A DNA stretch of 64,000 nucleotides. Origin: Faecalibacterium prausnitzii (GTDB taxonomy: Bacteria; Bacillota; Clostridia; Oscillospirales; Ruminococcaceae). A program made the position numbers and the translations under genes. Positions 1 to 64,000 of this stretch are shown piece by piece. The notes under the pieces are model-generated. The model was given only the letters and a program-made list of their open reading frames with translations. It had not been told where the DNA came from and searched no databases. The first letter of the stretch is position 1. The number at the start of each line of letters is the position of its first letter. The stretch is from positions 1,674,001 through 1,738,000 of the forward strand of contig NZ_CP065377.1 in NCBI RefSeq assembly GCF_019967995.1, read 5' to 3'.

Positions 1-58
1 AGCTGTGCAGCTATAAGTACATCATCCATGGAGATGGGCAGGTGCGGTGAGGGAAATA

Positions 59-87
59 AACCTCTCAGTCATCGCTTCGCGATGCCA
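59..87. repeat. Fragment of palindromic intergenic repeat
   Basis: The stretch contains CTCTCAGTCATCGC, TTC and GCGATGCC. It resembles the end of the palindromic element at 54118-54253 (CTCTCCGTCATTGC ... GCAATGCC on the minus strand) and the first inner hairpin of the element at 61386-61518. Only one hairpin survives here, so it is read as a truncated copy. Confidence 0.5.
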
Positions 88-230
88 TTTGTACATTTGT
101 TTTCTCCCATGGACTGTTTTTTTATCAAAAACAGTTTCGTTCGATGGTTCGAATGTGTCTTTCGTCTTTGTCGATGGTTGCATCCAAGTTTTTGCCGTTC
201 TCCACAAAACAAAAGTCGTACTTTCGGGTA

Positions 231-256
231 GAAAATCGTAGAAAAGACGATTTTTC
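231..256 (+). terminator. Hairpin with T-run just upstream of the mgsA promoter
   Basis: Arms GAAAATCGT (231-239) and ACGATTTT (247-254) flank a 7-nt loop and end in a run of T. It directly precedes the mgsA -35 box and could end transcription entering from the left of the window. Confidence 0.45.
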
Positions 257-258
257 TC

Positions 259-288
259 TTGACAAAGCCCATTTTGGCGCGGTACAAC
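259..288 (+). promoter_or_regulatory. Predicted sigma-A promoter for mgsA
   Basis: TTGACA at 259-264 and TACAAC at 283-288 are separated by 18 nt. The start codon of mgsA follows 128 nt further on, so the leader is fairly long. The -35 box is consensus and the -10 is imperfect. Confidence 0.5.
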
Positions 289-416
289 TAGAATGGAAAG
301 TTTGGAACAAATGCTGTGGGTTGAATGTTTCAAATTTGAAATTGTACGCTCGGTGAATCCAATCCAAAAAAGTGTTCGTCCGCAACCAGACATTGAGACA
401 AAGGAGAGTGTGAATT

Positions 417-857
417 ATGACCATCGCGATCCTCGCACATGATTCCCGCAAAGAACTCGCGCTTCAGTTCTGCACCGCGTACAGCGGCATTCTTTCCCGC
501 AACACGGTCATCGCCACCGGCACCACCGGTCGTATGCTGAACCAGGCCACCGGCCTGCCAGTCCATTGCTACCTCTCCGGGCGGCTGGGCGGCATCCAGC
601 AGATCACGGCGCGCGTCGCCTGCGACGAAGTCGATCTGGTGCTGTTCTTCCGCGACCCGCTCAAGACGGACAGCGGTAACTTCATCGAGCAGAACCTGCT
701 CCGCCTGTGTGACATGCACAGTGTACCCATCGCCACCAACATTGCAACCGCCGAAGTATTGCTGCGCGGTCTGGATCAGGGCGACCTGGACTACCGCGAG
801 GGGATGCACCCCGCTCTTGTGGAGCCGGTCGTTCCGGTTTCCCGCGCCGTGTGCTGA
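417..857 (+). CDS. mgsA: Methylglyoxal synthase
   Basis: This 146-residue protein should convert dihydroxyacetone phosphate to methylglyoxal and phosphate, a cytoplasmic bypass of lower glycolysis. Family motifs are clear: AHDSRK at residues 7-12, the phosphate-binding GTTG near 35-38, GGIQQI near 58-63, LFFRDP near 76-81, and the HSVPIATNIATA segment. Length matches the family (about 130-150). An AAGGAG site at 401-406 sits ten bases before the ATG. The gene is monocistronic, with its own promoter and a shared hairpin terminator separating it from the convergent flavoprotein gene. Confidence 0.95.
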   Translation: MTIAILAHDSRKELALQFCTAYSGILSRNTVIATGTTGRMLNQATGLPVHCYLSGRLGGIQQITARVACDEVDLVLFFRDPLKTDSGNFIEQNLLRLCDMHSVPIATNIATAEVLLRGLDQGDLDYREGMHPALVEPVVPVSRAVC

Positions 858-896
858 GGCAGACCGGCTTTTTGATTTGTGTATAGAGGGAAAAAA

Positions 897-940
897 CAGC
901 GCCGCAGAGGGCTTCGAACCTTCTGCGGCGCTGCTTTTTT
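897..940. terminator. Bidirectional terminator between mgsA and flavoprotein gene
   Basis: A GC-rich stem (CAGCGCCGCAGAGG, loop GCTTCGAA, then CCTTCTGCGGCGCTG) is followed by T6 on the plus strand and preceded by A6, so it can serve both convergent genes. Confidence 0.85.
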
Positions 941-966
941 GAATTTGATTTCCGGGGAAATCCGCC

Positions 967-2997
967 TTACTCCAGACCGGCCATCTGCTTGACGGCCTTC
1001 ATGGCGAAGGTCAGGGTGCGGCCCATGGCCACGCCTGCCATCAGGCAGGGGTAGTTGTTGGCAAAGAAGCTGCCGGACATATCGCCGGTGATGTACAGGC
1101 CGGGCATGGGCTTATTGTCGTTGTCCAGAGCCTGCCCCTTCTCGTTGATGGCAATGCCCTGCTCGGTGGTCAGCAGAGAGGCACCCAGCCAGCAGCCATA
1201 GAACGGAGCCTTGCGGATCGCGCTCAGGCGGTATGCGGGCTTGCCGAAATCGGTATCCTCCTGGGCATCGTACAGCGCATTGTAGCGCTCGACGGTAGCG
1301 AGGAAGGTCTCCTTGGCGTCGCCGGTGAAGCCCAGCTTGTCGGCCAGCTCCTCGATGGTGTCGGCCTTGAAGAAGCAGCCTTCCGTTTCTGCATTCTCCA
1401 TCTGCTTCTTGATATAGTCCTCGCCTGCGTTGCGGGTCTGTGCGGAGCAGCCGATGGTGTGGAAGCGCTTGACGTCTTCCAGAATGTTGGCGTCGCAGAT
1501 CTGGGCATACACACGGCCCGGCTGGTGGGCAGCGGCATAGACGATGTCGTTGTAGGGGCAGCTTTCGTTGGCGAAGCGCTCACCGTTGCGGTTGACCTTC
1601 AGGAACGGCTGCGTGCCGGGGTTGTACTGCTTGATCTTGCCGGGGAACGCCTTGCCGCCAAACGCATTCTCACTGTCAACGTAGCCTCCATCCACGCCGG
1701 GAGCCACGATGCCGCGGTCGAACAGCATGGGGGCAGCTTCCTTGTCCAGATTTGCACCGGCCCAGACGGCGGCACGGATGCCGTAGCCCTTATCGGACGG
1801 AGAGTAGGAGCAGGCGGTGGTGACGGAGGTGCCCAGCGGGTCGAGCTGCTCCATCATGTAGGGGTTGCCGGGGAAGCCGCCGCAGGCCAGCAGAACGCCC
1901 TGATTGGCGTTGTAGCGGATGAAATGGTCGTCCTCGGTGCTCTGGGCGATGATGCCGGTGATGCGGCCGGAGGAATCCTTTTCAATTTTGGCGAGGCTGG
2001 TCTTGAAGTCGATGCCGTAGCCCAGCTCCTCGATGTACTGCTGCAGGGCCTCGTTGCGCTGCAGGCCGGAAGCGGACTCGCTGGCACGGTAGTTGTGCTC
2101 CTGCACCGGGTAGAGGTAATCGGTGTTGTGCTCGGCGTTCTCGGCAGGCCATTCCGCCTCATCGCCGGAGGTGAACTCGCATTCCCAGCCGAACTTGTCT
2201 TCCAGAATGCTGCGCATAAAATCGTGCATTGCAGCAGACTCATTGATCCAGGTCCTGACGACCCGCTGGTCGCACTTGCCGGAAGCATAGCGGGAGATCT
2301 CGCTCAGCAGCTTGGCCTTGTCGGTCGCAGGGGCACCGGCAGCCTTGGCGGCAGCGGAATCAATGGCACCGTACCAGTGGCGGGTATCCTGCACGGCCGC
2401 ATTCTGCTCGATGATGCGGAAGTTCAGGCCGTTGGCGGCTGCATAAGCAGCAGCAAACATGCCGCCGTTGCCGGCACCGACGATGAGGATGTCGGTGTCC
2501 ACGGTCTCGGTGATGGCAGCCTCGTCGATGTCCGGCTCCTTGCCCAGCCAGTCGGTCTCGTCGCCGGTAGGCAGCTGAACGCTGGACACGGTGGCTTCGC
2601 CCTTGGCCTGTGCAAAGCAGCTCTTGGCTGCCTTCATGACGGCATCGGAGGTCACGGTAGAACCGGACACGCCGTCGATCTCGGCAGAACCGGCAGCAAG
2701 CAGCTGCTCCTTGAGCTGGTCGGCTGCGGCGGCACCATAGGAAGCGGTCTCGCCGGAGGTATCGACGACCACGTTGGTGACAGCGCTGTCGGAGAAGGTC
2801 ATGGTGACCTTGACGGTCGAGGAGATGCCCTCTGCCGTGCCCTCATAGGTGCCGGGGATGTAGGTGCCGGATGCGGCAGAAGCGGCGGTGGAGGAGGAGC
2901 TTGCAGAGTTGCAGGCAGCCAGAGCACCGGCCGTGACGCCGGACATGGCAGCAGCGGCAGCGATCTTCAAAAAGCCTTTGCGCGAGATCTTGTTCAT
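967..2997 (-). CDS. Secreted FMN/FAD-dependent reductase lipoprotein (fumarate/urocanate reductase type)
   Basis: This 676-residue protein has a lipoprotein signal (SRKGFLK, a hydrophobic stretch, then lipobox LAAC with Cys29). An FMN-binding domain (about 45-125) follows, with DGVSGSTVTS, which resembles the site flavinylated by ApbE. The large FAD_binding_2 domain begins near residue 165 with VGAGNGG. This architecture is known for extracytoplasmic flavin reductases that use fumarate, urocanate or similar enoates as electron acceptors; the substrate cannot be told from sequence. The start chosen is the ATG at 2997, with AAAGGAA upstream; a longer frame adds 13 residues without a better site. 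The signal has RK, not RR. A two-component system lies directly upstream and may control it. Confidence 0.85.
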   Translation of the reverse strand: MNKISRKGFLKIAAAAAMSGVTAGALAACNSASSSSTAASAASGTYIPGTYEGTAEGISSTVKVTMTFSDSAVTNVVVDTSGETASYGAAAADQLKEQLLAAGSAEIDGVSGSTVTSDAVMKAAKSCFAQAKGEATVSSVQLPTGDETDWLGKEPDIDEAAITETVDTDILIVGAGNGGMFAAAYAAANGLNFRIIEQNAAVQDTRHWYGAIDSAAAKAAGAPATDKAKLLSEISRYASGKCDQRVVRTWINESAAMHDFMRSILEDKFGWECEFTSGDEAEWPAENAEHNTDYLYPVQEHNYRASESASGLQRNEALQQYIEELGYGIDFKTSLAKIEKDSSGRITGIIAQSTEDDHFIRYNANQGVLLACGGFPGNPYMMEQLDPLGTSVTTACSYSPSDKGYGIRAAVWAGANLDKEAAPMLFDRGIVAPGVDGGYVDSENAFGGKAFPGKIKQYNPGTQPFLKVNRNGERFANESCPYNDIVYAAAHQPGRVYAQICDANILEDVKRFHTIGCSAQTRNAGEDYIKKQMENAETEGCFFKADTIEELADKLGFTGDAKETFLATVERYNALYDAQEDTDFGKPAYRLSAIRKAPFYGCWLGASLLTTEQGIAINEKGQALDNDNKPMPGLYITGDMSGSFFANNYPCLMAGVAMGRTLTFAMKAVKQMAGLE

Positions 2998-3213
2998 TGC
3001 AGGGTTCCTTTCTTCTTTTCTTCGTGTGTTCTTCATTTGCCTTCCAATGCTTCTTCGGTCTGTGCAGTGTGTGCCTGCGCAGACTTCGTTCGATAATAAT
3101 TTAACACAAAGTTTCGCCCCTGTCTTTTAAGATTTGTTAAGCATCTCCGCCGTTTCTCTGCTTTGGAACGTCGATTTTGCACTTCGTTTGTCAAATAACG
3201 GTCAAATTCAGGC

Positions 3214-3260
3214 AAAAAAATGCGCCCTCCGCTTAAGTTTCCTTAAACAATGGGCGCATT
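3214..3260 (-). terminator. Terminator after response regulator gene
   Basis: Arms ATGCGCCC (3220-3227) and GGGCGCAT (3252-3259) close a stem that, read on the minus strand, is followed by T7. It separates the regulator gene from the downstream flavoprotein gene. Confidence 0.8.
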
Positions 3261-3292
3261 CCGCTTAACGATCCTTCAGGTTTGGGCGCGAG

Positions 3293-3994
3293 TCAAAGCT
3301 CCGGCTGGCCATCCGGCCGGAACACATACCCCTTCCCCCAGACATTTTTCAGGTAGATGGGCTTTGCCGGGTCCGGCTCGATCTTGCTGCGCAGATTGTG
3401 GATGTGCACCTGCACCGTGCGCACGTCGCCAAGGCTTTCCTTGCCCCAGATCTTCTGATACAGCTCGTTGGCCGTGAAGAACGTGTTGGGGTAGCGGACG
3501 AAAAGGGAGAGGATACGGAACTCCATGTCGGCCAGATGGATGCTCCGACCGTCCTTCTCGACGCAGTGGCTGTTGGAGTCCAGCGTAAAGGCCGCGCAGT
3601 GGTAGCCGTTGACGCTGGGCTCGGCGGCGTCCATCTGCACCCGGCGGATGTTCGCCATGATGCGGGCCAACAGCACCTTGTGGTTGTAAGGCTTGGCCAG
3701 AAAGTCGTCGCCGCCCAGCTCCAGCGCCCGGACCACCGTGTCGGTATCGTCCAGACAGGACGTAAAGATGATGGGGCAGTGATGCCAGCTCCGCAGCCGC
3801 TGGCACAGGTCCATGCCGTTGGTGTCCGGCAGAAGGATATCCATCAGGATGACATCGAAGTTCTCGCGGGCATGGCTCAGCGCCTCGCCGCCGGTCTCCG
3901 CACAGACCACTTCATAATTCTGCTGGCTGTTCAAAAAGTAACGGGTCGTGTCCCGGATCACAGGATCGTCCTCCACCAGAAGCACACGGATCAT
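3293..3994 (-). CDS. OmpR-family response regulator
   Basis: The 233-residue protein has a receiver domain (about 1-115) with acidic pocket E8-D9-D10, phosphoacceptor D52 (VILMDILLPD) and conserved K101. A winged-helix DNA-binding domain of the OmpR/PhoB type fills the C-terminal half (VRTVQVHIHNLRSKIE ... VWGKGYVF). The start at 3994 (MIRVLL) is preferred over an upstream in-frame ATG at 4021, because GGGGAG lies at the right distance. It is transcribed divergently from the histidine kinase next to it, an arrangement less common than co-directional pairs. It probably activates or represses the adjacent flavin reductase; that is inference from position. Confidence 0.9.
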   Translation of the reverse strand: MIRVLLVEDDPVIRDTTRYFLNSQQNYEVVCAETGGEALSHARENFDVILMDILLPDTNGMDLCQRLRSWHHCPIIFTSCLDDTDTVVRALELGGDDFLAKPYNHKVLLARIMANIRRVQMDAAEPSVNGYHCAAFTLDSNSHCVEKDGRSIHLADMEFRILSLFVRYPNTFFTANELYQKIWGKESLGDVRTVQVHIHNLRSKIEPDPAKPIYLKNVWGKGYVFRPDGQPEL

Positions 3995-4029
3995 CCCTGT
4001 TTGCTCTCCCCTTTTTCGCAAAACTTTGC

Positions 4030-4047
4030 TATACTAGAGCTAGTATA
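4030..4047. promoter_or_regulatory. Perfect-arm palindrome forming two opposed -10 boxes
   Basis: TATACTAG-AG-CTAGTATA. On the plus strand TG-C-TATACT (4027-4035) is an extended -10 for the kinase gene. On the minus strand the mirror TATACT (4047-4042) is spaced exactly 17 nt from TTGAGA (4070-4065), making the regulator promoter. The two promoters face each other and overlap, so polymerase or a bound dimeric regulator should occlude both. Confidence 0.65.
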
Positions 4048-4111
4048 CCTTATTTTACGGGCTTTCTCAACTGTTTTTCCGGAAGTTCCGTTCGTTCGGG
4101 GGAGGTCAACT

Positions 4112-5653
4112 ATGAAAACCAAACATCTTCTCACTGCACTGAGCGCGGTGGTGCTGGCGCTGGGCATCGCGCTGGCCGGTATCTGGTACAACGCCCAGCT
4201 TCCGCCGCTGGAACCAGGCACCGCCGCCAGCGGACAGGATTTCGAAGTCCTGTTTCAGGAATGGGCCGGGGCATTCCCGGACGAAGGCTCCGATGCGCGC
4301 ATCATCCGCACGACCTTGCAGTGGATGGCCATCACGGTCTTCTGCACACTGGCGGCGACCGTGCTGGCACTGCACCACTACAAGCCGCAGCGGGAGCTTG
4401 GATATTTCCTGCTCTATCTCGTCATCCTCATCGCCTGGGCGGCTACGGTCATCCGCTTGCCGGAGCGGGGCAGCGGTATGGTGCTGTTTCTGCGGCGGGG
4501 GTATTTTTCCCTCACGGTGCTGGCCCCCATCTGGCTCAGTGCGGCGCTGACCGGCATGGCCCCCAGGACCAGACAGCAGAAGTCCCTCTCGCTGGCACTG
4601 ACGGCCGGGTATGTTCTGCTCTCCCTCAGCACCTGCCCGCCGGTGCGGGCCATCGGGCTGCTGGGCGGCATGGCCTACTGCATCGGGCTGCTCATCGCGG
4701 CCTACTGCCGGGGAGACCGCGCGGTGCTGCTCCTTCTCTTCCCCTGTGCGGCAACGGTCGGCCTGCGGGTGCTGGTCATTCTGCCGGGGCTGGAGCTCCC
4801 CTTTTTCTCGGAGAGCATCCGCTTCTATGTGATGCGGTGTGCCCGCATCTACGATATCCCCTTCACCTTGGGCTGCATGACCTTCGTCTGCCGCCGGTTC
4901 GCGCTGCAATTCGACCGCACCGAGCAGCTGGCGCGGGAGCTGGACCAGCGCGTGGCCGACCGCACCCGCGCCCTGACCGAGGAGACCGAGGCCCGCAAGA
5001 GCATGATGCTGAACATCTTCCACGACCTGCGCAGTCCGCTGTTCGCGGTGTCCAGCGGGCTGGACACGCTGGAAGCGGCCCCGGAGGCCCTGCCTGCCCT
5101 CCTGCCCGCTTTGCAGCAGCGGATGCGCTTTCTGCGGCGGCTGACCGAAGATCTCTTCCTTGCGGCCAAGCTGGAACAGAAACAGGTCCTGCTGAACGAA
5201 GACTGCGTTTCCCTGAGCGAGGCCGCGCAGGCGGTCTGCGAGAACTGCCGGAGCGAAGCAGAGAACAAGGGCGTTGCCCTTTGCGCACAATTCGACGCCG
5301 AACTGCCCGTCTGGGGCGATGCGGTGCGGCTGCAGCAGATCTTGCAGAATCTGGTGACCAATGCCATCCACTACACTCCTTCGGGCGGCACCATCACCGT
5401 CCACAGCTGGGAGGCGGAGGGCTCTGCTCTCGTCTGTGTGCAGGACACCGGCTGCGGCATTGCCCCGGAAGACCAGGCCGCCGTATTTGACCGCTACTTC
5501 CACACCACGGCCAACACCAAGCACGACTCCACCGGCCTCGGCCTGACCATTGCGCAGGAGCTGGCCCGCTTACATCATGGCGAGATCCTGCTGGAAAGCG
5601 AAGTGGGCAAAGGCAGCTGCTTCACGTTAAAGCTGCCCCTGCTCGCAGATTGA
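4112..5653 (+). CDS. Membrane sensor histidine kinase
   Basis: The 513-residue protein starts with a membrane segment (about 7-24). An extracytoplasmic stretch follows, then a multi-helix membrane region to about residue 250. The cytoplasmic kinase core comes next: H-box NIFHDLRSP with His near 304, N-box LVTNAIHYTPSGG, G1 DTGCGIAPED and G2 STGLGLTIAQELA. The ATG at 4112 follows GGGGGAGG; the open frame extends far upstream but that part is antisense to the response regulator. It should phosphorylate the divergent OmpR-type regulator. The many predicted membrane helices suggest sensing within or close to the membrane. The ligand is unknown. Confidence 0.9.
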   Translation: MKTKHLLTALSAVVLALGIALAGIWYNAQLPPLEPGTAASGQDFEVLFQEWAGAFPDEGSDARIIRTTLQWMAITVFCTLAATVLALHHYKPQRELGYFLLYLVILIAWAATVIRLPERGSGMVLFLRRGYFSLTVLAPIWLSAALTGMAPRTRQQKSLSLALTAGYVLLSLSTCPPVRAIGLLGGMAYCIGLLIAAYCRGDRAVLLLLFPCAATVGLRVLVILPGLELPFFSESIRFYVMRCARIYDIPFTLGCMTFVCRRFALQFDRTEQLARELDQRVADRTRALTEETEARKSMMLNIFHDLRSPLFAVSSGLDTLEAAPEALPALLPALQQRMRFLRRLTEDLFLAAKLEQKQVLLNEDCVSLSEAAQAVCENCRSEAENKGVALCAQFDAELPVWGDAVRLQQILQNLVTNAIHYTPSGGTITVHSWEAEGSALVCVQDTGCGIAPEDQAAVFDRYFHTTANTKHDSTGLGLTIAQELARLHHGEILLESEVGKGSCFTLKLPLLAD

Positions 5654-5655
5654 AC

Positions 5656-5691
5656 AAAAAATGCTCTGCCGGAAAAGGCAGAGCATTTTTT
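5656..5691. terminator. Bidirectional terminator between kinase and pepC
   Basis: ATGCTCTGCC (5661-5670), loop GAAAA-type, GGCAGAGCAT (5677-5686), with T6 after and A6 before the stem. It can end both convergent transcripts. Confidence 0.85.
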
Positions 5692-5707
5692 GCGGTTAAA
5701 GATCAGT

Positions 5708-7024
5708 TTATGCCAGCGGGTCCCACAGCTTCATGGGCAGAGGTTCCTGCGCCAGCAGGGCGCGCTGAGCATCGCTCAGCAGGCTCTTGCGGACGGTGAC
5801 CTGATAGACGTTGGCCTGGAACCACTTCTCGCTGCCGATGTAGTAGCCCTTCTGGCCGGCCTCCTCGCCCCAGCTGTTCTCGATCTTCCAGCGGTTGGCG
5901 GTGCCGTTCTCGTCCAGATTGACGCCGCAGAACATCATGCAGTGGTTCATAGTGCTGTCGCGGGTGAGCAGACGCTCCGACTTGGTCATGCCAAAGGTCA
6001 GCCCGCCCAGCACCTCGCCGTACTGGAAGCAGTCGGGGTCCCAGTAGCCGTTGGCGCGGTCGCCGTCCGGGTGGCAGTCGCAGCTGAACATGACGCCCTC
6101 TCCGGCCTGCAGCTGGCGGATGGTCAGGTCTTCCAGCTCCTCCTGCGAGAGGTTGAGCCAGAACATGCCGTCCTCGACCACATCCCCCATAAACGGCTGG
6201 CAGTAGGTGCGGTTGACTGCGTGGATGGGCGACGCGATGATGACGGCATAGTCGTCGAAGTCGCTGCCGACGTACTTGTCGAGGAACTGCTTCGGGGTCA
6301 GGCCGCGGTCGCAGTGGTAGACCTTGTCGGTATCGGTGTACTCGAAATCGAAGGTCTTGGGCGGCTGGCCGTAGAGGATGCGCAGGGCATTGTAGACCTC
6401 TGCCAGCATCTCCTCGCGGCGGGCCGAGGGGTCCTTGCCTTCGCGGACAAGGGCGCGAAGCTCCAGCGCATCCTCGCGCAGCTTGCGGTTCAGGATGGGC
6501 AGGTACTTGGCCGTGCCGGTGGAGTGCACTGTCTCCGGCATCACCCAGGAGGGCACGACACCGTACTTTTTGATGAGGCTGACCGCCATATCCCACTGGC
6601 CGCCATCGGGCAGCGGGTTTCCCAGCAGGGTGAAGGTCTCGCGGTCGTCCAGTTCCTGCGCGGCAAAGTGAAGGATGTTCTCAAAGAAGAGGTTTGCCTT
6701 TTCCAGCTTGTCGTAGAAGGCCAGATAGGTGGGCGAGATGGAGAAATCCTCCAGTTTGCACTGCCGGATGACCCGCTCGCGCAGGACGTTCAGGGTGGAG
6801 AACATCCAGCAGCGGCCGCTCTGCTTCTGGTTGGTGATGTTGCTGGTCTGGACCAGAACGGAGAAATCCATCTGCAATTTGGCTGCGGCAGCGGGCACAA
6901 AGGCGGCATCCGGCAGAGCCGTGCGGGAGATGGCATTGGACATCACCTGCAGCTCCGGGCGGGCCGCATAGCCCTGCTCAAAACGTGCCAGCATTTCAGA
7001 GTCAATGGGAGTTACCTTGTTCAT
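5708..7024 (-). CDS. pepC: Aminopeptidase C (bleomycin hydrolase family, peptidase C1B)
   Basis: This 438-residue cytoplasmic cysteine peptidase should trim peptides from the N-terminus. The papain-type catalytic residues are visible: Gln-Cys in QKQSGRCWMFS (Cys72), His in NHCMMFCGVN, and Asn in KIENSWG. Length matches PepC/bleomycin hydrolase (about 440-450). The start at 7024 (MNKVTPID) is chosen over an in-frame upstream ATG because the extra 15 residues are not family-like; an AAGAAAG tract lies upstream. It follows the PLP enzyme gene after 72 bp on the same strand. Confidence 0.92.
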   Translation of the reverse strand: MNKVTPIDSEMLARFEQGYAARPELQVMSNAISRTALPDAAFVPAAAAKLQMDFSVLVQTSNITNQKQSGRCWMFSTLNVLRERVIRQCKLEDFSISPTYLAFYDKLEKANLFFENILHFAAQELDDRETFTLLGNPLPDGGQWDMAVSLIKKYGVVPSWVMPETVHSTGTAKYLPILNRKLREDALELRALVREGKDPSARREEMLAEVYNALRILYGQPPKTFDFEYTDTDKVYHCDRGLTPKQFLDKYVGSDFDDYAVIIASPIHAVNRTYCQPFMGDVVEDGMFWLNLSQEELEDLTIRQLQAGEGVMFSCDCHPDGDRANGYWDPDCFQYGEVLGGLTFGMTKSERLLTRDSTMNHCMMFCGVNLDENGTANRWKIENSWGEEAGQKGYYIGSEKWFQANVYQVTVRKSLLSDAQRALLAQEPLPMKLWDPLA

Positions 7025-7096
7025 TGGTTTCACACTTTCTTCTTTTACCGCCCGGCCCGCTGCGCCCATGGAACGAAGCAGGCCGGAATCGTTACG

Positions 7097-8368
7097 TCAA
7101 CGTTCTCCAAAGTAAGCGTTCTGCACGGCCAGCAGCACCCCGGCGCGGCTGGCTGCAAAGTTCAGGCCGCCCTGCAGATAGCAGGTGTAGGGCTCCCGCA
7201 GCGGGCCGTCGCAGGAAAGCTCGATGGTGCTGCCCTGCGTAAAGCTGCCGCTGGCCATGATGACCTCATCGGTATAGCCCGGTTCCGGCGAAGGTTCCGG
7301 GGCCGCATAGCTGTCCACCGGGCTGGCCGCCTGCACACCGCGGCAGAAGCCGATGAGGGCATCCGCCGTACCGGCGTCGAAGCAGGTCACGATGTCGTTG
7401 TGGTCCTCGCAGTAGCGCGGGATGGGCGTCTTGCCCGCCAGTTCCAGCAGGCACTGCGCATAAATGGCCGTCTTTATGGCCTCACACACGACGCCGGGCG
7501 CATAGTAGAAGCCCAGATACAGATCGCGGGGGGTATCCAGTGTGCAGCCCAGCTCCTTGCCGAGACCGGGTGCGTTCAGGCGGTAGGCGCAGAGTTCCAC
7601 AAGATCTTTGCGGCCTGCGATGTAGCCGCCGGTTGGGGCGATGCCGCCGCCGGGGTTCTTGATGAGGCTGCCCACCACGAGGTCGGCACCGGCCTGGCAG
7701 GGTTCTTCCGTCTGGGTGAACTCGCCGTAGCAGTTGTCCACAAAGACGATGATCTCCGGGTTGGCGGCGCGGGCGGTGTCGGCGATCTTCCGGATGGTGG
7801 CCAGATCGAACGCATTCCGCTGCAGATAGCCCCGGCTGCGCTGGATGTGGCAGACCTTGGCCCCCGGTGCCTTTTGGGCGATGAGGTCATAATCCGGGGT
7901 GAAATCCGCTTTCAGCGGGGCTTCGTCGTACTTCACGCCGTAGTCCATCAGAGTGCCGGTGCCCTTGCCCTTGCCGTCCAGACCGATGACGCCTTCCAGC
8001 GTATCGTAGGGGCGGCCGGTGGCAGCCAGCAGGGTGTCCCCTGCCCGCAGCAGGCCGAACAGGGCCACAGCCAGCGTATGGGTGCCGCTCTGGAACTGGC
8101 TGCGGACGAGGGCATCCTCGGCCCCCATCACTTCCGCAAAGATCTGCTCCAGCTTGGCGCGGCCGGTATCCCACAGGCCGTAACCGGTGGTGCCCAGCAT
8201 ATCGGTGGAGGACATCTGGGTGTCCGCAAAGGCTTTCAGCATCTTGAGCTGGTTGAAATCGCGGATCTCCTCCATGTGCCGGAAATAGGGCTGGCAGAGT
8301 TCCATGGCCTGTTCATCCAGAGCCAGGGCTTCGGGTTTGAAATCAAAAAAATGGCTTAACATTGACAT
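7097..8368 (-). CDS. PLP-dependent methionine gamma-lyase/aluminium-resistance family protein (YnbB type)
   Basis: The 423-residue protein belongs to the fold-type I PLP family annotated as cystathionine beta-lyase-like, involved in aluminium resistance. Visible features are the cofactor region SQFQSGTHTLAVAL (near 90-103), the aspartate region FVDNCYGEF (209-217) and the Schiff-base lysine in GSLIKNPGGG (Lys237). The start at 8368 is spaced 6 nt from AAAGGA; a second Met two codons in is too far from it. The reaction is probably C-S lyase chemistry on a sulfur amino acid, but the exact substrate is not known. It lies between an acetyltransferase gene and pepC, all on the minus strand. Confidence 0.85.
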   Translation of the reverse strand: MSMLSHFFDFKPEALALDEQAMELCQPYFRHMEEIRDFNQLKMLKAFADTQMSSTDMLGTTGYGLWDTGRAKLEQIFAEVMGAEDALVRSQFQSGTHTLAVALFGLLRAGDTLLAATGRPYDTLEGVIGLDGKGKGTGTLMDYGVKYDEAPLKADFTPDYDLIAQKAPGAKVCHIQRSRGYLQRNAFDLATIRKIADTARAANPEIIVFVDNCYGEFTQTEEPCQAGADLVVGSLIKNPGGGIAPTGGYIAGRKDLVELCAYRLNAPGLGKELGCTLDTPRDLYLGFYYAPGVVCEAIKTAIYAQCLLELAGKTPIPRYCEDHNDIVTCFDAGTADALIGFCRGVQAASPVDSYAAPEPSPEPGYTDEVIMASGSFTQGSTIELSCDGPLREPYTCYLQGGLNFAASRAGVLLAVQNAYFGER

Positions 8369-8422
8369 ATTCGATCCTTTGGGTTTCTTATTATTTTTTA
8401 CGTGGAGATATCCCCGACGATT

Positions 8423-9187
8423 TTACTTTGCGGGCGCTTCATAGCGCGCATACTCGCCCAGTTTTTCGAAGCCGAGGCGGGTATAGAAGTGCACCCGTTC
8501 GGGGGCGCAGAGGAAAACAGGCTGGAAGCCTTCTGCCGAGAGTTCGTTCGCCAGCCGGACGATGAGCCGCCCGCCGATGCCCCGGCCCCGCAGAGGTTCG
8601 GCCGTTTCCCCGCAGGCCATGTAGGCCTGGCCGTTGGCAAGGGCATAGGCCCCGACGGTGCAGGCAAGCGTCTCCCCCTGCCACAGCGCCCAGACGCGGG
8701 CCCTGCCCCGGCTGCGCTTGGTGCACAGCTCGGAGTAAAAGTCATCCTGCCGGGCAGGCCGGGCCGGGAAAAGCGCCTCTGCCACCGGGCGGGCCGGAGG
8801 GTCCCGGTCAAAGGTCAGCGAGGCCCAGAGCGCGTTGTCGGCCTCTGGCTCCGGAAGCTGCCGTCCCGGCGTCAGGCCGAAGATGGTGTGGGGTCTTGCA
8901 CGGGTCCACCCGGCGGGCGGGGCCGCCTCGGCTTCGTCCAGCACAACGGCGCCGCACCCGCAGAAGGTCAGGAACCCGGCCAGCTCTTCGGGGTTGGCGT
9001 GGCCTGCCATCCAGGCCGTGCTGCCGCCGATGTCCAGCGCCAGCGTAGGTCCGGCAAAAAAGCGGCCCGGCTGGCTCTTGCCCAGCAGCTCCAGCGCCAG
9101 CGGCATCGTGGCACCCAGGCAGAGTTTGCCCCGGCAGGCGTTGTAAAAGCGCAGTTTTGCGCGGGGTGTCGTGGCCTGTCGGATCAT
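8423..9187 (-). CDS. GNAT-family N-acetyltransferase
   Basis: The 254-residue protein has a C-terminal GNAT domain: YALANGQAYMACGETAEPLRGRGIGGRLIVRLA carries the acetyl-CoA-binding R/Q-x-x-G-x-G/A signature as RGRGIGG, and HFYTRLGFEKLGEY is the usual last motif. The N-terminal half is a poorly conserved region sometimes seen in two-domain GNAT proteins. Its start codon overlaps the murD stop by four bases (ATGA), so the two are translationally coupled. The substrate is unknown. Confidence 0.8.
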   Translation of the reverse strand: MIRQATTPRAKLRFYNACRGKLCLGATMPLALELLGKSQPGRFFAGPTLALDIGGSTAWMAGHANPEELAGFLTFCGCGAVVLDEAEAAPPAGWTRARPHTIFGLTPGRQLPEPEADNALWASLTFDRDPPARPVAEALFPARPARQDDFYSELCTKRSRGRARVWALWQGETLACTVGAYALANGQAYMACGETAEPLRGRGIGGRLIVRLANELSAEGFQPVFLCAPERVHFYTRLGFEKLGEYARYEAPAK

Positions 9188-10581
9188 TTCAGTTCGTTGA
9201 CGATCTTCTTGAACTCGCGGCCGCGCACCTCGAAGTTGGGGTACAGGTCGAAGGATGCGCTGGCCGGAGACAGAATGATGATATCGCCGGGCTGTGCGGC
9301 GGCGCGGGCCAGCTCGACGGCATGCTGCATGGTGTCGGCATGCTGGATGGTCAGGCCGGACGCTGCAAAGTCCGGATGCTCGCAGACGGCCTTCTCGATG
9401 CGGGGGCCGGTGGCACCCATCAGCACAAGGTTCTTGACGTGCGCAATGACCTCCGGGGCCAGCGGCTCATAGGGGATGTGCTTGTCGTAGCCGCCTGCAA
9501 TGAGGATGACCTTCTGGTCAAAGCTGCGCAGGCCCGCGATGGTGCGGGTGGGGCTGGTGCCGATGGAGTCGTTGTAGTAGGTCACGCCGTCCAGCACACG
9601 GACCGGCTCGATGCGGTGCTCCACGCCGGTGAAGGTGCTGCCCACCTTCTGGATGGCCTCAACGGGCACTTCGCCCCAGACGGCGGCGGCAGCGGCCAGC
9701 AGATTCTCGATGTTGTGCAGGCCGCGCAATTTGATGTCCTTCTGGGCCAGGAACGGGGTCACGACGCCGTCCTCGGCCATGCAGAGCATCCCATCCCCGC
9801 GCAGGAACGCGCCGTTGTCGGTGTCGTGCAGGCGGGTGAACCAGACCTGTTTGCCCTTGCAGTCGGGCACCATGCTGCGGGTGATGTCGTTCTCATAGCC
9901 CAGCACTTCGCGGCAGGGCGGCACCTGATGGAGCAGGATGTTCCGCTTGGCGTCGATGTACTCCTGCATATCCTTGTGGTGGTCCAGATGGTTCGGGGTC
10001 ACGTTGGTGACGACCGCGATCTTCGGGCTCTTGCGCATACTGATGAGCTGGAAGCTGGACAGCTCCACGACCGCCACATCCTCCGGGGCAACGTCCGGCA
10101 GCATGGGCAGCAGGGCTGCGCCGATGTTGCCGCCCAGATGCACCTTGCGGCCCGCAGCCTCGTAGAACTTGGAGATGAGGGTGGTGGTGGTGGTCTTGCC
10201 GTCAGAGCCGGTCACGCCCACGATCTCACAGGGGCAGTAGTCAAAGAAAAGCTCGACCTCGCTCGTGACCAGCGTACCTGCGGCGATGGCGTCCTGCAGC
10301 GGCTTCTGGTAATATTCAAAGCCGGGGGTGCGCAGGATGATGTCCTGGCCCTGGAAGCCGTCCATATAGTGCTCGCCCAGGCTCAGGTCGATGCCCAGAC
10401 GGCGGATGGTCTCGGCGTAGCTGCCAAAGTCGTCCACGCTGTTCTTTTTATCGCAGAGGGTGACATGCGCACCCAGGCCCACGAACTCCTCGATCAGGGT
10501 CTTGTGGCTGACGCCCGCACCGATGAATGCGACCTTTTTGCCCTTGACCAGCTCTGCGAGCTGCTGCTGTTCTTTCTGCAT
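9184..10581 (-). CDS. murD: UDP-N-acetylmuramoyl-L-alanine--D-glutamate ligase
   Basis: The 465-residue Mur ligase adds D-Glu to UDP-MurNAc-L-Ala in cytoplasmic peptidoglycan precursor synthesis. The ATP-binding loop GVTGSDGKTTTTT is clear, as are VVELSSFQL, the VTPNHLDHH metal/substrate region and NDSIGTSPTRTIAGL in the C-terminal domain. Length is typical. A GAGGAGG site precedes the ATG. It stands apart from other mur/fts genes and heads a small unit with an acetyltransferase. Confidence 0.95.
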   Translation of the reverse strand: MQKEQQQLAELVKGKKVAFIGAGVSHKTLIEEFVGLGAHVTLCDKKNSVDDFGSYAETIRRLGIDLSLGEHYMDGFQGQDIILRTPGFEYYQKPLQDAIAAGTLVTSEVELFFDYCPCEIVGVTGSDGKTTTTTLISKFYEAAGRKVHLGGNIGAALLPMLPDVAPEDVAVVELSSFQLISMRKSPKIAVVTNVTPNHLDHHKDMQEYIDAKRNILLHQVPPCREVLGYENDITRSMVPDCKGKQVWFTRLHDTDNGAFLRGDGMLCMAEDGVVTPFLAQKDIKLRGLHNIENLLAAAAAVWGEVPVEAIQKVGSTFTGVEHRIEPVRVLDGVTYYNDSIGTSPTRTIAGLRSFDQKVILIAGGYDKHIPYEPLAPEVIAHVKNLVLMGATGPRIEKAVCEHPDFAASGLTIQHADTMQHAVELARAAAQPGDIIILSPASASFDLYPNFEVRGREFKKIVNELK

Positions 10582-10635
10582 AAAAACAGAACCTCCTCTA
10601 TAAAGTGTTTCTGTAACAAGCTCTTGCTGCTCTTC

Positions 10636-10664
10636 ATTCTACACCTTTTCCGCACAATACGCAA
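10636..10664 (-). promoter_or_regulatory. Predicted sigma-A promoter for murD
   Basis: On the minus strand TTGCGT (10664-10659) is followed after 17 nt by TAGAAT (10641-10636), leaving a leader of about 50 nt before murD. Confidence 0.55.
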
Positions 10665-10726
10665 CGCCCAACCCGCACAGACCGCAAAAATGCACCGAAA
10701 GGTCATCGAAATTCACAAAAAGATAA

Positions 10727-10755
10727 TTGTCTTTTTCGACGCTTTCCGTTATACT
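10727..10755 (+). promoter_or_regulatory. Predicted sigma-A promoter for solute-binding lipoprotein
   Basis: TTGTCT (10727-10732), a 17-nt spacer, then TATACT (10750-10755). The TTG start of the next gene follows 36 nt downstream. Confidence 0.65.
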
Positions 10756-10791
10756 GGACGTATCCATCATCATCTGCAAGGAGCGCTTTTT

Positions 10792-12351
10792 TTGAAACAC
10801 CGTTTCCGCCTGGCCGCCGCGGTTCTGACGGCCCTTCTATTCCTGACCCTGACCGGCTGCGGTTCAGGCTCCAACAGCTTTACCTGGTTCGTGGACACCA
10901 TCCCCGCGAACCTTGACCCGCAGGTGGCTTCGGCTGCGTCGGACGTCATCGCCTGCGAGAACCTTTACAGCGGCCTTGTCCGCAAAGACCCGGACGGCCA
11001 GCTGGAACCTGCCCTGTGCGAACGGTGGGAGGTCTCCGCCGACCGGAAGACCTATACCTTTTATCTGAAGGACGGCCTGACCTACACGGCTGCCAAGGGC
11101 ACGGCTGCAGACTGCGCCATCACGGCGGAGGATTTCGTCTTCGCCTTCCGGCGGATGTTCCGCGCTGCCACGAACTCCCCCTACGCCGTGGAGTTTTCGG
11201 CCCTTGAGAACAGCGCCGAAGTATTGGCCGGGCAATTGCCGGAAAGCGCCCTCGGTGTTTCGGCCAGCGGGCCGCTGACGCTGGTGTTCCGCCTGAGCAG
11301 CCCGGACGAGAATTTTCTCTCCAAGCTGACGCTGCCCGGCGCGATGCCCTGCGACGAGGCGTTTTTCAACTCCACCCGCGGCACCTACGGCCTCACCGCC
11401 AAGACCACCCTTTCCAGCGGGCCGTTCTACCTCTACAACTGGACGTCCGGCGGCTTGTTCCTGCGGCGGGAGCCTTCCGGCACCTGCATCGACAGCCTGC
11501 GCCTGGTCCAGAACACCAACAACGCCGACCAGTCGGCCATTGAGCTCATCAACAGCGAAAAGTGCTCGGCTGCGGTGGACGACACCGGCAGCACCACCTC
11601 GCTGTCCTCCATCTCCTACTCCGACACCACCTGGAGCCTGCTGTTCAACTGCAATACGATCTTTTCCTCCACCGAGCTGCGGCAGGCGCTGGCCGGGGTG
11701 GCGCGGGACGCCGCCGAGGTGCCCTCCACCGAGCTGTTTGCCACAGCGGACAGCCTCATCCCCGCCGGGCTGAATGTAGACGGCATGAACTACCGCGACA
11801 CCGTGGGAGACGTCTCCCCCGCCGCCGTGGATGTCAAGGCGCTCTACCTTGCCGCGCGGCAGGGCATGGCAAACTCCGACTTCAATAAAATCACCCTGAT
11901 GCTCCCCGCCGGGTGCGGCCTGAACGAGGCCGCCGAGACCATCAACGGGGCCTGGCAGAAGGAGCTTTCCCTCTTCTTCTCCATCGAGGAGGTGGACGAG
12001 GAGACCTTCCGCAAGCGCCTGGCCGAGGGAGATTATACCATCGCGCTGGCCCCCGTCAGCGCTGAGAGCGGCAGCGTATACAACACGCTGGCCCAGTTCA
12101 CCCCCGCAGGCGGCGGGCTGACCGGCTATTCCAACGCCTTGTACGCCACCCAGCTGGAAGCCAGCACCCATGCCAACGGTTCCACCCGCTGCCGCCTGCT
12201 GGGCGAATGCGAACGCCAGCTGCTCAGCGACTGCGTCGTGGTCCCCCTCTTCTCCCAGCAGAAGCGTCTGCTGATCGCTTCGGGCGTCAAAAACCTCATC
12301 TTTGACCCCTTTGGCCCGGTGCTCGACCTGACGTATGCCACAAAGGAATAA
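10792..12351 (+). CDS. Oligopeptide-type ABC transporter substrate-binding lipoprotein (family 5)
   Basis: A 519-residue extracytoplasmic binding protein. The start is a TTG eight bases after AAGGAG (10778-10783); the frame stays open far upstream, but only as antisense of murD. A signal peptide ends in the lipobox LTGC. Family SBP_bac_5 features follow: DTIPANLDPQVASAASD, the YTFYLKDGLTY region and FVFAFRRMFRA. It is orphan, with no permease or ATPase next to it, so it may serve a transporter encoded elsewhere. The peptide or other ligand is unknown. Confidence 0.85.
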   Translation: MKHRFRLAAAVLTALLFLTLTGCGSGSNSFTWFVDTIPANLDPQVASAASDVIACENLYSGLVRKDPDGQLEPALCERWEVSADRKTYTFYLKDGLTYTAAKGTAADCAITAEDFVFAFRRMFRAATNSPYAVEFSALENSAEVLAGQLPESALGVSASGPLTLVFRLSSPDENFLSKLTLPGAMPCDEAFFNSTRGTYGLTAKTTLSSGPFYLYNWTSGGLFLRREPSGTCIDSLRLVQNTNNADQSAIELINSEKCSAAVDDTGSTTSLSSISYSDTTWSLLFNCNTIFSSTELRQALAGVARDAAEVPSTELFATADSLIPAGLNVDGMNYRDTVGDVSPAAVDVKALYLAARQGMANSDFNKITLMLPAGCGLNEAAETINGAWQKELSLFFSIEEVDEETFRKRLAEGDYTIALAPVSAESGSVYNTLAQFTPAGGGLTGYSNALYATQLEASTHANGSTRCRLLGECERQLLSDCVVVPLFSQQKRLLIASGVKNLIFDPFGPVLDLTYATKE

Positions 12352-12356
12352 AAACG

Positions 12357-12391
12357 CAAGGCCCCCTGTGCGAACGGCACAGAGGGTCTTG
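12357..12391. terminator. Bidirectional terminator between binding protein and spoVM
   Basis: CAAGGCCCCCTGTGC pairs with GGCACAGAGGGTCTTG around a GAAC loop. T-rich sequence follows on the plus strand, and GCGTTTTTA follows on the minus strand. It closes both the lipoprotein gene and the long minus-strand operon ending in spoVM. Confidence 0.75.
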
Positions 12392-12399
12392 TTGTTTCT

Positions 12400-12474
12400 T
12401 CAGGTTTTGATGCCGAACAACCGGCGCAGGATCCCGCGCAGACACTTCGGGCTTTTGATGACGACGACCTGCAT
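12400..12474 (-). CDS. spoVM: SpoVM-like sporulation micropeptide (24 aa)
   Basis: A 24-codon reading frame, far below usual gene-calling limits. It begins MQVVVIKSPK and contains RGILRRLFGIK. SpoVM of Bacillus is a 26-residue amphipathic helix with the same skeleton: IK-x-PK near the start, then G-hydrophobic-hydrophobic-R and a hydrophobic-G end. It recognises the convex forespore membrane and tethers SpoIVA. Here KSPK keeps the Pro at position 9. Context is decisive: B. subtilis has prpC-prkC-rsgA-rpe-thiN-spoVM, and this gene sits 65 bp after thiN in the same order. GGCGGGAG lies just upstream of the ATG. The window also encodes spoIVA. Confidence 0.85.
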   Translation of the reverse strand: MQVVVIKSPKCLRGILRRLFGIKT

Positions 12475-12539
12475 CCAACTCCCGCCTTTCGTTGTGTGAT
12501 ACCACAGTATAAGCGGCAGCGGCGCAAAACGTGCATGGA

Positions 12540-13187
12540 TCAGCGCAGGATGGGCGTATCCGGCAGGGTCTCAACCACGACCAGCGCCCCCTTGCGGGTG
12601 GAGATGGTGATGCAATCCGAGCCTTCGGCGTACTCGTTGCTGACGCCCAGCGGATACCCTGCCGTGAGGACGGCATCCGTCAGCTCATAGTAGGAGCCGC
12701 GCTCACAGACGCCCTCGGCCCGGCCCTCCAGCGGGAAGACGGATACATAGAAGAACTCCGCCTTCGGGTAGGTGCGCTCCTCGCCGGGGCGGACGAAGGT
12801 GATGCGGCTGCGCTCATCTTGCAGCGTGGCGCGCACGCCCCGCTGCTCCAGCCCCAGACCAGTGCAGAGGTTCGCAAGGGTGTGTTCCAGCCGTCTGCCG
12901 CCCAGCGCGCCCAGCAGCAGCACCTCGGAGCAGCCTTTTTCGGAGGCAAGTTTCGCCGCATATTCGGTGTCGGTGTCGTCCTTGACATGGGGCAGGACGA
13001 TGACGTCATCCTGCTGCTCCGGGCAGGGCGCGGTGTCAAAGTCGCCGACGATGATGTCCGGTTTGCAGCCCAGCGGCGCACAGTTGCGGTAGCCCGCGTC
13101 GCAGGCGATGATGAGATCATCGGGCCGCAGCAGGCGCTTCAGTTCCGGCGAGACCGGGCAGGCAGATATGATCACACAGCGTGACAT
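12540..13187 (-). CDS. thiN: Thiamine pyrophosphokinase
   Basis: The 215-residue enzyme transfers pyrophosphate from ATP to thiamine. Family marks are IIACDAGYRN near residue 27, the conserved GDFDT (KPDIIVGDFDTAP), KDDTDTEYA (Asp-rich substrate site) and LGALGGRRLEHTLANL. The start at 13187 has GAGAGGA upstream; the frame continues upstream only through rsgA sequence. It lies between rsgA and spoVM in a conserved order, with 70 bp and a hairpin between it and rsgA. Confidence 0.93.
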   Translation of the reverse strand: MSRCVIISACPVSPELKRLLRPDDLIIACDAGYRNCAPLGCKPDIIVGDFDTAPCPEQQDDVIVLPHVKDDTDTEYAAKLASEKGCSEVLLLGALGGRRLEHTLANLCTGLGLEQRGVRATLQDERSRITFVRPGEERTYPKAEFFYVSVFPLEGRAEGVCERGSYYELTDAVLTAGYPLGVSNEYAEGSDCITISTRKGALVVVETLPDTPILR

Positions 13188-13208
13188 AAGTTTCCTCTCT
13201 TTACTCGA

Positions 13209-13238
13209 AGAAAGCTCCCCCGGCCGGAGGAGCTTTCT
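13209..13238 (-). other. Intra-operon hairpin between rsgA and thiN
   Basis: AGAAAGCTCCCCC and GGAGGAGCTTTCT form a strong stem in the 70-bp gap. On the minus strand it is followed only by short T runs, so it may be a weak attenuator or mRNA-end protector rather than a full terminator. Confidence 0.5.
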
Positions 13239-13257
13239 CTGGTTTGCAATGCAGCGG

Positions 13258-14136
13258 TCAGAACTTCGGCCGCTGCCAGTCCTTGACGTCCTTGACTTCG
13301 TCGTACATGGCGCAATAGCTGTCGTACCGGGTCTGGGAGAGCCGGCCCTCGGCCAGTGCCGCGCGGACGGCGCAGCCCTTTTCCGTGCGGTGGGAGCAGC
13401 CCGTGAACTGGCATGCACCAAGATACGGCCCGAACTCCGGGAACGCATGTTCCAGGTTCTCCTTCGGGATGAACCCGGCGCGGTTGGCTTCCAGGCTGGC
13501 GAAGCCGGGCGTGTCGGCGATGCGGCCGCCGAACGCCTCAAAGATGGTCACCTCGCGGGTAGTATGGCGGCCGCGGCCCAGTTTCTGGCTGATGGCGCTG
13601 GTCTCCCGCTCAGCCTCCGGCAGCAGGGCGTTCAGCAGCGTGGACTTGCCCACGCCGGAGTTGCCGCAGAAGGCGCAGAGCCGCCCGGCGATCCACTGCT
13701 TCACTTCGTCCAGACCCTCGCCGGTGTCGTAGTGGATGGCGATGAAGGGCAGGGTCGAACGCTCGTATGCCTTGCGGAGGAACTCCGCCTCGCCGAGGTC
13801 TGCCTTGGTGCAGACGATGACCGGCTGGACGCCCTTGTCCACCGCGATGGCCGACAGCTTATCCAGCACGAGGGTGCTGGGGGTGGGCTGGGTAGTGCTG
13901 GCCACGAGGAACAGCACATCCAGATTGGCCACCGGCGGGCGGACGAAGACGTTTTTGCGAGGCGCGATCTCCGCGATGACGGAAGCGCCGTTCTCGGTCT
14001 CCACCGTCACCTCGTCGCCCGCCACGGGGGTGATCTTCTGTTTGCGGAAGATGCCGCGCGGCTTGCACTCGATGATGCCCGCTTCGGTCCGGACGTAGTA
14101 GAAGCCGCCGATGCCTTTTACAATATAACCGTTCAT
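13258..14136 (-). CDS. rsgA: Ribosome small-subunit-dependent GTPase A
   Basis: The 292-residue circularly permuted GTPase acts in late 30S assembly. An N-terminal OB-fold is followed by G4 (VCTKADL), G1 (GNSGVGKSTLLNALL) and G3 (DTPGF), in the permuted order typical of RsgA. A C-terminal zinc motif contains GACQFTGCSHRTEKGCAV. It starts 10 bp after prkC. The kinase/phosphatase pair next to it is known in Bacillus to act on this GTPase (CpgA), which fits the shared operon. Confidence 0.95.
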   Translation of the reverse strand: MNGYIVKGIGGFYYVRTEAGIIECKPRGIFRKQKITPVAGDEVTVETENGASVIAEIAPRKNVFVRPPVANLDVLFLVASTTQPTPSTLVLDKLSAIAVDKGVQPVIVCTKADLGEAEFLRKAYERSTLPFIAIHYDTGEGLDEVKQWIAGRLCAFCGNSGVGKSTLLNALLPEAERETSAISQKLGRGRHTTREVTIFEAFGGRIADTPGFASLEANRAGFIPKENLEHAFPEFGPYLGACQFTGCSHRTEKGCAVRAALAEGRLSQTRYDSYCAMYDEVKDVKDWQRPKF

Positions 14137-14146
14137 GGCTCCTCCG

Positions 14147-16033
14147 TTACGACAGCAGCGCGCTCCACCAGTCGCTCAGGCTGGTGCCGGAGCTGGAACC
14201 GGAAGAGTCGCTGGAGGAGGAAGAGCTGCCGCCGCCCACAAGGCCGCTCCACCAGTCGCCGCCGGAGCTGCTGGCGCTGGAGCTGCCGCTCTCCGAGGTG
14301 CTGCCGGGCTCCTCGGCCGGGGTCTCCGGCACAGGTTCGGGCCCTGCGCTGACGGTCACGCTGACGCGGCTGTTCACCTTGACGGTGGAACCGGCGGCAG
14401 GGTTCTGCCCGATGATGGTACCGGCAGGCTTGTCGCTGTACTGCTCGGTGGTGCTGCCCAGGCCCAGCTTGTTCTGCACCAGCAGGGTGCGGGCATCGTT
14501 CACATTGGACAGGCCCACCAGAGACGGCACCTTGGCCGTGGTGCTGACCTGCGGGCGGCTCACATAGACCACAACGGTGGAGCCCACCGCCACCTGGCTG
14601 CCGGCGGCAGGGTCGGTGCGGATGATGGAGCCTGCCGCCACGGTGTCGTCCACGGCCTGGGTGATCAGCACCGAGACGCCGAGGCTCTTGAGCTGCTGTT
14701 CTCCATCGGCCTGCAGATAGTTGGTCACATCCGGCACGGTGACGTACTGGATGCCGAGGCTGATGGTCAGGGTCACGCTCTGCCCCTCGCGGACAGTGCG
14801 GCCCGCCACCGGCGACTGTCGGTAAACGTATCCGGCGGCATAGTCGTTGCTGTACGACTGCTCCCAATTGACGGTGATCTGGCCGGAGGAGACCTGCGGC
14901 TGGGCGTTCGCCTCATCCTGGGTCATGCCGCTGTAATCGGCCAGCACGATGTCGGCCTTTTCGCTCATCAGGGTGCTGGAATCGTTGAGGATGGTCCAGC
15001 ACAGCGCCATGCAGGCCAGCGCGAACGCAACGGTGATGCCGAACAGCACCGGCAGGAAGATGGGCTTTTTCTTTTTGCTTTTGCGGGTCTTTTTCGGTTC
15101 CGGGGCTTCTTTTTTGGTTTTCACGGGGTGCTCCACCACCTTTTCAGGAATTTCATCGGGGAGATAGGTGTAATTGAACACGATGGACGGGTCTTCCACG
15201 TAGGCGTTCAGTGCCCCCAGCATCTCGGCGGCGCTGGCGTAGCGGTTTTCGGGCCGCTTTGCCATGGCGCGTTCGGTGATCTCCACCAGGCCGTGGGGCA
15301 CGGTGGGGGCCAGCTCCTGCAGGCTCTTGGGCTTGTCGGTGATCTGCTTGATGGCCACCTCCACCACATCGTCGGCGTCAAACGGCAGATGCCCCGAAAG
15401 CATCTCGTACATCATGACGCCCACCGAATAGATGTCGCTGGTGAAATCGGTCTCGTCGCCCTTGGCCTGTTCCGGGCTGATATAATGGACGCTGCCCATC
15501 GCCTTGCCGCCGGAAAGCTGGTTCTCGGCGCGGGAGATGCGGGCAATGCCGAAGTCCATCATCCGCAGCTGGCCGTTGTCCAGCAGCATGATGTTCTGGG
15601 GCTTGATGTCCCGGTGCACCACGCCGTTGCGGTGGGCATGATCCAGTGCCTTGAGGATCTGGGAGATGAAATGCACCGTCTCCCGGCTGGTCAGCCTGCC
15701 GCCGCGCTCGTTGAGGTACTCCCGCAGCGTCATGCCGTCCACGTATTCCATCACGATATATTGCAGCTTCTCGCTGACCGAGACATCGTACACCTTGACG
15801 ATGTTGGGGTGGTTGAGCAGCGAGATGGCCTTGGATTCGTTCTTGAAGCGGCGGACGAGGTCGGGATCGTGCATGAGTTCCTGCCGCAGCACCTTGACGG
15901 CTACGACCGTGCCCTCCGGCACCGGCCCGCCCGGCCCCACGACCGCCTTGTAGACGTTGGCCATGCCGCCGGTGCCGATCAGCTCCCGGACGGTGTACAG
16001 GCCATCAAGGGTCTTGCCGATCAGATTATCCAT
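14147..16033 (-). CDS. prkC: PASTA-domain serine/threonine protein kinase
   Basis: The 628-residue membrane kinase has a Hanks-type catalytic domain (about 10-270: Gly-rich GTGGMANVYKA, Lys47, HRDIKPQN with Asp142, DFG Asp160). A cytoplasmic linker rich in K/E and one membrane helix follow (about 330-355). Outside there are about three PASTA repeats, which in the family bind muropeptides. The protein ends in an unusual Ser/Gly-rich tail with two DWWS motifs. PrkC signals cell-wall state and spore germination in Bacillus. It overlaps prpC, which encodes its phosphatase, by 8 bp. Confidence 0.95.
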   Translation of the reverse strand: MDNLIGKTLDGLYTVRELIGTGGMANVYKAVVGPGGPVPEGTVVAVKVLRQELMHDPDLVRRFKNESKAISLLNHPNIVKVYDVSVSEKLQYIVMEYVDGMTLREYLNERGGRLTSRETVHFISQILKALDHAHRNGVVHRDIKPQNIMLLDNGQLRMMDFGIARISRAENQLSGGKAMGSVHYISPEQAKGDETDFTSDIYSVGVMMYEMLSGHLPFDADDVVEVAIKQITDKPKSLQELAPTVPHGLVEITERAMAKRPENRYASAAEMLGALNAYVEDPSIVFNYTYLPDEIPEKVVEHPVKTKKEAPEPKKTRKSKKKKPIFLPVLFGITVAFALACMALCWTILNDSSTLMSEKADIVLADYSGMTQDEANAQPQVSSGQITVNWEQSYSNDYAAGYVYRQSPVAGRTVREGQSVTLTISLGIQYVTVPDVTNYLQADGEQQLKSLGVSVLITQAVDDTVAAGSIIRTDPAAGSQVAVGSTVVVYVSRPQVSTTAKVPSLVGLSNVNDARTLLVQNKLGLGSTTEQYSDKPAGTIIGQNPAAGSTVKVNSRVSVTVSAGPEPVPETPAEEPGSTSESGSSSASSSGGDWWSGLVGGGSSSSSSDSSGSSSGTSLSDWWSALLS

Positions 16034-16775
16034 GCTCCACCTCCGTCGGCTCCACGGCCAGCAGCAGCGCCGTGATGTTATCCGAGCCGCCGTGGGCGTT
16101 GGCTGCCTCGATAAGGCGGTCGGGCAGGTCGTAGAACGTCCCCTGCGCCAGCAGCTCTTCCATCTCCTCCACCGGCACCATGTTGGTCAGGCCGTCGGTG
16201 CAGAGCAGCAACCGGTCTTCCCGCTTGAGCTTCGCGGCGGTGAACTCCGGCTCCAGCCGGTAATCCACGCCCAGAGCCCTTGTAATGATGTTCTTCTGGG
16301 GGTGATGCTCGGCTTCCTCCTCGGTGATGGTGCCGCAGTCCACGAGTTCCTGCACGTAGGAGTGGTCGTGGGTGAGCTGGGTCAGCTTCCTGTCCCGGAT
16401 GAGGTAGGCGCGGGAGTCGCCTGCATGGCAGAGGTAGACATTGCCGCTACGCACCAGTGCGCAGACTGCCGTGGTGCCCATACCGGCCAGCGCTTCTTCA
16501 TGCGCGGCCTTCTGGAACACGAAGCGGTTGGCGTAGAGGAGTGCTTTTTTCAGAAACGGCTCCTCCTGCCCTGCCCCGCACTGGGCGTATTGCTCCTGAA
16601 AGAAATTCTCGATGACATTGCACGCCCCCTGCGAGGCTTCGCGGCCGCCCTTTGCGCCGCCCATGCCGTCGCAGACCAGCGCCCACACCGCGCCGCCGGG
16701 CAGCTCCCCGGCCCGATAATCGTCCTGGTTCTCCTGACGGACACGGCCGACATCTGTTTTTCCTGCAAGTTTCAT
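16026..16775 (-). CDS. prpC: PP2C-family protein phosphatase
   Basis: A 249-residue metal-dependent Ser/Thr phosphatase (Stp/PrpC). Metal-site motifs are RQENQDDY, VCDGMGG, GDSRAYL and SDNITALLL (as GGSDNITAL). It reverses phosphorylation by PrkC, whose gene start it overlaps. Length matches the family. It follows rlmN by 15 bp. Confidence 0.95.
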   Translation of the reverse strand: MKLAGKTDVGRVRQENQDDYRAGELPGGAVWALVCDGMGGAKGGREASQGACNVIENFFQEQYAQCGAGQEEPFLKKALLYANRFVFQKAAHEEALAGMGTTAVCALVRSGNVYLCHAGDSRAYLIRDRKLTQLTHDHSYVQELVDCGTITEEEAEHHPQKNIITRALGVDYRLEPEFTAAKLKREDRLLLCTDGLTNMVPVEEMEELLAQGTFYDLPDRLIEAANAHGGSDNITALLLAVEPTEVEHG

Positions 16776-16790
16776 AGGATTCTCCTTTTG

Positions 16791-17831
16791 TCAGGCTTTG
16801 CCGTTCATCTCGTCGCGGCGCAGCTGGCCGCAGGCGGCGCTGATCTCGCTGCCCAGACGGCGGCGGACCGTGGCGTTGACGCCGAGGCTCTCCAGCTTCT
16901 GCTGGAACCGGCGGACGTTGGCGGCATCGGTGGCGGAGTAGGGGCTGCCGTCCACCGGGTTGATGGGGATGAGGTTGACATGTGCGCCCATGCCCCGGAT
17001 GAGGTTTGCCAGCTGCTTTGCGCAGGCATCGGAATCGTTGACGCCGCGCACCATCGAATACTCGAAGCTGACTCGTCGGCCCGTGGTGTCCTGATAGCGG
17101 CGGACCGCCTGCATCAGCTGCTCCACGGGGTAGGCATCGTTCACGGGCATCATGCCGCTGCGGATCTCATTGTTGGGCGCATGGAGCGAGACGGAAAGGG
17201 TGAGCTGCAGCTTTTTCTCGGCCAGCTGGTCGATCTTCGGCACCAGACCGCAGGTGGAAAGGCTGATGTTCCGCATCCCGATGTTGACGCCTTCGGGCGA
17301 GGTGATATTCTCAAGGAATCGCATCACTTCGTCGAAATTGTCCAGCGGCTCGCCAATGCCCATGAGCACGATGTGGGAGATGCGCTCCCCGATGTCCTTC
17401 TGCGCGGTGTAGATCTCGGAGCAGATCTCACCGGCTTCCAGGTTGCGGACGCGGCCCGCCTGAGTGGACGCGCAAAAGCGGCAGCCCATCCGGCAGCCCA
17501 CCTGCGTGGAGACGCAGACCGTGTTGCCGTAGTGGTAGCGCATGACGACCGTTTCGATGCAGTTGCCGTCGGCCATCCGCAGCAGGTACTTGACCGTGCC
17601 GTCCTTGGCCTCCTGGCGGCGCTCGATCTGCGGGGCCGCGATGTAGAAATGTTCCTCCAGCGTCGCCAGCAGGGTCTTGGGCTGGTCGGTCATGGCGGAA
17701 AACTCCGTGACCAGCTTCTGGTGGACCCAGTGGAAAATCTGCTTGGCCCGGAAACCGGGCTGGCCCAGCGCCTTGAGCTCTGCGGCCAGTTGTTCCAGCG
17801 TCAGGGAGGAAATGCAGCGTTTTTGTTCCAT
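16791..17831 (-). CDS. rlmN: Dual-specificity 23S rRNA/tRNA adenine C2-methyltransferase
   Basis: The 346-residue radical-SAM enzyme methylates A2503 of 23S rRNA and A37 of some tRNAs. The cluster motif C-x3-C-x2-C is at Cys113, Cys117 and Cys120 (VGCRMGCRFCAS). The glycine-rich SAM region IVLMGIGEPL and the C-terminal NPVDGSPYSAT ... LGSEISAACGQL are typical of RlmN, not Cfr. It is mid-operon, 35 bp after rsmB. Confidence 0.96.
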   Translation of the reverse strand: MEQKRCISSLTLEQLAAELKALGQPGFRAKQIFHWVHQKLVTEFSAMTDQPKTLLATLEEHFYIAAPQIERRQEAKDGTVKYLLRMADGNCIETVVMRYHYGNTVCVSTQVGCRMGCRFCASTQAGRVRNLEAGEICSEIYTAQKDIGERISHIVLMGIGEPLDNFDEVMRFLENITSPEGVNIGMRNISLSTCGLVPKIDQLAEKKLQLTLSVSLHAPNNEIRSGMMPVNDAYPVEQLMQAVRRYQDTTGRRVSFEYSMVRGVNDSDACAKQLANLIRGMGAHVNLIPINPVDGSPYSATDAANVRRFQQKLESLGVNATVRRRLGSEISAACGQLRRDEMNGKA

Positions 17832-17866
17832 GGTGTTCTCCTATTGATACGATTCAGGCGGCCGCC

Positions 17867-19189
17867 TCATTGCGCTTTTTGCATCGCACAGAGGAAAAAG
17901 CCGTCCATCCCGGTGCGGGTAGGCACCGAAAGGGCTCCGTGCTCCCCCACCGTCATCCCGGCCGGGAACGGCACTTCTGGCGTCACGACGGAAAATTCCG
18001 GGTGGCGGGCCAGGAAGGCCGCCACCTGCTCTTCGTTTTCGGCCGGGTCGATGGTGCAGGTGGAGTAGACCAGCCGCCCGCCCGCCTTGAGCAGAGAGGC
18101 CGCTGTGTCCAGAATGGCCGACTGGGTGGCCAATAATTCATCGTGGCGGGCCTTGTCCAGCGTTTTGTAGCGGATATCCGGCTTTTTGGCCAGGATGCCC
18201 AGGCCGCTGCAGGGGGCGTCCACAAGGATGCGGTCGGCCTGGGGCAGGCTGGGGTTCTGCCGGGTGGCATCGTTGCAGAGGGTTTCGACATTGGCAAAGC
18301 CCATCCGCTCCACTGCCGTGCGGATGAGGCGGACGCGGTTCTCGGCTGCATCGCAGCTGACGAGACGGCCGGTCCCCTGCATTTCCTCGGCCAGCAGGAG
18401 CGTCTTGCCGCCGGGGGCCGCGCAGAGGTCCAGCACCGTTTCGCCGGGCTTTGCCTCCACGCAGAGCGCCGCCAACTGGCTGGCCTGCCCTTCGACGTGG
18501 TAGTATCCCTGCCGGAACCACGCATTCTCGGCAGGGCTTCCCTCAAATGCGGCCAGCACACTGCCCGGCACAAGGCCCGGCTCAGCCGCTGCACCCAGCG
18601 CCGCCAGCTTTTCGCAGAGGGTGGCGGCATCGGCCTTGAGCGGGTTGACCCGCAGGCTGGTCCTGCCGCCGTCAGCCGCATAGGTCAGGATGCCCAGCGC
18701 CTCGTCCGGGTAATGGATGCGGAGGAAATCCGCCACATCCTTCCCGGCAGAACCAAGCACCATCAGCCGCTCGGTCTCATTCCGGAACCGGGCGGTGCTC
18801 AGGTCGTAGGTGCAGGCGCGGCGCAGCACGGCATTGACCAGCCCCGCTGCGCTGGATTTTCGGAACGCACGGGTCAGCTTGACCGCCTCATTGACGGCCG
18901 CCGATGCGGGCACCTGCATATACCGGGCCTGGGCCAGAGCGGAGCGTAAAATCTCCCGGACGGGAGCGTCCAGCCTGGCAAGGCCCTTGGGCAGGAACTG
19001 GCCGAGCATATAGTCCAGTGTGCCCCGGTGTTCCAGCACCGTGTAAAAAATGGCGCTGGCAAACGCTTTGTCGCGGCCTTCGAGCTGCTGACGCTTCAGT
19101 TCGGCATCCAGGACGAGGTTGGAAAAGCCGTCCTGCTCCTGCTTCACCAGCGCCGAGACCGCCGCCGCGCGGGGATTCGGCCCGCTCAC
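17867..19189 (-). CDS. rsmB: 16S rRNA (cytosine-967-C5)-methyltransferase
   Basis: The 440-residue protein has an N-terminal NusB-like RNA-binding domain (about 1-140) and a C-terminal Rossmann methyltransferase. SAM motif VLDLCAAPGGKTLLLAE, the DAPCSGLGIL cysteine motif and YSTCTIDPAENEEQV with the catalytic Cys are all present. The start overlaps the fmt stop by four bases (ATGA), as is common in def-fmt-rsmB operons. Confidence 0.95.
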   Translation of the reverse strand: MSGPNPRAAAVSALVKQEQDGFSNLVLDAELKRQQLEGRDKAFASAIFYTVLEHRGTLDYMLGQFLPKGLARLDAPVREILRSALAQARYMQVPASAAVNEAVKLTRAFRKSSAAGLVNAVLRRACTYDLSTARFRNETERLMVLGSAGKDVADFLRIHYPDEALGILTYAADGGRTSLRVNPLKADAATLCEKLAALGAAAEPGLVPGSVLAAFEGSPAENAWFRQGYYHVEGQASQLAALCVEAKPGETVLDLCAAPGGKTLLLAEEMQGTGRLVSCDAAENRVRLIRTAVERMGFANVETLCNDATRQNPSLPQADRILVDAPCSGLGILAKKPDIRYKTLDKARHDELLATQSAILDTAASLLKAGGRLVYSTCTIDPAENEEQVAAFLARHPEFSVVTPEVPFPAGMTVGEHGALSVPTRTGMDGFFLCAMQKAQ

Positions 19190-20106
19190 AGGCAGTCCCC
19201 CGCTTTGAGCCGCAGACCTGCTGCAAACGAGGTGCCGTCCATGGGCTTCTTGCCCTCCGGCACCACATGCAGCAGCTGGATGGCACCCTCAGCGCAGGCC
19301 ACGGTCAGGGGCCGGGTCGCCAGTACCGTGCCGGGCGCTTCGCCGTGGGAAGACACCGCGCGGCACTCGGTCACCTTGACCTTTTTGCCACCGGAGGTGG
19401 TGAACCAGGCCATGGGCCAGGGGTTCATGCCGCGCACCCAGTCGTGGATGTGGGCGGCGGAGTCGGTGAGCCGGAACTCGGCCAGCTCCTTGTCGAGCAT
19501 GGGCGCGAGGGTCGCATGGGCGTGATCCTGCGGCTGGGGCCGGAGGGTGCCTGCCGCGATCTGCGGGATGGTCTCGCAGAGGACGCGGGCACCGACTGCC
19601 GTCACCCGGTCGAACAGTTCGCCGCTGGTCTCTTCGGGGCCGATGGCCATCTTCTCACAGACCAGAACATCGCCGGTGTCCAGCCCTTCGTCCATCTGCA
19701 TGATGGAAACTCCCGTCTCGGTGTCGCCGTTCAGGACGGCCCACTGCACCGGGGCACTGCCGCGGTACTTCGGCAGCAGCGAAACATGCAGGTTGATGCA
19801 GCCATACCTGGGGGCCTGGAGCACACTGGCGGGCAGGATGCACCCATAGGCCACCACCACGATCAGTTCCGGGGCCAGCGCCTGGATGTTGGCATCCTCG
19901 CCGCCGTCCCGCAGGGTGCGGGGCTGGAAGACCGGTGTGCCGTGCTCCAGCGCCACTTCCTTGACCGGGGGTGCGGTGAGCACCTGCTTGCGGCCCACCG
20001 GCTTGTCGCGGCGGGTGTATACGCCGCAGATGTCATGCCCGGCGGCATACAGAGCCTTCAGGCACTCGGCGGCAATGTCCGGTGTGCCCATGAACAGAAT
20101 GCGCAT
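19186..20106 (-). CDS. fmt: Methionyl-tRNA formyltransferase
   Basis: The 306-residue enzyme formylates initiator Met-tRNA. The N-terminal formyltransferase domain begins MRILFMGTPDIAAE. The catalytic region has NLHVSLLPKYRGSAPVQWAVLNGD, with the Asn-His and SLLP..RG signature, and LDTGDVL follows. The def stop and fmt start share one base (TAATG), so translation should be coupled. Confidence 0.96.
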   Translation of the reverse strand: MRILFMGTPDIAAECLKALYAAGHDICGVYTRRDKPVGRKQVLTAPPVKEVALEHGTPVFQPRTLRDGGEDANIQALAPELIVVVAYGCILPASVLQAPRYGCINLHVSLLPKYRGSAPVQWAVLNGDTETGVSIMQMDEGLDTGDVLVCEKMAIGPEETSGELFDRVTAVGARVLCETIPQIAAGTLRPQPQDHAHATLAPMLDKELAEFRLTDSAAHIHDWVRGMNPWPMAWFTTSGGKKVKVTECRAVSSHGEAPGTVLATRPLTVACAEGAIQLLHVVPEGKKPMDGTSFAAGLRLKAGDCL

Positions 20107-20642
20107 TACTTGTTTCCTTTCGCTTCGCGGGCAGCCTTTTTGCCCTCTTCGGTGTCCTCATAGAAATACTCGCTGGACTGCATGATGGTGATGCCGTCCA
20201 GATGGTCGTTCTCGTGCTGGATGCAGCGGGCCAGCAGACCCTCGGCCTCCAGCTCGAACCAGTTGCCGTTGCGGTCCTGTGCGCGGACTTTGACAGCGGC
20301 CGGGCGGGTCACTGCGCCGTTGTGGCCGGGGAAGGACAGGCAGCCCTCGTAGGCGGTCTCCTCATCCTCGGACACCGCGAGGATCTCCGGGTTCACGAAG
20401 TCGATGAACTTGTACTCGTAATCTGCGGGGATTTCCTCCGGGGCGTCGGTGGTATCCCACACGACGAACAGGCGGCGCAGCATCCCCACCTGCGGGCCGG
20501 CCAGACCCACGCCGTCGGCGTCGATCATGGTCTCGCGCATGTCGTCCAGCAGAGTCGCCAGACGGTCATCAAAATTGGTCACCGGGCGGCAGACCTTGTT
20601 CAGGATGGGGTCGCCCTCTTTCACGATGTTGCGGATAGCCAT
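20106..20642 (-). CDS. def: Peptide deformylase
   Basis: The 178-residue metalloenzyme removes the N-formyl group from new proteins. All three family motifs are seen: motif 1 as GVGLAGPQVG (usually GLAAPQ), motif 2 EGCLSFPG with the metal Cys, and motif 3 QHENDHLDG with the two metal His and catalytic Glu. GGAGG precedes the ATG at 20642. A charged K/E-rich C-terminal tail is longer than in E. coli Def. Confidence 0.95.
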   Translation of the reverse strand: MAIRNIVKEGDPILNKVCRPVTNFDDRLATLLDDMRETMIDADGVGLAGPQVGMLRRLFVVWDTTDAPEEIPADYEYKFIDFVNPEILAVSEDEETAYEGCLSFPGHNGAVTRPAAVKVRAQDRNGNWFELEAEGLLARCIQHENDHLDGITIMQSSEYFYEDTEEGKKAAREAKGNK

Positions 20643-20671
20643 AGTTGGTACCTCCAAATCAGTTGTTTGTA

Positions 20672-22933
20672 TCAGATATCTCCGTCCGAGTGCAGGTCTA
20701 CGACGACGGTGGCTTTGGCGGGCAGCTTTTCCTGCTCGTAAAGGCCCAGCGTTTCGCGCATCAGGTCGCGGAAGCGGCGGTCGTTGCGGCACTTGACGGT
20801 GAGTTTGTAGCGATAGTTTCCGTTGATCTTTTCGATATTGCCGGGGGTGGGGCCGAGCACCCGGAGGGGCAGCTCCGGCTGTTTTGCCGCCTGCCGGCCC
20901 AGCAGGGCCGCGAACCGGGCGGCGGCGCGGGCCACCTCGCTCTCTTTCAGGCCTGAAAAGCCCACGACGCACAGCCCGCAGAACGGCGGGTACAGCCCCA
21001 GCTTCCGGTAAGCGATCTCCTGCTCGAAGAAAGCGTCGTAGTCCTGCGCGGCAGCGAGGTTGAGCACCGGGTTGTCGGGGTCGGTGGTCTGGATGATGGC
21101 AAAACCGGGGTCTTTGGCCCGGCCGCTCCGGCCCACCACCTGCGTGATGAGGCTGAACACGGTCTCATACGCCCGGAAGCCCTGGGCGAACAGGAGCGAG
21201 TCGATGCCGAGGACGCCCACCAGGGTCACATCCTCGAAATCCAGCCCCTTGGCCACCATCTGGGTGCCCACCATGATGTCGTACTCGCGGCGGGCGAACC
21301 GGGCCAGCAGCTTTTCGTGGGCGTCCTTGGCGGCGGTGGAGTCCTGGTCCATCCGCAGGATGCGCGCCTCCGGGAAGAGCTTTGCCAGCTCCTCCTCGGC
21401 CTTCTGGGTGCCGAAGCCGCGGTACTGCAATGTTCCGCCGCAGGCGGGGCATTTTTGCGGGGGTGGGTCCAGCTGGCTGCCGCAGTAGTGGCAGAGCAGC
21501 TTGTGCGCCGATTTGTGGTAGACCATCGGGACACTGCACTTTGCGCATTTGAGCACCTCGCGGCAGTCCTCACACTGGGCGATGGTCTGGTAGCCCCGGC
21601 GGTTGAGCAGCAGGATGGTCTGCTTTTCCGCTTCCAGATTGCGGCGGATGGCATCTTCGAGCGCCAGGCTGATCTCGCGCGGGTTGCCGGAGGCCAGCTC
21701 GGCCCGCATATCGACGATCTCGACATGGGGCAGCGGGTTGCCGCCGTACCGCTGGGTCAGCCGCACCAGCTGGGTGCGCCCATGCTGGGCTGCAAAATAG
21801 CTCTCGGTGCTGGGAGTCGCGCTGGCCAGCAGGAGCAGCGCCCCATTCTCGGCCGCGCGCTGCCGGGCCACCTCGTGGGCGGCATAGCGGGGCGCGGATT
21901 CGGAACGGTAGGTGTGCTCCTGCTCTTCGTCGATGATGACGAGGCCGATGTTTTCCAGCGGTGAAAAGATGGCGCTGCGGGTACCCACCACGATGTCGGC
22001 TCCGCCGTCCTGGATCATCTGCCACTGGAGCAGCCGTTCCGTGTGGTTGAGGGCCGAGTGCTGCACGGCCACCCGCCTGCCGAACTGGCTCTTCAGCCGC
22101 AGGATCATCTGGGGGGTCAGGCTGATCTCCGGCACGAGCACCAGCGCTCGCCGCCCCAGCTGCAAACACCGCTCGATGAGCTTGAGGAAGACCAGCGTTT
22201 TTCCGCTGCCGGTCACGCCGTAGAGCAGCGCCGAATGGGGTTCGGCATCTTCGAGGTGCGGCAGCAGGGCATCGTATGCGGCCTGCTGTTCGCTCGTCAG
22301 AAGGATGGGTTCGTTTTTCAGCGGGATGCTCGCATACAGGTCGATGGATTTGTTCACCTTGCTGCATTCCAGCACACCCTTGGTGCAGAGATTGTCCAGC
22401 ACAGCCCGGCTGATGCCCTTTTCTTCGAGTTCGGTCTGGGTGCGCTCTCCCCCGCCCAGCAGGGCCACCGCCGCCAGCTGCTTGGCCGTCGGCTTCGGCT
22501 TGGGCGGCAGGGTGCCCACCAGCTTGTAAGCGTTCTCGGTATGGCGGACCAGCTGCTTTTGCAGCACCGGCGTCACACCGTCCGCTGCCACGGCGGGCTT
22601 GTACTGCGCCCCATACGGGATGACGGCCTTGACGGCCTCATAGTAGGTGCAGAAGGTGCGTTCTTTCAAAAAATGCACCAGCCGCAGCAGTTCCGGCGTC
22701 AGGCAGGCGGAAGCGGGGGCCACATCGAAGAGGAATTTCAGCTTCGAGTTCTCCGGTTCGGCGTCGCAGGCCAGCACCACGCCCATCCGGGCACGGCTCC
22801 CCCGCCCGAACGGCACCAGCACCATGCTGCCCAGCCGGACGGCGTCCTGCTGGTCGGGCATGACTGCGTAGGTATACAGTTTATCGAAGTGGAACGTCGC
22901 GTTGCTCACGGCGACTCCGACCGTTTTTGGCAT
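20672..22933 (-). CDS. priA: Primosomal protein N' (replication restart helicase)
   Basis: The 753-residue superfamily 2 helicase restarts stalled forks. Walker A LLYGVTGSGKT, DEAH-like IDEEQEH, and the zinc-binding cysteines CEDCREVLKCAKC ... CHYCG ... CPAC are all visible, as is the N-terminal 3'-end-binding domain. Length is typical. It follows gmk by only 22 bp; the rpoZ gene that often sits between gmk and priA is not here. Confidence 0.95.
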   Translation of the reverse strand: MPKTVGVAVSNATFHFDKLYTYAVMPDQQDAVRLGSMVLVPFGRGSRARMGVVLACDAEPENSKLKFLFDVAPASACLTPELLRLVHFLKERTFCTYYEAVKAVIPYGAQYKPAVAADGVTPVLQKQLVRHTENAYKLVGTLPPKPKPTAKQLAAVALLGGGERTQTELEEKGISRAVLDNLCTKGVLECSKVNKSIDLYASIPLKNEPILLTSEQQAAYDALLPHLEDAEPHSALLYGVTGSGKTLVFLKLIERCLQLGRRALVLVPEISLTPQMILRLKSQFGRRVAVQHSALNHTERLLQWQMIQDGGADIVVGTRSAIFSPLENIGLVIIDEEQEHTYRSESAPRYAAHEVARQRAAENGALLLLASATPSTESYFAAQHGRTQLVRLTQRYGGNPLPHVEIVDMRAELASGNPREISLALEDAIRRNLEAEKQTILLLNRRGYQTIAQCEDCREVLKCAKCSVPMVYHKSAHKLLCHYCGSQLDPPPQKCPACGGTLQYRGFGTQKAEEELAKLFPEARILRMDQDSTAAKDAHEKLLARFARREYDIMVGTQMVAKGLDFEDVTLVGVLGIDSLLFAQGFRAYETVFSLITQVVGRSGRAKDPGFAIIQTTDPDNPVLNLAAAQDYDAFFEQEIAYRKLGLYPPFCGLCVVGFSGLKESEVARAAARFAALLGRQAAKQPELPLRVLGPTPGNIEKINGNYRYKLTVKCRNDRRFRDLMRETLGLYEQEKLPAKATVVVDLHSDGDI

Positions 22934-22955
22934 TCAGCTTCCTCCGGGTTTGGTT

Positions 22956-23528
22956 TCAGTGTGCGAGGCCCGCCCGCTGGCAGATAACCTGATAGAGCGC
23001 ATCGGCGCAGGCGGCGACCTCATTGTTGACCAGCTTCAGGGTGAAGTCGTCCTGCTGGGCCAGCTCGTTCCGGGCCGTAGCCAGACGCTCACGGATGCTT
23101 TCCTCGGTCTCGGTGCCGCGGCCGCGCAGACGGCGCTCCAGCTCCTCCACCGACGGCGGCAGCAGGAAGATGGTGGTGGCACCGGGGAACATCCGGCGGA
23201 TGTTGGCCGCGCCGTGGACATCAATGACCAGCACGACCAGCTTGCCGGCTTCCAGCCGCTTGTGGATCTCCTCTTTCAGGGTGCCGTAGTAATTGCCGTT
23301 GTAGAAATTGTATTCCACGACCTCGTCGTTTGCGATGAGCTGCTGGAACTGCTCCTGGCTGCGGTAGTAGTAATCCACGCCCTCCTGCTCGCCGGGGCGG
23401 GGCGAACGGGTGGTGGCGGAGACAGTCTTCTCGATCTCCGGGTGCGCAGCGCGCAGTGCATTGACCACGCTGTCCTTGCCGGTACCCGCTGCACCGGATA
23501 CCACAAACAGATACTTTTCGTTTTCCAT
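22956..23528 (-). CDS. gmk: Guanylate kinase
   Basis: The 190-residue enzyme phosphorylates GMP to GDP. The P-loop is VVSGAAGTGKDS, and the GMP-binding part includes TTRSPRPGEQEGVDYYY and EYNFYNGNYYGT. The lid region has RLRGRGTETEE. It starts 2 bp after remA, the usual neighbour in clostridia and bacilli. Confidence 0.96.
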   Translation of the reverse strand: MENEKYLFVVSGAAGTGKDSVVNALRAAHPEIEKTVSATTRSPRPGEQEGVDYYYRSQEQFQQLIANDEVVEYNFYNGNYYGTLKEEIHKRLEAGKLVVLVIDVHGAANIRRMFPGATTIFLLPPSVEELERRLRGRGTETEESIRERLATARNELAQQDDFTLKLVNNEVAACADALYQVICQRAGLAH

Positions 23529-23530
23529 CT

Positions 23531-23800
23531 TTATTTCTGTTCCTCCTCTGAGCCTTTGCCCTCAACCTGCCCGGCGGCGCGGCTGGCCACCGTTTCCGGC
23601 TGAAGGGCCGACAGAACGACATGGTCGGAGTCCATGATGAGCACCGCACGGGTGCTGCGCCCATAGGACGCATCGATCAGCATCCCGCGTTCCCGCGCTT
23701 CCTTGACCAGACGCTTGACCGGCGCAGAGTCCGGGCTGACGACGGCCACCACGCGCCCGGCGCTGACCAGATTGCCAAAACCGATGTTGATGAGCTTCAT
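23531..23800 (-). CDS. remA: RemA-like regulatory protein (DUF370)
   Basis: An 89-residue protein opening with [10 protein letters not shown], the DUF370/RemA hallmark, and containing the usual [22 protein letters not shown] core. In B. subtilis RemA binds DNA and activates matrix and osmoprotection genes. The order yicC-remA-gmk is conserved across Firmicutes. The C-terminal tail is charged and may be disordered. Confidence 0.9.
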
Positions 23801-23830
23801 CTTCTCCTCCGATCCGAATGTATCAATGCG

Positions 23831-24709
23831 TTACTCCAGATTCTGGATCTGTTCGCGGATCTTTTCGATCTCCGCCTTCATATCCACCACCACGCGGGTG
23901 ATGTCCAGATCCTGGCACTTGGAGCCGATGGTGTTGGTCTCGCGGTTGAGTTCCTGGGTCAGGAAATCCAGCTTGCGGCCCACCGGCTCGTCCAGCTCCA
24001 GAATGGAGCGGTACTGGGCAATGTGGCTGCGCAGGCGGACGGTCTCCTCGTCCACTGCGGTCTTGTCACCGAAGATGGCGGCCTCGGTCAGGACGCGGGC
24101 ATCGTCGATGTTTCGGTCTTCCAGGATGACCTTGAGCTTCTCATACAGGCGGTTGGTGTAGGCTTCCACCCGGCCTGCGCTCAGCGTCTCCACTCTGCCG
24201 ACGCACTCTTCCAGAAAGCACAGGCGGCTCTCGACGTCGGCCTTCATCTTGGCACCCTCGGCGGCGCGCATCTGCACGAACGTTTCCAGCGCCTGCGCCG
24301 TGACGGCGGAGACGTCCTCCCACAGCTGCTCCTCGTCCACATCCGCGTGGCGGGTGGCGAGGACGTCCGGGAAGCGGGCAATGAGGCTGGCGGAGGTATC
24401 ATTCTTGATGCAGAGCTCCTCGGACAGGTCCCGCAGAGCCTGCTGGTAGCTTCTGGCCAGCTCCCGGTTCACGGTGACGACGGTGTCGGCGGCGTCCACG
24501 TTCTGCACCGTCAGGCTCAGTTCCACCTTGCCGCGGGTGATCTGCTCGTTCAGCTGCTTTTTCAGGCGGCTGTCCATATAGCTGCAGGTCCGGGGCATCC
24601 GGGACGAATACTCAAAGTACCGGGAGTTGACGCTGCGCAGCTCCACCGTGATCTCACGGCCATTGCGCACCGCTGTGCCCCGGCCAAAACCGGTCATACT
24701 TAAAATCAT
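23831..24709 (-). CDS. yicC: YicC/YloC-family endoribonuclease-like protein
   Basis: The 292-residue protein begins ILSMTGFGRG and contains VELRSVNSRYFE and RGKVELSL, the N-terminal YicC motif set. The DUF1732 C-terminus ends with GSKCQDLDITRVVVDMKAEIEKIREQIQNLE-type sequence, shown here only as a description of its character. The family includes endoribonucleases acting in RNA turnover. The ATG at 24709 follows AGAGGAAA; a longer in-frame start lacks a site. It is first in the long housekeeping operon. Confidence 0.92.
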   Translation of the reverse strand: MILSMTGFGRGTAVRNGREITVELRSVNSRYFEYSSRMPRTCSYMDSRLKKQLNEQITRGKVELSLTVQNVDAADTVVTVNRELARSYQQALRDLSEELCIKNDTSASLIARFPDVLATRHADVDEEQLWEDVSAVTAQALETFVQMRAAEGAKMKADVESRLCFLEECVGRVETLSAGRVEAYTNRLYEKLKVILEDRNIDDARVLTEAAIFGDKTAVDEETVRLRSHIAQYRSILELDEPVGRKLDFLTQELNRETNTIGSKCQDLDITRVVVDMKAEIEKIREQIQNLE

Positions 24710-24757
24710 GGTCAAATTTCCTCTTCTGACATAGGTTTTTTGCGGACAAATTCCAGT

Positions 24758-24803
24758 ATATGTATCCGCTTTTGGGCACATCCGCCCATGTTACGATACA
24801 TAT
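24758..24803. repeat. Inverted repeat in yicC leader
   Basis: ATATGTATC (24758-24766) and GATACATAT (24795-24803) are exact inverted copies 28 nt apart. They lie in the 5' leader between the predicted promoter and yicC, and could be an operator or an RNA stem. Confidence 0.5.
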
Positions 24804-24809
24804 GCTATC

Positions 24810-24838
24810 ATTTTACTCTGCTGGCCCCGTTTTTGCAA
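24810..24838 (-). promoter_or_regulatory. Predicted sigma-A promoter for the yicC-to-spoVM operon
   Basis: On the minus strand TTGCAA (24838-24833) and TAAAAT (24815-24810) are 17 nt apart, about 100 nt upstream of yicC. Intergenic gaps from yicC to rsgA are 35 bp or less, so one long transcript is likely. Confidence 0.6.
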
Positions 24839-24908
24839 GCAATGCGGCGAAAAAATCAGCTTTTGCCACGAAAAAGTCACACAAACGGCACCGCTGCTCC
24901 GCAGACAC

Positions 24909-24937
24909 AAAAAGCCCCCCGCAAAACTGCGAGGGGC
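24909..24937 (-). terminator. Terminator of the biotin carboxyltransferase operon
   Basis: On the minus strand GGCCCCTCGC, loop, GCGGGGGGC then T5. It lies 14 bp after the last gene of the operon. Confidence 0.85.
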
Positions 24938-24950
24938 CAGAGGGATTCAA

Positions 24951-26354
24951 TTAGACAGGATGCGACTGGTTGGTGTAGTCTGCGTGGTCAGCGTCCACGC
25001 CCTGCTTCTTGGCATTGCGCTTCTCGAAGAACTTGGGTGCGACCTGCGGGAACATGGCGTAGGTCAGAACGTCCTCTTCCTGCGTTGCCCACTTGGCGGC
25101 TTCGGTCTTCAGCTTGTCCATCTCAGGAGCAAGGGTGTCGGCGAAGCGGCAGGTGATGGGCTTCTCGTCGCCCAGGATCTTCTTGGTGAACTCGGCGCTG
25201 ATGGGAGCGGGAGTCTTGCCGTAGTCGCCGTGGACCAGGCCCTTGAACTCCTTGGTGACCATCTTGTAGCGCTCGCCCAGGATGACGTTGAAGACGGCCT
25301 GGGTGCCAACGATCTGGCTGGTGGGGGTGACCAGCGGAGGATAACCGGCGTCCTCACGAACGCGGGGGATCTCAGCCAGCACTTCGTCCAGCTTGTCTTC
25401 CTTGCCGGCATCCTTCAGCTGCTTGAGCATGTTGGAGAACATGCCGCCCGGCACCTGATACAGCAGGGTGTTGGCATCGACGCCCAGAGACTTCGGGCTG
25501 ATCTGGCCGTTGGCGATGTACTTCTCGCGCAGCTTTGCGAAGTATGCGCGGACGACGTTCAGCTGCTTCAGGTCCAGACCGGTATCGTAATCGGTGCCCT
25601 GCAGAGCTGCGACCAGGCTCTCGGTCGCCATGTGGCTGGTGCCGCCGCTCAGGGGGCTCATGGCGGTATCGACGATGTCGGCACCGGCCTCGATGCCCTT
25701 CAGCAGGGACATGGAAGCCAGACCGGCGGTGTAGTGGCTGTGGATATCGACCGGGATGGACAGGGTGCTCTTCAGCTCCTTGACCAGGTCGTAGCAGGTG
25801 TACGGAGTCAGCAGGCCAGCCATATCCTTGATGCAGATGGAGTCTGCGCCCATCTCTTCCAGGGTCTTGGCATACTTGACGTAGTACTCGTTGTTGTGCA
25901 CGGGGCTCAGGGTGTAGCTGATGCAGCCCTGCACATGTGCCTTTTCCTTGTTGGCTGCCTTGATGGCGGTCTGCAGGTTGCGGGCATCGTTCAGTGCATC
26001 GAAGATGCGGATGACGTCGATGCCGTTGGCAACAGACTTCTGCACAAAGTACTCGACGGCGTCATCTGCATAGGGGCGGTAGCCCAGCATGTTCTGGCCG
26101 CGGAACAGCATCTGCAGCTTCTGGTGGGGCAGCTCCTTGCGCAGGATGCGCAGACGGTCCCAGGGGTCCTCGTCGAGGAAGCGGATGCAGCTATCGAAGG
26201 TAGCGCCGCCCCAGCACTCGACAGAGAAATACGGGATCTTATCCATTTCGGGCAGGATGGGACGCATGTCGTCCATCGTCATACGGGTGGCCAGCAGAGA
26301 CTGGTGCGCATCGCGCAGGACGACTTCCGTGATCTTGATCGGCTTTTTGGCCAT
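24951..26354 (-). CDS. Biotin-dependent carboxyltransferase, 5S/OadA/PycB type (pyruvate-oxaloacetate)
   Basis: The 467-residue TIM-barrel enzyme belongs to the pyruvate carboxylase CT / oxaloacetate decarboxylase alpha / transcarboxylase 5S family. Visible motifs are VLRDAHQSLLATRM, FSVECWGGATFD, LFRGQNMLGYRPYADD, the carbamylated Lys in DSICIKDMAG and metal His in DIHSHYTAG. No biotin domain is attached; a separate carrier gene lies 23 bp upstream. The ATG at 26354 follows GGGAGAGG; a GTG three codons earlier is possible. It should exchange CO2 between biotin and pyruvate/oxaloacetate. No membrane OadB/OadG partner is nearby. Confidence 0.85.
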   Translation of the reverse strand: MAKKPIKITEVVLRDAHQSLLATRMTMDDMRPILPEMDKIPYFSVECWGGATFDSCIRFLDEDPWDRLRILRKELPHQKLQMLFRGQNMLGYRPYADDAVEYFVQKSVANGIDVIRIFDALNDARNLQTAIKAANKEKAHVQGCISYTLSPVHNNEYYVKYAKTLEEMGADSICIKDMAGLLTPYTCYDLVKELKSTLSIPVDIHSHYTAGLASMSLLKGIEAGADIVDTAMSPLSGGTSHMATESLVAALQGTDYDTGLDLKQLNVVRAYFAKLREKYIANGQISPKSLGVDANTLLYQVPGGMFSNMLKQLKDAGKEDKLDEVLAEIPRVREDAGYPPLVTPTSQIVGTQAVFNVILGERYKMVTKEFKGLVHGDYGKTPAPISAEFTKKILGDEKPITCRFADTLAPEMDKLKTEAAKWATQEEDVLTYAMFPQVAPKFFEKRNAKKQGVDADHADYTNQSHPV

Positions 26355-26377
26355 GGTTGTCACCTCTCCCTTCGTTC

Positions 26378-26755
26378 TCAGTTCATGGAGACGAGAACGT
26401 CACCGGAGTTGACGGTGTCGCCCTTGTTGACATTGACGGAAGCAACGGTGCCGTCCTGCGGAGCGACGATCTCATTCTCCATCTTCATGGCCTCCAGGAT
26501 GACCAGCACGTCGCCAGCCTTGACGGATGCACCGGCTGCGACCTTGACATCCAGGATGTTGCCGGGCATGGGAGCCTTGACGGTGACGGCACCGGCAGCA
26601 CCGGCGGGAGCAGCAGCCTTGGGAGCGGCAGCAGGAGCAGCCGGAGCCTTGGGAGCAGCGGGAGCGGCAGCAGCAACGGGAGCTGCGCCAGCGGCGGTCT
26701 CCTCAACGGAGACGCTGTAAGCAACACCATTGACGGTAATATTGTAATACTTCAT
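26378..26755 (-). CDS. Biotin carboxyl carrier protein (1.3S type)
   Basis: This 125-residue carrier has an N-terminal segment (about 1-20), a long Ala/Pro-rich linker (about 22-56) and a C-terminal biotinyl domain with the EAMKMEN motif, biotinylated at Lys91. The size is close to the 1.3S subunit of propionibacterial transcarboxylase. AGGAGG lies 7-8 nt upstream of the ATG. It sits between two carboxyltransferase genes and would shuttle CO2 between their active sites. Confidence 0.92.
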   Translation of the reverse strand: MKYYNITVNGVAYSVSVEETAAGAAPVAAAAPAAPKAPAAPAAAPKAAAPAGAAGAVTVKAPMPGNILDVKVAAGASVKAGDVLVILEAMKMENEIVAPQDGTVASVNVNKGDTVNSGDVLVSMN

Positions 26756-26811
26756 GGAAGGACCCTCCTGAATCAATCATTTATCCTATGTACGTTTTAC
26801 GATCGGAACGC

Positions 26812-28131
26812 TTACAGAGCCATGTTGCCGTGCTTCTTGGGCAGGCGGGCAGCACGCTTGGTGCTCAGCAGCTCAAATGCAGCCACAACGCTTGCGCGTG
26901 CGTTGGCAGCGTCGCAGGTCATATCGGCAGCGCCGCAGGCCACAGCGTTGGCGGCACTGCACACCTCAGCGGTGTAGGCAGCAGCCTTGGCGTTGGTCGC
27001 AGCGATGATGTTGTCGGAAGCGTCGATCTCGCTCTTGTACAGAACGGAGACGGCAGCGTTGGGCTCCAGAGCGCTGACCACGCAGCCGTTGACGGCGATC
27101 TTCAGGTCGGCATTGGCCAGAGCGGTGTAGACCGGGCCCACAGCCTTGCCAGCCAGCAGAGCGACCTTCGCGGTGGTGGCGTCTGCATAGGTGGCAGCCA
27201 GACGGGCAGCCTCACGGATGCCGCCGGCGATGTCATCGGTCGCGCTGGGAACGAAGCCCTTGGTGTCCACGATGGTCAGCACGGGGACGCTGAAGGCGTC
27301 GCACAGGCGGACGAAGCGGGAAGCCTTGGACACGCAGTTGTGGCACAGCTGCTCACCGGTCGCCACCACGCCGACCGCGTTGCCGCCGATGGTAGCAAAT
27401 GCGGTGTAGACGCTCTTGCCGAAGCCTGCAAACAGCTCCACGGCGCTGTCCTTATCAATGAGGGCAGCAGCAGCCTTCTCCGGAGCGGCACCAGCGGCCA
27501 GGACCGCGGTGGGCTGCTCGAACTCGAAGATGGCGGGGCCGGTCAGGTTGTTGGCGGGCAGCAGACCCACGATGTGGGCAGCCTTCTCCGCAGCCTCGGC
27601 AGCGCTCTCGGCCACGATGGCAGCAACACCGGCCTTGGCAGCAGCCTCAGCGGAGCCTGCATCTGCGACCTTGTCGCCCTTGGCGGCAGAGGTGAAGGGA
27701 GCGGTGAAGAACAGCTCGGCGTCCTTTGCCATCACGCAGACATCTGCGCTGGCAGCGTTCAGGGCGCTGGTGCCGCCGCACACGCCGGTGACGACTGCCA
27801 CCTGGGGCACGACGCCGGACACCTTGGCGATGGCAGCGTTCAGCTTGGCGGTCGCGGTCAGAACGTCCAGACCCTCTGCCAGCTTTGCGCCGATCGAGTT
27901 GTAGAACGTGACCACGGGGCAGCCCGTCTGAGCAGCCATTTCGAGGACCTTGATATTCTTCTCAACGTCCTTCACGGTGACTGCCTCGCCGTTCTGGTAG
28001 ACGGCGTAGGCCTGCTGGCCAGCCGCATAGCCGCAGGCAGCGCTCACCGCGCCGTCCGCAAACAGTGCGGTATATTCCCCGTCATCGAAAAACTTGGCGA
28101 GGATTTCTCCTTTGTTGATCTTTGAAGCCAT
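26812..28131 (-). CDS. Acyl-CoA carboxyltransferase (12S / methylmalonyl-CoA type), shortened
   Basis: The 439-residue protein has two crotonase-fold halves. The N-half has NSIGAKLAEG and GVCGGTSALNAASADV (oxyanion and CoA regions). The C-half has ASRFVRLCDAFSVPVLTIVDTKGFVPS, a close relative of the standard family signature. It is roughly 70-80 residues shorter than typical 12S or PccB proteins (about 510-520), mainly at the N-terminus, and very rich in Ala. It should transfer a carboxyl group between an acyl-CoA and carrier biotin. The acyl-CoA (malonyl- or methylmalonyl-) is not determinable. AGGAGG precedes the ATG. First gene of the three-gene unit. Confidence 0.8.
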   Translation of the reverse strand: MASKINKGEILAKFFDDGEYTALFADGAVSAACGYAAGQQAYAVYQNGEAVTVKDVEKNIKVLEMAAQTGCPVVTFYNSIGAKLAEGLDVLTATAKLNAAIAKVSGVVPQVAVVTGVCGGTSALNAASADVCVMAKDAELFFTAPFTSAAKGDKVADAGSAEAAAKAGVAAIVAESAAEAAEKAAHIVGLLPANNLTGPAIFEFEQPTAVLAAGAAPEKAAAALIDKDSAVELFAGFGKSVYTAFATIGGNAVGVVATGEQLCHNCVSKASRFVRLCDAFSVPVLTIVDTKGFVPSATDDIAGGIREAARLAATYADATTAKVALLAGKAVGPVYTALANADLKIAVNGCVVSALEPNAAVSVLYKSEIDASDNIIAATNAKAAAYTAEVCSAANAVACGAADMTCDAANARASVVAAFELLSTKRAARLPKKHGNMAL

Positions 28132-28178
28132 GGTAAGACCTCCTGCTTTGTCTATTTTGAGCTTTCAAAATTAGGTTT

Positions 28179-28207
28179 ATTATACTATATTCTGTCAGGA
28201 TTCTCAA
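28179..28207 (-). promoter_or_regulatory. Strong sigma-A promoter for the carboxyltransferase operon
   Basis: On the minus strand TTGAGA (28207-28202), 17 nt, then consensus TATAAT (28184-28179), about 48 nt before the first ATG. Confidence 0.8.
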
Positions 28208-28303
28208 GTGCCGAACGCCCCATTTTTGAGGGAAAATCTCACAATCTTTTCCATCTCAGGCCCGGCCGCCTTGGTCTGCCCGACAAAGATGCTGTGGGGA
28301 CCA

Positions 28304-29155
28304 TCATTTTCTCCGTTTTGCGGGTGCATTGCGCTCGCCGCGCTTCGCGCCCTGCCCCACCGGGCCGCGGGGGCGGCGCTCGGCCGCTTTGGATTGCAGC
28401 GCTGCGCTGCGGGTCTGGGCGCGGCCCTTGGCGGCTGCGGCGCGCAAGCCGTTGATCTCTGCCTTGGTCAGCTCACGGTAGGTGCCCGGCTTGAGCATCC
28501 CCAGCTTGACGACGCCCTCAGCGTTCCGCTTCAGGCGGACGACTTCCAGCCCGACGGCCTCGCACATCCGGCGGATCTCGCGGTTCTTGCCCTCTTTCAG
28601 GGTCATCTCCATCACGGTGCGGCCCGGCTCGTCGGTCACGACATTGATGGCACAGGGCATGGTCTTGGTGCCATCGTCCAGCACGACGCCGGAACTCATC
28701 TTCAGGATCTGGCTCTCGTCGGCACGGGGCTGCACGGTAACGCGGTACAGCTTGGAAATGCCGCCGGACGGATGGGTGACGGCCTGCGCAAAGGCGCCGT
28801 CGTTGGTCATCAGCAGCAGGCCCTCGCTGTCCTTATCCAGGCGGCCCACCGGATAGAGGCGGGCGGGGATGTCGCTGACCAGCTCCATGACGGTCTTGCG
28901 GCCCAGCTCATCGCTGGCGGTGGTCACGTAGCCGCGGGGCTTGTACAGCGCCAGATAGTAGAGCTGCTGGTTTTTCTGGATGTAGATGCGCTCATCATCC
29001 ACATGCAGCACATCGCGGTTGGGGTCCATCTTGTCGCCCACCTTGACCGGGTGGCCGTTGACCTTGACGCGGCCCTCAGCAATGATCTGCTCGGCCGCGC
29101 GGCGGGAGCACAGGCCCTGCTCGCTCATGATCTTCTGAATACGTTCTTCTGCCAT
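28304..29155 (-). CDS. rluB: Pseudouridine synthase, RsuA/RluB family
   Basis: The 283-residue protein has an N-terminal S4 RNA-binding domain (RIQKIMSEQGLCSRRAAEQII) and a synthase domain with catalytic Asp in VGRLDKDSEGLLLMTNDG. GKNREIRRMCEAVG is the RsuA/RluB motif. A basic Arg/Ala-rich C-terminal tail of about 40 residues is present. The start at 29155 has AAGGAG 10 nt away; a longer frame upstream is not family-like. It probably modifies 23S rRNA; RluB is the usual orthologue beside scpAB and gerW genes. Confidence 0.88.
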   Translation of the reverse strand: MAEERIQKIMSEQGLCSRRAAEQIIAEGRVKVNGHPVKVGDKMDPNRDVLHVDDERIYIQKNQQLYYLALYKPRGYVTTASDELGRKTVMELVSDIPARLYPVGRLDKDSEGLLLMTNDGAFAQAVTHPSGGISKLYRVTVQPRADESQILKMSSGVVLDDGTKTMPCAINVVTDEPGRTVMEMTLKEGKNREIRRMCEAVGLEVVRLKRNAEGVVKLGMLKPGTYRELTKAEINGLRAAAAKGRAQTRSAALQSKAAERRPRGPVGQGAKRGERNAPAKRRK

Positions 29156-29332
29156 TGTTCGTTTACTCCTTGTGCGCCTCCCGGCGCTCAAAATGCACCG
29201 CGCTGAAGAGCCCTGCCCTTGCGGGAAAGGTGGTACGCAGTGCCGGATGAGGGTGCGCATTTTCGCGCGTTTGCCTCATCCATCTTGCTTCATTCGGCTG
29301 CTCCCCTCAAGGGGAAGCTCATGCGCCTTTTC

Positions 29333-29752
29333 TTACGCGTTGGGCGCTTCGGGGCCGGTCTCCGCGGGGGCCGCCTTGCCGCCCTTCCTGTCGATGAGGG
29401 CGCTGACCTTCTCCACCAGTTCGGGGATCATGGTCAGGGCGCGGTCCACGGTGTTGGCCCCGTCGGACAGCTGGATGGTGCGGACACAGCCGTCCTTGAT
29501 GACAAGGAAGGCCACCGGCTGGATGTTGACGCCCGCGCCGGAACCGCCGCCGAACAGGTCCTTGTTGGCAGCATTCTTGCCGTCAAAGTCCGTGCCTGCG
29601 GATGCAAAGCCAAAGCTGACTTTGGACACCGGAAGGATGGTGGTGCCGTCCTCGGTGGTGATGGGCTTGCCCACGATGGTGTTGGAATCCACCATCTGAC
29701 GGACCTTGTCCATCGTGACATTCATTAAACCCTGGATCGGATGCTCAGCCAT
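29333..29752 (-). CDS. ytfJ: GerW/YtfJ-family sporulation protein
   Basis: The 139-residue protein has the YtfJ family core: MDKVRQMVDSNTIVGKPI, TILPVSKVSFGFASAG, a Gly-rich GGGSGAGVNIQPVAFLVI, and a C-terminal helix. In Bacillus GerW is needed for germination by some receptors, and homologues occur beside scpAB in spore-forming clostridia. AAGGAGG precedes the ATG. A Pro/Ala tail ends the protein. In a non-sporulating host its role would be unclear. Confidence 0.9.
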   Translation of the reverse strand: MAEHPIQGLMNVTMDKVRQMVDSNTIVGKPITTEDGTTILPVSKVSFGFASAGTDFDGKNAANKDLFGGGSGAGVNIQPVAFLVIKDGCVRTIQLSDGANTVDRALTMIPELVEKVSALIDRKGGKAAPAETGPEAPNA

Positions 29753-29852
29753 AAAATCGGCCTCCTTATTTCAATGAGTGGGAAAAAGCGGGAACGCTTT
29801 CTCCGGAACTGCCCCCGCCGCAGCGGACAGGCAGAACACACCATACAGTTAT

Positions 29853-29881
29853 ATTATAACCAAATTATAGGAAGACGTCCA
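29853..29881 (-). promoter_or_regulatory. Possible promoter upstream of the gerW-like gene
   Basis: On the minus strand TGGACG and TATAAT are separated by 17 nt; a second TATAAT lies 11 nt upstream. It overlaps the end of the DUF2953 gene. The -35 match is weak. Confidence 0.4.
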
Positions 29882-30524
29882 GCACTTTTTCGCGCCAGAA
29901 CTCGCAAAGCACACGCACTGCCGTAAAGACGATGGCATACGCCTGTGCCGATACCCGGAAGGACACCCGGTCCTGCACCGTCGGCTGGGCCGAACCGAAA
30001 TCCGGAAGCAGCCGCAGCTGCTCAAAATCGAGATAGACGAACCGGTCGAGGAAGCCCAGTGCCGGATAGAGCCAGGCGTTCAGCCTGCCATAGCTGCGGG
30101 CAGCTTCGGCGGGGTCCTCGCCCCGGACGCCCAGCACGACGTTGATCTTCGTGATGCGCAGCGACCCGATGATGGCTCTGGTCAGCCGGCCCGCCCCCCG
30201 CAGGATGGTGCAGAGGATGTTCAGGGTCAGCCGGGCCTTTTTGCGGGGCGGGGTCTCCGGCCTGGGCTTCTGGTCCGCTTTCTGTTCGGCCGGTTTTTTC
30301 TTCTTTTTCTTTTTCGGCTTTTCCGGTGCAGGATACTGGAACACCGGCAGGGTCAGCCCCAGCGCACCGACCCGGATGGTCAGCACATCGTTCTCCCACT
30401 GCACATCCGCGCAGAAGGGGCAGAACAGCAGCACTACCGCCAGGGTCAGGACCACCAGCAGCAGGATGCCGATCCCTTTCAAGAGAACGAGCAGCACCGT
30501 TCCCAAAACGCTCAGAACGCTCAT
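29865..30524 (-). CDS. DUF2953 membrane protein
   Basis: The 219-residue protein has an N-terminal membrane helix (about 5-35), a highly basic Lys run after PAPEKPKKKKKKK, and a soluble DUF2953 domain with ITKINVVLGVRGEDPAEAARSYGRLNAWLYP. It usually lies next to gerW/ytfJ in spore-formers; function is unknown. The start overlaps the scpB stop by four bases (ATGA), with GGGGGAGAGG upstream. Confidence 0.78.
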   Translation of the reverse strand: MSVLSVLGTVLLVLLKGIGILLLVVLTLAVVLLFCPFCADVQWENDVLTIRVGALGLTLPVFQYPAPEKPKKKKKKKPAEQKADQKPRPETPPRKKARLTLNILCTILRGAGRLTRAIIGSLRITKINVVLGVRGEDPAEAARSYGRLNAWLYPALGFLDRFVYLDFEQLRLLPDFGSAQPTVQDRVSFRVSAQAYAIVFTAVRVLCEFWREKVLDVFL

Positions 30525-31054
30525 ACCTCTCCCCCGCTTTCTTCCCTGCTGTGGATGGGCGGCAGGTCGTCCAGGCTGGACAGGCCAAAGCACCGCAGAA
30601 ACACATCCGTCGTCCGGAACGCCACCGGCCGTCCGGGCAGGTCCAGCCGCCCGGCCTCTTCGATGAGGCCTTTTTCCAGCAGGCCGGATACGCTGGACGA
30701 GGAGTCCACGCCGCGCACCTGTTCAATGAATGCGCGGGAGACCGGCTGGTTGTAGGCGATGACGGTCAGCGTCTCCATCGCCGCCGGGCCCAGCGGCACC
30801 GAGCGCCGGGTATCCAGCACCCGGCGGACCGGTTCGGCAAAGTCGGCCTTGGTGGCCAGCTGCCAGTGGGTGTTCAGGTGGAGCAGGCACAGGCCGCTGT
30901 CCTCGCGGGCATAGCGGGTGCGCAGCTCTTCCAGCACCGGCTCCACGCTGGAGACCGGCATCTGAAGCGCCTGGGCCAGTTTGTCGGCTCCGATGGGTTC
31001 CGCATAGGCAAAGAGCATCGCCTCCACGGCGGCTCGCAGTTTTTTCTGGTTCAT
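30521..31054 (-). CDS. scpB: Segregation and condensation protein B
   Basis: The 177-residue kleisin-associated winged-helix protein binds ScpA within the SMC condensin complex. LRAAVEAMLFAYAEPI at the start and PLGPAAMETLTVIAYNQPVSRAFIEQVRGVDSSSSV in the core are ScpB hallmarks. It overlaps scpA by four bases (ATGA). The frame extends upstream only through scpA. Confidence 0.94.
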   Translation of the reverse strand: MNQKKLRAAVEAMLFAYAEPIGADKLAQALQMPVSSVEPVLEELRTRYAREDSGLCLLHLNTHWQLATKADFAEPVRRVLDTRRSVPLGPAAMETLTVIAYNQPVSRAFIEQVRGVDSSSSVSGLLEKGLIEEAGRLDLPGRPVAFRTTDVFLRCFGLSSLDDLPPIHSREESGGEV

Positions 31055-31779
31055 TCGTTCTCCTTTGTGCGTTCCAGCCGCCCGCGGCGCATGGTCATCG
31101 CACCGTCCGGGCCGAGGGTGACACGCCCGCCGCGCACCAGTTCCAGCAGGGCCAGAAAGGTGGCCACATGGGTGCTCCGGCTCTGGCGGCGGGAAAACAG
31201 CTGCCCCAGCTTCCGGGCACTGCCCCCGATGAGCTGGCGCAGGATATAGACCACCCGGCTGTTCACCGACACCACCGGCGCGGACACCAGCGGCTCGAAC
31301 TGCTGCTGGGTGGGCTGCCGGACGACGGCCGCTTTCCGGCCCGCCAGCGCCTGCCAGCAGTCCGCCAGCACCTGCGGCGAGTGGAAGAGGTCGTAGGTGT
31401 TGTCCTGCTCCACTTCCAGCGGTCTCCGGACGAAGACCGGGGCCTGCTCCCCTTTTGCGCGCAATGCCTCGGCCATCCGGCGGCACTGGTCGTACTCGAT
31501 GAGCTGGCCGGTCAGTTCCTGTTTCATCCGCTCGCCCTCTTCGCTGCGGGGCAGCAGCAGATAGCTCTTCATCTCCACCAGATGCGCCGCCATCTCGATG
31601 AAGGCGCTGGCCGTCTCCGGGTCGGCTCCGGCGTCCGCCGCCACGGTGCGGGTGTACTGGTCGATGAGTTCCAGAATGGGGATGTTGTGCAGGTCCATCT
31701 TGTGCTTCTGCACCAGCGTCAGCAGCAGTTCCAGCGGACCTTCGAAGTCCGCCAGATGGAACGTCAGCTCTTCTGCCAC
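31051..31779 (-). CDS. scpA: Segregation and condensation protein A
   Basis: The 242-residue kleisin begins MAEELTFHLADFEGPLELLL, the N-terminal SMC-binding signature. The C-terminal winged helix follows after a variable middle. The start codon is GTG, immediately after the TGA of the M50 protease gene (TGAGTG). It works with ScpB and SMC in chromosome condensation. Confidence 0.94.
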   Translation of the reverse strand: MAEELTFHLADFEGPLELLLTLVQKHKMDLHNIPILELIDQYTRTVAADAGADPETASAFIEMAAHLVEMKSYLLLPRSEEGERMKQELTGQLIEYDQCRRMAEALRAKGEQAPVFVRRPLEVEQDNTYDLFHSPQVLADCWQALAGRKAAVVRQPTQQQFEPLVSAPVVSVNSRVVYILRQLIGGSARKLGQLFSRRQSRSTHVATFLALLELVRGGRVTLGPDGAMTMRRGRLERTKENE

Positions 31780-32454
31780 TCAGATCACCGTCCCGATGGA
31801 TGCGTAATACATGGAATAGGCGATCTGGTCGATGTAGCCGGTGCCCAGATCCAGCAGGTCCCACACGGCATCGTTCAGCAGGGTGAGCGGGCCGTCCAGA
31901 AAGCCGCTCCAGACCACCGCCAGCATGACGATGAGGATCACCCGCTCATATTTCATGATGCCGAAGTAGATGCGCTGGGGCAGCACCGCCAGCAGCACCC
32001 GGCTGCCGTCCAGCGGCGGCACCGGGATGAGGTTAAACACCGCCAGACTGACGTCCATCATGACCAGATATTGCAGGAAGCGGGCTGCAAACACGGTTCC
32101 GACCGTGACCGGGGCCCAGTAATACAGCAGCTTCCAGACCACCATCGCGAGGTAGGCCAGGAGCAGGTTTGCCACCGGGCCTGCCAGCGCCGTGAGCGCC
32201 ATGCCCGCCTTGGGGTTCTTGAAATTGCGCGGGTCGGTGGAGACCGGCTTTGCCCAGCCCACGCCCGCCAGCACCATGCACAGGGTGCCCATCAGGTCAA
32301 AGTGGCGGAACGGGTTCAGCGACAGCCGGCCCTCCCGCTTGGCCGTAGGGTCGCCCAGCAGCCAGGCGGCGAGGGCGTGGCCCGCTTCGTGGAACGGGAT
32401 GGCGACCAGCGTCACCAGCGCCCGGATAAGATAGTACAGTCCGCGTGAGGTCAT
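31780..32454 (-). CDS. Site-2 protease family (M50) membrane metalloprotease
   Basis: The 224-residue polytopic membrane protein carries the zinc motif HEAGH (IPFHEAGHALAAWLLGD, near residues 20-24). The second metal motif is LIPVPPLDGSRVL, with the Asp of the NPxPPLDG class. It matches the small M50 group usually placed before scpAB in Firmicutes. The substrate is unknown. AGGAG is correctly placed before the ATG. Confidence 0.9.
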   Translation of the reverse strand: MTSRGLYYLIRALVTLVAIPFHEAGHALAAWLLGDPTAKREGRLSLNPFRHFDLMGTLCMVLAGVGWAKPVSTDPRNFKNPKAGMALTALAGPVANLLLAYLAMVVWKLLYYWAPVTVGTVFAARFLQYLVMMDVSLAVFNLIPVPPLDGSRVLLAVLPQRIYFGIMKYERVILIVMLAVVWSGFLDGPLTLLNDAVWDLLDLGTGYIDQIAYSMYYASIGTVI

Positions 32455-32486
32455 CGTATTCTCCTAACAGTGGATTATTTTGTCTT

Positions 32487-32515
32487 ATTGTACTATGTTT
32501 TTCGATTTCAGACAA
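32487..32515 (-). promoter_or_regulatory. Predicted sigma-A promoter for the M50-scpAB operon
   Basis: On the minus strand TTGTCT (32515-32510), 17 nt, TACAAT (32492-32487), 32 nt before the protease start. Confidence 0.7.
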
Positions 32516-32563
32516 GGGCTTGGCCCACAGATAAAAAAGGTTACAGAAATTTCAAAAAAATGC

Positions 32564-32592
32564 TTGCAATTTCTGCCCGACTCTGGTACAAT
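32564..32592 (+). promoter_or_regulatory. Predicted sigma-A promoter for rpmB
   Basis: TTGCAA (32564-32569), 17 nt, then TACAAT (32587-32592) preceded by TGG, an extended -10. Confidence 0.75.
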
Positions 32593-32646
32593 AGTCAAGC
32601 TGATTATTTTGAATTCCTTACTTCACTGCTAGGAGGTGCAAGTATC

Positions 32647-32835
32647 ATGGCTAAGTGTGAATGCTGCGGCAAGGGCGTTACCTTTGGTATTAAGGTCTCC
32701 CACTCCCATCGCCGTTCCAACCGTACCTGGAAGCCGAATGTCCGTCGTGTCAAGGCGGTCGTGGAGGGTTCTCCCAAGTATATCTACGCATGCTCCCGTT
32801 GCCTGCGCGCTGGCAAAGTTACCCGCGCTGTCTAA
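32647..32835 (+). CDS. rpmB: Ribosomal protein bL28
   Basis: The 62-residue ribosomal protein begins MAKCECCGKG and contains SHSHRRSNRTWKPNVRRV. It has both CxxC pairs (CECC and CSRC), so it is the zinc-binding C+ form. AGGAGG lies upstream. It has its own promoter and terminator. In Bacillus rpmB lies next to spoVM; here it is about 20 kb away. Confidence 0.97.
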   Translation: MAKCECCGKGVTFGIKVSHSHRRSNRTWKPNVRRVKAVVEGSPKYIYACSRCLRAGKVTRAV

Positions 32836-32847
32836 GTAGCTGCATCT

Positions 32848-32879
32848 GCCGGTCACTTTGTCGAGTGACCGGCTTTTTT
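32848..32879 (+). terminator. rpmB terminator
   Basis: GCCGGTCAC, an 8-nt loop, GTGACCGGC, then T6. Confidence 0.9.
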
Positions 32880-32903
32880 GTTTTCCAGGAGGAGGTTTTT
32901 CAG

Positions 32904-33080
32904 ATGGCTCTGCCCCATGACCCCATCATGCTTTTGAGCATGGTGAACCTGAAGCTGCGCGACTTCTACCCCAGCCTCGACGCACTGTGCGACGACCTGG
33001 ACGAAGACAAGGCCGCGCTGTGCGCAACGCTCGCTGCCGCCGGGTACGGATACGACCCGGTGCGGAATCAATTCGTATAA
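32904..33080 (+). CDS. DUF4250 small protein
   Basis: The 58-residue protein has the DUF4250 pattern: LPHDPIMLLSMVNLKLRDFY, then SLDALCDDLDED, and an end in GYGYDPVRNQFV. GGAGGAGG precedes the ATG. Its function is not known. It lies just after the rpmB terminator and 18 bp before a hydrolase gene, so it probably heads that small operon or is read by leakage from rpmB. Confidence 0.8.
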   Translation: MALPHDPIMLLSMVNLKLRDFYPSLDALCDDLDEDKAALCATLAAAGYGYDPVRNQFV

Positions 33081-33098
33081 ATTCAGGAGGATGCTTTC

Positions 33099-33869
33099 AT
33101 GATGCAAGGTACCTATTATAAAGAGTGGAGCCGGATGCTCGGCCGCGAAATGGAGTTCAAGGTCTATGGCACGGCCGGTGTGCCGGTGCTGGCCCTGCCC
33201 GCCCGCGGGGGCCGTTTCTACGATTGGGAGAACAACGGGATGCCCGAAGCGGTGGCTTCCCTGCTGAGCAGCGGCAAGCTCCAGCTCTTTACCGCCGACG
33301 GCATCGACGCCGAGAGCCTGCTGGCCGGGGATGCTGCGCCCCGCCGCCGGGCTGAGATGCAGGAAAAGTATTTCAACTACCTGTCCACCGAGCTGGCCGC
33401 CCGCATCCGGGAACTGAACCAGACCGAGAAAGGCCAGCTCATCTGGTGCGTCGGCGTGGACACCGGTGCCTGTCAGGCCGTCAACTGCCGCCTGCGCCGC
33501 CCGGAGGTGTTCGGCGGTGCCATCGGTCTGTCCGGCCTGTACGACATGAGCCGCTTTCTGGGCAGCGCCGAGGACGACCTCGTGCTCCGCAATGCCCCCC
33601 TCGCCTACCTGACCGAGACCGGCCTCGTGGACAAAAAGGCCTTTGCCAAGGCGGAGGAGAACGACCTCATCCTCTGCGCCGGGCAGGGCAGCTACGAGGA
33701 GGAGGCACAGGCCGACACCCGCGCCCTCTCCGAGGCCCTGATCACCGCCGGTCTGCCCGTCCACTGCGAGTTCTGGGGCAGTGATGTCTCCCACGACTGG
33801 TACTGGTGGGGCAAGGAGCTGCATCTGTTCGCAGAACGCATCTTTGGAGAAGGAGGAAGCCATGCCTGA
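33099..33869 (+). CDS. Alpha/beta-hydrolase (esterase-like) with Asp at the nucleophile site
   Basis: The 256-residue protein resembles the putative esterase (EstD/PF00756-like) group. VPVLALPARGGRFYDWENNGM is the first strand and oxyanion region, and the late SDVSHDWYWW carries the likely catalytic His232. The nucleophile elbow, normally G-x-S-x-G, reads GVDTG (residues 119-123). The expected Ser is Asp121, so it may be inactive or work like Asp-nucleophile hydrolases. AGGAGG lies 8 nt before the first ATG. The stop overlaps the next gene by 8 bp, implying coupling with the isomerase-like protein. Confidence 0.7.
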   Translation: MMQGTYYKEWSRMLGREMEFKVYGTAGVPVLALPARGGRFYDWENNGMPEAVASLLSSGKLQLFTADGIDAESLLAGDAAPRRRAEMQEKYFNYLSTELAARIRELNQTEKGQLIWCVGVDTGACQAVNCRLRRPEVFGGAIGLSGLYDMSRFLGSAEDDLVLRNAPLAYLTETGLVDKKAFAKAEENDLILCAGQGSYEEEAQADTRALSEALITAGLPVHCEFWGSDVSHDWYWWGKELHLFAERIFGEGGSHA

Positions 33870-34698
33870 ATTTGTGATCGGTGCCCGCGGGCACGATTTT
33901 GGCCGTCACACCCCGGATGAGCTGTTCGCTTCCATCGGCAAGGCGGGCTTTGCCTGCACCCAGCTGGCCTACACCAAGGCCATTGAGGGTGTGAAGAGCT
34001 ATGCCGATGTCACCCCGGAACTGGTCGAGGCCACCCGCGCCGCAGCCACCGCTGCCGGTGTTTCCATCGCGGTGAACGGCACCTACGTCGAGCTGAGCTA
34101 TGCCGACGAGGACAAGCGCCGCGCCGAGGTCGCCAAGGTGCTGAGCCAGATCCCGGTCGCCAAAGTGCTGCACGCCGGCTGCATGGGCAGCGAGACCACC
34201 AACATGGCCAAGCAGCCCGGTGTCACCCGCAAGGAAGCGCAGGAAGCCCTTCTCCGCAGCCTGGGCGAGATCCTGCCCGTCTGTGAGGAGCAGGGGGTGC
34301 TGTTCGCCGTGGAGTGCGTCTACTACCACGCTATGAACACCCCGGAGGCCGTCAAGATGGTGCTGGACACCATCGCCAGCCCCAATCTGCGCGTCCTCTG
34401 CGATTTCGCCAACTACGTCGGCCCGGAGGATGCTTCGCTGGACGCGCAGCGCCGCATCTGGGACAAGGTGGGCAGCTGGTACGGCGACAAGATCGCCGCC
34501 GTCCACTTCAAGGGTCAGAACTTCCGGCCGGACGGCACCCTGTACTCCACCAGCCTGGAGGATTCCTGTGTGGACTATGCAGGCGGCTTCGCCATGCTGA
34601 AGCAGATGCCGCAGGCCGCCTTCCCGGTCCTGCGTGAGGAAGCCGTCCCCGCCCGCGCCGCCAGCGACATCGCCTTTATGCGGAAATTCTGCGAATAA
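33862..34698 (+). CDS. Sugar phosphate isomerase/epimerase-like TIM-barrel protein
   Basis: The 278-residue protein belongs to the xylose isomerase-like (AP endonuclease 2 superfamily) fold. Metal-ligand regions include FAVECVYYHAMNTPE (Glu), VLCDFANYV (Asp), IAAVHFKGQNF (His) and PVLREEAV (Glu). The reaction cannot be named; relatives act on ketoses, inosose or hydroxypyruvate. AAGGAGGAAGCC precedes the ATG, which lies inside the end of the hydrolase gene. Confidence 0.8.
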   Translation: MPEFVIGARGHDFGRHTPDELFASIGKAGFACTQLAYTKAIEGVKSYADVTPELVEATRAAATAAGVSIAVNGTYVELSYADEDKRRAEVAKVLSQIPVAKVLHAGCMGSETTNMAKQPGVTRKEAQEALLRSLGEILPVCEEQGVLFAVECVYYHAMNTPEAVKMVLDTIASPNLRVLCDFANYVGPEDASLDAQRRIWDKVGSWYGDKIAAVHFKGQNFRPDGTLYSTSLEDSCVDYAGGFAMLKQMPQAAFPVLREEAVPARAASDIAFMRKFCE

Positions 34699-34711
34699 GC
34701 GCTTGCCTTTC

Positions 34712-34856
34712 AGGAGTTGTTGACACTCCCCCCGTCACCTACGGTGACAGCCCCCTCTGAGAGGGGGCCTTTTACAGCTGACCCTTGCGCCAGGGCTCCC
34801 TCCATGAGGGAGCTGGCACAGCGACGCTGTGACTGAGGGAGTTTGCAGCAACTCCT
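34712..34856. repeat. MITE/REP-like palindromic element, copy B
   Basis: Imperfect terminal inverted repeats (AGGAGTTGTTG-ACACTCCC and GGGAGTTTGC-AGCAACTCCT) enclose four short hairpins: GTCACC-TAC-GGTGAC, CCCCCTCT-GAGAGGGGG, CTCCCTCCATGAGGGAG and CAGCGACGCTG. The order GGGAGCTGGCACAGCGA ... TGACTGAGGGAG matches the element at 61386-61518. A T-run follows, so it may also end transcription. Confidence 0.75.
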
Positions 34857-34912
34857 TCTTTTTTTGTCTTCTGTGTTCACGAAAAATTCACAATTGAATT
34901 CTCATTTCCTAC

Positions 34913-34941
34913 TTGTTCTGTAGGACAAACTGTGCTACAAT
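34913..34941 (+). promoter_or_regulatory. Predicted sigma-A promoter of the copper operon
   Basis: TTGTTC (34913-34918), 17 nt, TACAAT (34936-34941) with an upstream TGC (extended -10). Confidence 0.7.
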
Positions 34942-34956
34942 GCCTTTGTACGAAAG

Positions 34957-34974
34957 ATACCCCCAAGGGGTAAT
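34957..34974 (+). promoter_or_regulatory. CsoR operator
   Basis: The palindrome TACCCC-CAA-GGGGTA is of the G/C-run type bound by CsoR repressors. It starts about ten bases after the expected transcription start and ends just before the csoR ribosome binding site, so binding would block early transcription of csoR-copA. Confidence 0.75.
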
Positions 34975-34992
34975 TCGAAAGGAGTGGTTCCC

Positions 34993-35394
34993 ATGAGCAG
35001 CGAGATGGAACCCTGCCCCCGCTGTGCCCTGCACGAAGCGTCCCCTGCCCCCTGCTGCGAAGATGCAGCCGCCGAAACGGCGCAGGCCGAAGCAGAGACC
35101 CTGCACGCCTGCTGCTGCCGCCACAAAAAGCGGAGCGAGGAGGAGTACAAGAGCCTCATCCACCGGCTGAACCGCATCGAGGGCCAGATCCGGGGCATCC
35201 GCGGCATGGTCGAAAAAGACGTCTACTGTGCCGACATCCTCGTGCAGGTGGCGGCGGCAAACTCTGCGCTGAACGCCTTTTCCAGAGAGCTGCTCAGCCA
35301 GCATGTGCGCACCTGCGTTGCGGACGACCTGCGCGCGGGCAGCGACGAAAAGTTGGATGAGCTGCTGAAATTGCTGCCCAAACTCATGAAATGA
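34993..35394 (+). CDS. csoR: CsoR-family copper-sensing repressor with Cys-rich N-terminal extension
   Basis: The 133-residue protein contains a CsoR/DUF156 helical domain (about 46-133). The Cu(I) ligands Cys79, His104 and Cys108 match the C-H-C pattern. Before it is an unusual 45-residue extension with seven cysteines (CPRC, CC, CCC) and several His. AAAGGAG at 34978-34984 fits the ATG at 34993; a GTG three codons earlier overlaps that site. It lies 42 bp upstream of copA and should repress itself and copA until copper binds. Confidence 0.9.
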   Translation: MSSEMEPCPRCALHEASPAPCCEDAAAETAQAEAETLHACCCRHKKRSEEEYKSLIHRLNRIEGQIRGIRGMVEKDVYCADILVQVAAANSALNAFSRELLSQHVRTCVADDLRAGSDEKLDELLKLLPKLMK

Positions 35395-35436
35395 CCCTTT
35401 TTCGGACAATCTGACCCATCGCAAGGAGTGAAGACT

Positions 35437-38010
35437 ATGGAACAATACAACGTTACCGGCATGAGCTGTGCGGCCTGCTCTGCACGGGTGGAAAAGGCCG
35501 TAAACGCCGTGCCCGGCGTCACGAGCTGCTCGGTGAGCCTGCTCACCAACTCCATGGGCGTGGAGGGCACCGCGAGTGCTGCCGCCATCGTCAAGGCGGT
35601 GCAGGATGCAGGCTATGGCGCCAGCCCCAAGGCGGGCGGGCCCACCGCCGCCACGGACCCCAGCGCCGACCTCGATGCCCTGGCCGACCACGAGACCCCC
35701 AAACTGAAAAAGCGGCTCATCGCCTCCCTTCTCTTTCTGGCGGTGCTGATGTACTTTTCCATGGGGCACATGATGTGGGGCTGGCCGCTCCCCCACTGGT
35801 TCGACGGCAACCACGTCGCGATGGGCCTCGTTCAGCTGCTGCTGGCGGGCATCGTGATGGTCATCAACCAGAAGTTCTTCATCAACGGCTTCAAAGGCCT
35901 CCTCCACCGCGCTCCCAACATGGATACACTGGTGGCGCTGGGCTCCTCGGCCAGCTTTCTCTGGAGCACCTACGCCCTCTTCGCCATGACCCGTGCGCAG
36001 GTGGATGGCAACGACGCCCTCGTCATGCACTACATGATGGAGTTCTACTTTGAGTCGGCCGCCATGATCCTGACCCTCATCACGGTGGGCAAGATGCTGG
36101 AAGCCCGCTCCAAAGGCAAGACCACCGACGCACTCAAGAGCCTGATGAAGCTGGCTCCCAAAACGGCCACCCTCCTGCGGGGCGGCACCGAAGTCAGCGT
36201 CCCCATCGCGGAAGTGCGCAAAGGCGATGTTTTTGTCGTCCGCCCCGGTGAGAACATCCCGGTGGACGGCATCGTGCTGGAAGGCAGCAGCGCCGTGAAC
36301 GAGAGCGCACTGACCGGCGAGAGCATCCCGGTGGACAAGGCCGAGGGCGACAAGGTCTCAGCCGCCACCACCAACCAGTCGGGCTTCCTGCGGTGCGAGG
36401 CCACCCGCGTGGGCGAAGATACCACTCTGGCGCAGATCATCCGGATGGTCAGCGACGCCGCCGCCACCAAGGCCCCCATCGCCAAGATCGCCGACACCGT
36501 GTCGGGCTTCTTCGTCCCGGCGGTCATCTCCATCGCCGTGGTCACCACCATCGTCTGGCTGCTGCTGGGCCGGGAGTTCGGCTATGCGCTGGCCCGCGGC
36601 ATCTCGGTGCTGGTCATCAGCTGCCCCTGTGCGCTGGGTCTGGCCACACCGGTGGCCATCATGGTCGGCAACGGTCTGGGGGCCAAGAACGGCATCCTGT
36701 TCAAGACGGCCGCTTCGCTGGAAGCCGCAGGCCGCACCCAGATCGTGGCGCTGGATAAGACCGGCACCATCACCAGCGGCGAACCCAAAGTCACCGACAT
36801 CCTGCCCGCCGAGGGCGTGAGCGAGACGGAGCTGCTGACCCTTGCCGCCGCGCTGGAACGCAGGAGCGAGCATCCGCTGGCCAAGGCCATCCTCGCTTAC
36901 ACCGAAGCCAACGCCATCGAAGCCCCGGAAGTCTCCGACTTTGCAGCCCTGCCCGGCAACGGCCTGACTGCAACGCTGGACGGCAAAGAAATTTACGCAG
37001 GCCATGCGTCCTTCCTTGCAACAAAGGCCGCTGTGCCCGCCAGCTTGAAGGCAAAAGCCGCCGCGCTGGCAAGCGAGGGCAAAACGCCGCTGTACTTCGG
37101 CGGCGCCGGCCGTCTGCTGGGCGTAGTGGCCGTGGCCGATACCATCAAGGAGGACAGCCCCCGCGCCATCCGTGAATTGCAGAACATGGGCATCCGGGTC
37201 GTGATGCTCACCGGCGACAACCAGCGCACCGCCGACGCCATCGGCCGTCAGGCAGGCGTGGATGAGGTCATCGCTGGCGTCCTGCCCGACGGCAAGGAAG
37301 CCGTCATCCGCAAGCTGCAAGCCTCCGGCAAGGTCGCCATGGTCGGCGACGGCATCAACGATGCCCCGGCCCTGACCCGCGCCGACACCGGCATCGCCAT
37401 CGGTGCTGGAACGGACGTCGCCATTGATGCGGCGGACGTGGTGCTGATGAACTCCCGGCTCTCCGATGTGCCCGCCGCCATCCGCCTGAGCCGCGCCACC
37501 CTGCGCAACATCCACGAGAATCTGTTCTGGGCCTTCATCTACAACATCATCGGCATCCCGCTGGCCGCCGGTGTGTTCATCCCCTTCGGCCTGACGCTGA
37601 ACCCCATGTTCGGTGCCGCCGCGATGAGCCTGTCCAGCTTCTGCGTCGTCAGCAACGCGCTGCGCCTGAATCTGTTCGACCTGCACAGCACCAAACACGA
37701 CCACAAGATCAAGACTTCCGCCCTGCCCGCTGCCGCGCAGCCGCAGGCTGAAGATACGACCGAACCCGTTTCGGAATCCACTGTCAAGGAGGAATGTTCC
37801 ATGAAAAAGACCCTGCACGTTGAAGGCATGATGTGCTGCCACTGCGAGGCCCGCGTGAAGAAGGCACTGGAAGCTCTGCCCGAAGTCCACGAGGCCGTGG
37901 TCAGCCACGAGACCGGCACCGCCGTCGTCACCCTGAGCGCCGATGTCGCCAACGAGACCCTGAAGAAGGCCGTTGAAGACCAGGACTACAAAGTGACCGG
38001 CATCGAATAA
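35437..38010 (+). CDS. copA: Copper-exporting P1B-type ATPase with C-terminal CopZ-like domain
   Basis: The 857-residue pump has an N-terminal heavy-metal domain (GMSCAAC, Cys11/Cys14), eight membrane helices with the CPC ion site near residue 395, TGES actuator motif, DKTGT phosphorylation site near 440, SEHP and GDGIND. After the last helices a linker rich in His, Ala, Pro and Glu leads to a second HMA domain (GMMCCHC) over the final ~69 residues. Metal domains at the C-terminus are unusual for CopA. An internal Shine-Dalgarno and ATG start exactly at that domain. AAGGAG is 8 nt before the ATG. Confidence 0.95.
37801..38010 (+). CDS. copZ: Nested CopZ-like copper chaperone (internal start in copA)
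   Basis: Within copA and in the same frame, AAGGAGG (37786-37792) lies 8 nt before ATG 37801. From there a 69-residue HMA domain runs to the copA stop: [22 protein letters not shown] with the Cu(I) CxxC as CCHC. Free CopZ proteins are 68-69 residues. So the pump may end in a fused chaperone and the free chaperone may also be made by internal initiation. That the internal start is used is inference. Confidence 0.6.
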
Positions 38011-38023
38011 GCCGCACCTGCCA

Positions 38024-38074
38024 AAAAGACCCTCTCCGTCCTTGCTCTGCTGCAATGCCCGGAGAGGGTCTTTT
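38024..38074. terminator. Bidirectional terminator after copA
   Basis: AAAAGACCCTCTCCG (38024-38038) and CGGAGAGGGTCTTTT (38060-38074) are exact complements around a 21-nt loop. They serve copA and the convergent ABC permease gene. Confidence 0.85.
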
Positions 38075-38080
38075 CATCTT

Positions 38081-39685
38081 TTATAATCTCTGCAATCGTT
38101 CTGCGCCCTTCGTCTTCAGCCAGCGGAGCGCAGCCCCATCGGCCAGGGCAAGGATACCCAATGCTGCCATCCATGCGGCCTCGGCCGGCACGAACTGCGC
38201 CAGCACCAGCACCCCCACGCCCAGCACAAAGCCAGCGGCCCAGTTGACAAGCAGTGCCAGCAGAACGCTGGGGTTCTGCTTGATGACGGCCATCTCGCTC
38301 GTCCAGTGGAACCGTGGCATCATCACGCCGAGCATCAGCCCGGCGGCAGCTGTGAAAACAACATCCAATGCCACCAGCAGACCCGCCAGCAGGGCCGAAG
38401 TCCACGGCGCGCGCAGAAGCACGAGTCCGTAAGCCAGGCAGAGCAGCGCGGGCGGCAGGGTGACCAGCAGATGCAGGTCCAGCTTCGCCCGCAGCACCTG
38501 CCATGGTGTCACCGGCAGGCTTTGCAGCTGCCACAGCTGTTCCCCTTCCAGTGAGACGGACGGCACGGTGAGGAGGTTCATCCCGGCCACCAGCACCACC
38601 GTGAAGGTCAGCAGCACCACGCCCAGCTCCCGCGCGGGCAGCCGCGCCGCCAACGCCCGCAGTGCGTCCGCCTTGTATCCCATTGCGCCGCTGAGAAGCA
38701 GCAGCGCCAGCGACCCCATGGCGCAATTGAGCAGATAGGACGCGCTGCTGCCCAGATGGAGCAGTTCCCGGCGCAGCAGCGTCCGCCGCAGCGAGGAACG
38801 GCGGGCCAGCCGCGCCCGCGTCCGTTTCACGGCCCCGCGCCGGGTCGTCATCAGGGTCAGATACGGCCCGGAAAGCGCCCTGCCCAGCGCCGCGCAGAGC
38901 AGCACGATGCCAACGGCCAGCACCAGCAGCAAAAGCGGTTTCCCGCAGGCGGCACCTCCCAAAAAGCGCCCCGCGCCCGTTAGGGCCGTGTCACTTCCGC
39001 CCAGCGCCCCCTGCCCCAACACCTGTTCAAGGAGAGCCATTCCCCGCTGGTAGGCGAGACCATACACCACCGCAAGCCCCAGGGTTGCCGCAATCGTGAC
39101 CAGCGTTTTGTGTGCGGCCCGCGCAGTGCAGAGAGCGACCACCCACCCCAGCAGCGCCGCCAGAAGGGACGCTGCCCCGGCCAGCACCAGCGCCATGGGA
39201 GCCGCACTCAGCAGCCCGCCCAGCGGAGAAGCCGCATACAGCCCATACACTACTTCTGCCGGGACCCAGAGCAGCAGCAGATAGAACAGGCACATCGCGT
39301 ACAGCCCGCTCATCCGGACGGCAAAGATCATCCACGGCGGGATGGGCATCGCCAGCAGCAGGTCGTTGTCCCTGGCCTGAAACAGGCTCCCATAGCTGGA
39401 AAACGCCCCTGCAAACACGCCGACAGCCAGCGCCAACAGCTCCATCGTCAGAAAGTACAGTGCCTCCTGCCCGACGGGCAGCAGCAGCTCTCCCAGCGGC
39501 CACGCCAGCGAGAAGAAACTGCCCATCACCAGCAGCACGATGCCCCCATACAGCGCTCCGAACGCAAACCGGCCCGCTCTGGTGCGGTGTTTCCCGGTGC
39601 TGGCGCTCCGGACAAGGAAGGCCCCCTGCTCCCGCAGCTGTTTCCGAAACAGGGCGCGGAACAGACGTCTGGTCTCAGTGTCCAT
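38081..39685 (-). CDS. ABC exporter membrane protein
   Basis: The 534-residue protein is very hydrophobic with many (about 12) predicted membrane helices, alternating with basic loops such as RARLARRSSLRRTLLRREL. It resembles ABC-2 type permeases of the large two-module kind found with a single ATPase. The start at 39685 overlaps the ATPase gene by 11 bp. The transported substrate is unknown; such pairs often export peptides, lipids or drugs. Confidence 0.75.
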   Translation of the reverse strand: MDTETRRLFRALFRKQLREQGAFLVRSASTGKHRTRAGRFAFGALYGGIVLLVMGSFFSLAWPLGELLLPVGQEALYFLTMELLALAVGVFAGAFSSYGSLFQARDNDLLLAMPIPPWMIFAVRMSGLYAMCLFYLLLLWVPAEVVYGLYAASPLGGLLSAAPMALVLAGAASLLAALLGWVVALCTARAAHKTLVTIAATLGLAVVYGLAYQRGMALLEQVLGQGALGGSDTALTGAGRFLGGAACGKPLLLLVLAVGIVLLCAALGRALSGPYLTLMTTRRGAVKRTRARLARRSSLRRTLLRRELLHLGSSASYLLNCAMGSLALLLLSGAMGYKADALRALAARLPARELGVVLLTFTVVLVAGMNLLTVPSVSLEGEQLWQLQSLPVTPWQVLRAKLDLHLLVTLPPALLCLAYGLVLLRAPWTSALLAGLLVALDVVFTAAAGLMLGVMMPRFHWTSEMAVIKQNPSVLLALLVNWAAGFVLGVGVLVLAQFVPAEAAWMAALGILALADGAALRWLKTKGAERLQRL

Positions 39686-40394
39686 CCTGCACCCCTTCCA
39701 GCTCCAGAAAGACCGCTTCCAGCGATGCATCGCCCCGCACCTCGGCCATGGAGCCAGCCCGCACGAGCCGCCCCTGCCGGAGGATGGCCACCTGGTCGCA
39801 GAGCTTTTCGGCCACTTCCAGCACATGGGTGGAAAAGAAGATGGCCCCGCCTGCATCGCAGAAGGCCCGCATGGTCTGCTTGAGCTGGTGGGAGGCCAGC
39901 GGGTCCAGCCCCACGAACGGCTCATCCATCAGGATGAGTTTGGGCGCGTGGAGCAGTGCCGCCAGAATGGCCAGCTTCTGCTTCATGCCGTGGGAGTAGG
40001 AGCTGATGGGCTGGCCCAGCGCTTCGGTCAGCGCAAAGCGCTCGCCGTACACCCGCACCCGCTCGGCGCGGGCAGCCTCGCGGACGCCGAACACGTCCGC
40101 AATGAAATCCAGATATTGGATACCGGTCATGTAGCCATAAAGGGCCGGATCATCCGGCAGATAGGCCAGCTGACGCTTGGCCGCAAGCGGGTCGTCCCGC
40201 ATGGAACAGCCGTTCACCCGCACCTCGCCGCGGTCCGGCTGCAAGATGCCGCAGCAGCATTTCAGGGTGGTGGTCTTGCCCGCCCCGTTCGGCCCGATGA
40301 AGCCGAAGATCTCTCCCGGCCGGATGGTCAGCGTGAGGTCATCCACCGCCGTTTTCTCGCCGTACTGTTTGGTCAGATGCCGGATCTCCAGCAT
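39675..40394 (-). CDS. ABC transporter ATP-binding protein
   Basis: The 239-residue ATPase has Walker A GPNGAGKTTT, signature SYSHGMKQKL, Walker B LILMDEPFVGLD and the switch His in FFSTHVLE. The SHGMKQK form is typical of ABC-2 exporters of the CcmA type. AAGGAGA lies upstream of the ATG at 40394. It pairs with the downstream membrane protein. Confidence 0.92.
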   Translation of the reverse strand: MLEIRHLTKQYGEKTAVDDLTLTIRPGEIFGFIGPNGAGKTTTLKCCCGILQPDRGEVRVNGCSMRDDPLAAKRQLAYLPDDPALYGYMTGIQYLDFIADVFGVREAARAERVRVYGERFALTEALGQPISSYSHGMKQKLAILAALLHAPKLILMDEPFVGLDPLASHQLKQTMRAFCDAGGAIFFSTHVLEVAEKLCDQVAILRQGRLVRAGSMAEVRGDASLEAVFLELEGVQDGH

Positions 40395-40440
40395 TCGGAT
40401 CTCTCCTTTCGGTCTTGATGCGCTCCTGTTTGATAGCCAA

Positions 40441-40469
40441 ATCGTATCATCCGCGGAAGTGCCTGTCAA
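40441..40469 (-). promoter_or_regulatory. Predicted sigma-A promoter for the ABC exporter
   Basis: On the minus strand TTGACA (40469-40464), 17 nt, TACGAT (40446-40441), 47 nt before the ATPase start. Confidence 0.7.
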
Positions 40470-40493
40470 GCATTTCGGCGCACGTCGGGATGC

Positions 40494-40546
40494 AAAAGCG
40501 GCACCAGCCCGCAAAGCCGTTTTGCTTTACAGACCGGTGCCGCTTT
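40494..40546 (-). terminator. Terminator after the decarboxylase gene
   Basis: AAAGCGGCACC (minus strand) pairs with its complement about 30 nt later and is followed by TTTTGC. It lies just past the decarboxylase stop. Confidence 0.65.
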
Positions 40547-40550
40547 CTGT

Positions 40551-41969
40551 TCATTTCAGGACTGCGACATTTTTGATGCCGTATCGTGCAAAAAGTTTCA
40601 GTGCTGCCGGGCCGATGCGTTCCCCGCTCACCACGATGGGGATCGCCGGCGGGCAGGAGACGGTGGGCATCGCGCAGATGCGGCCCAGCGCCGTTTCAGC
40701 GGGGATCAGCTCCTGCGGGGCGAACACCGCCTGCCGCACGGTGCAGACCGGCGCAGCCTCCGCCGCCAGTTCCGTGAAGACATCCGCCTCCGGTTCCGGC
40801 AGAACCGGGGCCGACGGCAGAGCCGCGCAGAGCCGTGCCACTGCCGCTGCCAGCCGCTCATAATCCTGCGCCGGGTTTTCGGGGGTGAACATCAGCACCA
40901 CATACCGGGGGTCGGCATATTCGCACTCGATGCGGTCCTGCCGCAGAGCCTCGGCCAGCGCGGTGCCGGTCATGCCCAGTGCCGCCGCATCCAGCGTGAG
41001 TTTGAGCGGCTCACGGGCGGGGGCGTCCACCGCCAGCGGGAGCGGACAGCCTGCCGCAGCGGCCTGCTCGTTCAGCACCCGGCGCATTCTGGTCAGCTGC
41101 CCGCAGCAGGAGTAGAGCCGCAGCGGATACCCCTCCGAAAGATACCGGTTGCACCGGTCGAGGGATTGCAGGATCAGATAAGACGGGCTTGTGGAGCCGA
41201 ACAGCGCCAGCGCATTGCGGACTGCCGTTTCCTCCTGCACGGGCGCTTTCGGCCCCAGATGCAGGTAGGCGCCGCCGGTGAGGACCGGCAGGGTCTTGTG
41301 CCCGGAATCGCAGCACATCGCCGCCCCCAATGCAATGGGGTGGCGGCTGCCGCCCACCAGAAAATTCAGGTAGGCACCGTGGGCATTGTCTACCAGCAGC
41401 GGCACACCGTGCGCATCGCAGACCTTTGCAAGGGCCGCGATGTCCTGCATCCCGCCGAGGTAGTCCGGGCTGGTGAGGTAGACGCCGAAGGGGGTTCTCC
41501 CCTGCCCGGCCAGCCGGTCCAGCGCGGCGGCAAGCTGAGCTTCGGTCACGGGGCAGCTGCACAGCGCCCCGGCCGCGTCCGGCGCAGGCCAGAGCCACTG
41601 GATGTCAAGATCCAGCAGCGCGGCGGCATAGAGCAGCGCTTTGTGGGCGTTGCGGGCCGCCAGAAGCACCGGGCGCTGGCCGGCGGGGGCCGCCTGCATC
41701 GCCAGGCAGAGCATGGCCCGGATGCACTGGGACGAGCCCTCGGTGCTGTAATAGGTATGGGCCGTGCCGAAGAGCCGAGTCGCGTTGGCCTCGCTCTGGG
41801 CGATGATGCCATCGGCCTCGTACAACTCATCCGCGCCCCGGATCTCGGTGATGTCCAGCCCTTCAAACCCCAGCAGGGCCTGCCCTTTATGGCCGGGCAT
41901 GTGAAGGCGGGACGTCCCGGACTTTGCGTAGTTCTGCACAAAGTCCACGATGGGCGTGGTCATGCTCAT
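40551..41969 (-). CDS. Orn/Lys/Arg decarboxylase-family PLP enzyme
   Basis: The 472-residue protein is of the short Firmicute group of the basic amino acid decarboxylase family (B. subtilis YaaO/SpeA-like). It opens with SRLHMPGHKG. PLP-site features are STEGSSQCIRAML, LLVDNAHGAYLNF and the Schiff-base Lys in CDSGHKTLPVLTGGAYLH. It probably makes agmatine, cadaverine or putrescine; which one is not clear. The start overlaps the stop of the radical-SAM gene by four bases (ATGA), linking it to the SCIFF locus. Confidence 0.88.
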   Translation of the reverse strand: MSMTTPIVDFVQNYAKSGTSRLHMPGHKGQALLGFEGLDITEIRGADELYEADGIIAQSEANATRLFGTAHTYYSTEGSSQCIRAMLCLAMQAAPAGQRPVLLAARNAHKALLYAAALLDLDIQWLWPAPDAAGALCSCPVTEAQLAAALDRLAGQGRTPFGVYLTSPDYLGGMQDIAALAKVCDAHGVPLLVDNAHGAYLNFLVGGSRHPIALGAAMCCDSGHKTLPVLTGGAYLHLGPKAPVQEETAVRNALALFGSTSPSYLILQSLDRCNRYLSEGYPLRLYSCCGQLTRMRRVLNEQAAAAGCPLPLAVDAPAREPLKLTLDAAALGMTGTALAEALRQDRIECEYADPRYVVLMFTPENPAQDYERLAAAVARLCAALPSAPVLPEPEADVFTELAAEAAPVCTVRQAVFAPQELIPAETALGRICAMPTVSCPPAIPIVVSGERIGPAALKLFARYGIKNVAVLK

Positions 41970-43417
41970 TCGCAGGCTTCGCCGTCCGCGCAGGCATTGC
42001 AGGTGCTGCCCAGTTCGATGGGCACCTCGATGCCCTGTGCGGCCAGCTCCTGATTCTTGGCCACCTGGATCATGATGGCGCACTCCATCCGCTTGCGGAA
42101 CAGCTCACAGCCGTACTCGTACACGCCGGTGATGCTGCCGGTGGCGTGGTATGCGTTGGCCGCACAGCCGCCGGAGCAGTAGAGCTTGGCCCAGCAATCC
42201 TTGCACTCCGGGCGGGCATAGGCGTTGCAGTGCTTGAACTCATCCCGCACGGCGGTGTTGGTGACGCCCTTCCAGATGTCGCCCATCCGGTACTTGGGGT
42301 CGCCGACGAACTGGTGGCAGGGGTACAAATCGCCCCAAGGGGTCACGGCCATGTACTCGGTGCCGGAGCCGCAGCCCGAAATGCGCTTGTAGATGCAGGG
42401 GCCGCCGGTCAGGTCGATCATGTAATGGTAGAAGGTAAAGCCGCGGCCCTCGCGGTCGCGCTTGAGCATCTCCTTGGCCAGGATCTCATACTGCTCCTTC
42501 AGGATGGGCAGGTCGGCCTCGGTCAGGGCGCTGGGGTCGTCCGGCTTGCAGACCACTGGCTCCATGCTCAGCTCGGTGAAGCCGAGGTCTGCCATGTGGA
42601 AGATGTCGTTGGTAAAGTCGGTGTTGAAGTGGGTGTAGGTGCCGCGCATATAGTAGCCCTTGTCGCCGCGCTTCCGGACGAACTCCTGGAACTTGGGCAC
42701 GATAGCGTCATAGCTGCCGTGGCCCGCGTAGTCCTTGCGGAAGCGGTCGTGGACCTCCTTGCGGCCATCGAGGCTCAGGACGACGTTGTGGCACTCCTTG
42801 TTGCAGAAGTCGATCACATCCTCGTCGATCAGCATCCCGTTGGTGGTCATGGTGAAGCGGAAGTTCTTGTTGTGGATCTTCTCCTGTTCGCGGCAGTAGG
42901 CCACCAGCTTCTTCACCATCTCAAAGTTCATCAGCGGCTCACCGCCGAAGAAATCGACTTCGAGGTTGCGGCGGGTGCCGGAGTTCTCGATGAGGAAATC
43001 CATGGCGCGCTTGCCCACCTCAAAGCTCATCAGCGCACGGTCGCCCTGATAGCGGCCCTGCGAGGCGAAGCAGTAGGAGCAGTTCAGGTTGCAGGTGTGA
43101 GCCACATGCAGGCAGAGCGCCTTGACCACGGTGTTGCGGTTCTTGAAGTCGAAGGCCATGTCGGCGTAGGTATCGGGGCTCCACAGCTTGCCCGCCTGTT
43201 CCAGCGCGGCCACATCCTCCAGGCACTGGCGCAGGTCGGCCTCGGTCACGTCGGGGCGGTCGCCGTACTTTTCGAGCATGGCCGCTACGATCGCATCGGC
43301 GGAACGCTCCTTGTACAGGGCGATAACGTCATACGCCACATCGTCCACCACATGCACCGAGCCGCTGCAGGTGTCCAGCACGATGTTATAGCCGTTCAAT
43401 TGATACTGATGTACCAT
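41966..43417 (-). CDS. SCIFF radical-SAM maturase (ranthipeptide thioether synthase)
   Basis: The 483-residue radical-SAM/SPASM enzyme has the cluster motif C-x3-C-x2-C at Cys109, Cys113 and Cys116 (HTCNLNCSYC), and VDFFGGEPLMNFE. The C-terminal SPASM cysteines (ECKDCWAKLYCSGGC and others) bind extra Fe-S clusters. An N-terminal RRE-like part (QYQLNGYNIVLD) binds the precursor. It should form sulfur-to-side-chain thioethers in the SCIFF peptide encoded 68 bp upstream. GGAG six bases before ATG 43417 decides the start; an ATG four codons earlier contains that site. Confidence 0.95.
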   Translation of the reverse strand: MVHQYQLNGYNIVLDTCSGSVHVVDDVAYDVIALYKERSADAIVAAMLEKYGDRPDVTEADLRQCLEDVAALEQAGKLWSPDTYADMAFDFKNRNTVVKALCLHVAHTCNLNCSYCFASQGRYQGDRALMSFEVGKRAMDFLIENSGTRRNLEVDFFGGEPLMNFEMVKKLVAYCREQEKIHNKNFRFTMTTNGMLIDEDVIDFCNKECHNVVLSLDGRKEVHDRFRKDYAGHGSYDAIVPKFQEFVRKRGDKGYYMRGTYTHFNTDFTNDIFHMADLGFTELSMEPVVCKPDDPSALTEADLPILKEQYEILAKEMLKRDREGRGFTFYHYMIDLTGGPCIYKRISGCGSGTEYMAVTPWGDLYPCHQFVGDPKYRMGDIWKGVTNTAVRDEFKHCNAYARPECKDCWAKLYCSGGCAANAYHATGSITGVYEYGCELFRKRMECAIMIQVAKNQELAAQGIEVPIELGSTCNACADGEACE

Positions 43418-43442
43418 TTTAGTCTCCATTCCATTGTTACAT

Positions 43443-43471
43443 AAAAAAATGCCGCCCGGCAAAGGCGGCAT
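43443..43471 (-). terminator. Terminator/attenuator between SCIFF peptide and maturase genes
   Basis: On the minus strand ATGCCGCC, a 7-nt loop, GGCGGCAT and T7. It should let the precursor peptide gene be transcribed in excess over the maturase. Confidence 0.85.
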
Positions 43472-43485
43472 CCGATTTGCAGAAA

Positions 43486-43632
43486 TTACTTGTTGCTGTT
43501 CTCGCACTTCTGGTTTGCCACGCCGCAGGAAGTCTTGCAAGCGGACTGGCAGGAAGTCTGGCACTCGCCGCAGCCACCGGTCACAACGCTCTTGGTCAGG
43601 TCACGAGTAGCGATCGTCTTGATACGTTCCAT
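43486..43632 (-). CDS. SCIFF precursor peptide (six cysteines in forty-five)
   Basis: The 48-residue peptide begins with a leader MERIKTIATRDL and carries six cysteines at 21, 24, 28, 32, 36 and 43 in the pattern GECQTSCQSACKTSCGVAN, the near-invariant SCIFF core. AGAGAGG lies before the ATG at 43632. Its biological role is unknown, though it is conserved across Clostridia. The next gene encodes its radical-SAM partner. Confidence 0.96.
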   Translation of the reverse strand: MERIKTIATRDLTKSVVTGGCGECQTSCQSACKTSCGVANQKCENSNK

Positions 43633-43701
43633 AATATATAACCTCTCTAGCTCAAAAGATTTGATGCGCAGAACCACCCGCGCACGATATTATCTTTGTG
43701 T

Positions 43702-43730
43702 ATAATACCACGGGCCGGGCTGGATGTCAA
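43702..43730 (-). promoter_or_regulatory. Strong sigma-A promoter for the SCIFF locus
   Basis: On the minus strand consensus TTGACA (43730-43725), 17 nt, TATTAT (43707-43702), about 70 nt before the peptide start. Confidence 0.8.
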
Positions 43731-43764
43731 GATTTTTGTCACAGTTTGGCGGGAAGCGAAATGT

Positions 43765-45261
43765 TCACAGCAAAATACAGATGAGGCCGCTGCATCCATC
43801 GTTGATGACTTTTTCCAGCGTATCCTGCAGGCGACCGCGGGCTTCCTGCGGCATGTGCAGCAGCTTGTTCTGCAAGCCCTCGTTGACCAGTTCATGCAGG
43901 CTCTTGCCGAAGATGTTGGATTCCCACAGCCGTTCCGGGTCGGACTCAAAGTCGCCCAGAAGGCTCTGCACCAGATCCTCGCTCTGCTTTTCGGTGCCCA
44001 CGATGGGGTTGATCTCGGTGTGGATCACGGCCTTGAGCATGTGGATGGAGGGGGCACTGGCTTCCAGACGGACACCGTACCGCCCGCCCTGCCGGATGAT
44101 CTCCGGTTCTTCGAGCGAAAGCTCGTCGATGGTGGGCATCACAATGCCGTATCCGGTGGCCTCCACCTGTTCCAGCGCACTGCGGATCTTTTCATATTCG
44201 CGCCTGGCTCTGGAAAGCTCAATGATGCAGGGCATCAGGCCCGCTTCATCGCCGATGGCAAGGCCGGTCTGCTCGCTGAGCACCCGGTAGAACACATCCG
44301 GCTTGAGCAGAACCGTCACCCGCACGATGCCCTCCGAGAGATCCATGCCGCTGAGGGTGGAGCGCTCCACCGAATCGCTGGCAAGGGCTCCGGCGCTGTT
44401 CTGGGCCGGGACATCTTTCATGCGGGAGATTTTCTCCGAAAAATCCAGCGCGGCTGTGTAGATCTCCGTTTGGAGCCAGTGGCCCCGGTCCAGCATGGTG
44501 ACCCAGCGCGGGATGGCAAAATCCAGCTCCCGCACCGGGAACTCGTAGAGCACCCGCCGCAGGATCTCGTGCAGGGCGGCGCGGTCCAGGTCGATGCAGC
44601 TCACAGGCAGCACACTGCGCCCATACGCCTGCTCCATCTGCGCCGCAAGGGCCTGCGTTTCCGGGGCGTCCGGGTGGGTGCTGTTGAGCAGGATGACAAA
44701 GGGCTTGCCCAGCGCTTCCAGCTCCTCCACGACCCGCTGTTCCGCGGGAAGATAGTTTTCCCGCGGGATCTCGCTGATGGTGCCGTCGGTGGTGACGACG
44801 ATGCCGATGGTGGAGTGATCCCGGATGACCTTGCGGGTGCCGGTCTCGGCGGCAAGGTCAAAGGGGATCTCTTCCTCAAACCAGGGGCTTTTGACCATGC
44901 GGGGCTTTTCGTTCTCCTCGTGGCCCATGGCCCCCTCCACCATATAGCCCACGCAGTCGATGAGGCGGATGCGGCACTCGCCGCCGCCTTCCAGCTGGAG
45001 CGGGACGGCGTGTTCCGGGATGAACTTCGGCTCGGTCGTCATGATGGTGCGCCCCGCCGCCGACTGGGGCAGTTCGTCCCGTGCACGGAGGCGGGCGTCG
45101 TCCTCCTCGATGGCAGGCAGCACCAGCTGCTCCATGAATTGCTTGATGAGGGTGCTCTTGCCGGTGCGCACCGGGCCCACCACTCCGATCAGGATCTCGC
45201 CGCCGGTGCGTGCACCGATCTCGCGGCAGACCGTGGCTTCCAAACGTTCCTGCTTTTCCAA
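43765..45261 (-). CDS. spoIVA: Stage IV sporulation protein A (spore coat morphogenetic ATPase)
   Basis: The 498-residue protein is full length for SpoIVA (492 in Bacillus). The N-terminal TRAFAC-type ATPase domain has Walker A VGPVRTGKST near residues 28-37, then TIMTTEPKFIPEHAV, RLIDCVGYMVEGAMGH and DHSTIGIVVTTDG. The C-terminal part ends in hydrophobic GLICILL. In spore-formers it polymerises on the forespore using ATP and is anchored by SpoVM. A SpoVM-like gene is found about 31 kb away in this window. No clear sigma-E promoter was found upstream. Confidence 0.95.
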   Translation of the reverse strand: MEKQERLEATVCREIGARTGGEILIGVVGPVRTGKSTLIKQFMEQLVLPAIEEDDARLRARDELPQSAAGRTIMTTEPKFIPEHAVPLQLEGGGECRIRLIDCVGYMVEGAMGHEENEKPRMVKSPWFEEEIPFDLAAETGTRKVIRDHSTIGIVVTTDGTISEIPRENYLPAEQRVVEELEALGKPFVILLNSTHPDAPETQALAAQMEQAYGRSVLPVSCIDLDRAALHEILRRVLYEFPVRELDFAIPRWVTMLDRGHWLQTEIYTAALDFSEKISRMKDVPAQNSAGALASDSVERSTLSGMDLSEGIVRVTVLLKPDVFYRVLSEQTGLAIGDEAGLMPCIIELSRARREYEKIRSALEQVEATGYGIVMPTIDELSLEEPEIIRQGGRYGVRLEASAPSIHMLKAVIHTEINPIVGTEKQSEDLVQSLLGDFESDPERLWESNIFGKSLHELVNEGLQNKLLHMPQEARGRLQDTLEKVINDGCSGLICILL

Positions 45262-45326
45262 AATGGTCTCCTCCTGTCCGCATCTGGCGTTCTCAGAGAC
45301 ACTATATTCTCAAAACGCAAAAATAG

Positions 45327-45370
45327 AACCCTCTCCCAGCGCACAAGGCTGACGGAGAGGGTTTCCTTTT
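45327..45370. terminator. Bidirectional terminator between rpiR-type gene and spoIVA
   Basis: AACCCTCTCC and GGAGAGGGTT flank a 17-nt loop. The plus-strand side is followed by a T-rich run and the minus-strand side by CTATTTTTG, closing the regulator transcript. Confidence 0.75.
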
Positions 45371-45373
45371 TTA

Positions 45374-46219
45374 TTAGAGCAGCTTGATGGCCACGGCCTC
45401 GCTCGTGCGGTCCTGGGCATCATTGGCCTGCTTGGGGTCATCCAGCATGTAGCGGAGCAACAGCACCTCGGCCACGTAGAGCACCGACACCTTGATGGGG
45501 ATGCTGCCGGAATCCAGCGGGCTTTCCTGTGCGCCGCAGAGCAGCACCACGTCCGCCAGCGCAGCGCCCGGCGAGTCCTCGTAGTGGGTCAGAAGGACGA
45601 TCTTTGCGCCGGATGCCTTTGCGGTGCGCAGGGTCTCCATCATGTCGCGGGTCGCGCCCGAATAGGAGACGAAGAGCACGACGTCCTCCGGCGTCATCAA
45701 GCTGGCGGAGAGAAGCTGCAAGTGGCTGTCTCCTGCCGTGCGGAACTTGTTGGACAGGCTGGAAAAGCGGGCACAGATATCATTGGCCAGCAGCATGCTG
45801 CCGCCCTGCCCCAGGCAGAACACCTGCCTTGCTGCCCGCAGCAGATCCACGGCCTTGTCCACCGCATCCGGTGAAAGGGTGCTCTGGGTGCCATTGATGG
45901 CCGTGATGAACAACGCGCTCGCATGCTCACAGAGCTTGTCGGTGGTCGTGCCCGGTTCCGGCTCCTGCTGATTGATGAGCGAAGCGGTCGCATTGGCCTG
46001 GGCCAGCGCGATGCGCATCTCATGATATCCTTCGAACCCCAGCGCCCGGCAGAACCGGAAAACGGTCGCCTCGGCCACCTTGCACTCCCGCGCCAGCGAC
46101 GAGATCGAAAGATACTGCGCCTCGTCGGCATGGTGGATGAGGTAATCCGCCACCATCCGCCCGGATTTGGTCAGCTCGTCCTGCCGCTGGTGCAGCAGCT
46201 CCCAGAAATTAGTAGACAT
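45374..46219 (-). CDS. MurR/RpiR-family transcriptional regulator
   Basis: The 281-residue regulator has an N-terminal HTH_6 domain (about 1-75: LSISSLARECKVAEATVFRFCRALGFEGYHEMRIALA) and a C-terminal SIS sugar-phosphate-binding domain (VFCLGQGGSMLLA, LFVSYSGATRDMMETL). It lies divergent from the sialic acid operon and most likely controls it, sensing a phosphosugar such as ManNAc-6-P or GlcNAc-6-P; this is inferred from position. ATG 46219 follows GGAGAGAAAG. Confidence 0.9.
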   Translation of the reverse strand: MSTNFWELLHQRQDELTKSGRMVADYLIHHADEAQYLSISSLARECKVAEATVFRFCRALGFEGYHEMRIALAQANATASLINQQEPEPGTTTDKLCEHASALFITAINGTQSTLSPDAVDKAVDLLRAARQVFCLGQGGSMLLANDICARFSSLSNKFRTAGDSHLQLLSASLMTPEDVVLFVSYSGATRDMMETLRTAKASGAKIVLLTHYEDSPGAALADVVLLCGAQESPLDSGSIPIKVSVLYVAEVLLLRYMLDDPKQANDAQDRTSEAVAIKLL

Positions 46220-46312
46220 GTCAGCTTTCTCTCCTACTTTTTCCCCGGCATCCGCGTCTGCTCCGCCGCACATACCGCTGTGACGCCTTTGCCGGGACTC
46301 TTTCTTAATGAA

Positions 46313-46341
46313 AGTATAAAAGAATCTTTCCTCCTTGGCAA
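46313..46341 (-). promoter_or_regulatory. Predicted sigma-A promoter of the rpiR-type gene
   Basis: On the minus strand TTGCCA (46341-46336), 17 nt, TATACT (46318-46313), about 94 nt before the start codon. Confidence 0.65.
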
Positions 46342-46438
46342 GAGCGGCTTTCACCACAAATCACCGCCGTTTTCTGTGCAGAGCGTCCAATTTCAGCCGG
46401 AAAGTACGACTTATTTCCGAAATTTTTTTTCAAAATCA

Positions 46439-46459
46439 GACAAAAACGTCTCTTTTGTC
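46439..46459. promoter_or_regulatory. Candidate regulator operator, GACAAAA inverted repeat
   Basis: GACAAAA-N7-TTTTGTC is a perfect inverted repeat in the AT-rich 497-bp divergent region (46220-46716) between the RpiR-type gene and the sialic acid operon. A further GACAAAA occurs at 46625-46631, within the operon promoter. No gene is visible in the region. Confidence 0.5.
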
Positions 46460-46622
46460 TTCGAAAACTTTTTTCAGGCCATGTAAAAACCGCGTTTTCG
46501 CAATGGTTACAAAATGGCTACAATCACCAAAAAATCCGCCATTTTTGAAAAAGAGCCATTCTCTTCGCTTGATTTGGTAGTTGTTCACAAGAAAGTTTTT
46601 TCAAAATTGTGCATTGCATAGA

Positions 46623-46651
46623 TAGACAAAATGAAAATATTTTTCTATAAT
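46623..46651 (+). promoter_or_regulatory. Promoter of the sialic acid operon with embedded palindrome
   Basis: TAGACA (46623-46628), 17 nt, TATAAT (46646-46651). The spacer holds the palindrome GAAAA-TAT-TTTTC (46633-46645), placed where a bound repressor would block polymerase. Confidence 0.7.
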
Positions 46652-46716
46652 AAAGGCAACAACAGCGGCTCGACACGATAAGCCGCAAACATATGATATG
46701 CAAGGAGAATTTCGTT

Positions 46717-48075
46717 ATGAAAAACTGTATCTCTCGTCGCTCCTTCCTGAAGGCTGCCGGCATCCTGAGCGCAGCAGGCGCACTGGCCGCATGCGGCGGT
46801 TCCTCTTCTTCCAGCACCGCAGCGTCTTCGACCGCCTCTTCCGCAGCTGCTTCCAGCACCGCTGCTGCCGGTGCAAGCATCAAGCTGTGGACATACCCCA
46901 TTGGCGGCTGGGGCAAGGATGAGACTGTGCAGGAGCTGATCTCCAGCTTCAACGCAAAGTATCCGGATATCAAGGTCACTGTCGAGTATCTGGACTACAC
47001 CAACGGCGACGACCAGGTCAACACCGCCATCGAGGGCGGCAGCGCACCCGACCTGATCATGGAAGGCCCGGAGCGTCTGGTCGCAAACTGGGGCAAGAAG
47101 GGCGTCATGGCTCCCCTGAACGATCTGTGGACCGACGATGCCAAGAAGGACATCTACGCATCGGTCGAATCCGCCTGCAAAAACGAGGCCGGTGACTACT
47201 ACGAGTATCCCCTGTGCATGACCGCACACTGCATGGCCGTCAACATGACCAAGGTCAAGGAAGTGGGCGCAGACCAGTACATTGATACCGACAAGCACAC
47301 CTGGAGCACCGACGGCTTCCTGAAGACCGTTGACGCACTGTACAATGGCGGTTACGAGAACGTCGCAGCCATTTATTGCAGCGGCCAGGGCGGCGACCAG
47401 GGCACCCGCGCCATCATCAACAACATGTACGGCGGCACCTTCACCGATGCAGCCCACACCAAGTACACTGCTGACTCCCCCGAAAACATCAAGGCCATCC
47501 AGGCTCTGTACGATGCAAAGGGCGTCAATTTTGATGCTTCCATCAACGGCGGCGAGGAGATCACCCTGTTCCGCAACGGCACGTTGCAGATGGCATTCTG
47601 CTGGAACATCGCACAGCAGTTGAACTCCGACAACAACGACGCCGGTCTGACCAACAGCGGCGACGAGATCTTCCCCATGGCCTTCCCCACCGAGAGCGGT
47701 GACCCGAAGCTGTGCGGCGGTATCTGGGGCTTCGGCATCTTTGACAACGGCGACGAGGCCAAGATCGAAGCAGCCAAGACCTTCATCGACTTCATCGCAG
47801 CAGACCCCGACCAGGTCGGTGCAAGCGTTCTGGCTTCCACCTACTTCCCCGTCCGTGAGAGCGTTGGCGACATCTACGCCGGCAACGACATCATGAGCGA
47901 GTACACCAAGTTCATGTCCTACCTGGGCGACTACTACCAGATCACTCCGGGCTGGGCAACGGCTCGTACCGAGTGGTGGAACATGCTGCAGCGCGTCGGC
48001 ACCGGCGAGCCTGTCGAGCAGGCCGTTGCGACCTTCGTTCAGAATGCAAACGCTGCCGCTACTGCTGAGGCATAA
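46717..48075 (+). CDS. CUT1-type ABC substrate-binding lipoprotein (predicted sialic acid)
   Basis: The 452-residue extracellular binding protein has a signal with SRRSFLK, a twin-arginine-like motif, lipobox LAAC, a Ser/Ala-rich linker to about residue 55, and a family 1 solute-binding fold (SIKLWTYPIGGWGKDETVQELISSFNAKYPDIKV). AAGGAG lies upstream of ATG 46717. It is first in an operon with two permeases and sialic acid catabolic genes, so the ligand is probably N-acetylneuraminate or a derivative. A hairpin after it likely raises its level above the permeases. Confidence 0.85.
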   Translation: MKNCISRRSFLKAAGILSAAGALAACGGSSSSSTAASSTASSAAASSTAAAGASIKLWTYPIGGWGKDETVQELISSFNAKYPDIKVTVEYLDYTNGDDQVNTAIEGGSAPDLIMEGPERLVANWGKKGVMAPLNDLWTDDAKKDIYASVESACKNEAGDYYEYPLCMTAHCMAVNMTKVKEVGADQYIDTDKHTWSTDGFLKTVDALYNGGYENVAAIYCSGQGGDQGTRAIINNMYGGTFTDAAHTKYTADSPENIKAIQALYDAKGVNFDASINGGEEITLFRNGTLQMAFCWNIAQQLNSDNNDAGLTNSGDEIFPMAFPTESGDPKLCGGIWGFGIFDNGDEAKIEAAKTFIDFIAADPDQVGASVLASTYFPVRESVGDIYAGNDIMSEYTKFMSYLGDYYQITPGWATARTEWWNMLQRVGTGEPVEQAVATFVQNANAAATAEA

Positions 48076-48116
48076 GCTGCACACCCCATCCTGACCGTCA
48101 TCTCTTGATAAAACCC

Positions 48117-48160
48117 TTGCCCCTTCCTCGAAAATCCCGGCGAGGGAGGGGCAATTCTTT
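48117..48160 (+). terminator. Intra-operon attenuator after the binding-protein gene
   Basis: TTGCCCCTTCCTCG (48117-48130) pairs with CGAGGGAGGGGCAA (48141-48154) with one weak pair, then TTCTTTT. Partial termination here would favour binding protein over permease. Confidence 0.7.
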
Positions 48161-48201
48161 TGCAAAAAATCCGTCGGGAGCCGATCAAAACGAAAGGTTT
48201 G

Positions 48202-49128
48202 GTGATTTTCTTGGCTGCAAAGACTGCATCGATCAAAGAGCCGAAGCGCAGCCGCGCACTGGTCCGGCAGGAGACCATCGCATCCTACCTCTTCCTTCTG
48301 CCCAGCCTGATCTTCTTCTTGGGATTCGTCATCTACCCCATGGTCCTGTGCGTGGTCACGAGCTTCTTCGATTCCACCATGAACCGCGCCGACATCTTCG
48401 TCGGCCTGGCGAACTACAAAGAGCTGTTCGCAGACCCCATCTTCATCGGCGCACTGAAAAATACCATCATCATCGTCGTGGTCTCCGTGCCGGTTACCTG
48501 TGCATTCTCGCTGTGGGTCAGCTCGGCCATCGTCGATCTGCCGGAGTGGACCACCAGCCTCTTCCGCTGCGTGTTCTATCTCCCCGTCGTCACCGGTTCG
48601 GTCGCCGTTACCGTCGTGTGGAAGTGGATGTACAACAACTACTACGGCATCTTCAACTATCTGGGCAAAACGCTCGGCCTCATCGACAAGAACATCAACT
48701 GGCTGGGCGATGAGCGGTTCGCTCTGGGCTGCATCATCCTCATCCTGCTGACTACCTCCGTGGGCCAGCCCATCGTTCTGTACGTCTCCGCACTGGGCAA
48801 TGTGGACCAGTCCATCGTCGAGGCAGCTGAAGTGGACGGTGCCAACGATTTCCAGGCGTTCTGGAAGATCAAGTGGCCCGCCATCATGCCCACCACCCTG
48901 TACATCCTGGTCATCACCACCATCAACTCCTTCCAGTGCTTCGCACTGATCCAGCTGCTGACGTCCGGCGGCCCCAACCACAGCACCGACACCATCATGT
49001 ACTACATCTACTACACCGCATTCAAGCTGTACCGCTACGGCTACGGCAATGCAATGGGCGTTGTGCTGGCGGTCATCATCGCCATCCTGTCGGCGGTCCA
49101 GTTCAAACTGGGCAATCAGGACAATTAA
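48202..49128 (+). CDS. ABC sugar transporter permease 1 (sialic acid locus)
   Basis: The roughly 308-residue permease has six membrane helices and the CUT1 EAA-type loop as EAAEVDGANDFQAFWKIKWP. ASYLFLLPSLIFFLGFVIYPM is the first helix. The start is uncertain: GTG 48202 follows AAAGG by 4 nt, TTG 48211 follows GGTGA by 5 nt, and an upstream TTG at 48160 has no good site. It forms the transmembrane channel with the next gene product. Confidence 0.88.
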   Translation: MIFLAAKTASIKEPKRSRALVRQETIASYLFLLPSLIFFLGFVIYPMVLCVVTSFFDSTMNRADIFVGLANYKELFADPIFIGALKNTIIIVVVSVPVTCAFSLWVSSAIVDLPEWTTSLFRCVFYLPVVTGSVAVTVVWKWMYNNYYGIFNYLGKTLGLIDKNINWLGDERFALGCIILILLTTSVGQPIVLYVSALGNVDQSIVEAAEVDGANDFQAFWKIKWPAIMPTTLYILVITTINSFQCFALIQLLTSGGPNHSTDTIMYYIYYTAFKLYRYGYGNAMGVVLAVIIAILSAVQFKLGNQDN

Positions 49129-49143
49129 GGGAGGTGCCAAACA

Positions 49144-50112
49144 ATGAGTGCAACTGAAAAGAAACAAAAGCCGTTGAAGCGGCACCCCAGCAAGCTCAAG
49201 AAAGCCAGCGCCTACACCATCCTGACGCTGATCCTCATCAGCATCGTTGCGGTGACGTTCGCTTTCCCGCTGTATTGGATCATCACCGGTTCGTTCAAGA
49301 CCGGCGCTGCCATCAACTCCACCACCCCGGAGTGGTGGCCCCATGAGTGGGTGCTGACCAACTACCAGAAGCTGTTCGCGGGCAAGAGCGCTCCGCTGTG
49401 GCAGTTGGCCATCCCCTTCAGCGCACGGTTCAGCAGCGACGGCGAGCCCATCTATTTCTCCGTCGGCCCCACGGCTCCGGCTGCGCTGCGCTGGATGATC
49501 AACACCGTGTTCATGGCCGTTACCTCCATGATCCTGACCTGCATCACCGCCGCCATGGCGGGCTATGCGCTGGCCAAGAAGCGCTTCGTCGGCCGCAAGG
49601 TGCTGTTCACCCTCATCGTCTGCGCCATGGCACTGCCCAAGCAGGTCATCCTGATCCCCCTGCTGCGTGAGATGAGCTCCCTGAACCTGTATAACACCAT
49701 CTGGGCCGTCATCTTCCCCATCGTCGGCTGGCCATTCGGTGTCTTTTTGATGAAACAGTTCAGTGAGGGCATCCCCACCGAAATGCTGGAAGCGGCCCGC
49801 ATCGACGGTGCGAGCGAAGCAAAGACCTTTATCAGCATCGTTCTGCCGATGGTCAAACCGGGCGTTGGTGCGCTGGCCATCTTCACCTTCATCAACAGCT
49901 GGAACGACTACTTCATGCAGTTGATCATGCTGTCCAGCACCAGCAACCTGACCATTTCGCTGGGCATTGCAAAATTGCAGGCAGAGAACAGCACCGACTT
50001 CGGCCTGATCATGGCCGGTGCCGCACTGGCTGCTGTGCCCATCATCATCATCTTCCTCATCTTCCAGAAGTACTTCACCAAGGGCATCGCAATGGGTGCG
50101 GTTAAGGGCTAA
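49144..50112 (+). CDS. ABC sugar transporter permease 2 (sialic acid locus)
   Basis: The 322-residue permease has a basic N-terminus, six membrane helices and the CUT1 loop EAARIDGASEAKTFISIVLPMVKPG. GGGAGG lies before the ATG. No ATP-binding gene is in the operon, so a shared MsmK-type ATPase from elsewhere is probably used, as is common for CUT1 importers in Firmicutes. Confidence 0.92.
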   Translation: MSATEKKQKPLKRHPSKLKKASAYTILTLILISIVAVTFAFPLYWIITGSFKTGAAINSTTPEWWPHEWVLTNYQKLFAGKSAPLWQLAIPFSARFSSDGEPIYFSVGPTAPAALRWMINTVFMAVTSMILTCITAAMAGYALAKKRFVGRKVLFTLIVCAMALPKQVILIPLLREMSSLNLYNTIWAVIFPIVGWPFGVFLMKQFSEGIPTEMLEAARIDGASEAKTFISIVLPMVKPGVGALAIFTFINSWNDYFMQLIMLSSTSNLTISLGIAKLQAENSTDFGLIMAGAALAAVPIIIIFLIFQKYFTKGIAMGAVKG

Positions 50113-50154
50113 AATCCCGACCGCCGCCTGCGGCGGAAACAGGGAGGGATTTTT
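50111..50154 (+). terminator. Terminator-like hairpin after permease 2
   Basis: AAAATCCC pairs with GGGATTTT around an inner CCGCCG-CGGCGG stem, followed by T. It lies at the stop of permease 2 and would reduce read-through into nanA. Confidence 0.7.
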
Positions 50155-50194
50155 GGCGCAGCGGTCTGCAAGACGCGAGGCCCGCTCAAGGGCC

Positions 50195-50237
50195 GAAGCG
50201 GATGCAGGGCACCGCAAGAGGGCACTGCTTCCGCTTC
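50195..50237 (+). repeat. Second stem-loop in the nanA leader
   Basis: GAAGCGGATGCAG and CTGCTTCCGCTTC are inverted copies with one mismatch, 17 nt apart, in the 218-bp gap between permease 2 and nanA. No gene is seen in the gap. Confidence 0.5.
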
Positions 50238-50330
50238 CCGAACAGAGAGCGCACGAGCTTGCTGTTTTGGTTTTCCTCCCCCAACAAACAACGTCTGAAC
50301 CATGATTCGATAGAGAAGGAGACAAGTATC

Positions 50331-51260
50331 ATGAAAGACATTTCCAAGTATCAGGGTGTCATCCCTGCGTTCTATGCCTGCTATGACAAGGACGGCCACA
50401 TTTCCGTGGAGGGCGTCAAGGCCCTCACCCGCCACCTGATCGCCAAGGGCGTCAAGGGCGTGTATGTCGGCGGTTCGTCCGGTGAGTGCATCTACCAGCA
50501 CCCCGATGAGCGCAAGCAGGTCCTGGAGGCCGTGATGAGCGAAGCCAAGGGCAAGATCACCGTGATTGCCCATGTCGGCTGCAACAACACCGCCGACAGC
50601 GTCGAGCTGGCAAAGCACGCTGAGAGCGTGGGCGTGGACGCCATTGCTTCCATCCCCCCGATCTACTTCCACCTGCCGGAGTATGCCATCGCCAAGTATT
50701 GGAACGCCATGTCCGCTGCTGCTCCCCACACCGATTTCGTCATCTACAACATTCCCCAGCTGGCGGGCACGGCACTGACCATGAGCCTGCTGAAGGAAAT
50801 GCTGAAGAACCCCAACGTGGTGGCCGTCAAGAACAGCTCCATGCCCACCCAGGACATCCAGATGTTCAAGGATGCCGGCATCGCTGCCCGCGGCGAGGGC
50901 AATTTCGTGGTCTTCAACGGCCCGGATGAGCAGTTCGTTTCCGGCCGCGTCATCGGCGCCGACGGCGGCATCGGCGGCACCTATGCTGTCATGCCCGAAC
51001 TGTATCTGGCCATGAATGAGCACATCAACAAGGGCGAGATCCAGGAAGCTCAGGCTCTCCAGTACGAGGCCGACCGCATCATTTACAAGATGTGCGAGGC
51101 ACACGGCAACCTGTACGCCGTGCAGAAAGAGATCCTGCGCCGGATGTACGGTCTGGAGCTGGGCGGCGTCCGTGAGCCGATGCCCAGCCTCATCCCCGAA
51201 GACGAGCCCATCGTGGCCGAGGCACAGGCCATGATCGAAGCTGCCATTGCGAAACTGTAA
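50331..51260 (+). CDS. nanA: N-acetylneuraminate lyase
   Basis: The 309-residue class I aldolase of the DHDPS/NAL family cleaves N-acetylneuraminate to ManNAc and pyruvate. It has GGSSGECIYQ (substrate carboxylate site), the catalytic Tyr in FVIYNIPQLAGT and the Schiff-base Lys in VVAVKNSS. The C-terminal YGLELGGVREPMPSL resembles lyases rather than DapA. AAGGAG precedes the ATG. Neighbouring nanE and nanK support the sialic acid role. Confidence 0.9.
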   Translation: MKDISKYQGVIPAFYACYDKDGHISVEGVKALTRHLIAKGVKGVYVGGSSGECIYQHPDERKQVLEAVMSEAKGKITVIAHVGCNNTADSVELAKHAESVGVDAIASIPPIYFHLPEYAIAKYWNAMSAAAPHTDFVIYNIPQLAGTALTMSLLKEMLKNPNVVAVKNSSMPTQDIQMFKDAGIAARGEGNFVVFNGPDEQFVSGRVIGADGGIGGTYAVMPELYLAMNEHINKGEIQEAQALQYEADRIIYKMCEAHGNLYAVQKEILRRMYGLELGGVREPMPSLIPEDEPIVAEAQAMIEAAIAKL

Positions 51261-51272
51261 ATCTGTAAACTG

Positions 51273-51328
51273 AAAAAGCGCCCCCTCTTCCGTCTCGTTT
51301 CTGAGGGGAGAGGGTCGGCGCTCTTTTT
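51273..51328 (+). terminator. Intra-operon hairpin between nanA and yhcH
   Basis: AAAAGCGCC and GGCGCTCTTTTT enclose further CCCTCT/AGAGGG pairing. It resembles a terminator and may set lower expression of the downstream genes. Confidence 0.65.
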
Positions 51329-51342
51329 GATGGAGGGACCTT

Positions 51343-51804
51343 ATGATCTGCGATACTCTGGAGCACCTGACCCTGTATCAGGGCTTCCACAAGAACCTCG
51401 ACACGGCCATCACCTTTCTGATGGCCTGCGACCTGAATACCCTGCCGCTGGGCCGCACCGAAGTGGACGGCGACAACGTGTTCATCAACGTGATGGATGC
51501 CGAACTCCACCCCAACGAAGGCTCGCATCCGGAATACCACCGCATCTACGCCGATCTGCAGATCGACCTGACCGGCAGCGAGGGCTGGGGCTACGAGACC
51601 GCACCCGGCACCGAAGTGAAGCCCTATGCCCCGGACATCGGCTTTCAGGACAGCCCGGACGCCGTGTTCGGTACCCTGGGCGGCGGGCGGTTCGTGCTCT
51701 TCTTCCCCGGCGAGCTGCACAAGCCCGGCGTTGCACAGCCCGATTGCCGGAATGTGCGCAAAGCAGTCGTAAAGATCAGAATGGAGGATAAATACCATGG
51801 ATAA
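51343..51804 (+). CDS. nanQ: YhcH/YjgK/YiaL-family protein (sialic acid anomerase type)
   Basis: The 153-residue protein has the cupin-like YhcH fold marks: HPEYHRIYADLQIDLTGSEGWGYE and FVLFFPGELHKPGVA, with His residues that form the metal or active site. E. coli YhcH (NanQ) speeds the opening of cyclic sialic acid, which fits this operon. GGAGGGA lies before the ATG, and the end overlaps nanE by 8 bp. Confidence 0.88.
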   Translation: MICDTLEHLTLYQGFHKNLDTAITFLMACDLNTLPLGRTEVDGDNVFINVMDAELHPNEGSHPEYHRIYADLQIDLTGSEGWGYETAPGTEVKPYAPDIGFQDSPDAVFGTLGGGRFVLFFPGELHKPGVAQPDCRNVRKAVVKIRMEDKYHG

Positions 51805-52501
51805 GGAAAAACTGTTTGCTCAGATCAAGGGCGGCCTAATCGTCTCCTGCCAGGCGCTGGAGCACGAGCCGCTGTACACCAAGGAGGGCGGCGTGATGCC
51901 CCTGATGGCCAAAGCCGCCGCCATGAGCGGGGCCGTCGGCATCCGCGCCAACACGGTGCGCGACATCACCCAGATCAAGGCCGTCGTGGACCTGCCCGTC
52001 ATCGGCATCATCAAAAAGGACTACCCCGGCACCCCGATGTACATCACCGTGACCATGAAGGAAGTGGACGAGCTGGTGGCCTGCGGTGTGGACATCCTCG
52101 CCGTGCAGGGCACCGGTGCGCTCCGCCCGGACGGCTCCACCTCTGCGGAATTCATCCGCGCCATCAAGGCGAAGTATCCCGACCAGCTGCTGATGGCCGA
52201 CTGCGACAATTTTGAAAATGCCATGGCCTGCGCCGAAGCCGGTGCTGACTTTGTGGGCACCACGATGCGCGGCTACACCCCGGAGACTCAGGGCATCAAC
52301 GACATCGACTTCGCGTTCGTCCACAAGCTGGCCGCCGAGTGCCCGGCCAAGATCATCGCCGAGGGGCACATCCACTATCCCGAACAGGCCGTCAAGGCAC
52401 TGGAAGCCGGTGCGTTCGCCCTCGTGGTCGGCGGTGCCATCACCCGCCCCGCTGAGATCACGGCCCGTTTCACCGGTGCCATCAACGCCATGAACCACTG
52501 A
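51797..52501 (+). CDS. nanE: N-acetylmannosamine-6-phosphate 2-epimerase
   Basis: The 234-residue TIM-barrel epimerase converts ManNAc-6-P to GlcNAc-6-P. Typical motifs are GLIVSCQALEHEPLY, IGIIKKDYP (catalytic Lys), LMADCDNFENA, GTTMRGYT and IIAEGHIHYPEQ. Length fits the family. It overlaps the upstream gene by 8 bp and nanK follows 15 bp later. Confidence 0.95.
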   Translation: MDKEKLFAQIKGGLIVSCQALEHEPLYTKEGGVMPLMAKAAAMSGAVGIRANTVRDITQIKAVVDLPVIGIIKKDYPGTPMYITVTMKEVDELVACGVDILAVQGTGALRPDGSTSAEFIRAIKAKYPDQLLMADCDNFENAMACAEAGADFVGTTMRGYTPETQGINDIDFAFVHKLAAECPAKIIAEGHIHYPEQAVKALEAGAFALVVGGAITRPAEITARFTGAINAMNH

Positions 52502-52516
52502 CGCGGAGACGTTTTT

Positions 52517-53452
52517 ATGAAGACAAAACAGTATCTTGCCATTGATATCGGCGGCACCTCCGTCAAGCTAGGCATCGTGGATGAGACCGGTGCCGTGCTG
52601 GCCAAAGCCGAGGAGAGCGTCAGCTTTGACGGCTACGAAACGCCCATCCTGACCACGGTGTGCAAGGCAGCCAAAGCCTTTGTAGAAGCGCAGGGCCTCT
52701 CCCCTGCCGCCCTTGTCGGCGTGGGCGTTTCGGCCACCGGCCAGATCGACAGCCGCGCCGGAACGGTCGTCGGCACCTGCGGCAATCTGCCCCACTACAT
52801 CGGCTCCCCCATCAAAGCGGAACTCGAATCGCTGTTCGGCCTGCCCGTGACCGTAGCGAACGACGCCAACTGCATGTGCCTGGGCGAAGTCTGGGTCGGC
52901 GGCGCAAAGGGCTATACCGACGTCATCGGGGTGACGCTGGGCACCGGCGTCGGCGGCGGCATCCTGACCGGGGGCCGCCTGCTGGAAGGTGCCCGTGGTC
53001 TGGGCGGCGAGCTGGGCCACTACCGGCTCCACGCGCTCGATGGTGTGCCGTGCACCTGCGGAGCTGCGGGCTGCTGGGAGCGCTACGCCGCCACCACCGC
53101 ACTCGTCCGTGCTGCGCAGGAGAAAGACCCCGCCTGGACGAATGGCCGCGCGATCTTCGCCGCTGCGCAGGCATGCAACGAGACCGTCCTTGCCCTGCTG
53201 GACCACTGGACGGATGAGATCGCCCAGGGCCTTGCCGGCATGGTGCACATCTTCAACCCCCAGCTGATCCTGATCGGCGGCGGCGTGAGCGCCCAGCAGA
53301 AGCTGCTCATCGACCCCATTGCGGCCAAGGTGAGAGCATCCGTGATGCCCGCCTTTGCTGAAGGGCTGGAGATCCGCGCCGCCCAGCTGCACAACGACGC
53401 CGGAATGGTCGGTGCCATCTACTATTTCCGCCAGAGTCATCCGGAACGATAA
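52517..53452 (+). CDS. nanK: ROK-family N-acetylmannosamine kinase
   Basis: The 311-residue sugar kinase has the ATP site DIGGTSVKLG, the ROK zinc motif CTCGAAGCWERY, and catalytic Asp in VANDANCMCLGE. In this operon it most likely phosphorylates ManNAc, feeding NanE. ROK kinases cannot be assigned to a sugar by sequence alone, so the name rests on context. Confidence 0.88.
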   Translation: MKTKQYLAIDIGGTSVKLGIVDETGAVLAKAEESVSFDGYETPILTTVCKAAKAFVEAQGLSPAALVGVGVSATGQIDSRAGTVVGTCGNLPHYIGSPIKAELESLFGLPVTVANDANCMCLGEVWVGGAKGYTDVIGVTLGTGVGGGILTGGRLLEGARGLGGELGHYRLHALDGVPCTCGAAGCWERYAATTALVRAAQEKDPAWTNGRAIFAAAQACNETVLALLDHWTDEIAQGLAGMVHIFNPQLILIGGGVSAQQKLLIDPIAAKVRASVMPAFAEGLEIRAAQLHNDAGMVGAIYYFRQSHPER

Positions 53453-53474
53453 CTCAAAAAGGAGTGTATTTGCG

Positions 53475-54113
53475 ATGAAAACTCACATTCTCTGCCTGGG
53501 CGACTCCAACACCCACGGCTATTGTGCCGACCCGAAGGACAACGCCGACGGCGGCATCCGCTTCAACGAGGACGAGCGCTGGACCTGCCGTTTGCAGACC
53601 GCACTGGGCAGCCAGTACCTCGTCACCGAAGAGGGCCTGTCCGGCCGGACGACCGTTTTCGTGGACCCCATCCACGAATCCATGGACGCTCTGAGCGTCG
53701 CGTATGCCCTGCTGAAGAGCCATGAGGTCATCGACCTGCTCATCATCATGCTGGGCACGAACGACGTCAAGGAGCGCTTTGGTGCCAACGCCGCCTGCAT
53801 CGGCGTCGGCATGGAGCGGCTGATCCAGAAGTGCAAGAGCGTGGACTGCTGGGGCGGCAAGGAGCCCAACATCCTCATCGTGGCACCGCCCCGCATCAAG
53901 GAGGGCTTCCACGACGAAGTCATGGGCGACGGCTGCGTGGAGAAGTCCCGCGGGGTGGCCGCGCAGTTCCAGATGATCGCCGCGCGCAACCATGTGCATT
54001 TCCTCGATGCAGAGGGGTGCGAGTTCAACCAGATCGACTTCATGCACCTGACCCGCCACGGCCACGCACAGCTGGCTGAAAAGCTGGCCGAACTGGTGCC
54101 GACGCTCCTTTGA
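53475..54113 (+). CDS. SGNH/GDSL hydrolase, predicted sialate O-acetylesterase
   Basis: The 212-residue protein shows all SGNH blocks: block I CLGDSNTHG (Ser), block II Gly in EGLSGRTT, block III LGTNDVK (Asn), and block V DFMHLTRHGH (Asp/His). There is no signal peptide, so it acts in the cytosol. As the last gene of the sialic acid operon it may remove O-acetyl groups from imported sialic acid; this is inference. An AAAGGAG site lies before ATG 53475. Confidence 0.82.
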   Translation: MKTHILCLGDSNTHGYCADPKDNADGGIRFNEDERWTCRLQTALGSQYLVTEEGLSGRTTVFVDPIHESMDALSVAYALLKSHEVIDLLIIMLGTNDVKERFGANAACIGVGMERLIQKCKSVDCWGGKEPNILIVAPPRIKEGFHDEVMGDGCVEKSRGVAAQFQMIAARNHVHFLDAEGCEFNQIDFMHLTRHGHAQLAEKLAELVPTLL

Positions 54114-54117
54114 GCGA

Positions 54118-54253
54118 ATAAAACCCTCTCCGCCACGCTGACGCATGCCTGCTCCCCCGAAAGGGGGAGCTTTTTGATGCCGTAACATACAGCACCAAAC
54201 CCCGCCCTTTGGGCGGGGCGGCATTGCGAAGCAATGACGGAGAGGGGTTTTAT
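54118..54253. repeat. MITE/REP-like palindromic element, copy A
   Basis: Terminal repeats ATAAAACCCTCTCCG and CGGAGAGGGGTTTTAT are inverse copies with one extra G. Inside are three hairpins: CTCCCCC-GAAA-GGGGGAG, CCCCGCCC-TTT-GGGCGGGG and CATTGC-GAA-GCAATG. It fills the gap between two convergent genes and can end both. Confidence 0.75.
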
Positions 54254-54260
54254 GGTTTGT

Positions 54261-55469
54261 TCAGATGTAATCCGAGATGTACGGGATCTTGTGGAAGAGC
54301 ACATCGTCCAGACGCTCAACGGCCTCTTCCCTGCCCTCAATGCGCTCCAGCTCATACAGACGTTCTGCCGTCTTATAGCCCAGCAGCAGGGTGGAAAGGG
54401 TGCCGATGCCCATTTTGAGATGATGCTCCGGCGGTTCCTGGGTCTGGGTGCATTCGCCGTTTTCGAACTTCACCGTGAAGGTGCGGTCGTTCCATGGGAG
54501 GAGCTTGTCCTCGATCTCCAGCGCGATGGTCAGGGTGCCACCGTCCGGGTCGCAGGGATAATCGGCGAGGAAGTCTTCCACGTCGATGATGCGGCCCATG
54601 GCATAGGGGCGGATGCTCTCTTTGATGTCGCCATCGTCCATCTCAAAGGCGATGGGTTCGCTGAAATAGGTGCTGCCGTGCACCTCGTCGATCATGGAAT
54701 CGTGAGCGTGGATGTACTCCCACAGGCCTTTCTGCGCCTCGCGGTTCAGATAGACCATTTCCTTGATGTGCATGATGTCGTTCTTGATGAGGTAGACCAT
54801 GTAGCCGCAGGGCTTGTCCTTGACGTTGTAATAGACGGCCACATTGGTGTCGTCCTCGTCCCAGCGCCAGTATTCCTCCCACGCGAGGCTGTTGCGGAAC
54901 AGGCACCCATGGGTGATGGACGCAAAGTGGGAGTGCAGCTCATGGAACTCGGTGTTGTCCCAGGAGACGCGGCGGACGTAGCCGGGCGCTTTGACCTTGG
55001 TGGGGATCTGCCGGTCCTTGATGTTGAACGAGATCTTGTTGGAGACGATCTCCCACCCCAGATGATGGTACAGCGGGATGGAATACGGGTAGAGCAGCGC
55101 GAAGGATTTGCCCTCCTCGTGCATCTGGGTCAGGCCCTGGATCATCAGCTTTTTCATGATGCCCTGCCCGGTGTACTCCGGGTAGGTGCAGACGCTGGTG
55201 ACAAAGCCGACATGGTACACCGTATCGTAGATGTTCATCTTCAGCGGGTAGACCGCGAACTGCGAGATGAGGTCTTCGCCATCGAAGCAGCCCAGCACAT
55301 CGGCGCGCTCCAGCACCGGGAACTTGGACTGCTTGATCTCATCGTCCTTCCAGCCGGTGGCGGTCAGTTCCTCTTCCGTGACCTGAAAGGTATACCGCAG
55401 CAGCGCGTTGTACTGGTCCAGATCCTTCGGTTCGAGATAGCGGGTGGTATAATGTTCTGCGGCGTTCAT
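54261..55469 (-). CDS. Eis-like GNAT acetyltransferase with SCP2-like C-terminus
   Basis: The 402-residue protein has the three-part Eis layout: an N-terminal GNAT domain (AVYPLKMNIYDTVYHVGFVTSVCTYPEYTGQGIMKKLM, with G-x-G acetyl-CoA loop), a second GNAT-like domain, and a sterol-carrier-like C-terminal domain (about 290-402). Eis proteins of mycobacteria acetylate amines such as aminoglycosides. The natural substrate here is unknown. It follows the AspRS gene by 15 bp. Confidence 0.85.
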   Translation of the reverse strand: MNAAEHYTTRYLEPKDLDQYNALLRYTFQVTEEELTATGWKDDEIKQSKFPVLERADVLGCFDGEDLISQFAVYPLKMNIYDTVYHVGFVTSVCTYPEYTGQGIMKKLMIQGLTQMHEEGKSFALLYPYSIPLYHHLGWEIVSNKISFNIKDRQIPTKVKAPGYVRRVSWDNTEFHELHSHFASITHGCLFRNSLAWEEYWRWDEDDTNVAVYYNVKDKPCGYMVYLIKNDIMHIKEMVYLNREAQKGLWEYIHAHDSMIDEVHGSTYFSEPIAFEMDDGDIKESIRPYAMGRIIDVEDFLADYPCDPDGGTLTIALEIEDKLLPWNDRTFTVKFENGECTQTQEPPEHHLKMGIGTLSTLLLGYKTAERLYELERIEGREEAVERLDDVLFHKIPYISDYI

Positions 55470-55484
55470 GATAACGCCCCATCA

Positions 55485-56819
55485 TCACGGAGTCAGACGG
55501 TTGGGGCCGCGGAACAGGAACTCGGCTTCCTTGATGGGCAGACCGCAGAGCAGCATGGTCAGGCGGTCGATGCCCAGACCGAAGCCGCCGTGCGGCGGGC
55601 AGCCATACTGGAAGAACTCCAGATAGAACTTGACATCCTCGGCCAGACCCTTTTCCTCGGCCTGCTTCTTCAGCACCTCATAGCGATGCTCGCGCTGTGC
55701 GCCGGTGGTGATCTCGACACCGCGCCAGATCAGGTCGTAGCCCTGAGGCACACCGTTCTCGTCGCGCATGTGGTAGAACGCGCGCTTCTCGGCAGAGTAA
55801 TCGGTGATGAACAGGAACTCATGGCCATAGTGCTTCTTGACCCACTCGTAGCTCAGGCGCTCGGCCTCGGTGGTCAGGTCGCCCTTCTCGGAATCATCGA
55901 CGGTGTAGCCGAACTCCTCTTCCAGACCCTTGTACAGGTCGGCCAGCTTGACCACGGGGAACGGCGTCTCCGGGACGATGACCTCCTGACCGAAGGCTTC
56001 CTGGATCTGCTCGCCGTATGCTTCCTTGACGGCGGCAAGGCCAGCCTTCAGCAGTTCTTCCTCCATCTTCATGACATCGCGGAAGGAGGTGATGTAGCTG
56101 AACTCCAGATCGAAGCCGGAGAACTCGGTGGCGTGCTTGTTGGTGTAGCTCTTCTCGGCACGGAAGACGGGGCCGGTCTCAAAGATGCGCTCGAAGCCGG
56201 CCGCCATGGCCATCTGCTTGTAGAACTGGGGGCTCTGTGCCAGGTAGGCGTTGCGGTCAAAGTAATCGACCTTGAACACCTCGGAGCCGCTCTCGCTGGC
56301 CGCAGCGATCAGCTTGGGGGTATGGATCTCGATGAAGTTCTGGTCCAGCAGGAACTTGCGCATGGCGTTGACCATGCAGCTCTGGGCCTTGAACATCAGC
56401 TGGTTCTCATCGGTGCGCAGATCGACCCAGCGGTAATCAATGCGCTGGTCGATGCTGGAGCGCTCGACGGCCTTCTTCTTCTTGGTCGCGGCGATCTCCT
56501 TGCGGACGATGGGCAGTGCGTCCGAAATGCTCTCGATCTCGATGGCGGTGGGGATCATCTCGATGCCGCCCATCTTGACGTAATCGTTCTCCACCACCTT
56601 GCCGGTGACGGTGATGACGGAATCCGGGGTCAGCTGGTCGATGGTGTCCACCAGTTCGGGGTGGTCGGCCTTCTCAACAGTGATCTGGAGCTTGCCGGTA
56701 ATATCTTTCAGCACGATAAAGGCCATGGCTTTGCTGTTGCGCAGGTTCTCGATAAAGCCCTGGACTTTGACCGTATTGCCAATTTCCTTTTGTACCTCGT
56801 TGATGTAGGTGCGGTTCAT
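55485..56819 (-). CDS. aspS: Aspartyl-tRNA synthetase, archaeal/eukaryal-type
   Basis: The 444-residue class IIb synthetase has an N-terminal OB-fold (VKVQGFIENLRNSKAMAFIVLKD) and a catalytic core with motif 2 FRAEKSYTNKHATEFSGFDLE and motif 3 FGLGIDRLTMLLCGL. It lacks the insertion domain of bacterial AspRS (about 590 residues) and resembles the archaeal form, often non-discriminating for tRNA(Asn). TTGATT/TATAAT promoter and AAGGAGG precede ATG 56819. AsnRS is the other possibility; the short form and motif 2 favour AspRS. Confidence 0.82.
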   Translation of the reverse strand: MNRTYINEVQKEIGNTVKVQGFIENLRNSKAMAFIVLKDITGKLQITVEKADHPELVDTIDQLTPDSVITVTGKVVENDYVKMGGIEMIPTAIEIESISDALPIVRKEIAATKKKKAVERSSIDQRIDYRWVDLRTDENQLMFKAQSCMVNAMRKFLLDQNFIEIHTPKLIAAASESGSEVFKVDYFDRNAYLAQSPQFYKQMAMAAGFERIFETGPVFRAEKSYTNKHATEFSGFDLEFSYITSFRDVMKMEEELLKAGLAAVKEAYGEQIQEAFGQEVIVPETPFPVVKLADLYKGLEEEFGYTVDDSEKGDLTTEAERLSYEWVKKHYGHEFLFITDYSAEKRAFYHMRDENGVPQGYDLIWRGVEITTGAQREHRYEVLKKQAEEKGLAEDVKFYLEFFQYGCPPHGGFGLGIDRLTMLLCGLPIKEAEFLFRGPNRLTP

Positions 56820-56853
56820 GGAAATCCTCCTTCGTATTCTTGTGTACTTTTTT

Positions 56854-56881
56854 ATTATAGCCTTTTTGTGGGAGAAATCAA
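56854..56881 (-). promoter_or_regulatory. Predicted sigma-A promoter for aspS
   Basis: On the minus strand TTGATT (56881-56876), 16 nt, TATAAT (56859-56854). Confidence 0.7.
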
Positions 56882-56951
56882 CCCAAAACCCCCATCTTCG
56901 TCCGCAACTTCTCCCCGCTGCGGCCTCTTCGTTCATGCTTTGCGCTGTCCC

Positions 56952-57566
56952 TTACCCTTTTTTCTTTTCGTGCAGGGTGCCGGTGCCGCCCTCGACGACG
57001 CCGTCGTGGTCCAGCACGGCGACGATGGTGCCAAAGAAGCACTTCACATCCATGCCGAAGCTCAGATGCTCCACATAGTAGCCGTCGAGCTTGGCCTTCT
57101 CGTCGATCTCCAGCTCATCGCGGCCGTGGATCTGCGCCCAGCCGGTCAGGCCGGGGCGGACATCGTTGGCTCCGTATTTGTCGCGCTCGGCCAGCAGGTC
57201 ATACTGGTTCCACAGCGCCGGGCGCGGGCCGATGACCGCCATGTCGCCCACGAAGATGTTCCACAGCTGGGGCAGCTCATCGAGGCTCGTTTTGCGCAGA
57301 AAATGCCCCACCCGCGTGATATACTGGTCCGGGTCCTTGAGCATGTGGGTGGGCATATCATGCGGGGTATCCATGCGCATGGTGCGGAATTTGAGGATGT
57401 TGAAATGCTGTTTGTGGATGCCCACCCGCTTCTGTTTGAACAGGATGGGGCCCGGCGAATCCACCTTGATGGCGATGCAGAGGATGAGCAGCAGCGGCGA
57501 TAACACGATCATGCCGCAAAGCGACAGGATGACCGCCAGCAGCCGCTTGATGCCGTTACGATACAT
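56952..57566 (-). CDS. Bacterial sugar transferase (phosphoglycosyl transferase)
   Basis: The 204-residue monotopic phosphoglycosyl transferase has a single N-terminal membrane segment (about 9-33), SPGPILFKQKRVG, FKFRTM-like LKFRTMRMD, KTSLDELPQLWNIFVGDMAVIGPRP with the catalytic Asp-Glu pair, and RPGLTGWAQIHGRDEL. It transfers a sugar phosphate to undecaprenyl phosphate to start a surface glycan. No other glycan genes are adjacent. The C-terminus ends in a short Lys-rich tail. Confidence 0.93.
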   Translation of the reverse strand: MYRNGIKRLLAVILSLCGMIVLSPLLLILCIAIKVDSPGPILFKQKRVGIHKQHFNILKFRTMRMDTPHDMPTHMLKDPDQYITRVGHFLRKTSLDELPQLWNIFVGDMAVIGPRPALWNQYDLLAERDKYGANDVRPGLTGWAQIHGRDELEIDEKAKLDGYYVEHLSFGMDVKCFFGTIVAVLDHDGVVEGGTGTLHEKKKG

Positions 57567-57610
57567 AGAACTTTCTCTCCCTTATTCGTTGGTGTAGATG
57601 GAACGATTCT

Positions 57611-57639
57611 AGTATACCAAGCTCTCCGACATTTTTCAA
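57611..57639 (-). promoter_or_regulatory. Predicted sigma-A promoter for the sugar transferase
   Basis: On the minus strand TTGAAA (57639-57634), 17 nt ending TGG, TATACT (57616-57611), an extended -10. Confidence 0.75.
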
Positions 57640-57740
57640 TTCATCGCGCAAGGTTTTCCGGAACACCCGCATCCGGAGTATGGGCAGCCCGCCGCCGGGC
57701 AAACGCCGGTTTTGTTGCATTTTTCAGCCGGTTTTCCCCC

Positions 57741-57769
57741 TTGTTTCGGGCGGCGTTCTGCCGTATCAT
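57741..57769 (+). promoter_or_regulatory. Predicted sigma-A promoter for the GH31 gene
   Basis: TTGTTT (57741-57746), 17 nt, TATCAT (57764-57769), 49 nt before the start codon. Confidence 0.55.
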
Positions 57770-57818
57770 ACCACTGGAATGACGTCGTGCGTTTTTTATC
57801 ATAAAGGAGGGTTCCATC

Positions 57819-59825
57819 ATGATCCAGAGATTTTCTTTCGGGCATCCCATCCCCACCGGGAGCGTCGAGCAGGTGCTCCCCCTCTGCGCAGGCAGCGTCC
57901 CCTTTCTGACCCCGGCCGCCGAAGGCTGGACGTATCGGATGCGGGAAGACTGCGTCGTCTATGGCCTGGGCGAGATGCCCCGCGGGCTGAACAAGCGCGG
58001 CTGGCATTACATCGCCAACAACACCGATGAATCGCACCACACCGAGGACAAGCTTTCGTACTATGGTGCGCACAATTTTCTGCTCATCCGGAACGGGGAG
58101 GACTGCTTCGGTCTCTTTGTGGATTTCCCCGGAAAAGTCCATTATGACATCGGCTACACCCGGCACGACACGCTGTGCTTCCACACCGAGGAGCCGGACT
58201 ACGAGCTGTACGTCCTCTCCGGCGGGGACGAGAACGCGCTCTGCAAAGAGTTCCGTGCCCTCATCGGGCGCAGCTACATCCCGCCGAAGTGGGCGTTCGG
58301 TCTGGCGCAGAGCCGCTGGGGCTACAAGACCGAAGAAGATGTGCGGGAGGTCGCCCGCCAATACAAGGCAAACGGCCTGCCGCTGGATATGATCTGCATG
58401 GACATCGACTACATGCAGGGCTACGCCGATTTCACCGTCAACCGGGAGCGTTTCCCCGACCTGAAAAAGCTCTCCGATGAGCTGAAGGCGGAGGGCATCC
58501 GGCTGGTGCCCATCATCGACGCGGGAATCCGCATCGACGATGCCGACGCGACCTGCAAAGAGGGGCTGGAAAAAGGCTACTTCTGCAAAAAGGCCGACGG
58601 CACCCCCTTCGCGGCGGCAGTCTGGCCCGGCAAGGCCTACTTTGCCGATTTCCTGCGGCCAGAGGTGCGGGAATGGTTCGGCGGGCGGTACAAGGTTCTG
58701 ACCGACCTTGGCATCGAGGGCTTCTGGAACGACATGAACGAACCGTCCCTCTTCTACTCGCCGGACCGGCTCCGGGCCTTTCTGGACTCCATGGCCGCTC
58801 TGCGCGAAAAGGACAACATCGAGCAGGAGGATTTTTTCAGCCAGGTCGTGGGCGGCGCGATGGGCCTGATGAACAGCCCCGAAGACTATGCCAGCTTCTA
58901 CCACGAAGTGAACGGCCAGAAGATCCGTCACGACAGGGTGCACAACCTCTACGGCGGCAGCATGACCCGCGCAGCGGGCGAAGCCTTCGCAAAACAGCAC
59001 CCGGAAAAGCGGATGCTGCTGTACAGCCGTTCCAGCGTGATCGGTTCGCACCGGTACGGCGGCATCTGGCTGGGCGACAACAACGCCTCCTGGGGGCAGC
59101 TGCTGGCCAACATTCAGATGATGCCCAGTGTGCAGATGTGCGGCTTTTTGTATGCCGGTGCCGACCTGTGCGGCTTCAGCTCTGACACCACGCCGGACCT
59201 TGCCCTGCGCTGGCTGGAATTCGGCCTCCTGACGCCGCTGATGCGCAACCACTCCGCCATCGGGACCCGGATGCAGGAATACTACTGCTTCCCGGAGATG
59301 CTGCCCGCCATCCGCCGGATGCTGCACCTGCGCTACGCCCTGCTGCCCTACCTGTACAGCGAATTCATGAAGGCAGCGCTTGAAAATGGTTCCTACTTCC
59401 GCCCGCTGGCCTTTGATTACCCCGCCGACCCCGACGCCCGCGAGGTGCAGGACCAGCTCCTGCTCGGCGAAGGGCTGATGGCCGCGCCCATCTACACCCA
59501 AAACACCCATGGCCGGATGGTCTATCTGCCGGAGCCCATGAAGATGCTCCGCCTGCGCAGCGTGGACGACTACGACGAGGAAGTCCTCCCCGCCGGGCAC
59601 CACTACCTGCGCTGTGCGCTGGATGAGGTGCTGCTCTTCCTCCGGCCCGGCTGCATCGTGCCGGTGGCAGCACCGGCCGACAACACCGCCCAGCTGGACG
59701 ACACGCAGCTGACCCTGTGGAGTTATCTCCCGGACGGAGGCTCTGCCGCCTACCGGATGTACACCGACGACGGCTTCACCACCGACTATGACGCGCCGGA
59801 GCACTGGCGGCTCATCCGGAGCTGA
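57819..59825 (+). CDS. Glycoside hydrolase family 31 alpha-glucosidase
   Basis: The 668-residue enzyme has GH31 marks: the nucleophile motif GFWNDMNEPS (Asp), the substrate region DMICMDIDYMQGYADFTVN and VIGSHRYGGIWLGDNNASW (acid/base region). C-terminal beta domains follow. No signal peptide is present, so it acts inside the cell on oligosaccharides with alpha linkages, probably glucosides; the exact linkage is unknown. AAGGAGG precedes the ATG. It is monocistronic. Confidence 0.92.
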   Translation: MIQRFSFGHPIPTGSVEQVLPLCAGSVPFLTPAAEGWTYRMREDCVVYGLGEMPRGLNKRGWHYIANNTDESHHTEDKLSYYGAHNFLLIRNGEDCFGLFVDFPGKVHYDIGYTRHDTLCFHTEEPDYELYVLSGGDENALCKEFRALIGRSYIPPKWAFGLAQSRWGYKTEEDVREVARQYKANGLPLDMICMDIDYMQGYADFTVNRERFPDLKKLSDELKAEGIRLVPIIDAGIRIDDADATCKEGLEKGYFCKKADGTPFAAAVWPGKAYFADFLRPEVREWFGGRYKVLTDLGIEGFWNDMNEPSLFYSPDRLRAFLDSMAALREKDNIEQEDFFSQVVGGAMGLMNSPEDYASFYHEVNGQKIRHDRVHNLYGGSMTRAAGEAFAKQHPEKRMLLYSRSSVIGSHRYGGIWLGDNNASWGQLLANIQMMPSVQMCGFLYAGADLCGFSSDTTPDLALRWLEFGLLTPLMRNHSAIGTRMQEYYCFPEMLPAIRRMLHLRYALLPYLYSEFMKAALENGSYFRPLAFDYPADPDAREVQDQLLLGEGLMAAPIYTQNTHGRMVYLPEPMKMLRLRSVDDYDEEVLPAGHHYLRCALDEVLLFLRPGCIVPVAAPADNTAQLDDTQLTLWSYLPDGGSAAYRMYTDDGFTTDYDAPEHWRLIRS

Positions 59826-59877
59826 GCCGTCCGCACCGGAAACGCAGCCTTTCGGCTCGATTTTATCCAATTTTTGC

Positions 59878-59906
59878 TTGTAATTTACGTTTTCAGGGAC
59901 TATAAT
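59878..59906 (+). promoter_or_regulatory. Sigma-A promoter for the MATE transporter
   Basis: TTGTAA (59878-59883), 17 nt, TATAAT (59901-59906), about 95 nt before the start codon. Confidence 0.8.
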
Positions 59907-59916
59907 AATAAGAAAT

Positions 59917-59950
59917 TGCGCCGCCCTCTCCGGAAGGCGGCGCTTTCTGA
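59917..59950 (+). terminator. Hairpin in the MATE gene leader (possible attenuator)
   Basis: GCGCCGCC and GGCGGCGC form a strong stem (59919-59943 region) followed by TTTCT. It lies between the promoter and the MATE start codon, where a terminator would regulate the gene. Confidence 0.55.
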
Positions 59951-60001
59951 TGAAAAACAACGATTTTTTGATCTCAGCCTGATGCAAGGAGGAAGCGATT
60001 C

Positions 60002-61372
60002 ATGGCACAACTGACCCGGACGGGCGATTTGACCAGCGGCCCGCTGCTGAAAAAGATCATCCTGTTTTCCCTGCCGCTGGCAGCATCCAGCATTTTGCAG
60101 CTCCTGTTCAATGCTGCAGACGTGGTGGTCGTCGGACGGTTCGCGGGCAGCACCGCGCTGGCCGCTGTCGGCTCGAACGGTGCGCTCATCAACCTGCTGG
60201 TCAACCTGTTCGTAGGGCTTTCGCTGGGCGCGAACGTCGTCGCAGCCCGCTGCTTTGGTGCCAAAGACGAGCGCGGGGTGCAGAACACCGTCCAGACTTC
60301 TGTCACGCTGGGGCTCGTCAGCGGTGTGCTGCTGGCCTTTGTCGGCTTTTTCGCGGCACGCGGCCTGCTGGAATTGATGTCCTGCCCGGAAGACGTCATT
60401 GACCTTTCGACGCTGTATCTGAAGATCTACTTCATCGGGATGCCAATGACCATGCTGTACAACTTCAACGCCTCGCTGCTGCGCGCCGTGGGCGATACCC
60501 GCCGCCCGCTGTACTGTCTGGCCGTGTCCGGCGTCATCAATGTGGTGCTGAACCTCGTTTTCGTCATCCTGTTCCAGATGAGTGTGGCGGGCGTGGCGCT
60601 GGCCACCATCATCAGCCAGACGGTCTCTGCCCTCATGGTCACCGTCCTGCTCATGAAAGAAGAAGGCCCCCTTCACCTCGACCTGCGGCATCTGGGCTTC
60701 CACAAGGGGGCGCTGGTGCAGATCCTGAAGATCGGCCTGCCTGCCGGTCTGCAGAGCACCGTGTTCAGCCTCTCCAATGTCGTCATCCAGTCGGCAGTCA
60801 ATTCCTTCGGCTCCACGATCGTGGCGGGCAACTCGGCTGCTGCCAACATTGAGGGCTTCATCTATACCGGCATGAACGCCTTTGCTCAGGCCGCAGTCAC
60901 CTTCACCAGCCAGAACGTGGGCGCCCGCCGGTATGACAACCTCGACCGCGTCATGCGGAACTGCCTGCTCTGCGCCGTGGTGGTCGGCATCGTGCTGGGC
61001 GGCGGTGCCTACCTTGCCGGTGAGGGGCTGCTCCACTTCTATTCCACCGATGAAACGGTCGTTGCCGCCGGTCTGGCCCGGATGAAGGTCATCTGCACCA
61101 GCTACTTCCTCTGCGGCATCATGGACACGCTGGCCAGCTGCCTGCGCGGTCGGGGCTACTCCGTCCTGCCCATGATCGTCAGTCTGGTGGGCAGCTGCCT
61201 GCTCCGTCTGGTGTGGATCGCCACCATCTTCCAGCTGTTCCGCTCCACGACCACGCTGTACATCAGCTACCCCATCAGCTGGCTCCTGACCGCTTCCGTC
61301 CACCTCGCCTGCCTGCTGGTGGTGCGGCACAAAATGAACAACGCAGGGCAGCCGGCAAAGATCGCGGCTTAA
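60002..61372 (+). CDS. MATE-family multidrug/organic cation exporter
   Basis: The 456-residue membrane protein has twelve predicted helices in two halves, with LTSGPLLKKIILFSLPLAASSILQLLFNAADVVVVGRFAG at the start, the usual DinF/NorM-like MATE opening. Both halves carry PxG-type motifs (LPAGLQSTVFSLSNVVIQSAVN). It exports drugs or metabolites using Na+ or H+. AAGGAGGA precedes the ATG. A promoter and leader hairpin are upstream. Confidence 0.92.
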   Translation: MAQLTRTGDLTSGPLLKKIILFSLPLAASSILQLLFNAADVVVVGRFAGSTALAAVGSNGALINLLVNLFVGLSLGANVVAARCFGAKDERGVQNTVQTSVTLGLVSGVLLAFVGFFAARGLLELMSCPEDVIDLSTLYLKIYFIGMPMTMLYNFNASLLRAVGDTRRPLYCLAVSGVINVVLNLVFVILFQMSVAGVALATIISQTVSALMVTVLLMKEEGPLHLDLRHLGFHKGALVQILKIGLPAGLQSTVFSLSNVVIQSAVNSFGSTIVAGNSAAANIEGFIYTGMNAFAQAAVTFTSQNVGARRYDNLDRVMRNCLLCAVVVGIVLGGGAYLAGEGLLHFYSTDETVVAAGLARMKVICTSYFLCGIMDTLASCLRGRGYSVLPMIVSLVGSCLLRLVWIATIFQLFRSTTTLYISYPISWLLTASVHLACLLVVRHKMNNAGQPAKIAA

Positions 61373-61385
61373 ACTCAAAAAAGAA

Positions 61386-61518
61386 CAGGGCTGTTGCGTA
61401 CTCCTTCCGACATCGCTCACGCGATGCCACCTCCCTCTAAGAGGGAGGCTTTTAGGCCCCCTCCCAGAGGGGGCTGGCACGGCGAATGCCGTGACTGGAG
61501 GAGTACGCAACAGCCCTG
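61386..61518. repeat. MITE/REP-like palindromic element, copy C, with perfect 20-bp inverted ends
   Basis: CAGGGCTGTTGCGTACTCCT (61386-61405) and its exact complement at 61499-61518 enclose hairpins CATCGC-TCAC-GCGATG, CTCCCTCT-A-AGAGGGAG, CCCCCTC-CCA-GAGGGGG and CGGC-GAAT-GCCG. The GGGGGCTGGCACGGCGA ... TGACTGGAGGAG part matches copy B. It lies between two convergent genes. Confidence 0.85.
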
Positions 61519-61523
61519 CTTTT

Positions 61524-62066
61524 TCATATCCTTTTTTCGAGCAGATACCGGTCATAGCCGCCGTACATCTCCCGGCGGGTCGCAATGGTGAAGCCGCAGG
61601 CGAGCGCGTTGTTTAGGCTGTACTGATTTTCCGGGCTGACGGTCGCCCCGATGCCCACGATGCCGGGCCGCAGAAGCGGCAGGGCGGCTTCCAGCAGCTT
61701 CCGCTGCAAGCCGTTGCCCCGCCAGTCCGGGTGGACGACGGCGCTGTCGGCATTGGCCCAGTGGTCCCACTCGGCCTGCGGGATGCCCAGAAAGGCCGCA
61801 TAGTTGTGTTCGCTCTGCCCACAGTACCGCAGGATGAAATAGGCCCCCAGCCGCTCTCCATCGAACACGCCCAGGCACAGATCGTGTGCAAGATAGGCTG
61901 TGATGTTTTCCTGTGTGTCGGGCACAAACTGCTCTGGGTGCGGCATGGCGGCCCGCACCTCATTTTGCAGCGCGTAAAACGCGGCGGCGTCCGCCGGGCC
62001 GCACCGACGCACCGCAACGGGAAGTGCGGCGGGCTGACCGCACACTTTGTTCAGCAGAAGTTCCAT
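61524..62066 (-). CDS. GNAT-family N-acetyltransferase
   Basis: The 180-residue protein has GNAT features: AYFILRYCGQSEHNYAAFLG (beta4 region), then ADSAVVHPDWRGNGLQRKLLEAALPLL with the acetyl-CoA loop RGNGLQ, and NQYSLNNALACGFTIATRREMYGGYDRYLLEK near the end. The start at 62066 has GGAGG 9 nt upstream; an ATG nine codons earlier lacks one. Substrate unknown. Confidence 0.85.
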   Translation of the reverse strand: MELLLNKVCGQPAALPVAVRRCGPADAAAFYALQNEVRAAMPHPEQFVPDTQENITAYLAHDLCLGVFDGERLGAYFILRYCGQSEHNYAAFLGIPQAEWDHWANADSAVVHPDWRGNGLQRKLLEAALPLLRPGIVGIGATVSPENQYSLNNALACGFTIATRREMYGGYDRYLLEKRI

Positions 62067-62124
62067 TTCCAAGACCCTCCAAAATAAAATCATACTTTCT
62101 TCCGGATTCCAGTAGAATTGCCGT

Positions 62125-62152
62125 TTGAAATCATCTCATCTTATGTTATAAT
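62125..62152 (+). promoter_or_regulatory. Predicted sigma-A promoter for gntR-pyrBI
   Basis: TTGAAA (62125-62130), 16 nt, TATAAT (62147-62152) with TGT before it (extended -10). The leader of about 95 nt contains the stem GGCGGGA-GCT-TCCCGCC (62215-62231). Confidence 0.7.
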
Positions 62153-62253
62153 GAATACAAGAAAATTTGTCCAGTAAAACTTTGGGGTTGCCGGGCAGTT
62201 TTTCGGAAAGTCCAGGCGGGAGCTTCCCGCCCGTGAACCGGAGGATACAACCT

Positions 62254-63006
62254 ATGAAAGATTCCAGCTCTTCGTCTATCCGCCTGGGCGGGGCAGTCAT
62301 CAGCGACCGCATTGTGTCGGCCCTGCTGGAGGAACTGCGCACCGGGCGCTACGCCGACGCAGACCGTCTGCCCGCAGAGGTCGATCTGGCTGCACAGCTC
62401 AGCGTCAGCCGCACGGTCATCCGCGATGCTCTGAGCGAGATGGAGCGCGCCGGTTACATCGAGCGGGTGCGCGGCATCGGCACCGTGGTCAACCGCACGG
62501 TGCTCAACCTGCGCAGCCGGTTGGACCAGAAGCTGGAATACTACCCGCTGATCCGCAGCTTTGGCAGCTACCCCCACGCCGATGGCATCCAGATCTATCC
62601 CATCCGCGCCGGGGCCGAGCTGGCCCACGACCTGGCCATTGAACCGGGGGATGAGGTGATCTGCATCAAAAAGCGCATCCTCGCCGACACCACCCCGGTC
62701 ATCTACTCCATCGATTATCTGCCCCGCGCCCTGTTTGGCAACCGGGACTATACCCGCATCGACCTGAGCGGCGGCGTGTTCGATATCCTGGAGCAGGAGT
62801 GCAGCCAGCAGATCTCGTCCAACGTGGCGCACCTGAAGGCCAGCTGCGGCGATGAGTCCATCCGCGCTGCCATGCGGCTGGCACCGGGCGAGGCCATGCT
62901 GCTGCTCGACGAGATCTGTTTCAACCGGCTGTGTCATCCGGTCATGCGCTCGCTCAGTTATTACACCAACTTCTTCGATTTTTCCATTCTGCGAAAATTA
63001 CTTTGA
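62254..63006 (+). CDS. GntR-family (HutC/UTRA) transcriptional regulator
   Basis: The 250-residue regulator has an N-terminal winged helix (LRTGRYADADRLPAEVDLAAQLSVSRTVIRDALSEMERAGYIERVRGIGTVV) and a C-terminal UTRA ligand domain ending in MRSLSYYTNFFDFSILRK-like sequence. CGGAGGA lies before ATG 62254. It is 15 bp upstream of pyrB on the same strand, so it is probably co-transcribed with the pyrimidine genes; its ligand is unknown. Confidence 0.88.
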   Translation: MKDSSSSSIRLGGAVISDRIVSALLEELRTGRYADADRLPAEVDLAAQLSVSRTVIRDALSEMERAGYIERVRGIGTVVNRTVLNLRSRLDQKLEYYPLIRSFGSYPHADGIQIYPIRAGAELAHDLAIEPGDEVICIKKRILADTTPVIYSIDYLPRALFGNRDYTRIDLSGGVFDILEQECSQQISSNVAHLKASCGDESIRAAMRLAPGEAMLLLDEICFNRLCHPVMRSLSYYTNFFDFSILRKLL

Positions 63007-63021
63007 CGGAGGTAAAAATCC

Positions 63022-63960
63022 ATGCGCCATCTGATCGACCCCTTGGATCTCAGCCCGGAAGAGATCACTTCCCTGCTGGACCTGGCTGACCGCATCCGCA
63101 GCGACCCGGCTGCTTACCAGGACGTCGCGGCCCACAAAAAGCTCGCCACCCTGTTCTACGAGCCGTCCACCCGCACCCGCCTCTCCTTTGAGGCGGCCAT
63201 GCTGAACCTGGGCGGCCATGTGCTGGGTTTTCCGAGTGAGAACGTTTCCAGTGCCTCCAAGGGCGAAAGCGTTGCCGACACCATCCGTGTGGTCTCCTGC
63301 TACGCCGACATCGTGGCCATGCGCCACCCGAAAGAAGGTGCGCCCCTGCGCGCCAGCCGCTACTCCCGCATCCCGGTCATCAACGCGGGCGACGGCGGCC
63401 ACCAGCACCCCACCCAGACCATGACCGACCTGATGACCATCCGCACCCGGATGGGCCGTCTGGACGATCTGACCATTGGCCTGTGCGGCGATCTGAAGTT
63501 CGGCCGCACCGTCCACTCCCTCATCAAGACCATGGCCCGCTGCAAAAACATCCGCTTCGTGCTCATCAGCCCGGAAGAGCTGCGTGTGCCCGACTATATC
63601 ATCAAGGATGTGCTGGAAGCCAACGGCATCGCCTACCGCGAGACCCGCAGCCTGGAGGACTCCATGCCGGAGCTTGACATCCTCTATATGACCCGTGTGC
63701 AGAAGGAACGCTTCTTCAACGAGGAAGACTACGTCCGCCTGAAAAACAGCTACATCCTGACCAGCGACAAGATGGCGCTGGCCAAGGAACACATGGCCGT
63801 GCTGCATCCCCTGCCCCGCGTGAATGAGATCGCACTGGACGTGGACGACGACCCCCGCGCCGCTTACTTTGAGCAGGTGCAGAATGGCGTCTACGTCCGC
63901 ATGGCGCTCATCATGACGCTGCTGGGTCTGGCCGACCCCAAAACCAAGGAGGAACATTGA
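63022..63960 (+). CDS. pyrB: Aspartate carbamoyltransferase catalytic subunit
   Basis: The 312-residue enzyme joins carbamoyl phosphate to aspartate in UMP synthesis. The carbamoyl phosphate motif [13 protein letters not shown], the [11 protein letters not shown] loop and HPLPRVNEI (substrate loop) are clear and specific to ATCase rather than OTCase. GGAGG precedes the ATG. It is followed after one base by pyrI. Confidence 0.96.
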
Positions 63961-63961
63961 A

Positions 63962-64000
63962 ATGCTGAATATTGATGAGATTCAGAATGGCATCGTGATC
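63962..64000 (+). CDS. pyrI: Aspartate carbamoyltransferase regulatory subunit (partial, runs off window)
   Basis: Thirteen codons are visible, MLNIDEIQNGIVI, matching the start of PyrI proteins (MLNI-x-x-I-x-NGIVI). The ATG begins one base after the pyrB stop. The zinc domain lies beyond the window. PyrI makes ATCase sensitive to nucleotide effectors. Confidence 0.8.
   Translation, partial: MLNIDEIQNGIVI

Follow-up and report, generated by a model that had tools for sequence, protein, structure and literature searches.

The window, by which we mean the whole 64,000-nucleotide stretch of Faecalibacterium prausnitzii DNA that was analysed, contains a very short gene on its minus strand that we identify as spoVM. 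Specifically, positions 12474-12400 encode the peptide MQVVVIKSPKCLRGILRRLFGIKT in 24 codons that begin with ATG and end with TGA, and no such peptide is encoded by the plus strand of 12400-12474. The original prediction had placed an ATG-initiated frame of 24 codons at this site; that frame is borne out, and its strand, absent from the prediction, is the minus strand. The features of the locus are as follows.

12362..12386, minus strand: intrinsic terminator with a 10-bp stem and a T-rich tail, directly 3′ of spoVM
12400..12474, minus strand: spoVM, encoding a 24-residue SpoVM orthologue (stop codon counted in), assigned by family match and conservation
12479..12489, minus strand: Shine-Dalgarno-like sequence AAAGGCGGGAG, 4 nt upstream of the spoVM ATG
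12506..12534, minus strand: sigma-E-like element, GCACGTT, 14 nt and CTTATACT, matching 10 of 14 consensus letters
12540..13187, minus strand: thiN, thiamine diphosphokinase (128.9 bits), the upstream neighbour of spoVM
13258..14136, minus strand: rsgA (RsgA, 201.3 bits)
14147..16033, minus strand: prkC, PASTA kinase (495.8 bits)
16026..16775, minus strand: prpC, Stp1-type PP2C phosphatase (267.5 bits)

The scores for the PP2C phosphatase, the PASTA kinase, RsgA and the thiamine diphosphokinase each exceed their own cut-off, which upholds the proposed gene order prpC-prkC-rsgA-thiN. Only 65 nt separate thiN from spoVM, and this position directly behind thiN is that of spoVM in B. subtilis as well. 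Relatives of the ThiN protein lie in Faecalibacterium in 20 of 22 loci, the closest being from F. hattorii (89% identity), and a ThiN match is present within the fetched stretch at 36 of 55 spoVM loci of the family. On the other side of spoVM the arrangement differs from that of B. subtilis, in that the next gene is not rpmB but a convergent gene for a family 5 solute-binding protein (PF00496, 96 bits; window 10792-12351, plus strand). The terminator hairpin lies between these two genes, and the folding of 12350-12402 gives -25.5 kcal/mol (z -4.59).

Identity of the encoded peptide

The sole family match of the reading frame is to the NCBIfam model NF033436 (SpoVM_broad), with an E value of 7e-6 and 25.9 bits over profile positions 1-23 of 26. 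The “PF26” model named in the original prediction was not found; a Pfam search with the peptide returned zero matches even at E 10, and a scan of the window with Rfam at gathering cut-offs gave no family. When the whole genome was searched in six frames, this frame was the top SpoVM match (E 3.2e-4, against 0.31 for the runner-up). In addition, a search of solved structures returned a single match, weak (E 0.92) and ungapped over residues 2-21, to the B. subtilis SpoVM structure 2mvh. The two proteins belong to a like length class, 24 residues here and 26 in B. subtilis SpoVM (2mvh, NF033436), and can be aligned without gaps. They are identical at I6, K7, P9, K10, L12, G14, I15, R17 and G21; they differ in that the window peptide has Gln2 for Lys2 as well as Ser8, Cys11, Arg13 and Arg18, and its helix is more basic. 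A hydrophobic-moment test for an amphipathic helix was uninformative for the window peptide, since 489 of 5000 shuffles scored as high, and equally so for B. subtilis SpoVM itself (407 of 5000).

Because the family match, the ungapped match to 2mvh, the location of the gene directly after thiN and the orthologues found throughout the genus (19 of 31 above the cut-off) all point the same way, the proposal that this is a true SpoVM orthologue is supported. The 25.9 bits of the window frame miss the curated NF033436 score of 31, a cut-off that is a naming threshold and not a biological property. Twelve of the 31 genus genomes fall under it, including one (G026) in which the gene is truncated at a contig end. 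It is therefore plausible, as had been suggested, that standard annotation would miss this gene, and the NCBI SpoVM cut-off loses 12 of 31 members in one genus. The spoVM gene has been described as seldom recognised in annotation (Galperin 2012, PMC3533761). The main text of that paper does not name Faecalibacterium, and our literature search found no paper with both “Faecalibacterium” and “spoVM”.

Conservation and selection

A SpoVM match is present in all 31 Faecalibacterium genomes searched, with a best match of E 0.0123 or lower in each; that worst value belongs to the truncated G026 gene, and the residue counts cover the other 30 genomes. The absence of the frame from relatives, or stop codons within it, had been named as observations that would count against the gene; the frame exists in all 31 genomes and contains no internal stops. 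Across the family sample, 176 of 198 genomes, representing 89 of 95 genera, have a SpoVM match at E 0.05 or lower, and 148 genomes are above the cut-off.

Conservation at the codon level had also been put forward as a check, and spoVM evolves as a coding gene does. A comparison of 27 distinct sequences across 22 codons gives a pN of 0.161 and a pS of 0.545 (ratio 0.30), the median pairwise ratio is 0.28 over 345 pairs (maximum 0.98), and the numbers of invariant columns at codon positions 1, 2 and 3 are 7, 16 and 1 of 22. The alternative frames contain stops in 21 (+2), 3 (+3), 1 (-1), 5 (-2) and 26 (-3) of 30 sequences, so that judged on stops alone some of them could be open, and it is the codon-position pattern that carries the coding argument. 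Purifying selection acts on this peptide. Open frames of 24 codons are common, and the supposition that this one arose by chance in an intergenic gap would have that in its favour; its peptide, place and codon pattern are nonetheless conserved. With the best SpoVM match of the genome, a presence in 31 of 31 genomes and a pN/pS of 0.30, we reject the chance frame, to which we attach next to no probability.

The residues that are conserved include some on which the function of SpoVM is known to depend. Val5, Ser8, Pro9, Gly14, Leu16, Phe20 and Gly21 are unchanged in 30 of 30 genus peptides. Pro9, required for curvature sensing, and Ile6, required for binding to SpoIVA (PMC5607322, PMC12004969), are both present in the window peptide, and Pro9 is the sole residue fully conserved across the SpoVM proteins of Bacilli and Clostridia compared in PMC5607322. 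In the genus, residue 6 is Ile in 24, Leu in 4 and Val in 2 of the 30 peptides. In the family sample, residue 9 is Pro in 74 of 75 peptides and Thr in one; that one match (G111:C43:95475-95549, locus L248) comes from a genome with no SASP.

The partners SipL and SpoIVA

In C. difficile the base of the spore coat is made by the same trio of proteins, SpoVM, SipL and SpoIVA (PMC5607322, PMC6436350), and the genes for the two partners were found in every Faecalibacterium genome. Those of the window genome are as follows.

43765..45261, minus strand: spoIVA, with a TTG start (674.2 bits; cut-off 459.9)
45301..45328, minus strand: sigma-E-like element before spoIVA, TTCTATT, 13 nt and AATATAGT, matching 10 of 14 consensus letters
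G000:C1:1655115-1656632 (L233:3116-4633), outside the window: sipL, with PF12673 at 57.8 bits (cut-off 23.6) and LysM at 21.9 bits (cut-off 20.9)

The distance between spoVM and spoIVA, predicted to be about 31 kb, measures 31.3 kb, and both genes are on the same strand. SpoIVA passes its cut-off in every one of the 31 genus genomes, and its main match is free of stops in each; in G025, which is 77% complete, two contigs each carry part of the gene, and the shorter part contains one TAG. A glycine stands seventh from the C-terminus in 30 of 30 SpoIVA proteins, that of the window included, at the place corresponding to Gly486 of B. subtilis SpoIVA, a residue that works with Ile6 of SpoVM (PMC5607322). 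Since a search of solved structures with SpoIVA found no relative by sequence, this equivalence rests on counting positions from the C-terminus. Directly behind spoIVA, the window encodes a radical SAM protein on its minus strand (41966-43564) that matches the SCIFF peptide maturase model with 774 bits.

Many of the genomes have, between spoVM and spoIVA, a gene of about 506 codons with matches to PF12673 (SipL, SPOCS) and LysM, an SPOCS plus LysM architecture that is the one described for SipL of C. difficile (PMC6436350). Two such proteins were scanned, and the LysM match of one of them, at 19.0 bits, is just below the cut-off of 20.9. All 31 genus genomes encode SipL, without internal stops. 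The order spoVM-sipL-spoIVA is found in a row in 15 of the 31 genomes, 13 of them with short gaps, one (G016) with a gap of 472 nt and one (G020) in which the order spans a contig break. This differs from C. difficile, where spoVM lies close to rpmB and shares a transcript with a small, unrelated gene (PMC5607322). Elsewhere in the genus, only spoVM and sipL are adjacent (5/31), only sipL and spoIVA are (2/31), or neither pair is (9/31, among them the window genome); in two genomes of the last group, G002 and G013, the distance from spoVM to sipL is 2-3 kb. The titles returned by our literature search included none on a spoVM-sipL-spoIVA gene cluster.

A SpoIVA tree of 30 genomes, from which G025 is absent and to which three of the six outgroup loci tried contributed a row, suggests the direction of this change. 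The linked trio is found in all three outgroup genera and on the deepest Faecalibacterium branch (G018, G019, G020 and G026; loci L098, L109, L117 and L100), whereas the states in which spoIVA is detached lie within one derived clade of 14 genomes, the window genome included, with support of 89/90. Likewise, a family scan with a SipL model built from 17 sequences that had a strict start motif found sipL and spoIVA within the same stretch (up to 12 kb) as spoVM at 14 of 55 loci, in one case (L221) on the opposite strand, and the linkage thus predates the genus. That SpoVM, SipL and SpoIVA have all been retained despite their separation argues for a continued need for them.

Signals for expression

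The sigma-E consensus consists of KMATATT and CATACANT, separated by 12-15 nt, and holds 14 scored letters. The elements before spoVM, within the 65-nt gap that follows thiN, and before spoIVA each score 10 against it. With this consensus, the mean best score upstream of spoVM is 10.4 (30 genomes), as against 8.15 (sd 0.15) in 60 shuffles; upstream of sipL it is 10.9 (28 of 31 genomes covered; shuffles 8.33, sd 0.17) and upstream of detached spoIVA 11.7 (14 genomes; shuffles 8.95, sd 0.23). These figures are indicative, given that first-order resampling produced the shuffles and that the genomes share ancestry. A spacing of 14 nt is found in 27/30, 22/28 and 12/14 of the elements before spoVM, sipL and detached spoIVA, respectively. 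Upstream of spoVM, the block GGAACATT is retained in 21 to 26 of 26 genomes per column, the 26 being those whose second block matched a regular expression; the other four have TTATACTGT at this place (the window, G008 and G003) or ATAGTATGG (G018). At the Shine-Dalgarno place an AAAGG block could be seen by eye in the aligned relatives. The promoter-like element suggests that spoVM may be expressed in the mother cell by a sigma-E-type factor.

Sporulation genes of the genus and the family

Several further sporulation genes are kept across most of the genus. Spo0A is above its cut-off in 30 of 31 genomes, and one genome has, besides the full-length protein, a second match to the C-terminal part of Spo0A (G027:C1:2994927-2995229, 174 bits). 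SpoIID is found at 213 bits or more (213-243) in 28 of 31 genomes, with 8 above the cut-off of 234.75; of the remainder, G004 and G026 have weak matches (59-74 bits) and G010 has none. The species group that contains Faecalibacterium is said, in a passage of PMC7924749, to be without SpoIID, and the disagreement with our 28 of 31 perhaps reflects a difference of thresholds. SpoVAC matches are present in 28 of 31 genomes, one of them above the cut-off, and the G019 copy has an internal stop. In the window genome, SigG passes one model (NF006071, 391.8 against 372) and misses another (TIGR02850, 377.9 against 457), SigE (335.6/339), SigK-like (225.4/252) and SigF-like (202.1/311) matches are all below cut-off, and SpoIIGA is above the Pfam cut-off and below that of NCBIfam.

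It is worth considering that SpoVM might be a real membrane-binding peptide that has been recruited to a role outside the spore, for example as a division-septum or stress-membrane factor. Such a role would suit the description of F. prausnitzii as non-spore-forming (PMC6295017), and C. difficile builds its spores largely without SpoVM, which is largely dispensable there (PMC5607322). It would leave it unexpected, however, that the same coat-base partners stand in a row with spoVM in 15 of 31 genomes, that sigma-E-like elements precede these genes and that spoIID is found in 28 of 31; we consider a non-spore role unlikely, and a place in the coat base the better reading.

Recognisable SASPs are missing from this gene set. 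At E 0.01 or lower, alpha/beta-type SASPs (PF00269) were found in none of the 31 genus genomes; in the family sample the same search detected SASPs in 152 of 198. In the family sample, 144 genomes have SpoVM and SASP, 32 SpoVM only, 8 SASP only and 14 neither. No conserved small ORF that might replace the SASPs stood out, by eye, around the spoVA-gpr region of five genomes. The GPR protease is known for SASP degradation. It is present in 26 of 31 genomes, always above its cut-off and aligned to positions 2-229 of 306, though SASPs were found in none. The genomes in which GPR was not found include three of the four of the deepest Faecalibacterium branch (G018, G019 and G020). In the window genome gpr lies at G000:C1:277440-278075 (L240:7432-8214), with SpoIIP and SpoVAD nearby.

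Residue 2 of SpoVM

The absence of SASPs coincides with a change in SpoVM itself. Residue 2 of the window peptide is Gln, not Lys, and 28 of the 30 genus peptides have this Gln, the other two having Lys. SASP-bearing members of the family likewise have SpoVM of the type MK[IV]VV.KSP[KR], but differ at this residue, with Lys2 in 56 of 56. Outside the genus, residue 2 in genomes without SASPs is Gln in 14 of 19 and Lys in 5. These counts come from 75 non-genus genomes of the family, namely 56 of the 144 with SpoVM and SASP and 19 of the 28 with SpoVM only. In an RsgA tree, for which 67 loci were supplied and gave 52 usable rows, the rows labelled Gln2 form one clade with a long stem and support of 100/100, the bootstrap being still unsettled; this clade really holds 14 Gln and 1 Lys, the latter being row L042, whose peptide begins MK. 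Because Gln2 and the loss of SASPs fall in one clade, the two may be a single event, and their correlation then has an n of roughly one. Lys2 is not universal among SpoVM proteins, but in B. subtilis SpoVM the substitution K2A blocks cortex production (PMC5607322), and Lys2-to-Gln is a natural variant at a residue important for cortex control in that species.

The absence of SASPs from 31 of 31 genomes and the loss of Lys2 might be taken to mean that SpoVM is here a decaying relic, a peptide that drifts in a lineage that no longer sporulates. The family scores lean in the same direction: in the derived clade of 14 genomes to which the window belongs, SpoVM scores 20-27 bits in ten and 32.8 in four, below the 40 bits or more that many family members reach. 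A drifting peptide is nonetheless difficult to reconcile with a frame that is open in all 30 peptides free of contig-end cuts, with third positions that vary freely at a pN/pS of 0.30, or with SipL that is stop-free and SpoIVA that is above its cut-off in 31 of 31 genomes even though the genes have separated in the window's clade. We regard decay as quite unlikely, and continue with a SpoVM that is probably maintained for the coat base.

Discussion

The reading that we favour with considerable confidence is that positions 12474-12400 encode a SpoVM orthologue that likely inserts in the convex outer forespore membrane and would recruit SpoIVA, with SipL following by way of SpoIVA, to found the base of a coat. 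In such a scheme the peptide would be made in the mother cell and would sit in the outer forespore membrane, with its convex face preferred by way of the Pro9 kink. There it would recruit and hold the ATPase SpoIVA, which would polymerise and bind SipL to give the spore-coat base. From the biology of SpoVM elsewhere we infer that curvature sensing and SpoIVA binding may operate in Faecalibacterium as well; the host may also complete a spore of some kind. The spoVM gene itself is of a known kind; what stands out is its setting, a coat-base module under selection in a lineage that has no recognisable SASPs and is called non-sporing.

It is informative to consider what this module might build. 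Given that the genus has no recognisable SASPs and has Gln2 in 28 of 30 peptides, the structure probably differs from a standard heat-resistant spore. The literature on the species is divided: F. prausnitzii is described as non-spore-forming in PMC6295017, the review PMC8953710 mentions it in passing as a spore-former, and the clade study PMC9676633 has sporulation-related genes among its F. prausnitzii clade markers. The loss of sporulation in gut Firmicutes is treated in PMC8340488. That spoVM, SipL and SpoIVA are found in 31 of 31 genomes, though the species is called non-sporing, raises the possibility that an atypical spore programme lies hidden in this lineage. A more specific proposal, which we offer tentatively and hold to be rather doubtful, is that Faecalibacterium and its sister genera undergo a cryptic sporulation, in which an engulfed forespore is coated by way of SpoVM, SipL and SpoIVA without SASP packing and Gln2 uncouples the coat from the cortex checkpoint.

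Since F. prausnitzii is called non-spore-forming, the spread of this oxygen-sensitive species between hosts stays a question. The presence of the coat-base module, Spo0A and engulfment genes without SASPs makes it testable whether a forespore is formed, and of what kind. If cryptic sporulation does occur, it would yield a coated cell that is not fully dormant, a transmission form that tests by heat or ethanol would overlook, and this form would belong to one of the commonest bacteria of the human gut, of which F. prausnitzii makes up as much as 15% (PMC6295017).
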